Below are positions 1 through 64,000 of a stretch of DNA of 64,000 nucleotides, in pieces. Source of the stretch: Clostridiales bacterium. GTDB taxonomy: Bacteria > Bacillota > Clostridia > Christensenellales > Pumilibacteraceae. The notes under the pieces are model-generated. The model was not told where the DNA came from. It did not search any database and saw nothing but the letters and a program-made list of their open reading frames with translations. The translations under genes were made by a program, and so were the position numbers. The stretch's first letter is position 1, and every line of letters starts with the position of its first letter. The stretch lies in contig JAFLVC010000003.1 of assembly GCA_022508505.1 (NCBI GenBank), forward strand, positions 93,910 to 157,909, in the 5' to 3' direction.

Positions 1-1068
1 GCGGTGGAGCTTGATGTCATAAACGACTCGAACGCGCTGCTTCACGCATACCTCGGCGGACAGGCGGGCGCAAAGGCCGTGATGAAGGTGCTTTACGGCG
101 AAGTCAATCCCGGCGGCAAGCTTGCGGAAAGCTATCCCGTCAAGTACGAGGACAACTCGTCCGCGCCGTACTTCCCCGGACTTGAAAACACCGTCGAATA
201 CCGCGAGAGCCTGTTCGTAGGCTACAGATACTACGCGACGGCGGGAGTAAAGACGGCGTACCCGTTCGGCTACGGTCTGTCGTACACGACGTTTGAGTAC
301 TCCGACCTCAAGGTCACGGATAAAGGCGTCAAGTTCACAATAACAAACACCGGCGAGCGCGACGGTTACGAGATAGCGCAGCTTTACATAGGCAAGAAGG
401 AGAGCGAGGCATATAGGCCGCTCCGCGAGCTCAAGGGCTTTAAAAAGGTGTTCATCAAGGCGGGCGAGAGCGTCACGGTGGAAATACCGTTCGACAAGCG
501 CACCTTCCGCATTTACAACCAAAACGCCAATGCGTGGCAGGTCGAGGGCGGCGAATACACCGTCGAGATCGGCGCGTCGAGCGAGGACATCAAGCTCACA
601 GGAACGCACAGCGTAAAGGGCGACGCGACCGACTTCGGCTACGACAAGCAAAAGCTGGCGTGCTACTACGAATGCAAGACGGCGAAGGTAAGCGACGAAG
701 CGTTTGAGCTCGTCATCGGTCGACCTATTCCGAAGAGCACATTCGATTTCTACAAGAAGAACCGCATGGTTATTCACGAGAACTGCACCGTCGCCGATCT
801 TCGTTACTCCAAGCGTTGGGTGGGTCGACTGTTTGCGGGCGTGATAAGATTTGCGATTCGCTTCCTGCGCGGCATAGGCAAGCGAACTACGGCAAATACT
901 CTCATCATGGGCGTTCTGCACCAACCGGTAAGAGGTCTTGCCAAGTTCGGCGGCATGAGTCGCAGACAGATGGAAGCTTTGATGCTTATGTTTAACGGGC
1001 ACCTCTTCAAGGGCGTGCATCAGTTCTTGTCAAAGGGCAAGAAGAAAAAGGAAGAAAAGCAGGCATAA
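1..1068 (+). CDS. Glycoside hydrolase family 3 (beta-glucosidase-like) C-terminal part with FnIII-like domain; 5' end outside window
   Basis: Open frame from window start; GGKLAESYP, YPFGYGLSYTTFEYSDL and a following FnIII-like domain are typical of GH3 C-termini. Confidence 0.85.
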   Translation, partial: AVELDVINDSNALLHAYLGGQAGAKAVMKVLYGEVNPGGKLAESYPVKYEDNSSAPYFPGLENTVEYRESLFVGYRYYATAGVKTAYPFGYGLSYTTFEYSDLKVTDKGVKFTITNTGERDGYEIAQLYIGKKESEAYRPLRELKGFKKVFIKAGESVTVEIPFDKRTFRIYNQNANAWQVEGGEYTVEIGASSEDIKLTGTHSVKGDATDFGYDKQKLACYYECKTAKVSDEAFELVIGRPIPKSTFDFYKKNRMVIHENCTVADLRYSKRWVGRLFAGVIRFAIRFLRGIGKRTTANTLIMGVLHQPVRGLAKFGGMSRRQMEALMLMFNGHLFKGVHQFLSKGKKKKEEKQA

Positions 1069-1130
1069 AGGTCTCTACACAAGGGAAGCGCAGTAGTTGC
1101 GCCTTATGCAGAGTTCCGTAAAGGAGCGAA

Positions 1131-2165
1131 ATGAAGCTTATTTCTTTTGCTGTTCCGTGCTACAACTCCGCCGCGTACATGGCTAAATGTATAGACAGCC
1201 TGCTCGTCGGCGGCGACCGCGTCGAGATAATAATAATAAACGACGGGTCGAAGGATGACACCGGTGCAATAGCGGACGGATATAAAGAAAAATATCCGGA
1301 TATAGTAAAGGTAATACACAAGGAAAACGGCGGGCACGGCTCGGGCGTGAATGCCGGCGCGGCGGCGGCTCAAGGCATTTACTACAAGGTCGTAGACTCC
1401 GACGATTGGGTGGACGAGGACGCGTTCAAGACCGTGCTTGAAACGATTGAAAAGCACGAAAAGGAAGGAACGCTTCCCGACCTCTATATTACCAATTTCG
1501 TGTATTCGCGCGTTCACGACGGAATGTACTACACGAGTAAGTACACGGATAAGCTCAAGCCCAACGTAATTTGCGACTTTTCGGACATGAAGCCGTTTCG
1601 GTTTTCGCGAATGCTGCTCATGCACTCGCTCATGTACAAGCGCGAGGCGTACCTGCAAAGCGGCACGGTTTTACCCGAGCACACCTTTTACGTCGACAAC
1701 TATTACGCGTATCAGCCCTTTCCGTACATCAAAACCTTGTGCTATATCGACGTCGATTTTTACAGGTATTTTATAGGCCGCGGCGATCAGTCTGTGTCGC
1801 GAAATAATATGTTCGCGCGTTACGAACAGCAGATTCGAGTGATGAAGCTGATGGCGGACGGATACACATACGAGCAGCTCAAAGGCATGAGTAAGGGCCT
1901 TAGGCGGTATATGCACCATGCGCTCAGCGTCCTCATGATGGTTACGATGTACTTCATCTGCGGCGGCAAGGACGACGTCAATGCTCGAAAGGCTGCATAC
2001 AAAGAGCTTTGGGCGCATATAAAAAACCGCGACAAAAAGCTGTACCGCAAGCTTAGATACAGGGCGTATCCCTTTTTTGCCGCCAATTTGCCATGGCGGC
2101 TCAGGCGGTTTGTTATGGATAAATCGTACAACTATCTGTGCAAAAAGATTTGCTTAGGTCAGTAA
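1131..2165 (+). CDS. Family 2 glycosyltransferase
   Basis: N-terminal SFAVPCYNSAAYMAKCIDSLL, IIINDGSKDDT, VDSDDWVD motifs (GT-A fold, DXD). Confidence 0.88.
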   Translation: MKLISFAVPCYNSAAYMAKCIDSLLVGGDRVEIIIINDGSKDDTGAIADGYKEKYPDIVKVIHKENGGHGSGVNAGAAAAQGIYYKVVDSDDWVDEDAFKTVLETIEKHEKEGTLPDLYITNFVYSRVHDGMYYTSKYTDKLKPNVICDFSDMKPFRFSRMLLMHSLMYKREAYLQSGTVLPEHTFYVDNYYAYQPFPYIKTLCYIDVDFYRYFIGRGDQSVSRNNMFARYEQQIRVMKLMADGYTYEQLKGMSKGLRRYMHHALSVLMMVTMYFICGGKDDVNARKAAYKELWAHIKNRDKKLYRKLRYRAYPFFAANLPWRLRRFVMDKSYNYLCKKICLGQ

Positions 2166-2213
2166 TCGGTTCAATAAACAGAAAGAACAGAAAGAAAAAA
2201 TCGGAGGATTTTT

Positions 2214-3377
2214 ATGATAAAAAAATGTGTTGCGATGCTGCTCGCAGGCGGGCAGGGAACAAGGCTGTACGCGCTCACTACGCGCATAGCGAAGCCTGCG
2301 GTGTCGTTCGGGTCGAAGTACCGAATAATCGACTTTCCGCTCTCCAACTGCGCCAATTCGGGAATAGACACCGTCGGCGTTTTGACTCAGTATCAGCCCA
2401 TGGTGCTCAACGAGTACCTCGGAAACGGCGAGCCTTGGAACCTCGACCGCTCGCACGGCGGGCTCCACGTGCTTCCGCCGTACCTTGCAAAGAGCGGTGG
2501 CGAGTGGTACAAGGGCACGGCAAACGCCATATACCAAAACGCGGCGTTTTTAAACGCATACGAGGCGGAGCACGTGCTCATTCTTTCGGGCGATCACATC
2601 TACAAGATGGACTACTCGAAGATGCTCGAATATCACATCGAAAAGAACGCCGACTGCACGATTGCAGTCCTCGACGTTCCCATGGAAGAGGCAAAGCGGT
2701 TCGGTATTCTGTCGTTTGACGACGAGGGCCGCATAACAGAGTTTGCCGAAAAGCCGAAGGTACCCAAGAGCAACCATGCTTCCATGGGCATTTATATCTT
2801 CAAGCAAGAGGTGCTACTCGACGAGCTTTCCGCCGAAGAGCGCAATCCCGACACGCAGTTCGACTTCGGCAAGAACGTCATTCCCGCTATGATAAAGTCG
2901 GGGCGCAGAATGTATGCGTACAGGTTTAACGGGTATTGGAAGGACGTCGGCACGCTTCGCTCGCTGTGGGAGGCGAACATGGACATTCTGTCCGGACAGT
3001 TCGACCTCAACGACGGCAACAAGATATATTCGCGCAATCAGGCGTATCCGCCTTCGTTTATGGCGGACGACGCAAAGGTCAAAAACTCGGTCATGACGGC
3101 GGGCTGCGAGGTGTACGGCGAGGTCGTAAACTCGGTGCTCGGCGAGGGTGTAATAGTGGCGCCCGGCGCGCGCGTTATCGACTCCGTCATCATGCGCGAC
3201 TCGGTAATAGGCAAGGGCTCCGTCGTTTCGTACTCGATAATAGACGAGGGCGTTCATATCGGAGAAAGATGCAAGATAGGCGGAGCTGTCGACGACACGG
3301 TCGATCCGACGCTCATAGGCAGAGATAAGACAATAGACAACGGCACCACGATAGGCGCCGGAAAGGTGGTGGAATAA
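2214..3377 (+). CDS. glgC: Glucose-1-phosphate adenylyltransferase
   Basis: [34 protein letters not shown]-terminal left-handed beta-helix; operon with glgD and glgA. Confidence 0.95.
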
Positions 3378-4486
3378 TGCGTACGATGGGACTTATATTT
3401 TCGAGCATAAACGAGCGTAATGCGCCCGAGCTTACCATGGTTCGTTCGATGGCGTCGGTGCCGTTCGGCGGAAGGTACAGGCTTATAGACTTTGTCCTTT
3501 CGGACATGGTGGCGGCGTCTGCGTCTACGGTCGGAATAATCACGAAGTACAACTTCCAATCGCTCATGGACCACGTCGGCAGCGGCAAGAACTGGGATCT
3601 CGCGCGAAAGAGCGGCGGCATAGTGTTCCTGCCCCCGTACGGCGGCGATTCGAGAATGCTTTACACCTCGAGGTTTGAGGCGATAAAAAGCGTTCTGATG
3701 TTTTTGAAGAGCTGTACCGAGGACGTCGTCATAATGAGCGACTGCGACTTCGCGTCAAGCTTCGACATGAACAAGGCGCTCGACTTCTTCGTCGACAAAA
3801 AGTCGGACATAACGCTCGTTTACAGAGATAAGCTGCCCGACGCCGACGAGCTCAAGCACCGCACCGCAATACAGACCGACGAGAACGGTACGGTGACGGG
3901 AATTTCGCCCGCAAACGCGAATATGGGCGTAAATCAGCTCCTGACGGGCGTTTTGATAGTGCGCAGGGATTTTCTCATCCGCCTCATAGAACGCTGCTCT
4001 GCAATGGGAATGAAGAGCTTTTCGGGCGACGTTTTGCCTTTTGCCGTGCGCGAATACAGGGTTACGGGCTACAAGCTCGACGGTTTCTTTGCGTCGATAG
4101 AATCGCTTCAAGCGTACTTCAGATACTCTATGGCGCTTCTTGACAAGCCGGTTCGCGACTCGCTGTTCAAGACGGTAGAGGTGTACACCAAGGTCCGCGA
4201 TTCGGTGCCGTGCAGAATAGGCGAAAACGCCAAAGTGTCGAGGTCCATTGTCGCCGACGGCTGCGTGATTGAGGGCACCGTCGAAAACTCGATAATATTC
4301 CGCGGCGTAAAAATCGGCAAGGGCGCAGTCGTAAAGAACTGCGTGCTCTTCCAGGACACCGACGTAGGCGAGCGCTCTTCGCTCAGCTACTGCTTGTCCG
4401 ATAAGAAGGCGATTGTGCGCTCGGGTAAAACGCTTTCGGGCTGCGCCGAGCTTCCGTACTTCATCCCCAAAGAAACTGTGCTGTAA
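3377..4486 (+). CDS. glgD: Glucose-1-phosphate adenylyltransferase-like subunit GlgD
   Basis: GlgC paralog lacking the GGQGTRL loop; start codon overlaps the glgC stop (taATG). Confidence 0.92.
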   Translation: MRTMGLIFSSINERNAPELTMVRSMASVPFGGRYRLIDFVLSDMVAASASTVGIITKYNFQSLMDHVGSGKNWDLARKSGGIVFLPPYGGDSRMLYTSRFEAIKSVLMFLKSCTEDVVIMSDCDFASSFDMNKALDFFVDKKSDITLVYRDKLPDADELKHRTAIQTDENGTVTGISPANANMGVNQLLTGVLIVRRDFLIRLIERCSAMGMKSFSGDVLPFAVREYRVTGYKLDGFFASIESLQAYFRYSMALLDKPVRDSLFKTVEVYTKVRDSVPCRIGENAKVSRSIVADGCVIEGTVENSIIFRGVKIGKGAVVKNCVLFQDTDVGERSSLSYCLSDKKAIVRSGKTLSGCAELPYFIPKETVL

Positions 4487-4498
4487 GCGGAGAGAATA

Positions 4499-6109
4499 AT
4501 GGCAAGCAAGGTTAATAATACAAGTAAATCAAGCAAGACTGCGGCCGAAAATAAGGCCGAAAAAAAGCCCGCCGCGACTAAAAATACCGCAACCAAGGCG
4601 ACGGACAAAAAGCCGACGGCAAGTAAGATTGCGACCGCGAGCAAAAAGCCTGCCGCAAAAAAGCCCGCGGAAGCGAGTAAGCCGAATGCCGCGACAGCGG
4701 AAAACAAGACCGCAAAAAAGATATTGTTCGTCACGGCGGAAGCGTTCCCGTTTGCGGGAACGGGCGGACTCGGCGAGGTCGCGGGTTCGCTTCCCAAGGC
4801 GCTCAACAACGTCGGCGCGGACTGCCGCGTCATCATGCCGCTCTTTGGCTCGATAGCCGAAAAGTACAGGCAAAAAATGACGTATATCGGTCAGACGCAC
4901 GTCATGGTGGGCTGGCGCAATCAGTACTGCGGGCTGTTTTCTCTGACAAACGACGGCGTCACTACGTATTTTGTCGACAACGAGTACTACTTCAAACGCG
5001 ACGGCATTTACGGTCACTTCGACGACGGCGAGCGCTGGGCGTTCTTCTGCCGCGCGGTGTTGGAGGCCATTCCGCTCGTCGGCTTCAAGCCGGACGTCAT
5101 TCACAGCAACGACCACGCGACGGCGCTCGTTCCCGTGTACTACAAGACGGAGTACGCGAGCAGGTACGGCTACAACGGCATAAAGAACGTGTTCACAATA
5201 CATAACCTCGAATATCAGGGCTGCTATCCGTCGTTTATTCTCGGCGACGTGTTCGGGATAGCCGAGCACGACAGGTGGATAGTCGACTTCAATTGGGAGT
5301 TAAACTGCGTCAAGGGCGCGATAGAGAGCGCCGACAAGGTGACGACTGTGTCCCCGACGTACGCGAAAGAGATTCAGACGCCCGAGCGCGGCTACGGTCT
5401 CCACGATATCCTTTGCAGAAACGCAGGCAAGCTTTCGGGAATACTCAACGGCGTAAACGTCGAAGAGTACAACCCCGAAAAGAACACCTCGATTGCAAAG
5501 CATTATTCGGCAGCCGATACGTCGGGTAAAACCGAGTGCAAGGCGGCGCTCAAAAAAGAATGCGGCTTTGAGGACGACAAGCCGATTGTCGCCGTCATTT
5601 CGAGGCTTGCGGGGCATAAGGGCTTGGACCTCGTAAAAGGGCTTTTGGAGCGCGAGTGGTTAGGGCGAGCAAATATTGTCATTCTCGGCACGGGCGAGAA
5701 GTACCTCGAGGACTTTTTCGCTTGGTACGGCGGCTCGCACAAGAGCGCAAAGACGTTTATAACCTATAATAAGGACTTGGCGCACCGCATATATTCGGGA
5801 GCGGATATGTTCTTGATGCCGTCCGGCTCCGAGCCGTGCGGACTGTCGCAAATGATGGCGTGCCGGTACGGCACTATCCCCATAGTGCGGCGCACGGGCG
5901 GGCTTGCCGATTCCATACACGATTGCAGAAGCGGCGGCGGCAACGGCTTCGTATTCGACGACTATACGGTGGAAGCGCTTTGCGACACGGTAAACGCCGC
6001 AATCGACTTGTACTACAAAAAAGAGTGGAAAGAGCTAATGCTTCGCGCAATGAATTGCGACTTTACCTGGGACCGCTCGGCAGTCGAGTACATGAGGCTT
6101 TACGAATAG
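4499..6109 (+). CDS. glgA: Glycogen synthase with an approximately 75-aa Lys/Ala/Thr-rich N-terminal extension
   Basis: KKILFVTAEAFPFAGTGGLGEVAGSLPKAL, GSEPCGLSQMMACRYGTIPIVRRTGGLADS; canonical GT5. Confidence 0.95.
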   Translation: MASKVNNTSKSSKTAAENKAEKKPAATKNTATKATDKKPTASKIATASKKPAAKKPAEASKPNAATAENKTAKKILFVTAEAFPFAGTGGLGEVAGSLPKALNNVGADCRVIMPLFGSIAEKYRQKMTYIGQTHVMVGWRNQYCGLFSLTNDGVTTYFVDNEYYFKRDGIYGHFDDGERWAFFCRAVLEAIPLVGFKPDVIHSNDHATALVPVYYKTEYASRYGYNGIKNVFTIHNLEYQGCYPSFILGDVFGIAEHDRWIVDFNWELNCVKGAIESADKVTTVSPTYAKEIQTPERGYGLHDILCRNAGKLSGILNGVNVEEYNPEKNTSIAKHYSAADTSGKTECKAALKKECGFEDDKPIVAVISRLAGHKGLDLVKGLLEREWLGRANIVILGTGEKYLEDFFAWYGGSHKSAKTFITYNKDLAHRIYSGADMFLMPSGSEPCGLSQMMACRYGTIPIVRRTGGLADSIHDCRSGGGNGFVFDDYTVEALCDTVNAAIDLYYKKEWKELMLRAMNCDFTWDRSAVEYMRLYE

Positions 6110-6124
6110 AATAAAAAGCAAACT

Positions 6125-6150
6125 AAAAAGGAGCCGCACGGCTCCTTTTT
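6125..6150. terminator. Bidirectional intrinsic terminator between convergent glgA and the ArsR-like gene
   Basis: AAAAAGGAGCC-gcac-GGCTCCTTTTT, perfect stem with A/T tracts on both sides. Confidence 0.85.
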
Positions 6151-6162
6151 GATTAGCGTAGT

Positions 6163-7047
6163 TTATCTGTCGTTACTGTAAACATACGACAGTAATAGAC
6201 CGCAGTCGTAGTCGCCGAAGCCGTTGCCGAACAGGGCGACGCCGTTTTCGGTCGATATGGAAAAGGTGAGAGAGGTCGGATCGAACTCGTCGATTGTGTG
6301 CGAGCTTATTTTTATGCCGTCGAAGAAGGTGCCGCCGCCGTCGATTGTAACCGTTTTGTACCTGCCGTAGCTACATATGTTATCGAGCATAGGCGGGGTG
6401 AAAAGTCCCTTTCTGTCGGTGTACTCGCCGCCGACGACGTGCGAGCCGATTGCGGTGTCGTTTAGCTTGAACTCAATTTCGGAATCGCGCTCGCGGCCGT
6501 GACCGTACGGCTTTGACGATATTTCAAACGACACCGACATGGACGCGAGTTTTCTCTTTTTTGTGGGCGCGGGAAGTGTGTAAGACAGCCTTCCGCTGTT
6601 GAAGTATATGAGCGCCGCTTTGATGCGGTCGGGATAGGTGAAGTACCTCGGATCGTCGCGCTCGCCGATAATGCCGTCAGTCGTCGCAATCGCGCAGTAC
6701 GGCTTTATCGTGGCGGACGAGAACGAGCCGATCGGAAGGTCGAAAACGCTTTCGTTTTCGCGCACGAGATTGGTCGCGACATCTATTATTATTCTGTCGG
6801 TGACGGGAACGCAGTGTTTGGCTACGCCGCGCTTTCCGGGCGATTGTATCAGCTTTACGAGCCCCGCGTCGCACAGCTTTTTTACGTGCTGAGTGATTGC
6901 GCCGTTTGTAAGGTGCAGCTTTTTTGCAATATTGTCGAGCGTGCCCGATTCGCCGGACAGCACGAGCTTTAATATTTCCACCCGCGCGGGCGCCGCAAGG
7001 CACTCGCACAGCTTTTGCGCGTCCTCAACGTCTTTAAAGTGCAGCAT
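6163..7047 (-). CDS. ArsR-type wHTH transcriptional regulator with C-terminal domain of unknown function
   Basis: CECLAAPARVEILKLVLSGESGTLDNIAKKLHLTNGAITQHVKKLCDAGLVKL wHTH. Confidence 0.78.
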   Translation of the reverse strand: MLHFKDVEDAQKLCECLAAPARVEILKLVLSGESGTLDNIAKKLHLTNGAITQHVKKLCDAGLVKLIQSPGKRGVAKHCVPVTDRIIIDVATNLVRENESVFDLPIGSFSSATIKPYCAIATTDGIIGERDDPRYFTYPDRIKAALIYFNSGRLSYTLPAPTKKRKLASMSVSFEISSKPYGHGRERDSEIEFKLNDTAIGSHVVGGEYTDRKGLFTPPMLDNICSYGRYKTVTIDGGGTFFDGIKISSHTIDEFDPTSLTFSISTENGVALFGNGFGDYDCGLLLSYVYSNDR

Positions 7048-7155
7048 GATTTACCTCGATAGCTTTAGTCGATTGCAAATAGTTTTAGTGCATTATAAAA
7101 CAAACGTGAATAAATGTCAATAGCCTCCCGCATTTTCAGTCGACCCGCTTTTCTA

Positions 7156-7184
7156 TTGACAGCAAGGGCGCATTGTGATAAAAT
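7156..7184 (+). promoter_or_regulatory. Sigma-A-type promoter of gatCAB
   Basis: TTGACA (7156-7161), 17-bp spacer, TAAAAT (7179-7184). Confidence 0.75.
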
Positions 7185-7191
7185 CGTAAGC

Positions 7192-7485
7192 ATGAACAAG
7201 GACATATCGACAGAAGAAGTAAAGCATATCGCGTCGCTCTCGCGGCTTGAGTTTTCGGACGAGGAGTGCGGCGCCATGCGCGAGCACTTAAAAAACGTGC
7301 TAGGATATTTCGAGACGCTTGACGGCGTGGACGTATCGAGCGTGCCGCCGACGGCACACGTTCTATCCATGGTCAACGTATTGCGCGAGGACGTTGTAAA
7401 GCCGTCCGTGGACAACGATAAACTTTTGAAAAACGCGCCCGCCGCCGACGATGGGGCGTACGTCGTTCCGAGGGTGGTCGAATGA
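7192..7485 (+). CDS. gatC: Asp-tRNA(Asn)/Glu-tRNA(Gln) amidotransferase subunit C
   Basis: MNKDISTEEVKHIASLSRLEFSDEE; upstream of gatA/gatB. The ORF-track start (7114) is probably too early. Confidence 0.92.
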   Translation: MNKDISTEEVKHIASLSRLEFSDEECGAMREHLKNVLGYFETLDGVDVSSVPPTAHVLSMVNVLREDVVKPSVDNDKLLKNAPAADDGAYVVPRVVE

Positions 7486-8915
7486 AAGACGATATTACAG
7501 CACTTTCGATAAAAGCACTCACCGAAGCCTTCGATAAGCGCGAGGTATCTTCCGTCGAGGCTACGAAGGCGTGCTTGGCGCGCATTAAAAACAGCGATCT
7601 CAACAACTATATCACGGTGTGCGAGAGCGAAGCGCTTTCGTGCGCCGAAAAGGCGGACGAAAGCCGAAAAAACGGCGAGGGCGGTCCGCTCACGGGCGTT
7701 CCCATTGCAGTAAAGGACAACATCTCGACCGAGGGCGTACTCACTACGTGTGCGAGTAAGTTTTTGCAAAACTACGTGCCGCCGTTTGACGCGACCGTCG
7801 TGGAAAAGCTGAAAAAGGCGGGCGCGGTCATTATCGGCAAGACCAATCTCGACGAGTTCGCCATGGGTAGCACCAACGAGAACTCGGCGTTCGGAGCGGT
7901 CAAAAACGTGAAGGACAAAAGCCGCGTTCCGGGCGGAAGCTCGGGCGGCTCTGCCAATGCCGTCGCTTCTTTCGAGGCGTACGCCGCACTCGGCTCAGAC
8001 ACCGGCGGATCTATTCGCCAGCCTGCGTCGTACTGCGGTGTGGTGGGCTTAAAGCCGACGTACTCTGCGGTCAGCCGTTACGGGCTCGTCGCATTCGCGT
8101 CGTCGCTCGATCAGATAGGCCCGCTCGCGCGGACGACGGACGACGCTTTGACCGTGTTAAAGGCGATAGTGGGGCGGGACAGCCTCGACACGACGAGCGC
8201 GAATGCGCCCGCGCTTCCCGCCGCGCTTGACGGAAACATAAAGGGCAAGACGATAGGAGTTGCCGAGCAATTTTTGACAGGCGCGGACAAGGCGGTCGCG
8301 GCGCAGTTCGACAAGGCGATTGCGGCGGCGGAAAAACTCGGCGCGCGCATAAAAAAGGTTTCCATAAGCTCGTTCGACGCGGCGCTTGCCGTGTACTACG
8401 TTATATCGAGCGCGGAGGCGGCGAGCAATCTTTCGCGCTACGACGGCGTCAAGTACGGAATGCGCGCCGACAAGTTTTCGGACATCGCCGACCTCTACAC
8501 GAAAAGCCGCACCGCGTACTTCGGCAGCGAGGTCAAGCGCCGAATCATGATAGGCAACTACGTGCTTTCGAGCGGCTATTACGACGCGTACTACCTAAAA
8601 GCTTCAAAGGTGCGCACTGTGATTATGCGCGAGTTCGACGCGGCGCTATCCGGCTGCGACGGCATTCTGTGCCCGACGGCGCCGACTGTTGCGCCCAAGA
8701 TCGGCGCACAAACGACTCCCGCCGAGACGTATCTATCTGACGTCTACACCGTTCCCGTCAATATCGCGGGACTTCCCGCCGTTTCGGTGCCCTTCGGCGA
8801 GGCGGACGGACTACCCGTCGGCGTTCAGGTTATAGGCAAAGCGTTCGACGAGGGCGGAATACTCAACATTGCAAAGGCGCTCGAGGTGAGCGCAAAAGGC
8901 GGTGCGGCATGCTGA
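7482..8915 (+). CDS. gatA: Asp-tRNA(Asn)/Glu-tRNA(Gln) amidotransferase subunit A
   Basis: Amidase signature PGGSSGGSANAVASFEAYAALGSDTGGSIRQPASYCGVVGLKPTY. Confidence 0.97.
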   Translation: MKDDITALSIKALTEAFDKREVSSVEATKACLARIKNSDLNNYITVCESEALSCAEKADESRKNGEGGPLTGVPIAVKDNISTEGVLTTCASKFLQNYVPPFDATVVEKLKKAGAVIIGKTNLDEFAMGSTNENSAFGAVKNVKDKSRVPGGSSGGSANAVASFEAYAALGSDTGGSIRQPASYCGVVGLKPTYSAVSRYGLVAFASSLDQIGPLARTTDDALTVLKAIVGRDSLDTTSANAPALPAALDGNIKGKTIGVAEQFLTGADKAVAAQFDKAIAAAEKLGARIKKVSISSFDAALAVYYVISSAEAASNLSRYDGVKYGMRADKFSDIADLYTKSRTAYFGSEVKRRIMIGNYVLSSGYYDAYYLKASKVRTVIMREFDAALSGCDGILCPTAPTVAPKIGAQTTPAETYLSDVYTVPVNIAGLPAVSVPFGEADGLPVGVQVIGKAFDEGGILNIAKALEVSAKGGAAC

Positions 8916-10333
8916 AACCGACGATAGGTTGCGAAGTTCATTGCGAGCTCAAGACGGCGACTAAGCTGTTTTGCGGGTGCAAAAACGAGTTCGGCGGCGA
9001 GCCCAACACGCACTGCTGTCCGATTTGCTCCGGGTTCCCGGGAACGTTACCCACGCTCAACGAGCGGGCGGTCGAATACGCCGTAAAGGCGGGGCTCGCT
9101 CTCGGCTGCACTATTAACAAGTTTTCCAAGTGGGACAGGAAAAACTATTTCTATCCCGATCTTCCCAAGGCGTGGCAGACAAGCCAATACGACCTACCGC
9201 TATGCGTCGGCGGCTACGTCGAGTTCGAGCTTAACGGCGAGACAAAGCGCGTCAGGCTAAACCGCATACATCTCGAAGAGGATGCGGGAAAGCTTGTGCA
9301 CGACGGCGGCGTTTCGCGCGTCGACTACAACCGTTGCGGCGTTCCGCTAATCGAAATCGTGACCGAGCCGGACATGCATTCGGCGGACGAGGTCGTCGCG
9401 TTTTTGACGGCGCTGAAAAGCGTTTTGAAGTACACCGGAGTTTCGGACGTAAAGATGCAAGAGGGAAGTCTGCGCTGCGACGTCAACCTTTCGGTCGCCG
9501 AGGAGGGCGCGCCGCTCGGAACGCGCACCGAAACCAAAAACCTCAATTCATTCCGCGCCGTGGCGCGTTCCGTGCTGTACGAAACGCGGCGGCAGATTGA
9601 GGTCATAGAGAGCGGCGGCAAAGTCGAGCAGGAGACGCGGCGCTTCGACGACGCTCGCGGCGTGGGGTACGCCATGCGCAGCAAAGAGGACGCGCACGAT
9701 TACAGGTATTTCCCCGAGCCCGATCTTCTTCCCGTCGTGTTTACCGACGAGCGCATAGAAGAGATTGCGGCGAGCATTCCCTCTCTACCCAAGGCGCGCA
9801 AGGAGCGGTACGTAACAGAGTACGGCTTGCCGCGGTACGACGCGGAGGTTTTGACAATCGACAAAGAGGTATCCGACCTTTTCGACGGCGCGGTAGCGGC
9901 TGGCGCCGACCCCAAAAAGACGTCAAACTTTATCATGAGCGAGGTTTTGCGGCTCGCCAAGACGGACGGCGCGGAGGATGCAGACATAAAAATTTCCGCG
10001 ACAGTGCTTGCCGAAATCGTAAAAATGCAGGCAGCGGACGAGCTTAACAACCTCGCGGCGAAAAGCCTTCTGTCTATGGTATGGGGCACGAACGACGATC
10101 CGAGAGAGGTTGCTAAAAACAAGGGGCTCATTCAGAGCAACGACGAAGGCGCCATAAAAGAGATTTTCGACGGCGTGATAGCGGCAAACGCGAGCCAAGT
10201 AAACGACTTTTTAAACGGCAACGATAAGCTCCGCGGTTACTTCGTCGGTCAGGTCATGCGTGCCGCCGGCGGCAAGGCAAACCCCAAGATAATCAACGCC
10301 CTTCTCGACGCCTTAAAAGAAAATGGCAAATGA
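8909..10333 (+). CDS. gatB: Asp-tRNA(Asn)/Glu-tRNA(Gln) amidotransferase subunit B
   Basis: IGCEVHCELKTATKLFCGC, DRKNYFYPDLPKAWQTSQYDLPLC. Confidence 0.97.
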   Translation: MLKPTIGCEVHCELKTATKLFCGCKNEFGGEPNTHCCPICSGFPGTLPTLNERAVEYAVKAGLALGCTINKFSKWDRKNYFYPDLPKAWQTSQYDLPLCVGGYVEFELNGETKRVRLNRIHLEEDAGKLVHDGGVSRVDYNRCGVPLIEIVTEPDMHSADEVVAFLTALKSVLKYTGVSDVKMQEGSLRCDVNLSVAEEGAPLGTRTETKNLNSFRAVARSVLYETRRQIEVIESGGKVEQETRRFDDARGVGYAMRSKEDAHDYRYFPEPDLLPVVFTDERIEEIAASIPSLPKARKERYVTEYGLPRYDAEVLTIDKEVSDLFDGAVAAGADPKKTSNFIMSEVLRLAKTDGAEDADIKISATVLAEIVKMQAADELNNLAAKSLLSMVWGTNDDPREVAKNKGLIQSNDEGAIKEIFDGVIAANASQVNDFLNGNDKLRGYFVGQVMRAAGGKANPKIINALLDALKENGK

Positions 10334-10373
10334 GTAACGTATAAAATCGATTTATATATTACATGTGTAAAAG

Positions 10374-10400
10374 AAATCGCGTATATACGCGATTTTTTTT
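10374..10400 (+). terminator. Intrinsic terminator downstream of gatB
   Basis: 22-bp perfect palindrome AAATCGCGTATATACGCGATTT followed by a T tract. Confidence 0.85.
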
Positions 10401-10414
10401 CACACAATAAAGGC

Positions 10415-11821
10415 ATGGAACAAGTACAGCGCATACTCGATAAATTCGAAACTCCGTCAAACGTCGTGTCGCGCGAACTGAAGGCGGGGAGCGTCTCCGG
10501 CGCCGTCATATATCATCCCGACCTCGTCGATTCGGCGATTCTTCGCTCCGTCGTTTTTGCGCTCGAGCACTGCGAAGAAAAGACGCTCGAGGATTTTGCG
10601 AAGTACGTCTTGTACGAGAGCGAGACCGAGCTTTCGGAGGAAGTAGACGACAGCATAAACAGCCTTCTTTCGGGGGACATGCTCTTGTGCGTCGAGGGCG
10701 ATGACAGATACCTCGTGATAAACGCGCGATCATACGAAAAGCGCGCCGTCACCGAGCCGCCGACGGAAACCGTAATGCGCGGACCGCGCGAGGGCTTTAT
10801 CGAGGACCTAAAGACAAACCTGTCGTTGTTGGAGCGCCGCCTGAAAACGCCCGACTTAGCCATAGAAAGGCTCACCGTCGGGCGCAGAACAAAGACCAAT
10901 ATAGCAATGTGCTATATCAAAGGCATCGCCGATCCGCGCGTCGTAAAGAAAGTAAAAAAACACCTCGACGAAATCGACATCGACGGCATAACGGACAGCA
11001 ATTATCTCGTGCCGTATCTCGAGGAAAACCCGCTGTCGCTTTTTACTCAGGTCGGCATGGCGGAAAAGCCGGACATCGTAACGGCAAAAATGCTCGAAGG
11101 GCGCGTAGCAATCATAGTCGACGGTTCTCCGATTGTCGTGACTGTTCCGTTCGTTCTTGTCGAGGACTTTCAGTCGGGCGAGGACTATTATCAGCGGTCG
11201 ATGTTCGCGACGTTTATAAGGGTTATACGCTACGTCGGGCTTGCGCTCGCGCTGCTGCTTCCCGCGCTGTACGTCGCGCTTCAAAACTTCCACTACATGC
11301 TCATTCCCGTGCGGTTTATGATTACGCTGATGGCGGCGATAAAAGGGCTGCCGCTGTCGCCGCTTGCGGAAACGCTTTGCGTGCTGCTGCTGTTCGAAAT
11401 CATACGTGAAACGAGCGTGAGAATGCCGCGCGCCGTCGGCATGGCGATGAGCATTGTCGGCGCGCTCGTTCTTGGCGAGACAGCGGTAAACGCCGGCATT
11501 ATAAGCTCGCCGGCGGTTATGGTGACGGCGCTTAGCTCTATTGCGATGTTTGCCGTGCCCAACATGATAGGTTCGACCAGCGTGCTGCGTTTGGCGTTTA
11601 CGATAATGGGCGGGCTTTGCGGACTGTACGGACTTATCCTCGCGGTGCTATTCACTCTTCACTATATTTGCTCGATGAACGGCTACGGCGCGCCGTACCT
11701 CGCGCCGATGACGCCGCTCATATATTCGGACTTTAAAGATTCCATAGAGCGCGCTCCGCTCAAAGACCTCAAAAAGCGTCCCAAATCCATTCCCAATATA
11801 AACTCCACACGGCAGGCGTAG
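10415..11821 (+). CDS. GerA-family spore germination protein (GerAA/SpoVAF-like)
   Basis: GerA family: DLAIERLTVGRRTKTNIAMCYIKGIADPRVV; C-terminal TM block; followed by GerB- and GerC-type genes. Confidence 0.9.
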   Translation: MEQVQRILDKFETPSNVVSRELKAGSVSGAVIYHPDLVDSAILRSVVFALEHCEEKTLEDFAKYVLYESETELSEEVDDSINSLLSGDMLLCVEGDDRYLVINARSYEKRAVTEPPTETVMRGPREGFIEDLKTNLSLLERRLKTPDLAIERLTVGRRTKTNIAMCYIKGIADPRVVKKVKKHLDEIDIDGITDSNYLVPYLEENPLSLFTQVGMAEKPDIVTAKMLEGRVAIIVDGSPIVVTVPFVLVEDFQSGEDYYQRSMFATFIRVIRYVGLALALLLPALYVALQNFHYMLIPVRFMITLMAAIKGLPLSPLAETLCVLLLFEIIRETSVRMPRAVGMAMSIVGALVLGETAVNAGIISSPAVMVTALSSIAMFAVPNMIGSTSVLRLAFTIMGGLCGLYGLILAVLFTLHYICSMNGYGAPYLAPMTPLIYSDFKDSIERAPLKDLKKRPKSIPNINSTRQA

Positions 11822-11822
11822 C

Positions 11823-13037
11823 ATGGCACAATCAAACGTAAACGAAAAGCAGATTAACAGCACGGCGCAAAGCGACAAAGAAGCGCAAAAGACGCCCGGC
11901 AAAACTACCGAAACAAAGCAGTCTACAAGCAAACAGCTTATAGTCGTCGTCTTTATTTTATCGCTTGCGACAAAGCTGTATTTGCTGCCGATATACCTTA
12001 TACAGATGACGGGGCGGGACGCATATATTGCGCTTTCGATAGAAGTCGCGTTCGATCTCATCGCGCTCGGGCTCCTTCTCGCTGCGATAATGCTTGCAGG
12101 GGACAAGAGCTTTTTCGAACTGCTTGAAGAGGTGATAGGCAAGGTCGGGGCTAAGATATTCGTCGCTTTTGTCGCGTTGTTTTTGTTCTTCAAGCTCAAT
12201 ATTTCCGCCGCAGAAACGTCTACGTTTTACTCGGACAACGTATTTGCCGACTTCGACGCGCCGTTTATGATAATCGTGCTTTTGATATTCCTCGGCAGTG
12301 TGGCTAATCACACTCTGCGCTCGCTGTGCCGAATCAACGAGCTGATGGCGCCTATCGTCGCGCTCGGAATCGTAATGCTTATTGCGATAGTGATAGCGAC
12401 CGGCTTTGATTTTGCCAATATCTTTCCTGCTATGCGAAACGGTCTCGACTTTAGGCGCGCGATGATGCGCAACGCGGCATGGATAGGCGATTTCACTCCG
12501 CTTGTGCTGTTTATAGGGCGGACCAAAACAAAAAAGCATACGGCGGTGTTTGCCGCGGCGTCCGGCACTGTCGGAAGCGCGGTCGTCGTGTTCTTCGGAA
12601 TAGTGCTTTGCGCGGCGTTCGGCAATATCAAAAACTTTGCCGACAGCTGTACTAACATATCGAACATCTTGCAGTTTTCGATAGGCAACGTTTACGGTCG
12701 GATAGACCTGCTGTCGTCCATATTGTGGAGCGTGTCCGCATTTATCGAAACGGCGCTTTTCTTTTACGCGACCTGTCGGTGCGTTGAATACGTTATAGGC
12801 AGAAACATTCACTTTTGGGTGGGGTTGTCTCTGTGCGTGATATTGTACTTTTTGCAGGTGTTCGCTATGACCGATCCCACGATTTTTTCCACAGTGGCGT
12901 CGTGTATTCCGACGGCGGTGATGACGCCCGTGTTTGCGATTTTGATTCCCGCTCTCGCGCTCATTTCGGCAATCGTCGTGAGGAAGCGAGACAAGAAACA
13001 GTCCGAGCAAGGGAGTGAAAACGAGGCTGAAAAATGA
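11823..13037 (+). CDS. GerAB-type spore germination permease
   Basis: About 10 hydrophobic segments, APC-like permease between gerA- and gerC-type genes. Confidence 0.82.
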   Translation: MAQSNVNEKQINSTAQSDKEAQKTPGKTTETKQSTSKQLIVVVFILSLATKLYLLPIYLIQMTGRDAYIALSIEVAFDLIALGLLLAAIMLAGDKSFFELLEEVIGKVGAKIFVAFVALFLFFKLNISAAETSTFYSDNVFADFDAPFMIIVLLIFLGSVANHTLRSLCRINELMAPIVALGIVMLIAIVIATGFDFANIFPAMRNGLDFRRAMMRNAAWIGDFTPLVLFIGRTKTKKHTAVFAAASGTVGSAVVVFFGIVLCAAFGNIKNFADSCTNISNILQFSIGNVYGRIDLLSSILWSVSAFIETALFFYATCRCVEYVIGRNIHFWVGLSLCVILYFLQVFAMTDPTIFSTVASCIPTAVMTPVFAILIPALALISAIVVRKRDKKQSEQGSENEAEK

Positions 13038-14218
13038 GGATTACGGAAAGAAGAAAATTATTGATATACAAGCTGTTGCTGTTCGTTTTTGCATTCGTAC
13101 TCGCGTTTATGCCGTCTACTGCGTCGCGCAACCTCGAGGTCAACAGCCGCGTAATAGTGGAAATGCTCGGCATCGACGGCGCCGACGAGATAGAACTCAC
13201 CGCACAGTACGTCATGCCGACCGACACGCCCGACGCTACGACAAAGGACAAGGTTACTGTCAAAGCGAAGTCGATTACGGAAGCGGTCGAAGCGCTTAAC
13301 ACCGCGCTCGGAAGAAGAGCGGAGCTCGGTCAATGCTCGGTGATCGTCGCGGGCAAGGACATCAAGCCCGACGTTCTCGGAACGCTTATGAACGCGACCG
13401 ACGTCACCGCAAACGTGTACCTGACAGCCGCGTCCGACAAGGCGTCCGACGCCGTTGGCGACATCACCGAGTTCATGAAAAAGACGGGCGCAACCGAAGC
13501 CGACTTTATCGCGTACAGCACAAAACAGGCGCACGTCGCAACCGTAACCATTCTGAACTTCCTTTCTGACCTTGGCTCCGCGTCGAAAACCGCGTATATG
13601 CCGATTATCGAAATGATAAAAGAAGAAGGAGGATCGGGAGGCGGACAGAGCGGAGGCGGGCAGAGCGGCGGTTCGGACGGACAAAGCGGCGGAGGCGGAT
13701 CGGGCGAGCAGAAAAAAGAGCCTGTCGGTATGAAGGTGGAAAAGCTCGCACTGTACAATAATGACGGAAGAGTGGGCGAATTGGAGAGCTCCGCGGCGCG
13801 CGGCGTCGCTTGGATAAGCGCGCCTATAGAAAACGGCGTCGTTGTGTCAAAGGTCAAGTACAAAGGCGACGAATACGACGTGTCGGCGCGGCTTCTCGAC
13901 AAGAGCGTAAGTATAGACGTTTTGCCAAAGAAAAACCGCGCGGTGATAAATTTGACGGCGACGGTGCAGCCCAATTGCGATAAGTTCAACGTGCTCGAAG
14001 CTAAAAAAGACAAAAAGACCAAGGCGGCGATAAAGGCCGGCTTTTCGGAGGCTATCAAAAAAGAGATGAAAGCGGCGTACGAGGACTCGTTGGCGCTCGG
14101 ACTCGATCCGCTGTTTGTGGGCCAGCAGTTTTACCGCTTCGAACCCGACTTTTTCGAGAAGGGCTACGAGCTCGGCAATACTAAGGTGGTCTTTAATGTG
14201 AACGTGCTGTTGAAGTAA
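13034..14218 (+). CDS. Ger(x)C-family spore germination protein, with a Gly/Gln/Ser-rich insertion
   Basis: EVNSRVIVEMLGIDGADEIELTAQYVMP N-terminal domain; C-terminal DPLFVGQQFYRFEPDFFEK; gene order A-B-C. Confidence 0.82.
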   Translation: MRITERRKLLIYKLLLFVFAFVLAFMPSTASRNLEVNSRVIVEMLGIDGADEIELTAQYVMPTDTPDATTKDKVTVKAKSITEAVEALNTALGRRAELGQCSVIVAGKDIKPDVLGTLMNATDVTANVYLTAASDKASDAVGDITEFMKKTGATEADFIAYSTKQAHVATVTILNFLSDLGSASKTAYMPIIEMIKEEGGSGGGQSGGGQSGGSDGQSGGGGSGEQKKEPVGMKVEKLALYNNDGRVGELESSAARGVAWISAPIENGVVVSKVKYKGDEYDVSARLLDKSVSIDVLPKKNRAVINLTATVQPNCDKFNVLEAKKDKKTKAAIKAGFSEAIKKEMKAAYEDSLALGLDPLFVGQQFYRFEPDFFEKGYELGNTKVVFNVNVLLK

Positions 14219-14261
14219 CGTGCAATTGAAAGAGAAAAATGCGAAAACGGATATAAAAGAC

Positions 14262-14290
14262 TTGACATACCTTTTCTTATCGCGTATAAT
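14262..14290 (+). promoter_or_regulatory. Perfect-consensus promoter of rpsU
   Basis: TTGACA (14262-14267), 17 bp, TATAAT (14285-14290). Confidence 0.85.
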
Positions 14291-14325
14291 ACTTTTACAA
14301 AATACGAGTTCACGGAACAAAGGCG

Positions 14326-14508
14326 GTGAAAAAAGTGTCGGTCGTACATGTCGGCGAAAACGAATCTCTCGACAGCGCGCTCAAGCGTTTTAAGCGCAAG
14401 TGCCAAAAGGACAATATCCTCGGCGATATGCGCAAGAAAGAGTACTACGAAAAGCCTTCCGTAAAGCGCAAGAAGAAGGAAGAGGCGGCGCGCAAGCGCT
14501 TCCGTTAA
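14326..14508 (+). CDS. rpsU: 30S ribosomal protein S21 (GTG start)
   Basis: [48 protein letters not shown]. Confidence 0.95.
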
Positions 14509-14574
14509 GTCCCGGACGAGTTCGTCCACAGCTTTGGAGTTTAGCGAAGCACGACTTCGCTGCCAACATTATAT

Positions 14575-14614
14575 AACGGCGTCGACATGATTTCGGCGCC
14601 GTTCTCTTTTTGTG
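14575..14614 (+). terminator. Likely intrinsic terminator downstream of rpsU
   Basis: AACGGCG...CGCCGTT stem followed by ctcttttt. Confidence 0.55.
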
Positions 14615-14624
14615 CTGTCGTGCT

Positions 14625-17270
14625 TTATTCCCAACGCGAGACGCGCTTGCGCCTGCCGTATGTCACTTCGTAGTTTTGGGTGATATACGCACTTCTGCGG
14701 CAGGTCAAAATCAGCTTGCGCCCATCCGCAGTGCGCGTATAAACCGTTTCCATACGCCCCATTGAGCGCTTTAGGTACTTTGCAAGGCACTCTGCGTACT
14801 CGCTTTTTGTTCCGAGCACCTCGGGACAGGCGAGCGCGTGCCTATACTGCAAACCTCCTGTGCGCCCGCGCGGGATCAACAAATAGCGCGGATTGTTGAT
14901 GGGCGAGAGCAGTTCTTTTATTGCGCCGTGAAAGATATTCTGGTCGTGAACGGAAGCGTTTAGAAGCTCGGCTTGAATAAACAACCCGCATTCGTCAGCT
15001 TCAACCTTAACCCGAGAGCCCTTGGAGACGATGTTAAGCTCTTGCATTGCATTCAATATACATTCCGCAAGAGTTCGGACCGAGCGGACGGAATTTAAGT
15101 GCGTCAATATTTTGGTAACCAACAGTCTGTACCACGAGACGGCGGAAAATGCACAGACAATCACGAGTAGGGCTGCGATGGGATACCGCTCAACCTGAGC
15201 GAGCGATGAGCTGACGAATGTCGCTATAAGCGCCCCAAGCCCGCCGCCGAAAATGGCGAAAAGCGCCGTTGCGAGGGCAAGATTGACAAACAAAAACGGC
15301 GGCGTGCGATTTTGCTTTGGAATATCGCTCACTTCATTGAGCCGCGCGGAAGCGTTTACGCCGTTTCTCCACGCGTCGCGCAGCTTTTTGCCGTCGCGCG
15401 AACGCTCGATCATGGCGTCGTTTATGCGGACTATGCCTTTTTCGTCGTATGGCGGCTTCAAAACAGTAACTCGCGATATGCCGCTTTCTATTTCTCCCGT
15501 GCCGTAGTTGGGCGCGACGAAGCAGTCGAATCGGCGGGCAACGGTATCGAAATCATATGAAAGCAGCTCGTTCTTGTTTTCTCTTGCAATGTTCGCAAGC
15601 TGTTCGCGAACGTCTTTAGAATAGAGGCGGGGGCGCTCGACAGTGACGAGGTGCCAGATGTTAGCCGTTTTGTCGGGCCGTGTTTTGTCCGTGCGAATCG
15701 CCCGTCCGCGCATTTGGTTTGAGAGCATGAAGCTTCCCACAAAGCTCGCCAAAATGAGCGAGTTTACGCACGGCGCGTCCCAGCCCTCGCCGAGCAGCGA
15801 TTTCGTGCCCACCATGACGGTAATGACGCCTTTTTCGAAAAGGCTTCCGACGATGCGCACCTTTTCACGGTTGTCGGCGCGAAAGTCGTAAACGGCATAA
15901 CCTGTGTCGCCGAGCGGAGAAGCGTTAAAGTCGATATTGTCGGCGCGAAGGTAATCTTCGCAGCAATCGGGGAGAATGATAAGACTGCCCGAAAGCGCGC
16001 CTACGGGAACGCCCGTGCGGCGCGCCGCTTCGAATGCGCTCACTACGCTCACGCTGTCTGGAGCGGCGTCGGAGCCGATGAGCTCGAGGCTTTCTTTTTT
16101 GATATAATCGGTCAAAACGAGCAGTCGGAGGTCGTCATGTTTGTCTTGGTGCTCGCTCATTACGATTTTCTCGATGCTCTTCAGCTTGCCGACAGAGGAA
16201 ACGAGTTTTCTTTTGAGGTTTTCGTTAAGCGTCAAGGCGACCTCGCCGCGCTCGATTACGGAATGGCGCTTGAAGATTTCGGCGCACTCCTTGCGCTCGG
16301 CGTCTGTCAAGAGCGCGCCGTTCAATAGAAAATTAACGGCGGTTTCAAATCGTTCCGTCGCGGGCGGCGGAAGCTTGCTGCCTCCTGTCAGAGTGCGAAT
16401 CAGCTTTTTGTCGAAGGAAATTCCGCACACTGCGCAAAACGAGAGAAGAGCGATTATCTCTTTCGTGTTCGTGTATAGAAAATCGTAGTCGTCGGTAAAC
16501 TCGAGAAGGCGGTCGTACGCTTTTTGCACCAGCCCCGACGCCGTCAATTCCGCGATTGCGTCGAACGTTCTTTCGTGATATGCGTCGAAGGCGGCGGCTT
16601 CTTTGTCGGTGGGGTAATTGAAATACAGATAGTCTTGATGCGGACACAGCGTTCCTTGCTTTACAAGCTCGGGGACGAAAATTTCCTCGTCGATTTCGCC
16701 GCACACTCCGACATAGCGTTTCCACTCGTTCGGTTTGGAGTCGTAGGGCGGTGTGGCGGTCAGCGCAATGATTTTTATTTCGCCTTCCAGCGCAGATATA
16801 AAGCTTTCGAGAGCTTTCTGCCACTCGTTCTGCAGGTGGTGCGCTTCGTCCAAGCACACGGTCTTTACGCCGTACCGCTTCACTTCGGCTATCAAATCGA
16901 GCGAGGCGTAGTCGAGCCCGTCCTCCGCGTCCTTCTTGCGCTTCATCGCGGCGTGCAATGCTTGATAAGTGATTGAAGTAATCGGCGCTAAGCGGTTTAG
17001 GTCGTAGGAAAAGTATTCTGTCGTATCATTACCGTCCAAAAAGCTTTCGGTAAAGCGCTCGCCCCATTGGTTGCGAATAGTTGTCGTGGGCGACAGAATG
17101 ATGCAGGGCGCTTTAAGTCTACGGATAAGTTCCAAGCCGAGAACCGTCTTTCCGCTTCCCGGCGCGGCAACGATATGTATGCGCCCGTCCGACAAATACT
17201 CGTCTGCGCCGTCGAGAATGTTTTGCTGATATGTTCGGAATTGCCCGTGAAAGTGAATGTTGTCGAACAT
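14625..17270 (-). CDS. DEAH-box SF2 helicase/ATPase with C-terminal transmembrane segments
   Basis: Walker A AAPGSGKT, LDEAHH, ALTATPP, SNQMRGRAIRTDK; hydrophobic FLFVNLALATALFAIFGGGLGALIATFV and YPIAALLVIVCAFSAVSW. Confidence 0.85.
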   Translation of the reverse strand: MFDNIHFHGQFRTYQQNILDGADEYLSDGRIHIVAAPGSGKTVLGLELIRRLKAPCIILSPTTTIRNQWGERFTESFLDGNDTTEYFSYDLNRLAPITSITYQALHAAMKRKKDAEDGLDYASLDLIAEVKRYGVKTVCLDEAHHLQNEWQKALESFISALEGEIKIIALTATPPYDSKPNEWKRYVGVCGEIDEEIFVPELVKQGTLCPHQDYLYFNYPTDKEAAAFDAYHERTFDAIAELTASGLVQKAYDRLLEFTDDYDFLYTNTKEIIALLSFCAVCGISFDKKLIRTLTGGSKLPPPATERFETAVNFLLNGALLTDAERKECAEIFKRHSVIERGEVALTLNENLKRKLVSSVGKLKSIEKIVMSEHQDKHDDLRLLVLTDYIKKESLELIGSDAAPDSVSVVSAFEAARRTGVPVGALSGSLIILPDCCEDYLRADNIDFNASPLGDTGYAVYDFRADNREKVRIVGSLFEKGVITVMVGTKSLLGEGWDAPCVNSLILASFVGSFMLSNQMRGRAIRTDKTRPDKTANIWHLVTVERPRLYSKDVREQLANIARENKNELLSYDFDTVARRFDCFVAPNYGTGEIESGISRVTVLKPPYDEKGIVRINDAMIERSRDGKKLRDAWRNGVNASARLNEVSDIPKQNRTPPFLFVNLALATALFAIFGGGLGALIATFVSSSLAQVERYPIAALLVIVCAFSAVSWYRLLVTKILTHLNSVRSVRTLAECILNAMQELNIVSKGSRVKVEADECGLFIQAELLNASVHDQNIFHGAIKELLSPINNPRYLLIPRGRTGGLQYRHALACPEVLGTKSEYAECLAKYLKRSMGRMETVYTRTADGRKLILTCRRSAYITQNYEVTYGRRKRVSRWE

Positions 17271-17521
17271 AGTAACATTATATCATCAATTAATTACGCT
17301 GTCAATAAATGCTTTCAAAACTAAGCTGTGACGTACACATAACAACATCTTGTGTGTGCCGCCGCCCGAAAAACAACAGCATATTGCGGTTACAAAAATT
17401 CCATAAAATTCCACAAAAATTCCCGCAAGAAATATGTTGACAAATGGCGAATTTTGAGGTTCAATGGAAGTACTCTTCTAAAAAACATAGGGCTTTTGCC
17501 TTTGGAGAGAAAGGGGGTTGC

Positions 17522-17851
17522 ATGAAACGCCGTGATTACTTAGTGCATATTTTAGTGAGGTCGGGCTTTCGTACTTCGCTCAAAGGCTTCGACCAGTTTT
17601 GTAAATGTGTAGAGCTGTATTCCGACGACAGATCGTCGACTATGTCGGATATCTATTCCAAGGTGTCTGTAGATTTTCGTTGCAGCAAGAGCTCGGTCGA
17701 AAAGAATCTCCGCAGACTGTTCGTCGGCGCAAACGCGGGAAAGGTGATAGGCGACCTGTTCGGCACCGAGTTCGCCGACGCGAGCGTAAAGGAAGTCGTC
17801 GCGCTGTTTTGCAATTACGTAGAGCTCAATAGAGAGTATTACGCAAACTAA
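17522..17851 (+). CDS. Stand-alone Spo0A C-terminal-domain-like protein (no receiver domain)
   Basis: LVHILVRSGFRTSLKGFDQFCKCVEL...SKVSVDFRCSKSSVEKNLRRLF...IGDLFG resembles the Spo0A effector domain; RBS-like aaaggggg before ATG 17522. Confidence 0.6.
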   Translation: MKRRDYLVHILVRSGFRTSLKGFDQFCKCVELYSDDRSSTMSDIYSKVSVDFRCSKSSVEKNLRRLFVGANAGKVIGDLFGTEFADASVKEVVALFCNYVELNREYYAN

Positions 17852-17895
17852 AACGACGCCATAACGGCGCCGCTTCGTAGTCGAATCGGACTTGA

Positions 17896-19269
17896 TTATA
17901 TGCTTTCGAGCTTTGACAGGAGCGTCGATATTTGGCGCTTGACTTCTTGGGGCGCACAACCGCCCTTGACAGTTCGCCGCGACACTGCGCTCTCTGCGGT
18001 GACGGCGGTGTGTATGTCCTGTTCAAACAGCGGTGAGAAAGATTTATACTCGTCGAGCGACAGCGTTTGCAAGTTTTTGCCGTTTGCTATACAGCTTTTA
18101 ACGATATTTCCCGTTATTTCGTGCGCCGTGCGGAATGGTACGCCGCGTGCGGCGAGATAGTCTGCGATTTCGGTCGCGCACGAAAAGCCGCCGACAGACG
18201 CGCGCTTCATGGCGTCGCGGTCGAACTCGAGCTTTTCGAGCATGGCGGTAAACACCGTCAGCGCAAGTCGAACCGTTTTGTCGGCGTCGAACAGCGGTTC
18301 TTTATCCTCTTGCATGTCCTTGTTGTAGGCGAGAGGGAGCCCTTTAATCACGGTCAACATGGCGATTAGCTCGCCGAACACGCGCCCCGATTTTCCGCGC
18401 AGCAGCTCGGACACGTCGGGGTTTTTCTTTTGCGGCATGATGGACGAGCCTGTCGAAAACTCGTCGGGAAGCTTGATAAACCCGAATTCCTCGCCCGACC
18501 AATAAATAAACTCCTCGTTTATGCGCGACAGGTGCGTCATGACGAGCGCCGCCGCCGAGAGGTATTCCACCGCAAAGTCGCGGTCGGAAACGCCGTCGAG
18601 CGAGTTGTCGCATACGCCGTCAAAGCCGAGAAGCTTTGCGGTGTACTCCCTGTCGATGGGGAAGGTTGTCGACGCGCACGCGCCGCTCCCGAGCGGCAAA
18701 ATATTAACGCGCTTGCGGCAGTCGATAAGCCTTTCCGCGTCGCGCAAAAACATATTTGCGTACGCCGAAAAGTAGTGCGCGAGCGTCGTCGGCTGCGCCT
18801 TTTGCATATGCGTATACGCCGGCATATAGGTATCGAGCTCGCTTTCGGCGCGGCGGCAAAGAGCCGTCACGAGCGCTTTCAACAGCTTTACCGTTTCGTC
18901 TATGCCGTCCCGAAGGTACAGCCTTATGTCGGTCGCCACTTGGTCGTTGCGGCTTCTTGCGGTGTGCAGCTTTTTGCCGACGTCGCCTATGCGCGACACG
19001 AGCGCGTTTTCAACAAAGGAGTGAATGTCCTCAGCTCCGTCTATATTGAGCTTGCCGCTCTCTACGTCGGAGAGAATGACCTCTAAGCCCTTTACTATTG
19101 CGTTTGCTTCCGAGGCGGTTATTATCTTGCACTTGCCGAGCATTTTGCAGTGCGCGACAGAGCCCGCGATGTCCTGACGGTACATCGCCTTGTCGAAGGG
19201 GAGAGAGTCGTTGAAAAGCTCCGCTATATCGTTAAGCTCGGCAGAAAACCTGCCCGACCACAGCTTCAT
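17896..19269 (-). CDS. argH: Argininosuccinate lyase
   Basis: LWSGRFSAELNDIAELFNDSL, TGSSIMPQKKNPDVSELLRGKSGRVFG. Confidence 0.97.
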   Translation of the reverse strand: MKLWSGRFSAELNDIAELFNDSLPFDKAMYRQDIAGSVAHCKMLGKCKIITASEANAIVKGLEVILSDVESGKLNIDGAEDIHSFVENALVSRIGDVGKKLHTARSRNDQVATDIRLYLRDGIDETVKLLKALVTALCRRAESELDTYMPAYTHMQKAQPTTLAHYFSAYANMFLRDAERLIDCRKRVNILPLGSGACASTTFPIDREYTAKLLGFDGVCDNSLDGVSDRDFAVEYLSAAALVMTHLSRINEEFIYWSGEEFGFIKLPDEFSTGSSIMPQKKNPDVSELLRGKSGRVFGELIAMLTVIKGLPLAYNKDMQEDKEPLFDADKTVRLALTVFTAMLEKLEFDRDAMKRASVGGFSCATEIADYLAARGVPFRTAHEITGNIVKSCIANGKNLQTLSLDEYKSFSPLFEQDIHTAVTAESAVSRRTVKGGCAPQEVKRQISTLLSKLESI

Positions 19270-20489
19270 TATTTCTTGCCCTTTTTGTTCGCTTTTTCAA
19301 GCATCTTGGCGCGCACCTTGAGGGGCAGTCCGAACAGGTTGATAAAGCCCGCCGAATCCTTTTGGTCGTACACCTCGTCCGCGCCGAAGGTGGCGATTTC
19401 CTCGTCGTACAGGGAGTAGGGCGAGGTCATGCCCGCAGGGGTGATTTTGCCCTTGAAGAGCTTGACGCGCGTCGTGCCGGTAACGGTCTTTTGCGTGCTG
19501 TCGACAAAAGCGGAAAGCGCTTCGCGAATGGGGGTGTACCACTTGCCGTCGTAGACCAGCTCTGCGAACTTGATTGCGACGTGCTCTTTGAAGTGCGACG
19601 TGTCGCGGTCGAGCGTTATTTCCTCGAGGTTCTTGTGGCAGGCGTAGAGAATGGAGCCCGCGGGATTTTCGTAAACGCCGCGCGACTTCATGCCGACGAG
19701 GCGGTTTTCTACGAGGTCGTCGACGCCCACGCCGTGGCGGGAGCCTATCTCGTTGAGCTTTTCGATGAGTGCGACGGGCGGGAGCTTTTCGCCGTTTACG
19801 GCAACAGGCTCGCCCTCAAACCAGTCAATCGAAACGTATTCGGGCTTGTCGGGGGTAGCGGGAATGGGCTTGCTGATGAGCAGCATTTCGTCCTTGGGCT
19901 CGTTGGCGGGATCTTCGAGATCGCTGCCCTCGTGGGAGAGGTGCCAAAGGTTTCTGTCCATCGAATAGTTGTGCTCTTTGGTGACGGGAACGTCGAGGTC
20001 GTGCGCTTTTGCGTAGTCGATTTCCTCGTCGCGCGACTTGATGTCCCATATGCGCCAGGGCGCGATTATCTTCATGTCGGGCGCGAGCGCCTTAATAGTA
20101 AGCTCGAAGCGTACCTGGTCGTTGCCCTTACCCGTGCAGCCGTGGCAGATGGCGTCCGCCTTTTCGCGCTTTGCGATTTCAACCAAGCGCTTTGCTATGA
20201 CGGGACGCGCAAACGACGTGCCGAGAAGGTACTTGCCCTCGTAGACCGCGCCCGCCTTGATGGTGGGGAAAATGCAGTCTTTGACAAACTCTTCCTTGAG
20301 GTCTTCTATGTACAGCTTGGAAGCGCCGCTCTTTTTTGCCTTTTCGTGGAGAGGTTCGAGCTCGTCGCCCTGGCCGACGTCGGCGGCGACCGCTATGACG
20401 TCGCAGTCGTAGTGCTCGTGCAGCCACGGAATGATTATCGTCGTGTCAAGTCCGCCCGAATAGGCGAGAACTATCTTCATCTTTGCCAT
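19269..20489 (-). CDS. argG: Argininosuccinate synthase
   Basis: [32 protein letters not shown]. Confidence 0.97.
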
Positions 20490-20603
20490 GTTTGTATGCT
20501 CCTATAATTATGATTGATTTTATTTTACAATAATCACGCCGTTTTTGCAAACGTTTTTTAACGCCGCGCGGCAAAATATTAAATGAAATAACATCAAAAA
20601 CAG

Positions 20604-20632
20604 TTTACAAACCCAAAATAACGTGGTACAAT
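20604..20632 (+). promoter_or_regulatory. rpsO promoter
   Basis: TTTACA (20604-20609), 17 bp, TACAAT (20627-20632). Confidence 0.7.
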
Positions 20633-20725
20633 ACATTCGGGTAAAAACCCGTACCTCATCACTCAGTCGAGCGCTCTCCACGCCGAACTAAAGTATGAGG
20701 CGAATTCTTATCACGGAGGTTAAAC

Positions 20726-20989
20726 ATGGATAAGCAGGTAAAGGCGGAAATTATCGCCAAGTACGCGACGCACGAGGGAGACACGGGAAGTCCCGAGGTT
20801 CAGATAGCGCTTCTGACCTGGAGGATCAACCACCTCACCGAGCATCTCAAGACGCACGCCAAGGATCACCACAGCAGACGCGGACTTTTGCAGATGGTCG
20901 GCTCCCGCCGCAGTCAGCTCAATTACCTCAAGAGCATCGATATCGAAAGATACAGAAGCCTTGTCGCTAAGCTTGAGCTGCGTAAGTAA
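20726..20989 (+). CDS. rpsO: 30S ribosomal protein S15
   Basis: [56 protein letters not shown]. Confidence 0.97.
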
Positions 20990-21003
20990 AGCTTCGCTCA
21001 CGG

Positions 21004-21030
21004 AAGGGGCGCGTTCTCGCACCCCTTTTT
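21004..21030 (+). terminator. Intrinsic terminator/attenuator between rpsO and pnp
   Basis: AAGGGGcGCG-ttct-CGCaCCCCTT TTT. Confidence 0.75.
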
Positions 21031-21119
21031 GTATGTATAGACGCGCGCAAAAAGCGCGTTAAGCCTATACGGTTCGTTCGTCATAAAAAAGTGTAATTAC
21101 ATCAAGGAGATAATAAATA

Positions 21120-23213
21120 ATGGAATGCAGTGTTTTTGAAACCGAGATCGGCGGTCGCAAGGTGATTGTCGAAACAGGTAAGTACGCAGGACAAGCCAAC
21201 GGATCGTGCATAATACGTTGCGGCGATACGGTTGTCATGACCAACGTAACAATGGCGGCGGCGCCCCGCCCGGGAATGGACTATTTCCCGCTCGGCGTCG
21301 ACTTCGAGGAAAAGCTGTACTCGATTGGCAAGATCCCCGGCAGCTTCAAGCGCCGCGAGGGTCGCGGCAGCGACAAGTCGATACTGACGTCGCGCCTTAT
21401 AGATAGGCCCATTCGTCCGCTGTTTCCCAAGGGACTTTTTAACGACGTGTCCGTCGTGTGCACGGCGCTTTCGGTGGACACCAACATACCGCCCGAAGTG
21501 TTCGGCATGCTCGGAAGCTCGGTAGCGCTTTCCATATCGGACATACCGTTTAACGGCCCGACGGGCTCTGTCGTCGTCGGCTGTGTGGACGGCAAGTACG
21601 TAATCAACCCCGACAGCGAGCAGCGCGCGAAGAGCAGCATGCACGTTTACGTTTCGGGTACGGCGGACGCCATCATGATGGTCGAGGCGGGCGCAAACGA
21701 GGTCAGCGAGGAAGAGATGCTCGGCGGCATACTGTTTGCCCACGAGGAGATCAAAAAGCAGGTCAAATTCATCAACGACATCGTCAAAAAGGTGGGCAAG
21801 AAAAAGCTCGAGATGGAGCTTTACCACATCGGCGAGGACGTCGACGCGGCCGTCAGGAAGTACGCCGACAAGATGCTCGACAAGGCGCTCGACACGTTTG
21901 ATCGCGCAGAGCGTCAAGCCAATCAGGACGCCGTTCAGGCCGACGTCATGGAGCACTTCAAAGAGCAGTTCGAGGGCAGAGAGCGCGAGATAGGCGACTC
22001 GCTCTACTACATGACCAAGGAGAAGGTGCGCGAAAAGATTTTGTCCAAGGGCATTCGTCCCGACGGCAGAAAGACCACCGACATCCGCGACATTTGGTGC
22101 GAGGTAGGCATTCTCCCGCGCACGCACGGCTCGGCTGTGTTTACACGCGGACAGTCGCAGGCACTTTCAATCTGCACGCTCGGCACCGCTTCCGACGCGC
22201 AAAAGCTTGACAACCTCGACGAAGAGGACAGCAAGCGCTATATGCACCAATACAACATGCCGCCGTACTCGACGGGCGAAGCGAAGCCGCTCCGCGCGCC
22301 CGGCAGGCGCGAGATAGGCCACGGCGCACTCGCAGAGCGCGCGCTCGAGCCCGTCATTCCGTCCGAGGAAGAATTCCCGTACACCATTCGTATCGTGTCC
22401 GAGATACTCTCGTCCAACGGCTCGACCTCGCAGGCGAGCGTCTGCGGATCTACGCTGTCGCTCATGGACGCGGGCGTTCCCATCAAGGCGCCTGTCGCGG
22501 GCATAGCAATGGGCCTTATAAAGGACGACGAAAAGGGTAGGCTTGCCATTCTTTCCGACATTCAAGGTCTCGAGGACTTCCTCGGCGACATGGACTTTAA
22601 GGTAGCGGGCACGGCAAACGGCATAACCGCTATCCAAATGGACATCAAGATCAAGGGCATCAACGAGCAAATCTTGAGGACGGCGCTCGCACAGGCGCAC
22701 GACGGCAGAATGCATATTCTCGGCAAGATGCTCGAGGTCATCGACAAGCCGCGTCCCGAGCTTTCCAAGTACGCGCCTAAGATCGTCATGATCAACATCG
22801 ACCCCGAAAAGATCGGCGACGTCATCGGTAAGCAGGGCAAGGTCATCAACAAAATAGTAGAGGACACCGGCGTCAAGATCGACATCGAAGAGGACGGCAA
22901 GGTCTTTATTGCGGGTATCGATCCCGAAATGATAGAAAAGGCGAAGGCGATCATTCTCGCAATCGTCAAAGAGCCCGAAATCGGCGACATCTTCATCGGC
23001 CCCGTAGTCACCGTCCGCGACGACCTCGGCGCGTTCGTCGAGATCACGCCCGGGCGCGACGGAATGGTACACATCGCAAAGCTCGGTAAGTTTGCCGGCA
23101 AGCGCGTGACCAAGGTCTCCGACGTATTGCAGGTGGGCGACACCGCCAAGGTCGAAGTGGTAAGCTTTACCAAGCAGGGCAAGATCGACTTAAAGCTCAT
23201 TGAAAAGCTGTAA
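21120..23213 (+). CDS. pnp: Polyribonucleotide nucleotidyltransferase
   Basis: Two RNase PH domains, KH (GKQGKVINKIVEDTGVKIDIEEDG) and S1 domains; next to rpsO. Confidence 0.97.
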   Translation: MECSVFETEIGGRKVIVETGKYAGQANGSCIIRCGDTVVMTNVTMAAAPRPGMDYFPLGVDFEEKLYSIGKIPGSFKRREGRGSDKSILTSRLIDRPIRPLFPKGLFNDVSVVCTALSVDTNIPPEVFGMLGSSVALSISDIPFNGPTGSVVVGCVDGKYVINPDSEQRAKSSMHVYVSGTADAIMMVEAGANEVSEEEMLGGILFAHEEIKKQVKFINDIVKKVGKKKLEMELYHIGEDVDAAVRKYADKMLDKALDTFDRAERQANQDAVQADVMEHFKEQFEGREREIGDSLYYMTKEKVREKILSKGIRPDGRKTTDIRDIWCEVGILPRTHGSAVFTRGQSQALSICTLGTASDAQKLDNLDEEDSKRYMHQYNMPPYSTGEAKPLRAPGRREIGHGALAERALEPVIPSEEEFPYTIRIVSEILSSNGSTSQASVCGSTLSLMDAGVPIKAPVAGIAMGLIKDDEKGRLAILSDIQGLEDFLGDMDFKVAGTANGITAIQMDIKIKGINEQILRTALAQAHDGRMHILGKMLEVIDKPRPELSKYAPKIVMINIDPEKIGDVIGKQGKVINKIVEDTGVKIDIEEDGKVFIAGIDPEMIEKAKAIILAIVKEPEIGDIFIGPVVTVRDDLGAFVEITPGRDGMVHIAKLGKFAGKRVTKVSDVLQVGDTAKVEVVSFTKQGKIDLKLIEKL

Positions 23214-23317
23214 AAAAATTCGAATAAAAACGCCACGACTATAATATAAGTTTAAGAGGGGTTGAACTCCGAAACAACACGGGGTCAATCCCTCTCAACA
23301 TATATGTCGGGGGCGCT

Positions 23318-24043
23318 ATGATTCGAATTAAGAATAAGCCGAAATTTTTATCGCTCGTTTTGGGCAATATAGTAATGGTTGCAACCGTCGCGGCGTTGCT
23401 GCTTTTGACCGTCACCGACGTAAAAGCGGAGCGCGCCGGCGGCGGCAAACCGTACTACTCGGGCAAGTCGGACACAAAGGTTTCGCTCATGATAAACGTT
23501 TATTGGGGCACCGAGTACATCGAGCCTATGCTGGACGTCCTCGCTAAGCATAACGTCAAGACAACCTTTTTCGTCGGCGGGAGCTGGGCTGCCGCCAATG
23601 CCGAAACGCTCAAGCGCATTCACGCCGCGGGACACGAGATAGGTAATCACGGCTACTACCACAAAGACCATTCCAAGATAGACGGCGAGTACAACAAGCG
23701 TGAAATACGGAGCGCGCACGACGTCGTAAAAGACATCGTAGGCGTCGACATGGACCTCTTTGCGCCGCCGTCGGGGGCGTTCAACGACACGACGCTCAAG
23801 GCCGCCGCAGAGCTCGGTTACAGGACGATAATGTGGACGCGCGACACAATCGATTGGCGCGACCACGACACCGACCTCATTTACCGACGCGCGGTCAAGA
23901 ACGTAAAGGGCGGCGACCTCATACTCATGCACCCGACGGAGAACACGCTTTTCGCCTTAGAGCGCATAATAACAGAGGTGTATTCGCAGGGGCTTGAAAT
24001 ATCGACGGTGGGCGACGTCCTGAGCGGCACGACGGTCGCGTAG
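23318..24043 (+). CDS. ylxY: YlxY-like polysaccharide deacetylase (NodB) family protein with degenerate motif 1
   Basis: SLMINVYWGTEYIEPMLDVLAKHNVKTTFFVGGSWAAANAETLKRIHAAGHEIGNHGYYH; same pnp-ylxY-mlpA order as in Bacillus. Confidence 0.82.
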   Translation: MIRIKNKPKFLSLVLGNIVMVATVAALLLLTVTDVKAERAGGGKPYYSGKSDTKVSLMINVYWGTEYIEPMLDVLAKHNVKTTFFVGGSWAAANAETLKRIHAAGHEIGNHGYYHKDHSKIDGEYNKREIRSAHDVVKDIVGVDMDLFAPPSGAFNDTTLKAAAELGYRTIMWTRDTIDWRDHDTDLIYRRAVKNVKGGDLILMHPTENTLFALERIITEVYSQGLEISTVGDVLSGTTVA

Positions 24044-24078
24044 CAAATTCGTATAATAACACGGAGTAAAATCGACGG

Positions 24079-25335
24079 ATGACAGTTAAAAAATACAAAA
24101 ACGGTTTGACCGTTATAATAGAGAGAAACGACGCGCTTCGTTCGGTGACGTCGGGAATAATGGTGGGCACGGGCAGTGCCTACGAAACGCGTGAAAACAA
24201 CGGCATATCCCACTTCATCGAGCACATGCAGTTTAAGGGTACCGAAAAGCGGAGCGCCGAGGATATTGTAAACGCCTTCGACGAGGCGGGCGCAAGTTTT
24301 AACGCCTTTACCGCCAAGGAGTATACCTGCTATTACTTTAAGTCGATTGACGAAAAGATTGAAGATTGTTTTGAGGTGCTTTCCGACCTTTTCCTTCATT
24401 CGGTGTACGACGATACCGAGCTCGACCGCGAGCGGCACGTAATAATCGAGGAGATTAACATGAGTCTCGACGATCCCGACGGCGTGTGCTACGACGTGCT
24501 GTACGGCACCATGTTCAAGGGCGCGCTCGGCATGGAAATATTGGGGCCCAAGGAAAACGTTTCGCGGTTCGGCAAAGCGGATATTCTCGCTTACAAGTCT
24601 ACCAACTACACGCCGAGCAACACCGTTGTCGCGTTTGTCGGAAACATCACCGAGGAAACGGCGCTCGGCCTTGTCGAAAAGTATCTTTCCGAGTGGGTGA
24701 ACGCCGAATACAAGGCTCCGCCCGTAAAGATGGCGGAGACGTTTAACGTCGGCTACGGCTCGTTCATCAAGGATTTCGAGCAGTCCGAAATATCGATTGC
24801 GTTCCCCGCACTTTCCGTCGGCGACGAACGCACGGCGACGCTTTCGGCGCTCGACTATATTTTCGGCACGGGCATGGGTTCGCGGCTTTTCAGACGGCTT
24901 CGCGAACAGATGGGGCTCGTGTACAGCGTGTACTGCCAGCCCTGGTTCGGCCGCGACAACGGTGTGTTTTCGATATGCGCCAACGTCAACGTCACAAACG
25001 TCGAAAAGAGCATCAAGGCGATAAAGGAAGAGATAGACAAGCTTCTAAAAGATGGCGTGACGGAAAGCGAGACCAACAAGGCAAAAACGCAGCTCAAGGT
25101 GAGCGCATTGTTCGGCAAGGAAAACCCGATGAGCTATATGCTCGCTCTCATGCGCCGCCGCGCGCTTTTGGACGAGGACTACGACCTCGACGTGCTCATT
25201 GCTCGGATTGACCGCATAACGCCGAAGGATATCGACGCTATGGCGCACGAGATTTTGGAGCGTGACGCGGCGTTCGCTTACGCAGGCAAAAAGCCGCCAA
25301 AGGCGATTGATAAGATTTTCTACAACGCAAAATAG
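24079..25335 (+). CDS. mlpA: M16-family zinc peptidase
   Basis: NNGISHFIEHMQFKGTEKRSA (HxxEH), downstream of pnp-ylxY. Confidence 0.9.
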   Translation: MTVKKYKNGLTVIIERNDALRSVTSGIMVGTGSAYETRENNGISHFIEHMQFKGTEKRSAEDIVNAFDEAGASFNAFTAKEYTCYYFKSIDEKIEDCFEVLSDLFLHSVYDDTELDRERHVIIEEINMSLDDPDGVCYDVLYGTMFKGALGMEILGPKENVSRFGKADILAYKSTNYTPSNTVVAFVGNITEETALGLVEKYLSEWVNAEYKAPPVKMAETFNVGYGSFIKDFEQSEISIAFPALSVGDERTATLSALDYIFGTGMGSRLFRRLREQMGLVYSVYCQPWFGRDNGVFSICANVNVTNVEKSIKAIKEEIDKLLKDGVTESETNKAKTQLKVSALFGKENPMSYMLALMRRRALLDEDYDLDVLIARIDRITPKDIDAMAHEILERDAAFAYAGKKPPKAIDKIFYNAK

Positions 25336-25350
25336 ACGGAGGGGAAAACC

Positions 25351-25728
25351 ATGGAAGAAAAAAAGGATAAGCTCGACATACTGTTCGAGATGCAAAAGGG
25401 TCTCGACGCATACATACGCGAAAAGCGCGAGCTCAAATATACGAAGGGCGAGTGGGTGCAGAAAAAGGCAATGGCGCTCATGGTCGAGCTCGCCGAGGTC
25501 GTAGAGGAAGCAAAATACAAGTGGTGGAAGAACGGCACCGAAATAGACGACGAAAAGCTTCATGAGGAAATAGTCGACGTTTTGCACTTCTTTCTCGGCA
25601 TGGCAATAGACAGCGGCATGACGTCGCAGGAGCTTTTCGATATTTATATCAAAAAGAACAAGGAAAACTACGATCGCCAGAACGGATTGTCAAAGAAAGA
25701 AGGCTACGCGATAGCGGATAATAAATAA
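25351..25728 (+). CDS. Dimeric all-alpha dUTP diphosphatase/MazG-like NTP pyrophosphohydrolase
   Basis: ALMVELAEVVEEAKYKWWK...EEIVDVLHFFLGMAIDSGMT (ExxE...ExxD motifs). Confidence 0.82.
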   Translation: MEEKKDKLDILFEMQKGLDAYIREKRELKYTKGEWVQKKAMALMVELAEVVEEAKYKWWKNGTEIDDEKLHEEIVDVLHFFLGMAIDSGMTSQELFDIYIKKNKENYDRQNGLSKKEGYAIADNK

Positions 25729-25735
25729 GAGATAA

Positions 25736-25789
25736 GAGGGACAGTCCCTCAGTCGCCTAAAGGCGACAGCTCCCCTTGCACAGGGGAGC
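25736..25789. repeat. Compact element of three adjacent perfect palindromes (REP-like intergenic element)
   Basis: GAGGGACaGTCCCTC (25736-25750), GTCGCCtaaaGGCGAC (25752-25767), GCTCCCCTtgcacAGGGGAGC (25769-25789). Confidence 0.7.
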
Positions 25790-25801
25790 CGAATAAAGAG
25801 G

Positions 25802-25831
25802 AAGCGCCGATTTAAATAGTCGGCGCTTTTT
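25802..25831 (+). terminator. Intrinsic terminator upstream of ftsK
   Basis: AAGCGCCGA-tttaaatag-TCGGCGCTT TTT. Confidence 0.8.
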
Positions 25832-25914
25832 AGATTCTTCGCTAACGCTCAATAACCTTCGGTTGCTTCGTAGCACATAGTAATGGTGCGGCTCGTCAGG
25901 CGTAACAAAAAACG

Positions 25915-25937
25915 AATAACGGCAGTACACACACGAC
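25915..25937 (+). repeat. 23-bp dispersed intergenic repeat, copy 1
   Basis: AATAACGGCAGTACACACACGAC; one mismatch to 34184-34206. Confidence 0.65.
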
Positions 25938-25973
25938 ACCGAAAAAATAAAATCACTAAATAAAGAAAAAGAC

Positions 25974-26002
25974 TTGATAAAGAAAAAGCTGTATGTTATA
26001 AT
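25974..26002 (+). promoter_or_regulatory. ftsK/spoIIIE promoter
   Basis: TTGATA (25974-25979), 17 bp, TATAAT (25997-26002). Confidence 0.75.
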
Positions 26003-26058
26003 GATAGTTACGTAGAAAAGTACCTTATTTTTCTATGACTGATTTTTCGGAGTGAGCC

Positions 26059-29000
26059 GTGGCAAATAAGAGAATGAAAAAGCGATATAAGAGCAATAAC
26101 GATAATCACGACCTTTTAGGCGTAGTTTTGATTATCGTATCGGTGTTCTTATTGCTGTGCATAGTGATTCCGCCGATACTGAGCGTTGTCAGCGAGGCGA
26201 TTTTTTCTGTTGTTCTCGGCATTTTCGGAATAGCCGCGTATCCCGGATTGGTTGCACTGCTGACCTGGGGAATAATGCTTGTTTTGCGTTGGAAGCATGA
26301 CGCCCCGTCCGTCAAGAACAGCGTTTGCATTGCGCTTTTGATATTCTGCGCGGCGACAATATTCCAGCTCGCGTCCACGCACGCATTTCTCGATCAAAAC
26401 TATACGGCGTATATAGCCGACACGTACTCCGTCAAGTATTCTTTCGGCGGAATAGTAATGGGCACAATTGCGTTCGGACTTCAGCACGTAATCACCGAAG
26501 CGGGGTGCTATATTCTGTTTTCTTTGCTCGCGCTCATCGTTTTTGCCGTGATGATAGACGCCGTAGGGCGTATTCGCGCGTATGCCGCGTCCAGAAAAGC
26601 GCCCGTAGAAAAGGCGGAGCCCGCGCCGAGCTTCGACACTCGCACCGATCCGCAGAGCGTTATTCCCGTCGATATAGGTCACGGGCTTTTCGTCGGCACA
26701 ATAGCGCGCAAAGCGCCGCCGCAGATATTTTCAGAGACGGGCAGGGCGTCTCAAATAGCGGAAAGCGAGCCTCGCGCCGTGTCCGACTACGCCGAAGATC
26801 CGGTCATGCTCGAGCCCAAAATTTCGGACAAGCATTCTGCAGCTCACATGGCGCTCTACGGCGACAGCGACGCGCTCAAAAGAAAGTCCGCCGAAGAATA
26901 CAGGCGCAGCGTAGAGGAAAGGCGAGAAGATCGCCGCGACACAAGGCGCGAAACGACGGCATATTCTCAGCCTGTGCGCGAGGAGTACGTCGAAAAGCAA
27001 GAAAGCGAATTGGTCGAGCCGTACATCAGAACTGCGGAGGACGCCCGCGCCAACACTTCGTCGGGACCGAGAAAGATAGTTCACGACACGCACGACGTGT
27101 TTTTCCCCGTAGAAAAGCATTTGGTGTTTAACGACGACGGCATAGAAAATGCCGACGACATAAAGCGCAGACTGCGCGAGGACGCCAAAAAGCGCAAGTG
27201 GAGTGACATCGAAACGTCGGAGAGCAGAGAGCCCGCGCCTAAAATCGCCGAGCCTAAGCGCACTCCGCCTCCCGTATTTATGCCTATCAAGCGTCCCGAG
27301 CCGGTGCAAGAGCCCGTTCGTGACGAACCGATAATAGACGCCGACCTCGACAGAAGAAACGCCGCGCCGCGGATCGGCGCGCCCGCGGAAAGCAAGGCTC
27401 AAAGCGCACCGACCGCAGAAAGCGTCGACGACAGGTTTTTGCGCGCGTTCGGGGCGACGAGCGATATGCCCAAGTTCGAGCCCGAGCCCGTTCAAGACGA
27501 CATCATCAACACCGACATTATGCGCGGCACGTCGTTTATAATAGAGTCGGAACCCGAGCGTTCCGACCTCGATCCCGACGATATAATAGTTGGAGACGAG
27601 CCGGAAGAAAACGCGGAAAAACCGGATAGCGTCGTCAGACCTGCGCCCGTCGTTTCCGTCAAAGAGGACAACGACATCGGCATTATAGACGGCATGGGCG
27701 GCATGAAAGGGCTTTCCATTGTGGACGGACCTGCAGTCGACTTGACAGAGCGCCACGACATAACGAGCGATCTCATAGACGGCGAGGACTTGTCGGGCAT
27801 GTACGGTGCGGCGGACGACGAACAGCCTGCGCCGCCGATAAAGCCCGCGCGCGTCAAGAGAAGCGCAATGCCCATCGACAATCAGATATCCATTCAGTCG
27901 ATGATAGATGAAAAGGCGGATGAGAGCATAGTCATTCAGCCCCAAAAGCGTCACAAAAAGTACGGCAACTACTTGGCGCCGCCCATTGACCTTCTTAAAA
28001 AATATCAGAAGAACGACATGCTCGAGGAAGAGCTCAACCGCAACGCCGCCATACTCGAAGAGGTTATCGGCAGATTCTTGAAGTCTGAGGTCAAGGTTGT
28101 TCGCATCGTTCCCGGACCTACAGTCACGCGTTACGAGCTCGAGTGCCAGACGGGCGTTCCCGTCAAGCAGATAGAAACGCATAGCTCGGACATCGAGTAC
28201 GAGCTCGCTTCCATCAGCAAAATCCGCATCGAAGCGCCTATACCCGGCAAGCGCGCCGTAGGTATCGAGGTGCCAAACGCGAACAAGTCCATAGTCGGCA
28301 TACGCGAGATAATCGAGTCCGAAGAGTACGTAAAAGCCAAGTCGCCCATGACGTTTGCCGTCGGCAAGGGTATAAGCGGCGACGTGGTGCTTTGCGATCT
28401 CGAAAAGGTCCCGCACCTTCTCATTGCCGGTCAGACGGGTAGCGGCAAGAGCGCGTGCTTGAACGGACTTATCGTAAGCCTTTTGTACAAGTCGTCGCCC
28501 GAGGATTTGCGTTTCATTCTCGTAGACCCCAAGCGCGTCGAGTTCTCTGCGTATGCGGGCATGCCGCACCTGCTTTTCAATAACATAATCTACGAGCCCA
28601 ACGAGGTGCTCAACGCCTTGAAATGGGGCGTAAACGAAATGGAGCGCCGCTACGCACTGCTCCAAAAATACAGATGCAATCAGCTGTCGGCGTTCAACAA
28701 GCACCAAGACGTCATAAGCGGCAAGATAGACAGGCTGCCGCACATCATAATCATAATCGACGAGCTTGCCGACATCATGCAGTCTACGGTCAAGCGCGAC
28801 ATAGAGGATAAAATCAAGACCATAGCGGCAAAGGCGCGCGCGGCGGGTATTCACCTTATCGTCGCAACGCAGCGCCCGTCCGCCGACGTTTTGACGGGCA
28901 CGATAAAGACCAACCTGACGAGCAGGATTGCGTTCAAGGTGTCCGGTCAGACCGACTCGCGCATCATTCTCGACGTGCAGGGCGCGGAAGCGCTCGTCGG

Positions 29001-29442
29001 ACAGGGCGACATGCTGTTCTTCCCGGTCGACTATAGCTCGCCCAAGCGCGTGCAGGGCTCGTTCATAAGCGACGAAGAAGTTGCGTCCGTTCTCGGTCAC
29101 ATCAAGGAAAACGTAGAGTGCGACTTCGACGAGGACGCAATGAACGCCGTGTTCGGCAGCAGCGACGAATCGTTCGGCGCGGAAGCGGGCATGCAGAAGG
29201 CAAAGACCGATCCGCTCCTTCCCGACGTTTTGGCGCTTGTAATTCGCACCAAGCAAGCTTCGACGTCCAGCATTCAGCGAAGGTTTTCGATAGGCTACGC
29301 GAGGGCGTCGCGCATAATCGACATCATGGAAGAGCTGAAGTACATCGGTCCCGCCACAGGCAACAGCAAGCCGCGCGACGTCTTTATAACGAACGAGCAG
29401 TTCCGCGAGCAGTTCGGGTACGACGCGGACGAAAACAACTAA
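26059..29442 (+). CDS. FtsK/SpoIIIE-family DNA translocase
   Basis: N-terminal TM block, long linker, LIAGQTGSGKSACLNGLIVSLLYKSSPEDLRFILVDPKRVEF, C-terminal gamma wHTH. Confidence 0.95.
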   Translation: MANKRMKKRYKSNNDNHDLLGVVLIIVSVFLLLCIVIPPILSVVSEAIFSVVLGIFGIAAYPGLVALLTWGIMLVLRWKHDAPSVKNSVCIALLIFCAATIFQLASTHAFLDQNYTAYIADTYSVKYSFGGIVMGTIAFGLQHVITEAGCYILFSLLALIVFAVMIDAVGRIRAYAASRKAPVEKAEPAPSFDTRTDPQSVIPVDIGHGLFVGTIARKAPPQIFSETGRASQIAESEPRAVSDYAEDPVMLEPKISDKHSAAHMALYGDSDALKRKSAEEYRRSVEERREDRRDTRRETTAYSQPVREEYVEKQESELVEPYIRTAEDARANTSSGPRKIVHDTHDVFFPVEKHLVFNDDGIENADDIKRRLREDAKKRKWSDIETSESREPAPKIAEPKRTPPPVFMPIKRPEPVQEPVRDEPIIDADLDRRNAAPRIGAPAESKAQSAPTAESVDDRFLRAFGATSDMPKFEPEPVQDDIINTDIMRGTSFIIESEPERSDLDPDDIIVGDEPEENAEKPDSVVRPAPVVSVKEDNDIGIIDGMGGMKGLSIVDGPAVDLTERHDITSDLIDGEDLSGMYGAADDEQPAPPIKPARVKRSAMPIDNQISIQSMIDEKADESIVIQPQKRHKKYGNYLAPPIDLLKKYQKNDMLEEELNRNAAILEEVIGRFLKSEVKVVRIVPGPTVTRYELECQTGVPVKQIETHSSDIEYELASISKIRIEAPIPGKRAVGIEVPNANKSIVGIREIIESEEYVKAKSPMTFAVGKGISGDVVLCDLEKVPHLLIAGQTGSGKSACLNGLIVSLLYKSSPEDLRFILVDPKRVEFSAYAGMPHLLFNNIIYEPNEVLNALKWGVNEMERRYALLQKYRCNQLSAFNKHQDVISGKIDRLPHIIIIIDELADIMQSTVKRDIEDKIKTIAAKARAAGIHLIVATQRPSADVLTGTIKTNLTSRIAFKVSGQTDSRIILDVQGAEALVGQGDMLFFPVDYSSPKRVQGSFISDEEVASVLGHIKENVECDFDEDAMNAVFGSSDESFGAEAGMQKAKTDPLLPDVLALVIRTKQASTSSIQRRFSIGYARASRIIDIMEELKYIGPATGNSKPRDVFITNEQFREQFGYDADENN

Positions 29443-29454
29443 ACGGAGAAAAGA

Positions 29455-30762
29455 ATGAAAAGCGTGGCCGCGATTTCACTCGGGTGTGATAAGAACAGGG
29501 TGGATACCGAGCGTATGCTATACCGCATATCGCGCGGCGGTTACGGTATTTCGGACGTTTCTGACGCGGAGGTGATAATCGTAAACACCTGCGCGTTTAT
29601 CGAGAGCGCGCGCGAGGAGAGCATCGATACCATTCTCTCTTGCGCGGAGCTCAAAAAATCGGGCAAGTGCGAGCGCCTTATAGTCACAGGCTGTCTCCCG
29701 CAAAGATACTTGAGTGAGCTCAAAGCCGAGCTTCCCGAAGTGGACGCTTTTCTCGGCGTGAACGACTACGAGGGAATCGTTGAGGTTATCGATGGGAGCG
29801 ACGCAAAGCCCGCCGACTTCGACAGATTCGAGGCGCTTGAAAGCTGCGGGCGGCTTCTCACGACGTATCCGCATTTGGCGTACCTCAAAATCGCCGACGG
29901 CTGCGACAACAAGTGCACGTTTTGCGCAATCCCGTCCATTCGCGGACCGTACCGTTCCCGTCCGATTGACGGACTTGTAAAAGAGGCGGAGGGTCTTGTC
30001 GAGGGCGGCGTAAAGGAGCTCGTTCTCGTCGCGCAGGACGTAACGCGTTACGGCGAGGATAAAGGCAGCAGCTTGATAGAACTGCTTGCCGAATTAAAAG
30101 AATTGTCGGTCGAAAAAATACGGCTTTTGTACTGCTATCCCGAGCGCGTCTCGGACGAGCTCATCGAGTTTATATCGACTTGCGATAAGATGGCGAAATA
30201 TATCGACATACCCGTTCAGCACTACTCGGCAGGGATATTGAAGCTGATGAATAGGAAAACGACGGGCGAAGCGGTAGAGAGCCTTATAGCAAAGCTCCAC
30301 GCCCGCGGCATTGCGGTGCGGACGACGCTCATGGTCGGATTTCCGGGCGAGAGCGAGGAGGACTTTGCGGCGCTATGCGAATTTGTGAAGCGGGCGCGAC
30401 CTGAGTATGCGGGCGTGTTCGCGTACTCCAAAGAGGAAGGTACCGCCGCGGCGCGGCTCAAAGGCCACATCGCAAAATCGGTAAAGCGTAAAAGGGCGGA
30501 TACGCTCGGAAGGATATGCACCGAGGTTACGCGCGACTTCAATAAAAATCAGGTAGGGCGCACGCTCAAAGTCATTTACGAGGACATAGATTACGACAAA
30601 AATCTGTTTGTCGGCAGGGCAGACTTCCAAGCCCCCGACGTCGACGGGCGGGTGTACTTCAAGGCGCACGGCGCTTTGGTCGGAAAGTATTACGACGTCA
30701 AGATTACATACAGCGACGATTACGACCTTTACGGAGAGGCTATCGATGAACTTACCGAATAA
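29455..30762 (+). CDS. rimO: Ribosomal protein S12 methylthiotransferase
   Basis: ISLGCDKNRVDTERML, radical-SAM KIADGCDNKCTFCAIPSIRGPYRSR, C-terminal TRAM domain. Confidence 0.95.
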   Translation: MKSVAAISLGCDKNRVDTERMLYRISRGGYGISDVSDAEVIIVNTCAFIESAREESIDTILSCAELKKSGKCERLIVTGCLPQRYLSELKAELPEVDAFLGVNDYEGIVEVIDGSDAKPADFDRFEALESCGRLLTTYPHLAYLKIADGCDNKCTFCAIPSIRGPYRSRPIDGLVKEAEGLVEGGVKELVLVAQDVTRYGEDKGSSLIELLAELKELSVEKIRLLYCYPERVSDELIEFISTCDKMAKYIDIPVQHYSAGILKLMNRKTTGEAVESLIAKLHARGIAVRTTLMVGFPGESEEDFAALCEFVKRARPEYAGVFAYSKEEGTAAARLKGHIAKSVKRKRADTLGRICTEVTRDFNKNQVGRTLKVIYEDIDYDKNLFVGRADFQAPDVDGRVYFKAHGALVGKYYDVKITYSDDYDLYGEAIDELTE

Positions 30763-31330
30763 GCTTACCATAATGCGGATAATAATGATTCCGATATTCA
30801 TAACTCTGTTTTTCGTGGAGTTTGAATGGCACAGGGTTTACGCCATGGTGGTTTTCTGCGTGGCGAGCGTGACCGATTTTCTCGACGGTTTTATTGCGCG
30901 TAAGCAAAACCTTGTCACTCATCTCGGAAAGTTCCTCGACCCGATCGCCGACAAAATGCTTGTCGCGTGCGCGCTGATTGCCGTCTGCGTGACGCCGCCC
31001 GTAGTGACTCCCACTAACGTATATTACATTCTCGTCGCGGTGTTCGCCATGATAATTCTCTCGCGCGAGCTCATGATAAGCGGGTTCAGAACTGTCGCGG
31101 CGGACAAAGGTATGGTGCTTGCCGCCGACATGACGGGCAAGATAAAGACGGTTACGCAAATGCTTGCAATCATATTCTTGCTGCCCGTCGTCGAGTATTA
31201 CGCGGTCAATCCCGAAGCGGCGGAAGTCGTCTATTACGTCGGGTTCTCGCTTCTTGCGGCGGCGACGCTTCTCACGATTGTTTCCGCCGTGCATTACTTG
31301 GTACGCAACAAAAAGGTGTTGGAGGGGTAG
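30746..31330 (+). CDS. pgsA: CDP-diacylglycerol--glycerol-3-phosphate 3-phosphatidyltransferase
   Basis: MNLPNKLTIMRIIMIPIF, DFLDGFIARKQNLVTHLGKFLDPIADKML (CDP-OH-P motif); start ATG 30746 overlaps rimO. Confidence 0.95.
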   Translation: MNLPNKLTIMRIIMIPIFITLFFVEFEWHRVYAMVVFCVASVTDFLDGFIARKQNLVTHLGKFLDPIADKMLVACALIAVCVTPPVVTPTNVYYILVAVFAMIILSRELMISGFRTVAADKGMVLAADMTGKIKTVTQMLAIIFLLPVVEYYAVNPEAAEVVYYVGFSLLAAATLLTIVSAVHYLVRNKKVLEG

Positions 31331-32395
31331 ATGAAAGTCGGATTTTTATCTATAGACGTTAAGACGGTAAACGAGCGCGAAGCGCGTATCGCAATGTTCG
31401 ATAACGGGCATACCGCCGATATGTTTTTGACGGTCACGCCCGAGAACGTCGATTGGGCGGTTACGCAGATGAGCGCGGTGTGCGACCTCGTCGTAATCGA
31501 AGGCAATCTTGCGGCGCTCTATTCCGCGCAGGAAGGCAAGTTCCCTTCAAGCCGCGACAATTTCGAGCTCGACGGCAAGCTCTACGTCGTGATCGAAAAG
31601 GTGACCGACGAGTATTTGTGGAACACGCTCGTTCCCATGCTGGCGGCAAAGAACAAGAAGAGCAGGTTCAAGTCAATCGTTTTCAAAACGTACGGCAAGA
31701 CCGAGGCCGAGCTTCGTGCCATGCTCAAGGACTTTATCAAGGCCAACAAAAAGATTAAGATGGGATTCTTTCCCGAGGACGATGAGTGCGAGATACACGC
31801 GCGCTATCCCATGACCATGGAGCTGTCGGCAATCCCCGATATTTCCATGCAGATAAACAAGATAATATACAGCTGTATTTATACATACGATCGCATGAGT
31901 ATCGCCGAGGTCGTAGCAAAAATGCTCACCGAAAACGGGCTCAAGCTAAAGGTTGCGGAGTCGTTTACGGGCGGCGCTATAGCGCGGGCGTTGACGGCGG
32001 TGCCGGGTGCGAGCGCGTTCTTCACGGAAGGGCTCGTCACGTATTCGGTCGGCTCAAAGGCAAAGCGTCTGCACGTCCCGATGAACGTCATCGCAGAGCA
32101 CGGCGCTGTCAGCAGCGACACTGTGTTCGGCATGGCGGCGGGACTTTTGGGTAGCGGCGACTGTGACATAGCGATTGCGACAACGGGAAACGCCGGCCCC
32201 ACGACGGACGGCAACGGCAACGTCGGACTGTGCTATATCGCAATCGGCGACGCGAGGGAAGTTCATATCGTCAAGTACACGTTCGGCGGCGACCGCGAGC
32301 AAAACATCAAGAGCGGCGTCAAAAAGGCGCTGTTCCTACTGTACGAGTATCTCGCTTGCTACGAGGCCGCTCAAGGCGACGGCGACGGCGAATAG
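31331..32395 (+). CDS. cinA: CinA-family protein with degenerate N-terminal domain
   Basis: C-terminal KVAESFTGGAIARALTAVPGASAFFTEGLVTYS and GNAGPTTDGNGNVGLCYIAI; located between pgsA and recA. Confidence 0.82.
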   Translation: MKVGFLSIDVKTVNEREARIAMFDNGHTADMFLTVTPENVDWAVTQMSAVCDLVVIEGNLAALYSAQEGKFPSSRDNFELDGKLYVVIEKVTDEYLWNTLVPMLAAKNKKSRFKSIVFKTYGKTEAELRAMLKDFIKANKKIKMGFFPEDDECEIHARYPMTMELSAIPDISMQINKIIYSCIYTYDRMSIAEVVAKMLTENGLKLKVAESFTGGAIARALTAVPGASAFFTEGLVTYSVGSKAKRLHVPMNVIAEHGAVSSDTVFGMAAGLLGSGDCDIAIATTGNAGPTTDGNGNVGLCYIAIGDAREVHIVKYTFGGDREQNIKSGVKKALFLLYEYLACYEAAQGDGDGE

Positions 32396-32454
32396 GCTTT
32401 ACACGAAGAAGCAGACAAACACACACACGTTAAATAACCGTAAAGGGGTACAAT

Positions 32455-33534
32455 ATGGATAAGAAGGAAAAGTTCAAAGTTTACAATACCGACATGAGTC
32501 AGGCTGAAAAGGAAAAGGCGCTCGCCGACACCATTGCTCAGATTGAAAAGACGTACGGCAAGGGCTCGATTATGCGCATGACCGACGCGGTCGTCAATCA
32601 CGTCGACGCGATACCTACGGGCTGTCTCGCTCTCGACCTCGCGCTCGGCATAGGCGGACTTCCGCGCGGCAGGATTGTCGAGGTTTACGGTCCCGAGTCG
32701 AGCGGCAAAACGACGCTCGCGCTTCACGTCATTGCCGAAACGCAAAAGACGGGCGGCATGGTCGCGTTTATCGACGCCGAGCACGCGCTCGATCCCGTGT
32801 ACGCGCAGCATCTCGGCATAGACCTTTCGAGGCTGTATATATGCCAGCCCGACAACGGCGAGCAGGCGCTTGACATTGCGGAGGCTTTGGTGCGCTCGAG
32901 CGCGATGGACGTGGTCGTAATCGACTCCGTCGCGGCGCTCACGCCTCAGGCCGAGATAAACGGCGAGATAGGCGAAAGCCACGTCGGCTTGCAGGCGCGG
33001 CTCATGTCGCAGGCGCTCCGCAAGATCGCCGGCGTTTGCAACAAGACCAAGACCTGCATAATCTTTATCAACCAGCTGCGCGAAAAGATAGGCGTCATGT
33101 ACGGCAACCCCGAGGTCACTCCGGGCGGCAAGGCGCTCAAGTTCTACGCGAGCGTCAGGCTGGACGTCAGAAAGGGCGAGGCGATTAAGGATGACGGAAA
33201 CGTCGTCGGCAACCGCACCAAGGTCAAGATCGTCAAGAATAAGCTCGCGCCGCCTTTCAAGGTTGCGGAGTTCGACCTCATATTCGGCAAGGGCATTTCC
33301 AATGAGGGCAGCATTCTCGACCTCGCTATCGAGTACGGAATAATCGTCAAGAGCGGAAGCTGGTTCTCGTACAACGACGAGCGGCTCGGTCAGGGCAGAG
33401 AGACCGTCAAGGATATTATCAAGTCCAAGCCCGAGCTTTCCGCCGAAATCGAAGCGAAGGTCCGCGACCTCGTCGCGCAAAAGGGCGGCATGCCGTTTGA
33501 GTCGGGCGACGACACGGCGGCAAGCGAAGAATAA
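32455..33534 (+). CDS. recA: Recombinase A
   Basis: [38 protein letters not shown]. Confidence 0.99.
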
Positions 33535-33536
33535 TC

Positions 33537-34103
33537 ATGTTCGACTACATATCGGGAAAAATCGCCGCCGTCGGCGAAAACCGCATAGTGGTCGACTGCG
33601 GCGGAGTGGGGTTTGCGCTCACAGCAACCGCGTCGGCGTGCGCCGAGTTCGGAAGGACTGCGGAAGCTAAAATCCCCGTGTACCTCGCCGTGCGCGAGGA
33701 CGCATTGGAGCTTTACGGTTTTTCGTCGACAAGGGAGCGCGAGCTGTTTTTGCACCTCATAGCGGTAAGCGGCGTGGGTGCAAAGCTCGCAATAACGCTG
33801 CTTTCCGGCATGAGCGCGGATAGGCTCGCTACCGCAATTGCGAGCGCAGACACGGCGGCGCTGTCGTCCGTCAAGGGCGTTGGCAAAAAGACGGCGGAGC
33901 GCATAGCTCTCGAGCTCCACGATAAGATAGCCGCAAAGGTTGAGATAAACTCGACGGCGGCGCTCACCACAGTCGACGAAATGGCGGTGCTCGCGCTCGC
34001 AAGCCTCGGCTACGAAAAGAAAGAGGCGGAGGCCGCCGTAAAACGAGTGGCAAAGCCCGATATGACTACGGAGCAGATCGTTTACGCCGTTTTGCACGGA
34101 TAA
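33537..34103 (+). CDS. ruvA: Holliday junction DNA helicase subunit RuvA
   Basis: MFDYISGKIAAVGENRIVVDCGGVGF...GVGKKTAERIALEL. Confidence 0.96.
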   Translation: MFDYISGKIAAVGENRIVVDCGGVGFALTATASACAEFGRTAEAKIPVYLAVREDALELYGFSSTRERELFLHLIAVSGVGAKLAITLLSGMSADRLATAIASADTAALSSVKGVGKKTAERIALELHDKIAAKVEINSTAALTTVDEMAVLALASLGYEKKEAEAAVKRVAKPDMTTEQIVYAVLHG

Positions 34104-34183
34104 GTAGTTTCTGCTGTTTTAAAAAAAGATTGGCGTCGAGCAATTCGTATCGACACAACACTACTCGGGTGAAACTGAGAATA

Positions 34184-34245
34184 AATAACGGCAGTAAACA
34201 CACGACGGGAAACACGCTGTGACTGCGGCAGTAAACACACGACGG
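34184..34245 (+). repeat. 23-bp dispersed intergenic repeat, copies 2 and 3
   Basis: AATAACGGCAGTAAACACACGAC (34184-34206) and GCGGCAGTAAACACACGACGG (34225-34245). Confidence 0.65.
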
Positions 34246-34252
34246 TTAAAAA

Positions 34253-35287
34253 ATGGAAAAGTTTTTAACAAACAAGGAAATTATAGAAGACGACGGCGAC
34301 GTATCGTTAAGGCCAAAGACGTTTGACGAGTACGTCGGACAGGAAAAGGTCAAGGCAAACTTAAGGGTGTACGTCGAAGCGGCGAAAAAGCGCGGCGAAG
34401 CGCTCGATCACGTATTGCTTTACGGCCCGCCGGGGCTGGGCAAAACGACGCTTTCGCACATAATCGCGGCGGAGCTCGGCGTCGAAATAATGGTGACGAG
34501 CGGTCCCGGCATAGAACGTGCGGCAAACCTCGCGTCGCTGCTGACAAACCTCCAAGAACGCGACGTGCTGTTCCTCGACGAAATACACAGGCTCAATCAC
34601 TCGATCGAAGAGGTGCTGTATCCGGCAATGGAAGACTTTGCCCTCGACATATCGACGGGCAAGGGCGCGGGCGCGACGTCGATAAGGCTGCCGCTCAAAA
34701 AATTCACGCTCATAGGCGCGACGACGCGCGCGGGCATGTTGACGGGACCTTTGCGCGACAGGTTCGGCGTAATCTGCCGTTTGGAGCCGTACACCAACGA
34801 CGATTTGGTGCGCATTATCAAGCGCTCGGCGCGCATACTCAAGATAGAAATAGAAAACGACGCGGCAAAAGAGCTCGCAAAAAGATCTCGCGGCACGCCG
34901 AGAATAGCCAACCGCCTGCTAAAGCGGGTGCGCGACTTTTCGGAGGTGTACGAAGGGAACGGCGCAATCGGGCTAGACATCACTGTCAAGGCGCTCAACG
35001 ACATGGAAATCGACCCGCTCGGGCTCGATTACAACGATATCAAGATGTTGGACTCGCTTATCAACAAATTCGGCGGCGGCCCTGTCGGGCTTGTCACGCT
35101 CGCCGCTGCGATAAACGAGGACGCGGGCACGATTGAGGACGTAATCGAGCCGTATCTCATTCAGCTCGGCTTTATAGCGCGTACGCCGCGCGGCAGAATA
35201 GCGCTAAAGGCCGCATACGACCACCTCGGCATCAAGCCGAGCAGAAAGGCGATAGAACAGCTCAGCTTTTTCGACGACAAACAATGA
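34253..35287 (+). CDS. ruvB: Holliday junction branch migration helicase RuvB
   Basis: [42 protein letters not shown]. Confidence 0.98.
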
Positions 35288-36306
35288 ATAGAACCGATTT
35301 TTACTACGACCTACCCAAAGAGCTAATCGCTCAAAAGCCCGTCGAGCCGCGCGACTCGTCGCGGCTTTTGACTTATGACCGCGCAAGCGACAGAGTGGAG
35401 CATCGGCGGTTTGGCGAGCTTCCCAAAATATTGAAGCGCGGCGACCTTCTCGTCATAAACAATACGCGTGTTTTACCCGTCAAGGTAAGCGGGAAAAAGC
35501 TCGACACGGGCGCGGAGATTTCGTTTTTGCTCCATAAGCGCATAGACAAAGACACGTGGGAGACGCTGTGCCGCCCCGCAAAACGCGCGAAGGTCGGCTC
35601 GAGACTGCGGTTTTCAGGCGACCTTGTCGGTGAAGTGATTGCCGAGGGCGAGGAGGGCGCACGAACGGTGCGGTTTGAGTACGACGGCGTTTTCGAGGAA
35701 ATACTGACGCGCATAGGCGATATGCCGCTCCCGCATTACATTCACGGCGAGCTAAAAGACAAAGAGCGATATCAGACTGTTTACGCAAAGGAGAACGGCT
35801 CCGCCGCCGCGCCGACGGCAGGATTGCATTTTACAGAGAGGCTCATGACAGAGCTTAAAGAATGCGGCGTCGAGTTTGCCGAGGTGCTTTTGCACGTCGG
35901 GCTCGGCACGTTTTTGCCGGTTAAGACCGACGAGATAACGCAGCACAAAATGCACAGCGAGTACTACTGTTTGACGGAGAGCGCCGCCCAAAAAATAAAT
36001 AATGCAAAAGAAGAAGGCAGGCGTGTGATAGCCGTCGGAACGACGTCGGTGCGCGTCTTGGAATCGTGTGCGGGTGTCGACGGCAAGGTCAAAGCAGGGA
36101 GCGGCGAGACCAATATATTCATCTATCCGCCGTACAAGTTCAAAGCGGTGGACGCACTGATTACAAACTTCCACTTGCCCGAGTCCACGCTGATAATGCT
36201 CGTATCGGCATTCGTCGGCAGAGAAAAGACTTTGGAGCTGTATCAAACCGCCGTGGACGAGAAATACCGCTTCTTTTCCTTCGGCGACGCCTGTTTCTTC
36301 CAATAA
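35284..36306 (+). CDS. queA: S-adenosylmethionine:tRNA ribosyltransferase-isomerase
   Basis: [46 protein letters not shown]. Confidence 0.96.
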
Positions 36307-36319
36307 ACTTGCAAATCAC

Positions 36320-36343
36320 AACATATTATGCGCATGATATGTT
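36320..36343. promoter_or_regulatory. Likely TA operator palindrome
   Basis: AACATATTATGCGCATGATATGTT, 24-bp near-perfect palindrome; related CATATAATATG at 36353-36363. Confidence 0.65.
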
Positions 36344-36370
36344 GACAAGTAGCATATAATATGTTAAAAT
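36342..36370 (+). promoter_or_regulatory. Promoter of the TA operon
   Basis: TTGACA (36342-36347), 17 bp, TAAAAT (36365-36370), embedded in the operator palindromes. Confidence 0.75.
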
Positions 36371-36399
36371 CAGGTTATGATTGATAAGGAGAGTTGATT

Positions 36400-36666
36400 A
36401 TGGCTAAGGTATCTACCAATATAACCATCGACGCGGAAGTCAAAAAGCAGGCGCAGGAGCTTTTTGCCGATCTCGGCATGGACCTGTCGACGGCTATCAA
36501 TATTTATCTTAAAAAGGCGCTCGCCGAGCAGGGCATTCCCTTCGAGGTTACGCGCGAGGTGCCAAACGCCGTCACGGCAAAAGCGATTGCGGATTCCGAA
36601 AACGGCGACGACGTTTACGGTCCTTTTGACAGTGTGGAAGCGCTCATGGAGGCGCTGAATGCTTAA
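36400..36666 (+). CDS. RelB/DinJ-family antitoxin
   Basis: STNITIDAEVKKQAQELFADLGMDLSTAINIYLKKALAEQGIPFEV. Confidence 0.92.
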   Translation: MAKVSTNITIDAEVKKQAQELFADLGMDLSTAINIYLKKALAEQGIPFEVTREVPNAVTAKAIADSENGDDVYGPFDSVEALMEALNA

Positions 36667-36937
36667 AATCGAATTTCAGGGCAGGTTTAAAAAGGATTAT
36701 AAGCTTGCCGTAAAAAGAGGGTGCGATATTGCCGAGCTTCAAAAGGTGATATCGCTCCTTGCAAATGAACAGCCCCTGCCGATTAAATACCGCGACCACG
36801 CTTTGGTCGACACGAAAGAATATAAAGGCGTTAGGGAATGTCATATCAAACCCGATTGGCTTTTAATATACAAAATCGACAACGACTGCTTGATTTTAAA
36901 GTTAATTAGGACGGGAACGCACTCCGATTTATTTTAA
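36659..36937 (+). CDS. YafQ/RelE-family mRNA interferase toxin
   Basis: FKKDYKLAVKRGCDIAELQKVISLLANEQPLPIKYRDHALVDTKEYKGVRECHIKPDWLLIYKID. Confidence 0.92.
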   Translation: MLKIEFQGRFKKDYKLAVKRGCDIAELQKVISLLANEQPLPIKYRDHALVDTKEYKGVRECHIKPDWLLIYKIDNDCLILKLIRTGTHSDLF

Positions 36938-38750
<1,813 letters not shown>

Positions 38751-38755
38751 GCAAT

Positions 38756-39268
38756 ATGAACGAAACCAACGGACCGATAAAAATACTCGGCATCGACCCC
38801 GGCTACGCGATAGTGGGATTTGGGCTTATCGAAAAGGACGGAAGTAAACTCCGCCCGCTCGACTACGGCGCGATAGAAACGCCGGCAAAGATGTCTACGG
38901 CGGAGCGGCTCATCATGATTGAGCGAAAGATGGTAGAGCTTTTATCGGAGTACGCGCCCGACGAGATAGCGGTGGAGGAGCTGTTTTTCAACACCAACAT
39001 CACGACGGGCATCAAGGTTGCGCAGGCGCGCGGGGTTGTATTGCTGTCGTGCGCCAAGATGTGCGACAAGCTTTTCGAGTACACGCCGCTTCAGATTAAG
39101 TCGACGGTTACGGGCAACGGCACGGCGAACAAGACGCAGATTCAGTACATGGTGCGCTCTATTCTGCGCCTAAAAGAAACGCCAAAGCCCGACGACGCCG
39201 CAGACGCTCTTGCCGCTGCGATATGCCACGCGTATACCGTGCAGGGCGTTAAGCGCGGCTTGAAATAG
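38756..39268 (+). CDS. ruvC: Crossover junction endodeoxyribonuclease
   Basis: ILGIDPGYAIVGFGLIEKDG, EELFFNTNITTGIKVAQARGVVLL. Confidence 0.95.
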   Translation: MNETNGPIKILGIDPGYAIVGFGLIEKDGSKLRPLDYGAIETPAKMSTAERLIMIERKMVELLSEYAPDEIAVEELFFNTNITTGIKVAQARGVVLLSCAKMCDKLFEYTPLQIKSTVTGNGTANKTQIQYMVRSILRLKETPKPDDAADALAAAICHAYTVQGVKRGLK

Positions 39269-39302
39269 AAAAGACGAAATAGCGATTGATTCGGAGAATG
39301 AA

Positions 39303-40145
39303 ATGTACAAAATAGCGTATAAAAAGAGTTTAAACCCGACGGTAACATTGATGGACGTCGAAGCGCCGCTTGTCGCCAAAAAGGCGGAAGCGGGGCAGTT
39401 TATAATTCTTCGCGTCGACGACGACGGCGAGCGCATACCGCTGACCGTCGCAGGCTACGACAGAGAGCGCGGCACGGTGCGAATAATATTCCAGATAGTG
39501 GGAAGCACGACGGCGCTACTTAACGCAAAGCGCGAGGGCGAGTACATAAGCGACTTTGTGGGACCGCTCGGCAACGCTACGGAGACCGACGGGCTCAAAA
39601 AGGTGTGCGTAGTAGGCGGCGGCGTGGGCTGTGCGATTGCGCTTCCGATCGCGCAAAAGCTGCACGCTCTCGGCTGTGAGGTGCATTCCGTCATAGGCTT
39701 TCGCAACAAAGATTTGATTATCCTTGAGGACGAGTTCAAGGCGGCATCGAAAAAGCTTATCGTCATGACAGACGACGGCTCGTACGGAATTAAGGGACTT
39801 GTGACGGAGCCGCTTAAAAGTGCGCTCGAGAGCGGCGAAAGATACGACGAGGTAATAGCGATAGGTCCGCTCGTCATGATGAAGTTTGTCGTCGCGACCT
39901 GCAAGCCGTTCGGCGTCAAGACCGTCGTTTCCATGAATCCCATCATGATAGACGGGACGGGCATGTGCGGCGGCTGCCGCTTAACCGTCGGGGGAAAGAC
40001 CAAGTTTGCTTGCGTGGACGGTCCCGATTTCGACGGCTACGAGGTAGACTTTGACGAGGCGATTGTGCGCGGCGGCATGTACCGCGATTTCGAAAAGCGC
40101 GCGTACGAAAAGACCTGCAACCTTTTGAATAAGGAGGTGAAGTGA
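39303..40145 (+). CDS. nfnA: FAD/NAD-binding subunit A of NADH-dependent ferredoxin:NADP oxidoreductase (NfnA/SudB-like)
   Basis: Ferredoxin-reductase-type FAD domain; C-terminal MCGGCRLTVGGKTKFACVDGPDFDGY [2Fe-2S] motif; adjacent to a GltB-small/NfnB-like gene. Confidence 0.82.
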   Translation: MYKIAYKKSLNPTVTLMDVEAPLVAKKAEAGQFIILRVDDDGERIPLTVAGYDRERGTVRIIFQIVGSTTALLNAKREGEYISDFVGPLGNATETDGLKKVCVVGGGVGCAIALPIAQKLHALGCEVHSVIGFRNKDLIILEDEFKAASKKLIVMTDDGSYGIKGLVTEPLKSALESGERYDEVIAIGPLVMMKFVVATCKPFGVKTVVSMNPIMIDGTGMCGGCRLTVGGKTKFACVDGPDFDGYEVDFDEAIVRGGMYRDFEKRAYEKTCNLLNKEVK

Positions 40146-41557
40146 TGGCCGCGAACATGGAAAAAAGAAAGCACCCGATGCCGACGCAGGACGCTAAATC
40201 TCGCGTGCAAAACTTCGATGAGGTCGCGCTCGGCTATTCGGAAGAGGTTGCGGTGAGCGAAGCTACGCGGTGTCTGCACTGCAAAAACGCGCCGTGCGTT
40301 TCGGGGTGTCCCGTAAATATCCGCATACCCGATTTTATCGACAAGGTGAAAGAGCGCGACTATGACGGCGCTTACGGAATTATATCGCAGTCGAGCTCGC
40401 TCCCCGCGGTGTGCGGAAGGGTGTGCCCGCAGGAAAGCCAGTGCGAAGCTAAGTGCGTGCGCGCTATTAAGGGCGAGCCGGTCGGGATAGGCAGGCTTGA
40501 ACGCTTTGTAGCCGACAGGCACAGCGGTAGCGGCGCGAAAAAGCCCGAACAAAACGGTCACAAGGTCGCCGTCATCGGCTCTGGACCTGCCGGGCTGACC
40601 TGCGCGGGCGACCTTGCAAAGAAGGGATATAAGGTGACGGTTTTCGAAGCGCTTCACGTCGCCGGCGGCGTTTTGGTGTACGGCATTCCCGAATTTCGAC
40701 TGCCCAAAAAGATAGTGCAAAAAGAAGTGGACGAGCTCAAAAATCTCGGCGTGGAAGTGATGACAAACGTCGTCATCGGCAAAACATTGACCGTGGACGA
40801 GCTTTTCGACATGGGCTATGAAGCTGTGTTCGTCGGCTCTGGCGCGGGACTTCCGCGGTTTATGGGAATCAAAGGCGAGAGCCTCAACGGCGTGTACTCT
40901 GCAAACGAGTTTTTGACTCGCAACAATCTGATGAAGGCGTACAAGGACGATCAAGCGACGCCTATTCTTCGCGCAAAGCGCGTTGCGGTCGTCGGCGGCG
41001 GAAACGTCGCAATGGACGCGGCGCGTACGGCGCTTCGCCTCGGCGCCGAAAAGGTGTATATCGTCTACAGGCGCAGTCTCGACGAGCTTCCCGCGAGGAA
41101 GGAAGAAGTTGAGCACGCGCAAGAAGAGGGCGTCGATTTCAGACTTCTTCAAAACCCCACCGAAATTCTCGGTTACAACAATCCCGATGATAGGCGCGAT
41201 CCTAAAAACGGCAGTGTTGTAGGAATTAGAATAATTAAAATGGAGCTCGGCGAGCCCGACGAAAGCGGCCGCCGCAGTCCGGTCGAGGTAGCGGGCTCCG
41301 AAGAAACGCTGGCCGTAGACTGCGTGATAATGGCAATCGGGACGAGCCCCAATCCGCTCATCAAGAATACGACGGGCGGGCTCGACGTGAACAGGCGCGG
41401 CGGAATAATAGTCGACGAGCGCGGCAAGACGACAAAGGACGGCGTGTACGCGGGCGGCGACGTCGTAACGGGCGCCGCGACGGTAATAATCGCCATGGGC
41501 GCGGGAAAGACCGCCGCGCAGTCGATTGACGAGTACATTAAGTCAAAGTCGCAGTAA
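40142..41557 (+). CDS. nfnB: NfnB-like glutamate synthase small-chain homolog
   Basis: CLHCKNAPCVSGCPVNIRIPDFI [4Fe-4S], AVIGSGPAGLTCAGDLAKKGYKVTVFEA, VVGGGNVAMDAARTALRLGA. Confidence 0.85.
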   Translation: MMAANMEKRKHPMPTQDAKSRVQNFDEVALGYSEEVAVSEATRCLHCKNAPCVSGCPVNIRIPDFIDKVKERDYDGAYGIISQSSSLPAVCGRVCPQESQCEAKCVRAIKGEPVGIGRLERFVADRHSGSGAKKPEQNGHKVAVIGSGPAGLTCAGDLAKKGYKVTVFEALHVAGGVLVYGIPEFRLPKKIVQKEVDELKNLGVEVMTNVVIGKTLTVDELFDMGYEAVFVGSGAGLPRFMGIKGESLNGVYSANEFLTRNNLMKAYKDDQATPILRAKRVAVVGGGNVAMDAARTALRLGAEKVYIVYRRSLDELPARKEEVEHAQEEGVDFRLLQNPTEILGYNNPDDRRDPKNGSVVGIRIIKMELGEPDESGRRSPVEVAGSEETLAVDCVIMAIGTSPNPLIKNTTGGLDVNRRGGIIVDERGKTTKDGVYAGGDVVTGAATVIIAMGAGKTAAQSIDEYIKSKSQ

Positions 41558-41570
41558 GCCGCCGCTCTTT

Positions 41571-41604
41571 CCAACAAAAAACAGGCAGCATGACTGCTAC
41601 CTGT
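41571..41604 (-). terminator. Intrinsic terminator of tRNA-Trp (minus strand)
   Basis: Minus strand reads ACAGGtaGCAG-tcat-CTGCCTGTTTTTTG. Confidence 0.65.
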
Positions 41605-41606
41605 CG

Positions 41607-41681
41607 TGGCAGGGGCGACGCGACTCGAACACGCAACCGACGGTTTTGGAGACCGCAACTCTACCATTGAGCTACGCCCCT
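41607..41681 (-). tRNA. tRNA-Trp (CCA anticodon), CCA 3' end encoded
   Basis: Minus strand AGGGGCGTAGCTCAATGGTAGAGTTGCGGTCTCCAAAACCGTCGGTTGCGTGTTCGAGTCGCGTCGCCCCTGCCA; cloverleaf folds, loop CTCCAAA. Confidence 0.93.
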
Positions 41682-41737
41682 ACGACAGTAGTATATTAAC
41701 ATTATTTATCTGTAAAGTCAATGAATTTGGAGCATTT

Positions 41738-42550
41738 ATGAAAAATAAAATAAGAATTGCGTTTATCGGTTGCGGAAACATGGCTCGGGCGATTATGACG
41801 AGCATGAACAATGTGTCGGTAAGGGCGGCGTTTAAGAGCAACAGGGAAGAGCTCCGAATTGTGGCTTCCGACTGCGACGAGGGGAAAACGCTCGTCATTC
41901 GCGGACTATGCAATGTCGCAAAGGACAACGCTTCCGCCGCGTCTGAAGCCGACTACGTGATTTTGTGCGTAAAGCCGCAGGATGTCGAAAAGGCGGTCGA
42001 AGGCGTCGACCTCTCGCAAAAGACGGTCATATCTATCATGGCGGGCGTTACGCTCGAAACGCTCGAAAAGCTCACAAAATCTACGCGTATAGTTCGCGTC
42101 ATGCCCAATATCAATGCGTCAGTCGGCGAATCGCTCAATGCGTACTGCGCAAAAGGACTCGACGGTGAAACGCTTCGCGTCGTGTTGTCCATTCTCGGCA
42201 GCTTCGGCGTGTGCGTGGAAGTGGAAGAAGACAAGATGTCGGCGGTGACGGCCTTGAGCGGAAGCGGACCTGCGTTCGTCTTTTCGGCGATGAAGGCGTT
42301 TTACGACGAGGCGGTCGCTCGCGGCTTTGACGAACAAACGGCAAAGCAAATAGCGGTGCAGACGGTTATAGGCAGCGTGCTCCTCGCCGAAAAATCGGAG
42401 GCGGGTTTTGACAAGCTCATAAGCTCTGTGTGCAGCAAGGGCGGCACTACCGAGGCGGGCGTCAAGTGCCTTAAAGATAACGGCTTCGAGGATATTCTTT
42501 GCCATGCTATAGACGCGGCGGCACGCAAAGCGGAGGAGATGAAGAAATGA
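41738..42550 (+). CDS. proC: Pyrroline-5-carboxylate reductase
   Basis: IRIAFIGCGNMARAIM, VMPNINASVGES, TALSGSGPAFVF; start placed after the tRNA. Confidence 0.94.
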   Translation: MKNKIRIAFIGCGNMARAIMTSMNNVSVRAAFKSNREELRIVASDCDEGKTLVIRGLCNVAKDNASAASEADYVILCVKPQDVEKAVEGVDLSQKTVISIMAGVTLETLEKLTKSTRIVRVMPNINASVGESLNAYCAKGLDGETLRVVLSILGSFGVCVEVEEDKMSAVTALSGSGPAFVFSAMKAFYDEAVARGFDEQTAKQIAVQTVIGSVLLAEKSEAGFDKLISSVCSKGGTTEAGVKCLKDNGFEDILCHAIDAAARKAEEMKK

Positions 42551-42996
42551 CAGAAGTCGAAATCTACACCGACGGCGCGTGCAGCGGCAACCCCGGCCCG
42601 GGCGGGTTTTGCGCGATATTGCTGCATGCCGGAAACGAAAAGGTGATAACCGGCGCGTACAAGGAAACTACCAATAACCGCATGGAAGTGCTTGCAGCCG
42701 TCGAAGGGCTTTCGGCGCTCAAGCGCAGGGTTAAGGTCAAGCTTTACTCGGACTCCGCGTACCTCGTAAACGCGATCGAGCAGCATTGGCTTGACGGGTG
42801 GAAGCGAAACGGTTGGAAAACCGCCGACGGCAAAGAGGTCAAAAACCGCGACCTTTGGGAACGGCTCGACAAGCTTTTGGCCGCGCACGACGTGGTGTTT
42901 ATTAAGGTTAAAGGTCACTCCGACAACGAGTACAACAACCGTTGCGACAAAGAAGCGCGGGCGGCAATCAAGGCGCTGCTTGACGAGAAAGTGTGA
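42547..42996 (+). CDS. rnhA: Ribonuclease HI
   Basis: VEIYTDGACSGNPGPGGFCAILL, TNNRMEVLAAVEGL, VKGHSDNEYNNRCDKEA. Confidence 0.96.
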   Translation: MTEVEIYTDGACSGNPGPGGFCAILLHAGNEKVITGAYKETTNNRMEVLAAVEGLSALKRRVKVKLYSDSAYLVNAIEQHWLDGWKRNGWKTADGKEVKNRDLWERLDKLLAAHDVVFIKVKGHSDNEYNNRCDKEARAAIKALLDEKV

Positions 42997-43003
42997 TTAT
43001 TTG

Positions 43004-43027
43004 TCGGCGCAGAAGCGCCGATTTTTC
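43004..43027 (+). terminator. rnhA terminator
   Basis: TCGGCGC-agaa-GCGCCGA TTTTTC. Confidence 0.8.
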
Positions 43028-43069
43028 TTTATATCTATATAGCGGGCGATAATTACATATAATAAGTAC

Positions 43070-43924
43070 GTGAAGCCGCAGGTGAAAAACGTCATAATAA
43101 AAAGTTCCGTCGGACTGACCGCGGCGGCGCTCGTCGCGCTGTGCGGAATTTATGTTTATGCGCTGAGCAGGGTGGTGTACTACTGCGGCATAGCTTCTTC
43201 GATAGTGGTCGCCGTGTGGTATTTGGCGCTCGACGGCGAAAAAAACACCCACCTCGCGCGCACACTTCTCGTAACCTTTGTCGTTGTAGCCATAGTTATC
43301 GCCGCGTATATACTCTATTATTATACGGGCTTGAGCGCCAAGTTCAACGACTTCGAGGCGCTCAAAAGCTTTATCGTCGGCAGCGGATTTTGGGGATATT
43401 CTATATTCATTTGCTTGACGATATTCGAGATTGTCGTTCTTCCCATACCGTCGGCGATAACCATTCTTTTGGGCGTAGCGCTCTACGGCCCGACTGTGGC
43501 ATTTATACTTTCGGTGATAGGGACGATGCTCGGCTCGTGGATAGCCTTTGCGCTCGGCAAGGTTTTCGGACGAAGATTGTGCAATTGGATGTTCGGCGAG
43601 CAAAACACCGACAAGTACGCAAAGCTCGTAGGCGAGAAGGGCAGGTTTATCTTTATAATAATGTTGCTGTTTCCGGCATTCCCCGACGACATGCTGTGCA
43701 TGGTTGCGGGCATTACCGACATGACGTTTTTGTATTTTACCGTGATCTGCATTTTGACAAGGCCGGTCATGATAGGGCTTACGGCATATCTCGGTAGCGG
43801 CATAATCCCGTTTTCGGGGAGCGGTATACCGATATGGATAGCGATAGGGTGTTTGATGTTCGTCGTTTTCCTCATAGCGACGCGAATAAAAAACAACATA
43901 GAAAACAGAAACGGCGTGGCGTGA
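43070..43924 (+). CDS. TVP38/TMEM64 (VTT-domain) family membrane protein
   Basis: IFEIVVLPIPSAITILLGVALYGPTVAFILSVIGTMLGSWIAFALGKVFGRR. Confidence 0.82.
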   Translation: MKPQVKNVIIKSSVGLTAAALVALCGIYVYALSRVVYYCGIASSIVVAVWYLALDGEKNTHLARTLLVTFVVVAIVIAAYILYYYTGLSAKFNDFEALKSFIVGSGFWGYSIFICLTIFEIVVLPIPSAITILLGVALYGPTVAFILSVIGTMLGSWIAFALGKVFGRRLCNWMFGEQNTDKYAKLVGEKGRFIFIIMLLFPAFPDDMLCMVAGITDMTFLYFTVICILTRPVMIGLTAYLGSGIIPFSGSGIPIWIAIGCLMFVVFLIATRIKNNIENRNGVA

Positions 43925-43973
43925 CGAGTAGCAAGCCGCTAAACTTTTACAAAAAACGCACGCATTAAAACGC

Positions 43974-44002
43974 TTGACAAACGAAATACTAAGTGTTAGA
44001 AT
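43974..44002 (+). promoter_or_regulatory. thrS promoter
   Basis: TTGACA (43974-43979), 17 bp, TAGAAT (43997-44002). Confidence 0.78.
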
Positions 44003-44007
44003 TTATC

Positions 44008-44262
44008 CAAATGAATACCTTACTTTGCGGCTTTTAGCCGCAGGGACGGACAAGTAGCCGCGTTTGGATTTTCAGAGAGCAAGGGGTGCTGCGACCTTGT
44101 ATGAAGAGCGCTGTGTGAAACCACCGTCGGCAATCTATGCGGTAAGGACCGCTTGCGGCAATGCAAGAAAACAAGGCGCTTTTATCATACATAGAGCGCG
44201 AAGTAAGGTGGAACCACGATAACTTATCGTCCTTATGCTATAGCATAGGGATTTTCTTTTTG
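44008..44262 (+). promoter_or_regulatory. T-box leader (tRNA-Thr responsive) upstream of thrS
   Basis: AGGGACGGACAAGTAG stem I start, putative ACC specifier in GTGAAACCACC, T-box AAGGTGGAACCACG, terminator ending ATTTTCTTTTT. Confidence 0.9.
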
Positions 44263-44271
44263 GAGGAAACA

Positions 44272-46206
44272 ATGAAAGTTACACTCAAAGACGGAAGCGT
44301 AATCGAGGTCGAAAACGGTTCGACCGCAGGACAGATCGCAAAGGGCATAAGCGAGGGATTGTACCGCGCCGCGCTCATTGCAAAGGTCAACGGCGAGGAA
44401 GTCGACCTCAACCGTCCGCTCGACAAGGACTGCACTCTCGAAATCCTGACCTATAAGGACGAGGAGGGCAAGAAGGCGTACAGGCACACGGCGGCGCACA
44501 TTCTCGCGCAGGCGTTTAAAAACGTGTATCCTGCGGCACAGCTCGCGATAGGTCCCGCGACAAACGTCGGGTTCTATTACGACTTCGACGTGCCGTTTCC
44601 TATAACGATGGACAATCTCGCCGCCGTCGAGAACGAGATGAACGAAATAATCGCGGCTGACTTTCCCATAGAGCGGATTGCCGTGACGCGCAAGGCGGCT
44701 ATGTCGCAAATGCAGGGCTTTAACGAGGTGTACAAAATGCAGCTCATCGAAGAGCTCCCCAAGCGCGCGCCCATAACGCTCTACCGTCAGGGCAACTTTA
44801 TCGACCTTTGCCGCGGCCCGCACCTTTCGAGCACCGGCAAGGTCAAATATATCAAGCTCATTCAAATAGCGGGCGCGTATTGGAAGGGCGACGAGCACAA
44901 CAAGATGCTCACTCGCGTTTACGGCGTCGCTTTCGACAGCAAGAAGGAACTCGACGAGTATCTCACCAAGCTTGAAGAAGCAAAAAAGCGCGACCACAAC
45001 AAGCTCGGACGCGACCTCGGGCTGTTCATGACCGAAGAACACGTCGGTCAGGGCTTGCCGCTTCTCATGCCTAAGGGCGCAAAGATGATGCAGACCATGA
45101 TGCGGTTCGTCGAGGACGAGGAAGAAAAGCGCGGGTACGTTCTCACCAAAACCCCGTACATGGCAAAGAGCGATCTTTACAAGATGAGCGGGCATTGGGA
45201 TCACTACCGCGACAAGATGTTCATAATAGGCGACGAGGTCATGGACGACAACGTCATGGCGCTCCGCCCGATGACATGCCCGTTCCAATACATGATATAT
45301 AAGAACGGTCTTAAGAGCTACCGCGACCTGCCGTGCAGGTATGCCGAAACGAGCACGCTTTTCCGCAAAGAGTCGAGCGGCGAAATGCACGGACTGATAA
45401 GAATAAGCCAATTCACGCTCGCCGACGGACATATCGTATGTACGCCGTCGCAGGTGGAGGACGAGTTCAAGGGCTGTGTCGAGCTCTGCAAGTTCATGCT
45501 CGAAACGCTCGGGCTTGACGGCGACGTGTCGTACAGGTTCTCGCGCTGGGATCCCAAGGACAAGGACAAGTACATCAACGATCCGCAGAAGTGGAAGGCT
45601 GCCGAGGAGCAGATGAAGCGCATCCTCGATCACATCGGGCTTGAGTATACCGAGGCGATGGGCGAGGCGGCGTTCTACGGACCTAAGCTCGACATTCAGA
45701 TCAAAAACGTGTACGGCAAAGAGGATACGCTCTTGACCATTCAGGTCGACATGTTCCTCGCCGAAAACTTCGATATGACGTACGTCGACGAGAACGGCGA
45801 AAAACAGCGCCCGTACATCATTCACAGAAGCTCGATCGGCTGCTACGAGCGCACGCTCGCGCTTCTCATAGAAAAGTACGGCGGCGCGTTCCCGCTGTGG
45901 CTGAGCCCCGAACAGGTGCGCGTGCTCTCGCTGACCGGCCGCACGGCGGAAAAGGCGGATGAGATAACCGATAAGCTCAAAAAGATGGGCATACTCGCGA
46001 CCGCCGACAACCGTAACGAAAAGATCGGCTATAAGATCCGCGAAGCACAGATGGAAAAGGTGCCGTACATGCTGATAATAGGCGATAAGGAAGCGGAAGC
46101 AAACCTCGTTTCCGTCCGCCACCGCAACGACGACCTCGGTCAAATGTCGCTCGCCGACTTTATCATCAAGATAAAAGAAGAAATCGACACAAAAGCAATC
46201 AACTGA
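44272..46206 (+). CDS. thrS: Threonyl-tRNA synthetase
   Basis: TGS domain MKVTLKDGSVIEVENG, RHTAAHILAQAF, RPMTCPFQYMIY, anticodon-binding domain. The ORF-track start 44161 lies inside the T-box. Confidence 0.97.
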   Translation: MKVTLKDGSVIEVENGSTAGQIAKGISEGLYRAALIAKVNGEEVDLNRPLDKDCTLEILTYKDEEGKKAYRHTAAHILAQAFKNVYPAAQLAIGPATNVGFYYDFDVPFPITMDNLAAVENEMNEIIAADFPIERIAVTRKAAMSQMQGFNEVYKMQLIEELPKRAPITLYRQGNFIDLCRGPHLSSTGKVKYIKLIQIAGAYWKGDEHNKMLTRVYGVAFDSKKELDEYLTKLEEAKKRDHNKLGRDLGLFMTEEHVGQGLPLLMPKGAKMMQTMMRFVEDEEEKRGYVLTKTPYMAKSDLYKMSGHWDHYRDKMFIIGDEVMDDNVMALRPMTCPFQYMIYKNGLKSYRDLPCRYAETSTLFRKESSGEMHGLIRISQFTLADGHIVCTPSQVEDEFKGCVELCKFMLETLGLDGDVSYRFSRWDPKDKDKYINDPQKWKAAEEQMKRILDHIGLEYTEAMGEAAFYGPKLDIQIKNVYGKEDTLLTIQVDMFLAENFDMTYVDENGEKQRPYIIHRSSIGCYERTLALLIEKYGGAFPLWLSPEQVRVLSLTGRTAEKADEITDKLKKMGILATADNRNEKIGYKIREAQMEKVPYMLIIGDKEAEANLVSVRHRNDDLGQMSLADFIIKIKEEIDTKAIN

Positions 46207-46218
46207 ATATCGTAAAGC

Positions 46219-46254
46219 AAAACGGCGCTATGGTTTAAATAGTGCCGTTTTATT
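46219..46254 (+). terminator. thrS terminator
   Basis: AAAACGGCgCTAT-ggtttaa-ATAGtGCCGTTTT. Confidence 0.75.
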
Positions 46255-46335
46255 ATAAGAAAATGAAAAAACTTGTAACCTTTCTATCGGTCATTCTTTC
46301 TATTACGGTGAAAGGTAAAAGACAAGAGGTGCGGC

Positions 46336-46887
46336 TTGGAAGACAGCAAAATTATAGAGCTATATTTTGAGCGATCCGAATCGGCAATTCGTGAAACCCA
46401 AAACAAGTACGGGCGATATTGCCATTATATTGCGTATCACATTCTGTATTCGGATTCCGATGCAGAAGAATGCGTCAACGATACGTATTACAATGTTTGG
46501 GACATTATACCGCCTAAGCGCCCGACGAATTTTCGGGCTTTTATAGGCGCGATAACCCGAAACCTTGCGCTGAATCGGTATGACTACAATAATGCTCAAA
46601 AGAGGTCGGAGAAGCTCCAAGTCGCACTTGATGAACTTAACGAGTGCGCGCAGGGAAAGCAATTTGCCGTCGAAGAAGAATTAATATTGAAAAAACTGAT
46701 TAACGGCTTTCTCGACACGTTGCCTAAACGTGATAGAATTATCTTTTTACAGAGATATTGGTATTTTTGTTCCGTCAAAGAGATTGCTTCAAACATCGGC
46801 ATTAAAGAAAACAACGTTAAAGTGATATTGTATCGTGTGCGCGAGCAGTTCAAAAATCATCTCGAGAAGGAAGGAGTTTTGATATGA
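46336..46887 (+). CDS. ECF-type RNA polymerase sigma factor
   Basis: Sigma2 SDAEECVNDTYYNVWDIIPPKRPTNFRAFIGAITRNLALNRY; sigma4 LDTLPKRDRIIFLQRYWYFCSVKEIASNIGIKENNVKVILYRVRE. Confidence 0.9.
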   Translation: MEDSKIIELYFERSESAIRETQNKYGRYCHYIAYHILYSDSDAEECVNDTYYNVWDIIPPKRPTNFRAFIGAITRNLALNRYDYNNAQKRSEKLQVALDELNECAQGKQFAVEEELILKKLINGFLDTLPKRDRIIFLQRYWYFCSVKEIASNIGIKENNVKVILYRVREQFKNHLEKEGVLI

Positions 46888-47603
46888 TTAAACAAAACAT
46901 AATAGGCATGCTTTCGTTGGTAGATGAGAATTTTGTCGGCGAGGCGGATCCTACGCAAAGACCGAAACAAAGGTTGGGGTGGAAGAAGCTCACGGCGATA
47001 GCCGCAAGCGTTTGCGTGTTCGTTTCGGCATTGGCTTTAAGCATCATTATTCCTACAATGAATAACGACAAGCCGTCGGCTGGGAAAACGGGCCTCGAAT
47101 GGGGATTTGTGGTTTCAAGCGATGATTTACCGAGCGAATGGTGTGCGTATAAAAGCGACACCGACACATTTGATATATATGACGTGACGTTAGAGTTTTA
47201 TTTCGGCACGATTATGCCGAGGGATGTAACCGACGAACATATCGATAACGAACTCGAAAACGGCAGTAATATTCCCGAATTCGATATTTACTTCGGCAAT
47301 AGCCACGAAGAGCCGTTATACACTGTAAGACACAGCACGGAGAACTTTATTTCGAAAGAGTACAGCTGCTATATCGAAGATTATTACAGTAAAGAGACTA
47401 AAATAGTATATAATCATTCGGAAAGAATAACCATTCCGCAAGAACTGTTTACAAGTCGGCAGGGCGTGATCAGCTTTTGCATAGCCGGAGTGAACATAAA
47501 CGAGTACGAACCCAAATATAAAGTTTTCACTCGCGTTCTGTTAAACTATGATATTGTTAACGGAAAAGTAGTGTTGTCCGCATGGGACGGACGCAGGGAA
47601 TGA
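46884..47603 (+). CDS. Single-TM protein, candidate anti-sigma factor/sensor partner of the upstream sigma factor
   Basis: Overlaps the sigma gene; short cytoplasmic N-terminus, TM LTAIAASVCVFVSALALSIIIP, extracytoplasmic C-terminal domain. Confidence 0.6.
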   Translation: MIKQNIIGMLSLVDENFVGEADPTQRPKQRLGWKKLTAIAASVCVFVSALALSIIIPTMNNDKPSAGKTGLEWGFVVSSDDLPSEWCAYKSDTDTFDIYDVTLEFYFGTIMPRDVTDEHIDNELENGSNIPEFDIYFGNSHEEPLYTVRHSTENFISKEYSCYIEDYYSKETKIVYNHSERITIPQELFTSRQGVISFCIAGVNINEYEPKYKVFTRVLLNYDIVNGKVVLSAWDGRRE

Positions 47604-47617
47604 GTTTATAATAAATC

Positions 47618-47654
47618 GCCGTCGTAAGCTGTTATGACTTGCGACGGCTTTTTT
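47618..47654 (+). terminator. Terminator of the sigma/anti-sigma operon
   Basis: GCCGTCGtAAG...CTTgCGACGGC TTTTTT. Confidence 0.78.
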
Positions 47655-47686
47655 ATGAGTTTATATGCAATGTCGATTGTTTGCGC

Positions 47687-48775
47687 TTAATTATCTTCTT
47701 CGCCGCCGTTATCGTCGGGCTTGTCGCGGAGCTTTATCTTGTTTACGACGTCGCGGCGGATGTCGTCGCTCATTGCGGCGTAGTGCTTGCGCGTCGTGTT
47801 GACGTCTTTGTGGCCGAGGACGTCTGCGACGACGAATATGTCGTGCGTTTCGTGATAGAGGTTTGTGCCGTACGTGCTTCTCAGCTTGTGCGGCGTTATC
47901 TTTTTAAACGGCGCGATGATCTTTGCGTACTTTTTTACCATGAGCTGAACGGCGCGCGGCGTTATTCTTCCGCCTTTTATCGAAAGGAACAGCGCGTCGT
48001 TATCTGTTATGCGCTTTCCGAACTCGGTTTGTTCGAGCATTTGATCGTCCAGCCAAGCGATATATCGGCGCAGCGCGTCTGCGACCTCTTCCGAAAAGTA
48101 CAGTATCGACGTGCTGCCGCCCTTGCGCGTTACGACAAAGCTGTTGTCCTCGAAGTTGATATCCTTGCGGTTGAGCCCGACGCACTCGCTTATACGAATG
48201 CCCGTGCCGAGAAAGAGCGACAGCATTGCCTCGTCGCGAACGGCGGTGAGTGCGTGAAAGCTCTTTTGCCGACCTTCGAGGTTTTCGCCGTTTTCGGCCT
48301 CGTCGAGAATGTCGACCACCTCGTTGACGTCCAGTCGAATTATCGGCTTTGCGTGTTTTTTGGGCGTGTCGACCTTGGTCATTACGTTGTTAGCTATCTT
48401 TTCTTTTTTGTAGAAATACTTAAAAAGCGCGCGGAGCGTCGACACCTTGCGCTCTTTTGCCTGTTCCTTGCACGAATGCTTTACGCCGTCAAGTCGGTAC
48501 GACGACAGGTAGTCGATGTACTCCTCTATGTCTGTGGGCGAGAGCGCGTCGATGTCTTGTATCGTCAGCTCGACGATTTGCTTTTCGGGATATTTGCGCT
48601 TTACGAGAAAATCACAAAAGACTCGAATATCGCGTAGATATCCGAGCCTTGTAAGCGGAGTCGTGCGCATCGATATTCCGACGTTGAACTCCCTTGCAAA
48701 GCGGGGAAGTGCGTCGAGCAGATTGTCGATTGCGTCGAGGTTTTTCTCGTTTCTTTGGTCGAAGTATGAACTCAT
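47687..48775 (-). CDS. Tyrosine recombinase (XerC/D/S-like)
   Basis: Complete R-K-HxxR-H-Y set: GTGIRISECVGL, VTRKGG, HKLRSTYGTNLY, LGHKDVNTTRKHYAA. Confidence 0.9.
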   Translation of the reverse strand: MSSYFDQRNEKNLDAIDNLLDALPRFAREFNVGISMRTTPLTRLGYLRDIRVFCDFLVKRKYPEKQIVELTIQDIDALSPTDIEEYIDYLSSYRLDGVKHSCKEQAKERKVSTLRALFKYFYKKEKIANNVMTKVDTPKKHAKPIIRLDVNEVVDILDEAENGENLEGRQKSFHALTAVRDEAMLSLFLGTGIRISECVGLNRKDINFEDNSFVVTRKGGSTSILYFSEEVADALRRYIAWLDDQMLEQTEFGKRITDNDALFLSIKGGRITPRAVQLMVKKYAKIIAPFKKITPHKLRSTYGTNLYHETHDIFVVADVLGHKDVNTTRKHYAAMSDDIRRDVVNKIKLRDKPDDNGGEEDN

Positions 48776-48784
48776 GAAAGCGAT

Positions 48785-50404
48785 TTACTCTACCGCGTAG
48801 TGCTCCGATTTGAGGAGCGTCAAGAATATCGCGCCGCTGATCGGAATGAACAGCGAGTATGCGAGCGGAATGACTAATGACGGAATGTACGTCTCCGAAA
48901 ATCCGACCGGCATGCCCCAAATGAGGTTGAAGCAGTAGATAATCACTGCAGTTTGGAGCATTATGACTGTTCGAATAATCATTGTAAAGCGCGGATTGAT
49001 GTTTATTCGCTTCTTTTTGTCGGGGTTTCCTGCAAAAACTATTACCGCAACTATAAACATTATGATAGGCAAAAGTCCGGCAAACACGTACAGGACGTAA
49101 TCGTATTGCATTCTCATATTAAGTCCGACGTAGAACGTCAAAAACAGCACGAGCCCGATTAGGAACATGACGGCGCACATCACAGTGTAGTGCGTCATCA
49201 TCAAACGGTTGCTGTAATAGTAGTATTTTTGCGTGTATTGCTTGGCGGAATCGTTGTGCGAGCGGACGGTAACGTCGTTGCCGAGCTCCGCGACCGCATT
49301 TTTAACGTCGTCGAAACGCCTGACCTTTGTGCCGCGCTCCTGCGTGGCGCTTGCCGCTTGTTCTTTTGCGACGCTGTCCTCGATCTTCTCGTTTTCTGCC
49401 TCGCAGCGGCTGACGAGATCGCCGAGTATGTCCTTGTATTCGCGCTTTGCCGCGCTCTCTTCCTGCACGGGAAGTTTGTCGGCGTACGGCTGAACGTCAT
49501 GCGGCTTTTCGCTTACGGGCGCGGGGGGAGCGGTGGGTTCCGTTTTTTGCAGGGCTTTTGTAGTGCTCTCCGCTTCGCTCGTCTCCGAAACGCGCGCGTC
49601 CGCATAGCTGCGGCTGCCGGTGTACGTCGACGCGTAAAGCTCTTCTATCAAAGAGTGAGGGTCGGCTGTCTTTCCGCTTACGTCGTCCGAAGGTTCTTCG
49701 TAAATCTCGTAGCCTTTGTCCTCGACTTGCGGCTCTTCCGAATTGTCTTCCTGCTTTTCCTCGGGCTTAGGCTCGTCGAGAATGTCGAAAATGCTATGCT
49801 GAACAAAGCTGTCGCGCGGCTTCTCCTCTTCTTCCAAAGCGGGCTCGGGCGCAGCTTCAGCGGGCTCGGGCGCAGCTTCATTTTGCTCTTCTTCGGTGCT
49901 GTGTATGTATTCGGTCTCATCGTAGGCGGGGGGAATATATTCCACCGTCGCCGCTTGCTTTTCTTCCTTCTTTCCCGCCTTTTCGCGCGGGCGGGAAGGG
50001 CGTGACGGACGGCGTTTTGGTATCTCGTACTCGTCGTCCTCTACGTCCGAAAAATCGTCTGCCTGATAAATGGGCTCGTCGTTGGTGATGAGCTCGCCGA
50101 ACAGGTCGCGGGAGCGCTCCCATTCGTTTTTGTACGACACGAAAACGTCTCTGCCGCTTTCGGTGAGCGTGTAATACTTGCGCCTGCCGCCGTTGCTCTC
50201 GGAAGCGTCCCAGTACGAGGCGACGAAGCCCTGCTTTTCGAGCCGTTTAAGGCAAGCGTAAAGCGTGGGCTGTTTGATTTCCCACTGACCGCCGCTCCTG
50301 GCGTTGATCTGTTTTATCATGTCGTAGCCGTATCTGTCGCCCTCGTACAGGACTTTGAGAATTACGGTATCGACATTACCGCGAATCAAATCGCTTTCTG
50401 CCAT
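48785..50404 (-). CDS. PadR-family transcriptional regulator fused via an acidic linker to a C-terminal four-TM membrane domain
   Basis: N-terminal GNVDTVILKVLYEGDRYGYDMIKQINARSGGQWEIKQPTLYACLKRLEKQGFVASYWDASESNGGRRKYYTLTESG; four C-terminal hydrophobic helices. Confidence 0.87.
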   Translation of the reverse strand: MAESDLIRGNVDTVILKVLYEGDRYGYDMIKQINARSGGQWEIKQPTLYACLKRLEKQGFVASYWDASESNGGRRKYYTLTESGRDVFVSYKNEWERSRDLFGELITNDEPIYQADDFSDVEDDEYEIPKRRPSRPSRPREKAGKKEEKQAATVEYIPPAYDETEYIHSTEEEQNEAAPEPAEAAPEPALEEEEKPRDSFVQHSIFDILDEPKPEEKQEDNSEEPQVEDKGYEIYEEPSDDVSGKTADPHSLIEELYASTYTGSRSYADARVSETSEAESTTKALQKTEPTAPPAPVSEKPHDVQPYADKLPVQEESAAKREYKDILGDLVSRCEAENEKIEDSVAKEQAASATQERGTKVRRFDDVKNAVAELGNDVTVRSHNDSAKQYTQKYYYYSNRLMMTHYTVMCAVMFLIGLVLFLTFYVGLNMRMQYDYVLYVFAGLLPIIMFIVAVIVFAGNPDKKKRININPRFTMIIRTVIMLQTAVIIYCFNLIWGMPVGFSETYIPSLVIPLAYSLFIPISGAIFLTLLKSEHYAVE

Positions 50405-50425
50405 CGTGCACCTCTGTCAACACAT

Positions 50426-50454
50426 ATTATACAGTACATTTGCCGCGCTGTCAA
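50426..50454 (-). promoter_or_regulatory. Perfect-consensus promoter of the padR-like gene
   Basis: Minus strand TTGACA (50454-50449), 17 bp, TATAAT (50431-50426). Confidence 0.85.
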
Positions 50455-50609
50455 TGTTTTTTTCCGTTTTACTGTATAAAAAAGCACGGTAAGGCCCGCG
50501 TAATTGCTTGATAAAAGTCGAATTTTGCGCTGCTCGGCGGTTTTGGAGCTTCACGCGACTGCACTTTTTAGAGGTTTGACTGTAAAAATTGTAACAAGTT
50601 GTTGACAGA

Positions 50610-50671
50610 TTGTGAACAATATGTTAACATTATCTTGTATAGGCATATAATTATGAACAAATTGTTAACAA
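50610..50671 (+). promoter_or_regulatory. Four-box operator array and promoter of giant surface gene 1
   Basis: TTGTGAACAA (50610-50619), ATGTTAACAT (50621-50630), TTATGAACAA (50651-50660), TTGTTAACAA (50662-50671); -35 TTAACA 50624-50629, 16 bp, -10 TATAAT 50646-50651. Confidence 0.7.
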
Positions 50672-50720
50672 CCAATCAAAATCATAAATCGAGCGCAGCT
50701 TGCGCAGGGAAGGTGGCTAT

Positions 50721-53700
50721 ATGAAAAACGGCACCCGAGCTCAAATAACGAGAGCAAAGAAAATACTTATACTCATTGTCAGCGGTATCATTGCGGTAGC
50801 GCTGGGATTGACATGCGGACTGTGCTTCGGCATCGGCTCGTCCAATAGAACAGGCACGACGAGCGGAGTGGAAAGCGGCGAGGTAAGCCACTCTGCAACT
50901 AAAGCGCTGACTAGTGCCGGAACCTACAACTATACTACTGCAGGCTCGTTGATGAACAACGATTTAATCACCATGGCGTACTGCGGCGGTATTTATACAC
51001 TGAATTTGCCTAAGGGCACATACAAGTTCGAAGTATGGGGCGCGCGCGGCGGTCAGTACGTCGCAGGCGCGGGCACTCCGGGCTACGGCGGATATACGTA
51101 CGGTCAGATTGTGTTGTCCGGCGCTACTACTATTTACGTCGTTCCGGGCGGCATAGGCACGAACGGCGACACATCCAATAGCGTTAAAGCGGGCGGATAC
51201 AACGGCGGCGGCGCAGGCCGCTATTACGGATCGAGCGGCGGTGGCGCGACGCACATCGCGACGGCGTCGGGACTTCTTTCCTCACTTAGCGGCAACACTG
51301 CGGCGGTACTCATGGTAGCGGGCGGTGGCGGCGGAACGCAAAAGTATAACGGCGGTCACGGCGGCGGCGGAAACAGCAACGGAGGAACTACCAACGGCGG
51401 CTGCGGTTCGGGCGGTTGCGGCGGCGGACTTTCCGGCCCGCACGGCAATCCGTGGCAAAGCCACAACGTTGCCACCAATGCCGGCTCGTTCGGGCAGGGC
51501 GGCGGTGTCGGTGCGGGTAGCGACGGCTTCTATGCAGGTGCAGGCGGCGGCGGCTACTGGGGCGGCTGCGGCGCTACGAGCGACGTTTCGGTTGTCGACG
51601 ACAAGGGCGGCGGCGGCGGTAGCGGCTACGTCAATACTTCCAAATTTACGAACTACGGCGGCAGCGGTACAGACGGAAATAACAACGGCGCAGGCAGGGC
51701 GCAGATCACGGCGATCCAAGTAAACCAACCGCCGGTACAGCAGAGCTACAGCATTACAGGGCAGAACATAGGCACGCTGAGCACGGCGAAAGCTGTGTAC
51801 TCGTACAACCTGGCGCAGGACACGGACTACGCGAACCAGAGCGGCGCGAACGCCAACAGCGTGTACTTTGTAAACGGCACGACGACGACGGATTTGTCGA
51901 GCAGCACGGCGCAGGACACGGGCCTGTATTTGGACGCGGCATGCACAATTCCTGCGGGGACGTATATAACATATAAGTTCCAGAGCAACCAGCAGTTCAA
52001 TATAACGGGGTACAAGAAGCAGCCGCGAGCGGGCGTGTCTGGAGTAAGCACGAACAACCAATTGAAGGTGTACGTAGGCATACGCGACATGTTCGGTGGG
52101 AACCCGTCGACGTCGACTAACGCGCGAGGCGTGTACTCGTTTACCATAACGTTCAACGGGTACAGTGGGACGCATAAAGAGAACACGAGCGGGACGCTGG
52201 TGAACGGGAACAAGTACGCATACAGGTACGGGAAGTCAACGAGCACCGATCCGAGCATAGTACCCGGCGGAGGAGTGTACTCACCGAAAGCGGTGGGGAC
52301 GTGGTCGCTGTGCGTGCAGCAGCCCATACAAAAGAACACGAGCGTTACAATAACAGCTGCGGAGCTGATGGGTATGACGGCGCCGGCGAGCACAACGGCT
52401 GCGTCGTATAACGCATTGTTCCAAGCGGTGCTGGTGCCGAGCGGAGCGGTGTCGGGATTGTACGCATACAGCGGGAGCACGGTGACGTTTAACAGCTCGG
52501 TAACGGGCTATACGTCAATAACAATAACGGCGACGGGCTCGTCGCCGCAGTGGCAGAACGCGACGTTCACACTGTACATGGTAGAGATAAACGCGTCGAC
52601 CGGCACGAGAATAGAGCCAATAGGCATTACGTACGATATACACGCCATAGACGTCAACTTCAGGGTAGACAACACGCGTCCGACGCTTAGGAGCAGTCAG
52701 AACAATGTGGTAGACGTACCCGTAGGCGGGAGCGTAGACGTCCAGCTGAATAAGTACTTCAGCGACATCGACGGCGAAATAACGGCGTCGACGCACAGGA
52801 TACTCGGCGTGGAAGTGCCGCAGTACGAGTTTGTGGAGCTGGATAAGTACGGCGGCGTAGTGTCGACGTACAATGCGAGCGGCGCGGCGGCGGGCTCGTC
52901 GTATTACAATGTGGCCGGAGGAACGCTTAGCGACTCGCTGACGAGCGGCAAGAGCACGAAGGAAACCGGATTCAACGTGAGAATAGCGCAGCCGAGCATA
53001 ACTGAGGACGCGTTCGTAAGCTACACGATCAAGGCGTACGACACGCTGACGCTGACGGGCATAAGGTCGAGCTATTCGCAGTACCAAAGCACGCGGGCGG
53101 CGCAAACGGCGTATACCGGCGGAAACACGTCGGAGCCTACGGCGTCCGGCAGCGTAACAAACCCCGGGCACTTCTACCTGTTAATGCACATACAGGACAA
53201 TAACGACACAGCGGACGGCGGAATATGGCTGCCCATAGCGGTGAGAGTAGGGTACGCGGACGGGCGCATGGACGGCGTGACGCCTGTCAATACGGGCACG
53301 ACGGCGGGCGCGGTGAGCGGACAGGGCATGCTGTCGAGCATGCCGCGAGCGGTAGGAAACGTCGGCGACGAGTTCTATTTTGTGCCGATGGGCGTCAACA
53401 TAGGCAATACTGAATACCCCATAGGCAAGGTAACGGACGCGAGCGGGAACGTCCTGAGTGCGGGAGTAGGCAAGGACAAGGTACAGGCGCTGGCGCTCGA
53501 CGGCGACAACTATACGACGTGGAATAACGACACGCGTGAAGCGGGGTTAGGCGGCTGGAGTAAGAAGCTCAACGAGCTATTGACAATAACGACGCCGGAA
53601 ACGTTCAAGGTCTCGGAGACGGAGAGAGCGAAGGACTATGCGAAGATAGAGCGCATAAGCGTATATATCCCGAAGAGCTATTTCGGCGGCAGAGTGGCGG

Positions 53701-56700
53701 CCGTTACGAGCGGAGGCTCGTCGCGCGACGCGGCAACGGGCGTCAATACGGTCGTAGTGCGCGACGGCGGTATAGCTAACGACGATACGGAATACTACGT
53801 GATCGACGGACTGAAGGTGACGCTGCTGTCGGCAACGATGGGCAGATACTTCTATGTGAATGTGGGCATAAGCGACAGCAACCAGAAAGCGGTGAACGGC
53901 GGCGTCAATATAGCTATAAACGTAGCTAATACCGACCCCGACGTAATCGACGAGGGAGATATAGCGAAGTACACGGGGCACAGCGACAATCCGTTCACGT
54001 ACAAGTACGAAGCAGGGCAGATAACGGTGTCGTACAGAGTGCCGATGCGCTCGACGTTCTTCATTACGCCGTACGACCTAATAAGCGACGAGAACATGCT
54101 CGACGGCGGTGCGGTGTACCCTGCGGGCGGATTCACGCTGAACGGGCTTAGCGGAAAATACGTCAACGGCGTATTCACCGAAAGAGCGGAAGCCGGTAAC
54201 GGCGAGACGCAGATAAACGCGCTGTTCAACACGGGAAAATACGGCAGGGGCAGCGAGACGTACGTGACGCAGCTGACGAACATGCTGGAAAACCTGACAA
54301 GGACGAGGCAGACGGTAGGCAGTGTCGCTACGGGATACGCGTTCGGCACGGCTGGAGTACGGGACACGAACGTACTTAACGACAGGCTGTTCTTTGTGCG
54401 GACGAGCGATACGACGAGCGATCCGTACACGTTCAACCCGACGACTAAGGACTATGTGTACACGACGACAAATACGGCGGACTACGTCGGAATAGCGGCA
54501 GGCAATACGGTCAACATCAACGGCGTGGAGTACAGCGTCGACTTTTTGATGTTCACAGCGGAGACGCGGACGGCGACGAACGCGGTAATTAACCTTACGG
54601 TGCGCGACAGGTACGGCGCGGTAGCCATACCCGTAAGGATCGAGATAGCGATCATCAACACGGCGCCGCAGCAGATCGAGATAGAAAAGGTACCGGAGCT
54701 CGCAGTCAAGGCGGTTGACGGAGATAACGGGCCTGTGTACGAGACGAGCTTAGTGGTGACGCCGGACGGCGTGATGACGGACGCGGACGGCGACAGGCTG
54801 GTGTTTGTGCAGTCGCGCGGCATACTTGTGGCGCGGGGCTTAGAGATAGCGAAGATAGAGAACGTTAGCAGTTTGATGTTCGACGGGTTCGGCAGCGCGG
54901 GGAATCACCCGGAGTATGCCGAGTACCTGAGCGACAAGCACGGCAATCTATTGACGGATTACTATTTGACGGCGCGCATGGACTCGACGAGCGAGTTCAC
55001 GGTGACGGCGCTGGGCTCGACGAAGAACATCGAGGAAGGGGTGTATGTATACTTCTTCGTAACGGACAGCAGGGGCGGAACGACGCTCGGGTATCTGCCC
55101 GTAGAAGTAGTGAACACCCGTCCGCACGAGAACACGAGCGACGTCGACGGATTTTCCGGCGAGGACAGACTGTGGTCGCTGGAGTCTGCGAGGATAGCGG
55201 ACACGTACAGGAGCAGGTACATAGTCGGATCGGAAGCGGCGCGAGAGCAGTTAAAGGAAAAAGAGAAAGCGACGGACGCGGACATCAAGCTCATAGCAAT
55301 GGACGCGGACGCATTGCACGGCAAGTACGGCGTAATGCTGTCGCAGCGCGGCGCGACTGCGTCGGTGTATTTCAACTACGACGAGCGGTACAACGCCCCG
55401 CCGTACGGTAACGCGTACGAAGTGGCGGTGCCGAACGTACTGCGGTCGGTAAGCGGCGGGTTCGACGACACGAAGCCGGCGGCAGTAGTGGTGTGCGCGG
55501 CGCCAAATGACGGCAAGAGCACGTACATGCTGCCCGAGTACGTGAGCGTACAGGTCATGTTCTATGTGAACGGGAAGTGGTACGAGCGCAGCGTGCTTAT
55601 TGGCGAGTTGAGCAAGGACAGCGGCGAGGTCAAGCACGAGGACGTGTTTGACGGAGAAGGTCGGTTTGTAATAAACGACTGGGCGGTGAAGGTAGCGACG
55701 GAGCAGGCGTTCACCGGCTACAGACTGCAATTGACGTTCTCCGTAAGGGACGACGTACTGTACGGCGGCGACACGGCGGACAAGGAGACGGCGTACAACA
55801 GCAACAGGAACGACAAGAAAGGCGAAAAGGTAGCGGGCAGGCTGGACGTAGGTCCGGTGTACATGTACATTTCGGGCACGGGCATACGCACGAAGGACGA
55901 GTTCGGCGTGTACGACAATAACTACGTCGTGGACTACGAGCCGAAGGACGGGACGTCTAAGTCGTACTTAGTTACAAAGACGGGCGAAACGGTTTCGGCG
56001 GTTGAGTACAGCGCGGCGGCCGCGGCGAGCGCGAAGGGCAAGTTCGAGTATTTGTCGACAATAACGGTGCCTGCGTCGTCGGACGGAAGTAAGGCATACC
56101 CGACGGTGTACGTACCGATGAGCTATTTCGGTCAGAAGCAAGCGCTTGTGGCGCCGTCCACGCAGGACAAGACGGTGTCGTACCAAGACACGTTTGTCGG
56201 GTACGACATGCGCAAGTCGAACGGCGACGACTCGGCGTACGACATCGGGCATATAGACAATATAGCGTCGGCGATCTCGCTGTACGACGGGAATACGACC
56301 TGGCGCGGAATGGACTTGGCGGACAATCCGTACTTAGAGATAGCGTCGGTCAACTACATGAGCGGAATGAACGGAGCGGCGATGTTCGGCGGCGCGTACA
56401 GCAGTATGTATTACAACACGCAGCTCGCGGTGTCGACGGCCGACCAGGACTACTCGGGCGTAAGCGAGGACGAGTTCATAGCGGGCACCGAGAAGCAGCT
56501 CATATACTTAAAGGACCAAAAGGAAAAGCTGTTGGAGCACAACTTCGGCTTGTCGTTCAAGAAGAAGAACATGCGAACTGGCAGCGTAAATCTGCAATTG
56601 ACGATCAATCTGGCGCTGTCCGAGGTCAAGCGCGGCAGCGGCAACGAGATAACCGGGATGACGACGGCGTGCGAGAGCGCGAGCGACGCGCGCACGGTAA

Positions 56701-59700
56701 CAGTGTTCATCAGGATAGAGAACACGCCTATTGATCTTGTAACGGGCAAGGTGTCGAACAGCGACAAGTACTTGCTCGGCTATGACGACACGTACCACGT
56801 CGACTTCTCGCTTAATACGAACGCGGCCATTGAGTTCGAGCTGTTGCGGTCGGACGGCAATGACGCGGGTAACGCGCAAAGGAACAAGATATATTACACG
56901 GACAACGACTACTCGTCGAATAAGTACCGCGACGCGGCGTACTTCTCGATCGAGTCGGTGAACGGGCTGTCGGGCGCGAACAACAAGCGTCCGTCGGACA
57001 ATAACGGCGACGCATACACGAACACAACGCTCGCAAAGACGGGCGAGGTCATGCGCGCGCAGAACTCGATGCGGCACTACTACGGCGTGGCGAGCATAGC
57101 GGACACGACGAGCGACGCGTACACGGCGAACGGCGGGAAGTATTCGTACAGCTCGTACTTCAATGTGACGACGTCGGAGAGCGGGAAAGTGCTCAACATA
57201 AGAGCGTCGAGAAAGACGTACATCAACGAGTCGGCGCTTGAGGGAATAGTTAAAACCGAGTTCGTGGGGAAGGCGGAATACAGCGAGCTGTTCGGCGGGT
57301 TTAACTGGAACGCCGGCAAGACGTACGGCGGACTGTCGTACAAGCAGCTGAGGAAGGTGTACGAGACCCGCGGACTGAAGGTAGTGTTCGGCGGAACGGT
57401 AGCCGACGAGAACACGGCCGTACCCGACGACGAGACGCTGAGCGCGTACTATCCGCTCAACGTCATAGTTTACGACAACTGCGGAGCGGGCTGGAGCGAC
57501 GCGTCGTACGTGGCGATGGAGTTCAGGATAACAATAATAAACACGGCGCCTACGATCAATACGGAAAGCCTTAGCTACAACGACGCGAGGTCGCGTTGGG
57601 AAAAGCACACAAAGCTTGCGGTGGGCAGCACGATGTACCTCGAGCTTGAGAAGTACATAAGCGACCCCGACATATTCACGATCAACTCTCAGCTTGCGAC
57701 GGTCAACCAGTTCAACTCGAGGGCGACGGGCATAGACAAAGAGACGGGCGACTACTTGGAATCGCTGTTCTCGTACAACTACACGAAGTACGCGAGCGAC
57801 GAAGCGGCGCAGAGCGCCCTGCTCAGCAACAGAGCGGGTCTGTCCAAACAGGGCTATACGGGCGCGGACGTAATAATGTACATGGAAGTCGAGGGCAACG
57901 CGGAGCTCAGCACGGAAACGGTACCTGCGAACAACAGGCTGTGGTTCAGGGTTAACAGGCGCACGTCGGACGACGACGGCAACATCAGGGACTCGTTCGA
58001 GTTCACGCTCAGCTTCCGCGACAACCACCACACCGAGGGGACGCCGTCGGAAACGCTGCCCATAACGTTCGTCATCGAGATAGACAACCAAGCCCCGGTA
58101 ATAGACACGGCGGTAACGAAGGTGACGATGCACTCGGGCGACAGTCTCGTACTGCTGCCTGCGTACTACGACACGTTCATAGGCGGAACGGAGTATCTGA
58201 CGGATCACAAGACGTTCGACAAGACCGAGCACGGCTCGGACTACGCGCTGCCGCGCGAGGGCTCGACGGCGTACTTAAAATCCAAGACGTACAACAATTA
58301 CTACAACGTACGTCTGACCGAGGGCGCGGACTGGACGTACCACGAACTGACGCGCGCGGCGTGCAAGGACTTCAAGACGGACACGTCGAACGGCAACGGC
58401 AACCAGAGCCTCGGGTTCTTGGGTGTGGCGAGCGACGACGCACCGTGGCGGCTTAGGTTTGAGACCAAGAGCTACAACAGCTACAGCTTCATCACGGTGA
58501 CGCAGCAGAACCTCGTGTATCCCGAGCTGAGAACGGGCACGCCGAGCGAACGGCTTCCGATGGCGCTTTTAATAGAGGCGCGGAACGCATGCACGCAGCA
58601 GACGGTCACGTTCGAAATAACGGACGGCGAGGGCGGACGCGTGACGTACACGCTCGAGTTCACCATCATAAGCGCGCCGCCGCGCCCGCTCGATCCCAAT
58701 GTGGGCGGCGAGAACGCGAGGCTTGAAGCGGCGCATCTCGAGGGCATAGAGAACACCGGCTCGGGTGCGAACAAATACCTCAACAACGGCACGTACAACA
58801 TGTACATAATACCGTCGGGCGACGCGAAGGGCGTAGCCGTCGAACTCGAGACGTTCGGCAAAAAGACGGCGTACCGCGAGACGGAGATCAAGCTCAACAA
58901 CGTGGCGATCGATCCGGACAGTGCGACGGCGACGCTGTCGCTGTACGACGGCGGGCGATTCCGCGTAGACAACCAAGACCTCATAGAGGACGGGCAGGGG
59001 CATTACACGATCCCGAACGCGCCCAATTACTTCTATATTACAAAGCGCGACAACACGGCGTTCACGGTACACGCGACGGGGTACAACCCGAGCAAGGCGT
59101 ACGAAACGCTCACGTTCAGAGTGGGCGATCCCGGCAACGACGTGTATGCCAACTCAATAGAGATAACCATTCGCGTATACACAATATACTCGGACATGGA
59201 AAACCCGACGGTAGGCAAGATGTCGCTCGGCAAGTACGAGGACGAGTACCTCGCGGGCAGTAACGTGTTCAGCGTCAAGCCGTACGACGAGTATCTCGGC
59301 ACGGGCGCGTACGCGGGCAATCCCGAGTATGCGGCGTCTGCGGGCGTACCGTCGACGTACAAGTACATCTACTTCGGCGGCGACGAGGGCAACGACGCGA
59401 CGCTTACGGACGGGAAAGCGGAGTCGCCGATCATCGACAGGGACGTCAGTGTTTCGGGCACGCAGTCGTACGCGGCGTACGTGTACGCGTTCATGGAGAA
59501 CGGCGAGGCGCTGGATAAGACCGAGATAGGCAAGCTGCTCGAGCGCAACGGCAACCTGTTCTCAATCCGCGCGGACAAAAAGACGGCTGTAGAGAACTAT
59601 CTCATCGGCGGAATAAACGCGTCGGGGAACAGCGTAACGCCCAACCGCACGGCGCTTGAAAACGTCAGCAAGTATTTTGGATTCACGGTAGCCGCGGACG

Positions 59701-62450
59701 GCACGAGCATTGCGTTCACGCCCAAGACGGCGACGCTCGGCACTAAGATCATGCTGTACGTCGACGTGCAAAAGATAATAGGCACGCGCGACGCGACGCG
59801 CATAGACGAAGCGGTGTCGGCCGGCACGCTGTTCGCGCTGGAGGTCGAGGACTCGGCGCCGCGCGGCGTCAAGCTCGACGGCAAGGACTATGCGCGCGAG
59901 TTCGAGGGCGGCAAGGGCGACACGGTCAGCTACCGCATATTCGGCGGCACGCGCGGCGAAGCGCTGTTCGAGGACTCGGACGTCGACGACGAGATCGAGG
60001 TAAAGATAGCCAACGACACGAGCGACAGCTGGTACAGGAACGACGCATTGAAAAAGGCGCTTGACGAGGACGAGAACCTCGATTGGGCGGTTAATGCGGC
60101 AATGGGCAAGGCGCGGGCAATAGACGTCGAGGTCATTGACGGGTACGTCAAGATAACCATAAACCGCCGCATGGATAAGCGAAATGCCGACGGCACGTAT
60201 GCGAAGAGCGTGACGTTCCCGTTGGTGCTGACGTGCGAGGACAGAGCGGGCAAGACCGCACAGGTGACGATCAAGATAACGGTAAACAACTCGGGCATGA
60301 CGGCGAAGGACGAGTACAGCGCCATTGACGAAAAGACGGGCGCGGGGTACGCGTTCTCGAAGAACACCGAATCCCAGTATACGAACGAGTACAACCTCAA
60401 CGTCAACGTGTTAAAGGGCGTAGACCTCGAGATAGACATAACGGACTTCCTCGTAGACACGGACTACGTCAAGGGCGCGAACGTCGATTCGTACAGGTTC
60501 GTGCCGCGCAGCGGGCGGTCGAGCAGCTTCGAGGACCTGTTGTCCGAGCCCAAAAAGGCTATATACTACACAGACGCGATGTTGGGCAGGCCGCAAGACC
60601 TCGCTACGGTAACGCCTATATATACGGAGTACGGCGGCGATCTCAGCTACACCAAGATAAGCGTGAACGCGGAGTCGTCGGTGAGGAACAGCAAGGGCTC
60701 GCTGCGCATACACATCATAGACCGTGCGGGCGACGCTACGTCGGACAGCGAGGGAATATACATAACGCTCAACATAACGGTCATCAACACCGCGCCCGAA
60801 GTAATACCCGGCAAGAACGGCAGCGAGATAGACATACTCGGCTCGGACAAAGCGACGACGGGCGAGACGTTCTACCTAAAGGATTTCGTGCGCGACGACA
60901 ACGAGTCCGACATAGTGGACATGGCAAACGCGCCGATTGACCAGCGCGGAACGCAGACGTGGCTGAGGATTTACTCGGTACGGTACCTGTACTATACCTC
61001 AATCAACGCGACGTCGAGCGCGAACGTGCCGAGCGGCGGCGCGGATTACATAGACGACTCGTCGCTCATATTCACGGTTTCGTACTCGGAGCAGGACACC
61101 GGCAACGAATACGGTCAGGCGTTCAAGATCCGGCCTAACATCGGGTTCTACGGCAGCGGCGAGTTTGTCGTAACGGTGTACGACGGCAACATCAACGACT
61201 ATCCCGATTCGGAGTGGGTAGAGTTCACGGTCAAGGTCAACGTCGTGTACAATCCCGAGGACATAGACAGCATGGGCATCGATCCGATGGCGCGCGGCAA
61301 GCGCAAGACCGTCGACATCGAGGCGCTTGTAAACGACATAGACAACAAGTTCGAGCCCTCCGGCAAGGACAGCGATAACGGCATCGAAGAGGTCGATCCC
61401 GAAGCGCCCGGTTCGGAGCGCACATTCAATCCCGCGTCCTGGTACACGCTCGTATCCATAATTCCGACAACGGACGCTACAGCCTACGTCGAAGCGAAGA
61501 AGGTCGAGGACGGGCTGTGGGAGCTCCACGCGCTGCAGATAACCGACAAGACGGGCGTGCGCATAAGAGTAGTGTACGCACTCAAAGCGGACGTCGAGAA
61601 AGCGGGCATGCGCGCGGCAGACGACGAGGGCGAGCAGTACACTACGTACGAGTCGTACTTCGATCTTGTAATAAAGAACAACGAGCGCCCGTCGCTCATA
61701 TACAACAAGATGACGTTCTCGCGTTACGCCGAAGAGGGCGCAATACCCGACATGTTCAGGCTTGACGCGAACAACTCGGTGTACATCGCGGCAGACCAGC
61801 TGTTCGACGACCCTGAGGACGACGAGCTGAAGCTCATATCCGTAAGGTCGAACAAGGAATCGCTGGTATCCGCCAAGCTTTCCAAAGAGAAAGACAAGAT
61901 AGTCCTGAAGTTCAACGCTCGAGGCGACGCGAAGATAACGGTTACGCTGTCCGACGAGAGCGGCGCCAACTACACGTACGACGAGATAACGGTCATCAAT
62001 ACCGACCTGCCCGAGCCCGATTTATGGACGCGGTTCCTCGCGAGCTTAGAGTCCAACAAGGTCATGTGGGCGCTCATATTCGGCAGTGCCGCATTGCTTC
62101 TCATCGTGCTCATCATCATCGTTGTGATAATAAAGAAGCGCAAGCGCGTCAGGGAAGAGCTCGAAGCGCTCCTCGTCTCCGAAATGGAGATCGAAGAACA
62201 AATGCTCCGCCTCTCCGGCGGCCCGTCGCCTACAGGCTACCAGAGCTACGGCTACCTCCAGCCCCCTACGGCGCCTCAGCCCGACCCGAGCACTATGCTC
62301 GGCGCAGGCTCTTCCCAGCCTCAGCAGCAACAGCTCGGCCTCGCCGCTCCGCCCCCTCAAGGCACGCAGACGGAAGTAGGCAACCAACAACCGCCCGTAA
62401 TGCCTAATAATATCGGCAATATCGGCAACGGTCAAGACGACAACTTCTAA
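50721..62450 (+). CDS. Giant (3,909 aa) cell-surface protein: N-terminal TM, glycine-rich ALK/LTK-like domain, about a dozen Ig/cadherin-like repeats, C-terminal TM and Pro/Gln-rich cytoplasmic tail
   Basis: Single uninterrupted frame; GTYKFEVWGARGG...GGGATHIA; recurring boundaries (INTAPQQ, INTAPTI, DNQAPVI, INTAPEV); TM VMWALIFGSAALLLIVLIIIVVIIKKRKR. ATG 50721 has an RBS-like gggaaggtgg. Confidence 0.87.
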   Translation: MKNGTRAQITRAKKILILIVSGIIAVALGLTCGLCFGIGSSNRTGTTSGVESGEVSHSATKALTSAGTYNYTTAGSLMNNDLITMAYCGGIYTLNLPKGTYKFEVWGARGGQYVAGAGTPGYGGYTYGQIVLSGATTIYVVPGGIGTNGDTSNSVKAGGYNGGGAGRYYGSSGGGATHIATASGLLSSLSGNTAAVLMVAGGGGGTQKYNGGHGGGGNSNGGTTNGGCGSGGCGGGLSGPHGNPWQSHNVATNAGSFGQGGGVGAGSDGFYAGAGGGGYWGGCGATSDVSVVDDKGGGGGSGYVNTSKFTNYGGSGTDGNNNGAGRAQITAIQVNQPPVQQSYSITGQNIGTLSTAKAVYSYNLAQDTDYANQSGANANSVYFVNGTTTTDLSSSTAQDTGLYLDAACTIPAGTYITYKFQSNQQFNITGYKKQPRAGVSGVSTNNQLKVYVGIRDMFGGNPSTSTNARGVYSFTITFNGYSGTHKENTSGTLVNGNKYAYRYGKSTSTDPSIVPGGGVYSPKAVGTWSLCVQQPIQKNTSVTITAAELMGMTAPASTTAASYNALFQAVLVPSGAVSGLYAYSGSTVTFNSSVTGYTSITITATGSSPQWQNATFTLYMVEINASTGTRIEPIGITYDIHAIDVNFRVDNTRPTLRSSQNNVVDVPVGGSVDVQLNKYFSDIDGEITASTHRILGVEVPQYEFVELDKYGGVVSTYNASGAAAGSSYYNVAGGTLSDSLTSGKSTKETGFNVRIAQPSITEDAFVSYTIKAYDTLTLTGIRSSYSQYQSTRAAQTAYTGGNTSEPTASGSVTNPGHFYLLMHIQDNNDTADGGIWLPIAVRVGYADGRMDGVTPVNTGTTAGAVSGQGMLSSMPRAVGNVGDEFYFVPMGVNIGNTEYPIGKVTDASGNVLSAGVGKDKVQALALDGDNYTTWNNDTREAGLGGWSKKLNELLTITTPETFKVSETERAKDYAKIERISVYIPKSYFGGRVAAVTSGGSSRDAATGVNTVVVRDGGIANDDTEYYVIDGLKVTLLSATMGRYFYVNVGISDSNQKAVNGGVNIAINVANTDPDVIDEGDIAKYTGHSDNPFTYKYEAGQITVSYRVPMRSTFFITPYDLISDENMLDGGAVYPAGGFTLNGLSGKYVNGVFTERAEAGNGETQINALFNTGKYGRGSETYVTQLTNMLENLTRTRQTVGSVATGYAFGTAGVRDTNVLNDRLFFVRTSDTTSDPYTFNPTTKDYVYTTTNTADYVGIAAGNTVNINGVEYSVDFLMFTAETRTATNAVINLTVRDRYGAVAIPVRIEIAIINTAPQQIEIEKVPELAVKAVDGDNGPVYETSLVVTPDGVMTDADGDRLVFVQSRGILVARGLEIAKIENVSSLMFDGFGSAGNHPEYAEYLSDKHGNLLTDYYLTARMDSTSEFTVTALGSTKNIEEGVYVYFFVTDSRGGTTLGYLPVEVVNTRPHENTSDVDGFSGEDRLWSLESARIADTYRSRYIVGSEAAREQLKEKEKATDADIKLIAMDADALHGKYGVMLSQRGATASVYFNYDERYNAPPYGNAYEVAVPNVLRSVSGGFDDTKPAAVVVCAAPNDGKSTYMLPEYVSVQVMFYVNGKWYERSVLIGELSKDSGEVKHEDVFDGEGRFVINDWAVKVATEQAFTGYRLQLTFSVRDDVLYGGDTADKETAYNSNRNDKKGEKVAGRLDVGPVYMYISGTGIRTKDEFGVYDNNYVVDYEPKDGTSKSYLVTKTGETVSAVEYSAAAAASAKGKFEYLSTITVPASSDGSKAYPTVYVPMSYFGQKQALVAPSTQDKTVSYQDTFVGYDMRKSNGDDSAYDIGHIDNIASAISLYDGNTTWRGMDLADNPYLEIASVNYMSGMNGAAMFGGAYSSMYYNTQLAVSTADQDYSGVSEDEFIAGTEKQLIYLKDQKEKLLEHNFGLSFKKKNMRTGSVNLQLTINLALSEVKRGSGNEITGMTTACESASDARTVTVFIRIENTPIDLVTGKVSNSDKYLLGYDDTYHVDFSLNTNAAIEFELLRSDGNDAGNAQRNKIYYTDNDYSSNKYRDAAYFSIESVNGLSGANNKRPSDNNGDAYTNTTLAKTGEVMRAQNSMRHYYGVASIADTTSDAYTANGGKYSYSSYFNVTTSESGKVLNIRASRKTYINESALEGIVKTEFVGKAEYSELFGGFNWNAGKTYGGLSYKQLRKVYETRGLKVVFGGTVADENTAVPDDETLSAYYPLNVIVYDNCGAGWSDASYVAMEFRITIINTAPTINTESLSYNDARSRWEKHTKLAVGSTMYLELEKYISDPDIFTINSQLATVNQFNSRATGIDKETGDYLESLFSYNYTKYASDEAAQSALLSNRAGLSKQGYTGADVIMYMEVEGNAELSTETVPANNRLWFRVNRRTSDDDGNIRDSFEFTLSFRDNHHTEGTPSETLPITFVIEIDNQAPVIDTAVTKVTMHSGDSLVLLPAYYDTFIGGTEYLTDHKTFDKTEHGSDYALPREGSTAYLKSKTYNNYYNVRLTEGADWTYHELTRAACKDFKTDTSNGNGNQSLGFLGVASDDAPWRLRFETKSYNSYSFITVTQQNLVYPELRTGTPSERLPMALLIEARNACTQQTVTFEITDGEGGRVTYTLEFTIISAPPRPLDPNVGGENARLEAAHLEGIENTGSGANKYLNNGTYNMYIIPSGDAKGVAVELETFGKKTAYRETEIKLNNVAIDPDSATATLSLYDGGRFRVDNQDLIEDGQGHYTIPNAPNYFYITKRDNTAFTVHATGYNPSKAYETLTFRVGDPGNDVYANSIEITIRVYTIYSDMENPTVGKMSLGKYEDEYLAGSNVFSVKPYDEYLGTGAYAGNPEYAASAGVPSTYKYIYFGGDEGNDATLTDGKAESPIIDRDVSVSGTQSYAAYVYAFMENGEALDKTEIGKLLERNGNLFSIRADKKTAVENYLIGGINASGNSVTPNRTALENVSKYFGFTVAADGTSIAFTPKTATLGTKIMLYVDVQKIIGTRDATRIDEAVSAGTLFALEVEDSAPRGVKLDGKDYAREFEGGKGDTVSYRIFGGTRGEALFEDSDVDDEIEVKIANDTSDSWYRNDALKKALDEDENLDWAVNAAMGKARAIDVEVIDGYVKITINRRMDKRNADGTYAKSVTFPLVLTCEDRAGKTAQVTIKITVNNSGMTAKDEYSAIDEKTGAGYAFSKNTESQYTNEYNLNVNVLKGVDLEIDITDFLVDTDYVKGANVDSYRFVPRSGRSSSFEDLLSEPKKAIYYTDAMLGRPQDLATVTPIYTEYGGDLSYTKISVNAESSVRNSKGSLRIHIIDRAGDATSDSEGIYITLNITVINTAPEVIPGKNGSEIDILGSDKATTGETFYLKDFVRDDNESDIVDMANAPIDQRGTQTWLRIYSVRYLYYTSINATSSANVPSGGADYIDDSSLIFTVSYSEQDTGNEYGQAFKIRPNIGFYGSGEFVVTVYDGNINDYPDSEWVEFTVKVNVVYNPEDIDSMGIDPMARGKRKTVDIEALVNDIDNKFEPSGKDSDNGIEEVDPEAPGSERTFNPASWYTLVSIIPTTDATAYVEAKKVEDGLWELHALQITDKTGVRIRVVYALKADVEKAGMRAADDEGEQYTTYESYFDLVIKNNERPSLIYNKMTFSRYAEEGAIPDMFRLDANNSVYIAADQLFDDPEDDELKLISVRSNKESLVSAKLSKEKDKIVLKFNARGDAKITVTLSDESGANYTYDEITVINTDLPEPDLWTRFLASLESNKVMWALIFGSAALLLIVLIIIVVIIKKRKRVREELEALLVSEMEIEEQMLRLSGGPSPTGYQSYGYLQPPTAPQPDPSTMLGAGSSQPQQQQLGLAAPPPQGTQTEVGNQQPPVMPNNIGNIGNGQDDNF

Positions 62451-62475
62451 ACGTCGATAGTACAGCTTTATATCT

Positions 62476-62510
62476 AAAACGGCTCGGTAATATCCGAGCC
62501 GTTTTGTTTT
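62476..62510 (+). terminator. Terminator of giant surface gene 1
   Basis: AAAACGGCTCGG-taatat-CCGAGCCGTTTT GTTTT. Confidence 0.88.
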
Positions 62511-62592
62511 GTGATACATTTCATTTGACAAAGCGACATTATTCCGCATAAATGAGTTAAATTGACTATTTTTACAATAAGTTATTGACAAA

Positions 62593-62654
62593 TTGTGAAC
62601 AATATGTTAACATTATTCTGTATATGTATATAAATGTGAACAAATTGTTAACAA
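62593..62654 (+). promoter_or_regulatory. Four-box operator array and promoter of giant surface gene 2
   Basis: TTGTGAACAA (62593-62602), ATGTTAACAT (62604-62613), ATGTGAACAA (62634-62643), TTGTTAACAA (62645-62654); -35 TTAACA 62607-62612, 16 bp, -10 TATAAA 62629-62634. Confidence 0.7.
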
Positions 62655-62703
62655 AAATGCATAAAAAGACATCGAGCGCAGCTTGCGCAGGGAAGGTGGC
62701 TAT

Positions 62704-64000
62704 ATGAAAAACGGCACCCGAGCTCAAATAACGAGAGCAAAGAGAATACTTATACTCATTGTCAGCGGTATCATTGCGGTAGCGCTGGGATTGACATGCG
62801 GACTGTGCTTCGGCATCGGCTCGTCCAATAGAACAGGCACGACGAGCGGAGTGGAAAGCGGCGAGGTCACTCATTCGGCGAGCAAGACCTTAACGAGCGC
62901 GGGCACGTATAACTATTCCGCGGCGGGCTCACTTATCAATAATGATACAATAACAATGCAGTATTGCGGCGGCGTGTACACCATAGTCCTGCCCAAAGGA
63001 ACGTACAAGTTCGAGGTTTGGGGTGCACAGGGCGGAAATGCTGCAAATGCCGCATATGCCGGCGGCTACGGCGGCAAGGGCGGCTACGGCGTCGGCGGTT
63101 ATGTAATAACCGCCGCAAGCGCAACTGTATATGTAGTCGTCGGACAGCAAGGTAAGTCAAACGGCTCATTAGGTATCAAGTACGGCGCGGCCGGAGGCTT
63201 CGGCGGCGGCGGCGGTGGTGCACATCCGTGGGGCAGCGGCAACTCGTCAGGTGGGGCCGGCGGAGGTGGACTGTCCGGATTTTTCAAAGCGACGTCGCCG
63301 TATGCGGGCAACGAGCTTCTCATCGCCGGCGCAGGCGGTGGCGGCGGCGGCTCGGCATTTAATGACGGCAGCGGTCACGGTAGAGGAACCGACGGCGGCT
63401 GGGGCGGCGGCACAAACGGCGGAGCCAGTCAACATACTTTATCACAGGGTGTATCGGTGTCCCACAAAACTTCGGGACCGGCAGCGACAGGTGCGACGCA
63501 GACTGCTGCGGGAACCGCAGGCGGTAGCGGCGGAACCGGCGGCAGGCTTTTCGGCGGTTACGGCTACGGCACAAAAAACGGAAATCCAGGCAACGGCACG
63601 ACGCTCGCGGGCGGTGAAGAGCTTACAACGGCCCCCTCCGGCAGTTCTGCCGGTGGCGGCGGCGGTGGTGGATCCGGATACTGGGGCGGCTCGGGTTCGG
63701 GCAACTACGGCATGGGCGGCAGCGGCGGCTCGGGCTGGAACGGCGGTGTAGTAACGACTACGGCGACCAACGGCGTCACCGTGACCAAAAACCTAATAGC
63801 GGGCAACGCTTCCATGCCTTCGCCTACGTCGGCGTCCAACGAAACAGGACACAGCGGCAACGGCTATGCCCGAATCACGGCGATCCAAGTAAACCAACCG
63901 CCGGTACAGCAGAGCTACAGCATTACAGGGCAGAACATAGGCACGCTGAGCACGGCGAAAGCTGTGTACTCGTACAACCTGGCGCAGGACACGGACTACG
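62704..64000 (+). CDS. Second giant surface protein paralog (5' part; runs off window)
   Basis: MKNGTRAQITRAKRILILIVSGIIAVALGLTCGLCFGIGSSNRTGTTSGVESGEV as in copy 1, a different Gly-rich domain, then ITAIQVNQPPVQQSYSITGQNIGTLSTAKAVYSYNLAQDTDY identical to copy 1; absent from the ORF track because it has no stop. Confidence 0.9.
   Translation, partial: MKNGTRAQITRAKRILILIVSGIIAVALGLTCGLCFGIGSSNRTGTTSGVESGEVTHSASKTLTSAGTYNYSAAGSLINNDTITMQYCGGVYTIVLPKGTYKFEVWGAQGGNAANAAYAGGYGGKGGYGVGGYVITAASATVYVVVGQQGKSNGSLGIKYGAAGGFGGGGGGAHPWGSGNSSGGAGGGGLSGFFKATSPYAGNELLIAGAGGGGGGSAFNDGSGHGRGTDGGWGGGTNGGASQHTLSQGVSVSHKTSGPAATGATQTAAGTAGGSGGTGGRLFGGYGYGTKNGNPGNGTTLAGGEELTTAPSGSSAGGGGGGGSGYWGGSGSGNYGMGGSGGSGWNGGVVTTTATNGVTVTKNLIAGNASMPSPTSASNETGHSGNGYARITAIQVNQPPVQQSYSITGQNIGTLSTAKAVYSYNLAQDTDY

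Follow-up and report, generated by a model that had tools for sequence, protein, structure and literature searches.

Tandem giant surface genes in an Anaerocaecibacter genome and evidence for copying of their 5' parts between loci

Locus organisation

The stretch of DNA analysed (the window) comprises 64,000 nucleotides of an Anaerocaecibacter genome, and it runs to the last base of contig C19 (157,909 bp). It contains a giant gene (gene 1) and the 5' part of a second (gene 2), preceded by genes for a tyrosine recombinase (xer) and a PadR-type regulator (padR). The features are:

47687..48775, minus strand: XerS-like tyrosine recombinase (PF00589, E=8.3e-30), a conserved neighbour of the type A locus
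48785..50404, minus strand: PadR-type regulator fused to a membrane domain (PF03551, E=8.7e-23)
50614..50629, plus strand: putative operator site 1 of gene 1 (GAACAAnnTGTTAACA)
50655..50670, plus strand: putative operator site 2 of gene 1, 41 bp from site 1 and just past the putative -10
50688..50884, plus strand: leader of gene 1 (5' untranslated end, RBS and N-terminal membrane/signal segment, codons 1-54), recognised by its match to gene 2
50721..62450, plus strand: gene 1, 3909 aa, type A by body trees, ATG at 50721
50885..51704, plus strand: glycine-rich head module of gene 1 (PF12810 over residues 92-331, E=1.2e-23)
51705..51831, plus strand: start of the gene 1 body, identical to the contig end (exact match)
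51705..62353, plus strand: body of gene 1, the sole other copy being C17:1-144
62061..62134, plus strand: C-terminal transmembrane segment of gene 1, followed by a Pro/Gln-rich tail (from reading of the sequence)
62229..62353, plus strand: tail segment of gene 1 identical to the start of contig C17, the 3' end of gene 2 (exact match)
62597..62612, plus strand: putative operator site 1 of gene 2
62638..62653, plus strand: putative operator site 2 of gene 2
62671..62867, plus strand: leader of gene 2, near-identical to that of gene 1 (1 mismatch in 197 bp)
62704..64000, plus strand: gene 2, 5' part alone, 432 aa, ended by the contig end
62868..63873, plus strand: glycine-rich head module of gene 2 (PF12810 over residues 92-393, E=2.6e-21)
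63874..64000, plus strand: start of the gene 2 body, the same as that of gene 1 (exact match), cut at the assembler's k

The body of gene 1 has no Pfam match. Gene 2 presumably has a body of the same length and the same C-terminal membrane anchor; its known body sequence amounts to 127 bp at the start and approximately 144 bp at the end. The recombinase scores 184 bits with the XerS model, below the cut-off of 267. The PadR-membrane fusion is found beside type A genes within the genus and has related proteins in 15 of 16 genera; a role as dedicated regulator of the giant genes is unsupported, as its relatives are family-wide. Further upstream, at 46336-47603, a sigma-70-type factor is followed by a 239-aa protein which has no Pfam or NCBIfam match and is possibly its membrane anti-sigma partner.

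Promoter region and putative double operator

Each giant gene in the window is preceded by two copies of a 16-bp site. In gene 1, the last six bases of site 1 (50624-50629) fit a -35 hexamer, which is separated by a 16-bp spacer from a TATAAT at 50646-50651. Site 1 would thus lie over the likely -35 and site 2 past the likely -10, a layout as for a repressor. Throughout the assembled genome, matches to GAACAAnnTGTTAACA with at most one mismatch occur at giant-gene promoters only, paired and 41 bp apart (10 matches, including duplicated contig ends); at the same threshold there are none in the control. In relatives, the site is found in 43 of the 47 genes with enough upstream DNA; it is paired in 41, and in 35 the distance is exactly 41 bp. 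When two mismatches are allowed, there are three matches in 520 kb of the relatives' gene bodies. An operator unique to these genes provides a handle on their control.

Identity between the two genes

Genes 1 and 2 are almost identical on both sides of a strongly diverged module. As the preliminary description had it, the leaders (50688-50884 and 62671-62867) match over 197 bp with one mismatch, A/G at 50761, which turns a Lys codon into an Arg codon; the modules that follow are 820 bp (50885-51704) and 1006 bp (62868-63873) long and so differ by 186 bp (62 codons). The 127-bp match between 51705-51831 and 63874-64000 holds as an identity. It does not hold as a biological length: it is only a lower bound for the shared block, because the assembler cut it at a de Bruijn branch point. 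Chance would not remotely account for two such matches that keep both order and frame.

The preliminary description had also named smooth decay of identity along the genes, with no breaks at the module edges, as evidence against its reading; the alignment by position gives breaks and no smooth decay. In a codon alignment read in steps of 60 nt, identity runs from 53/54, 60/60 and 55/60 to 37/60 and down to 15/60, and past the module it is back at 51/51 and 60/60. Overall it is approximately 99% in the leader, 25-65% within the module and 100% from 51705; since it drops inside the module and is then full again, the breakpoints are real. The right one is sharp, as the 127-bp match has a leftward extension of zero. 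The promoters and C-terminal tails of the two genes are unlike, whereas the leader and the known body are identical.

Contig ends and the continuation of gene 2

Three other contig ends of this genome (C4_end, C10_end and C14_end) have exactly 127 bp in common, and further contig ends overlap by 121-126 bp. The assembler's k-mer length is very probably 127. A 4.5-kb contig, C17, opens with 125 bp identical to the gene 1 tail (62229-62353), then diverges and runs on into trkA and trkH. These two genes lie downstream of the type A giant gene in 10/10 relatives where they were found; G007_C98, which is absent from the trees, is placed as type A by its xer-padR neighbours. Since trkA and trkH follow type A genes, C17 is the 3' flank of the type A locus and carries the end of gene 2. 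The sequences fit a locus order of xer, padR, gene 1, gene 2, trkA, trkH.

The assembly holds no further copy of the body at 51705-62353 except C17:1-144, at 99%, and both ends of the body meet contig ends with an overlap of length k. Both body copies have probably been collapsed into this 10.6-kb segment; the bodies of genes 1 and 2 may then be fully identical, over up to 10.6 kb.

Collapse of this kind raises the question of whether the shared blocks and the tandem layout are themselves products of collapsed or misjoined repeats. The 127-bp block does stop where a contig stops, its length is the probable k, and several contigs break within the giant-gene family. However, the two leader copies are distinct: each has its own promoter, they differ by one mismatch, and their longest exact stretch (123 bp) is shorter than k. 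Synteny on both sides is consistent with one tandem locus, and the genus-wide pattern described below is independent of contig C19. Uncollapsed tandem pairs of giant genes with glycine-rich heads are also found intact in a second genus (G029 and G030), on contigs of 299 kb and 476 kb, where the heads are approximately 60-69% (G029) and 40-63% (G030) identical and the bodies mostly 20-40%. An assembly artefact is thus very unlikely. The tandem pairs of the second genus do not have the double operator.

Head modules and the origin of the gene 2 head

The head modules belong to the ALK/LTK-type glycine-rich domain family. They score 73-86 bits with PF12810 against a curated cut-off (gathering score) of 24.5, and the match spans profile positions 1-242 of 243. 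A search of PDB sequences with the head module gave no match, and a fold model of the gene 1 head built from four sequences only (mean pLDDT 41.9) is too poor to compare. The genome holds two further family members, c4 (3827 aa) and c10 (4138 aa); no giant genes were found in it beyond these and genes 1 and 2. With PF12810, the head of gene 1 scores 84.8 bits, that of gene 2 77.2 and that of c10 81.7.

The head of gene 2 does not resemble that of its neighbour most closely. Its amino acid identity is 0.80 to c4 and 0.81 to c10, against 0.44 to gene 1 and 0.46 to the best match in another species, and it shares a 68-bp exact DNA match with c10. The gene 1 head groups with the type A heads of two species and with two type C heads. 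Most simply read, gene 1 would carry a native type A head and gene 2 a head derived from type B or C. On its sequence, gene 2 is a product of copying: it combines the leader and body of gene 1 with a head from the B/C lineage of its own genome. This affinity of the head, set against a leader and body that are gene 1's, supports the earlier preference for gene conversion or cassette exchange over duplication and drift. The exchange would be old, or its donor unsampled, since no present donor exceeds 81% amino acid identity.

Two histories may be considered for the pair. The pattern suits established tandem paralogues in which similar parts have been homogenised and conversion has halted at the diverged head, since the two genes share leader and known body but not promoters or C-terminal tails. 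Alternatively, a duplicate may recently have received a new head; a single assembly is compatible with both histories.

Genus-wide comparison

Anaerocaecibacter is a gut genus of the Pumilibacteraceae, and the giant-gene family is present in 19 of the 20 genomes searched, commonly with three genes each. Trees were made from 48 genes of 18 further Anaerocaecibacter genomes plus the four here, with one assembly per species. By their bodies the genes fall cleanly into three orthologue clades, types A, B and C, with two type changes each for the body start and the body end. The leaders and heads behave differently. Their trees require 17 (leader) and 19 (head) type changes, not far from the shuffled-label means of 22.5; changes of genome label number 31 and 29, respectively, fewer than in every one of 300 shuffles (minimum 34). 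For 20/48 heads and 14/48 leaders the closest relative comes from the same genome; among body starts and C-termini this holds in only 1/44 and 0/32 cases, respectively. The module swapping that the preliminary description had suggested seeking in related genomes therefore appears as a genus-wide conflict of leader and head with body.

Pairwise identities agree with the trees. Between B and C genes, leader identity is 0.76 in the same genome and 0.43 in different genomes (p=0.0005), and head identity is 0.64 and 0.44 (p=0.0005); C-terminal identity is 0.25 in both cases (p=0.34). A same-genome excess exists in some body comparisons and is small, at most 0.018. The 5' segment is thus alike within genomes, as in concerted evolution, while the body follows orthology. 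Exact tracts shared by genes of one genome are confined to about -150 to +1200 relative to the ATG, a region that takes in promoter, leader and module; the exceptions are two 25-bp matches further in and the body of genes 1 and 2. In A. muris, the sole named species of the genus and, by its name, a mouse isolate, the B and C genes are identical over 221 bp (about -123 to +98), although their C-terminal bodies reach no more than 27% identity. The c4 and c10 genes are alike up to approximately alignment column 550 and then fall to 10-30%, which is another clear breakpoint. In the tandem pairs of the second genus, too, heads resemble each other more than bodies do. Exchange would be episodic, because among the close species G009, G011, G013 and G014 the B heads and the C heads mostly form separate groups.

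Recombination and alternative explanations

It is highly probable that the window holds a type A locus with tandem giant surface genes, whose 5' parts have repeatedly been copied between loci by homologous recombination. Under this reading, the pair would lie between xer-padR and trkA-trkH, and each protein would have an N-terminal membrane/signal segment, a PF12810 head, a body of approximately 3,450 residues and a C-terminal membrane anchor. The genus would have three such genes, A, B and C, at fixed genome places and with orthologous bodies that do not mix; promoter, leader and head would be copied from one locus of a genome to another. Exchange between loci is read here from the history of single assemblies per species. 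Its best-supported route is ectopic homologous recombination, probably RecA-type gene conversion, which is favoured because the Xer recombinase is family-wide, no reverse transcriptase was found and tract ends vary.

A dedicated shuffling system, either site-specific through the adjacent Xer or a diversity-generating retroelement, is very improbable. The position of the recombinase would suit such a role: it lies 1.9 kb ahead of gene 1 and, throughout the genus, next to type A genes. Yet it occurs in 52 of 59 family genomes and in 16/16 genera, including genera without a detected giant gene; in genus g6 it shows no linkage to the giant genes, and in G044 it is approximately 85 kb away from them. 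A fixed crossover site is also contradicted by the variable tract ends of A. muris and of c4/c10. A shufflon or invertible locus was rejected for the same reasons, the recombinase being untied to these genes outside the genus and the tract ends variable. A retroelement was rejected because a search of the genome for a reverse transcriptase (RVT_1) gave no match.

That one gene was simply duplicated in tandem and its head then drifted faster is extremely unlikely. Genes 1 and 2 are adjacent and of the same type, and the heads of all genes evolve fast. However, the gene 2 head is 80-81% identical to those of c4 and c10 and 44% to that of gene 1, and drift could not bring its DNA sequence closer to those of two other loci, as the exact match with c10 would require. 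Nor would a single duplication yield differing promoters and C-terminal tails around an identical leader and known body. The data support recombination, and plain duplication with drift is excluded by the tree conflict and the shared tracts. Least credible is shared constraint from common export or regulation, without recombination, as the source of 5' likeness within genomes: promoter boxes and the membrane segment are conserved genus-wide, but constraint should also act between species, whereas 5' ends resemble each other more within a genome than across genomes, and it sits badly with the 221 identical bases of A. muris B and C beside such dissimilar C-terminal bodies.

A fuller version is tentative and rather doubtful: that the whole 5' cassette, made up of double operator, promoter, export segment and ligand-binding head, is re-assorted among three fixed-stalk genes and that exchange is ongoing within species. 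If true, the cell would retain its stalks and their regulation and re-assort its binding heads.

Relation to known systems

The closest precedent is in Helicobacter pylori, where the outer-membrane adhesin paralogues babA/babB and homA/homB undergo intragenomic gene conversion (PMC3960876, PMC2795765). Both systems have paralogues at fixed loci, with one segment concerted within strains and another orthologous, and a variable segment beside or between homogenised ones. In H. pylori it is the 3' segment that evolves in concert, with variation in the middle, whereas in Anaerocaecibacter the promoter, leader and head would be exchanged and the long 3' body is orthologous. The Anaerocaecibacter genes also differ in their size (approximately 12 kb), in belonging to Clostridia and in their common dedicated double operator. 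Chimeras have been seen in H. pylori; those of Anaerocaecibacter are deduced from sequence.

A role of the head in binding, as an adhesin, would make new head combinations useful. It is suggested by the anatomy of the protein and by glycine-rich receptor-binding domains elsewhere, such as the gp38 tail-fibre adhesins of T-even phages, in which a glycine-rich sandwich bears loops that set specificity (PMC12892980). The heads would resemble gp38 in alternating glycine-rich motifs with variable loops and in being a putative terminal receptor-binding domain; gp38 is a phage protein, and it is set beside PF12810 by analogy only.

ALK and LTK are animal receptor kinases. The heads match the profile of their domain over its full length; unlike in ALK/LTK, the domain is N-terminal in a giant bacterial protein and there is no kinase. 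A literature search for Anaerocaecibacter, Pumilibacter and bacterial PF12810 found no study of these giant genes. With their fixed stalks and exchanged heads, these genes are a natural experiment on head binding and on the upkeep of head variety.

The 5' cassette also affects genome assembly. In relatives, 17 contig ends lie in the 5' cassette against nine in the far longer bodies, a count from which body-only contigs were left out, so that the true ratio is smaller. Copying of the cassette between genes would explain why assemblies of Anaerocaecibacter often break there, and giant genes are probably under-counted in metagenome-derived genomes. As a separate observation on the present assembly, the start of contig C14 (1-20) and the end of contig C15 read as Illumina adapter (AGATCGGAAG...), indicating that it contains untrimmed adapters.
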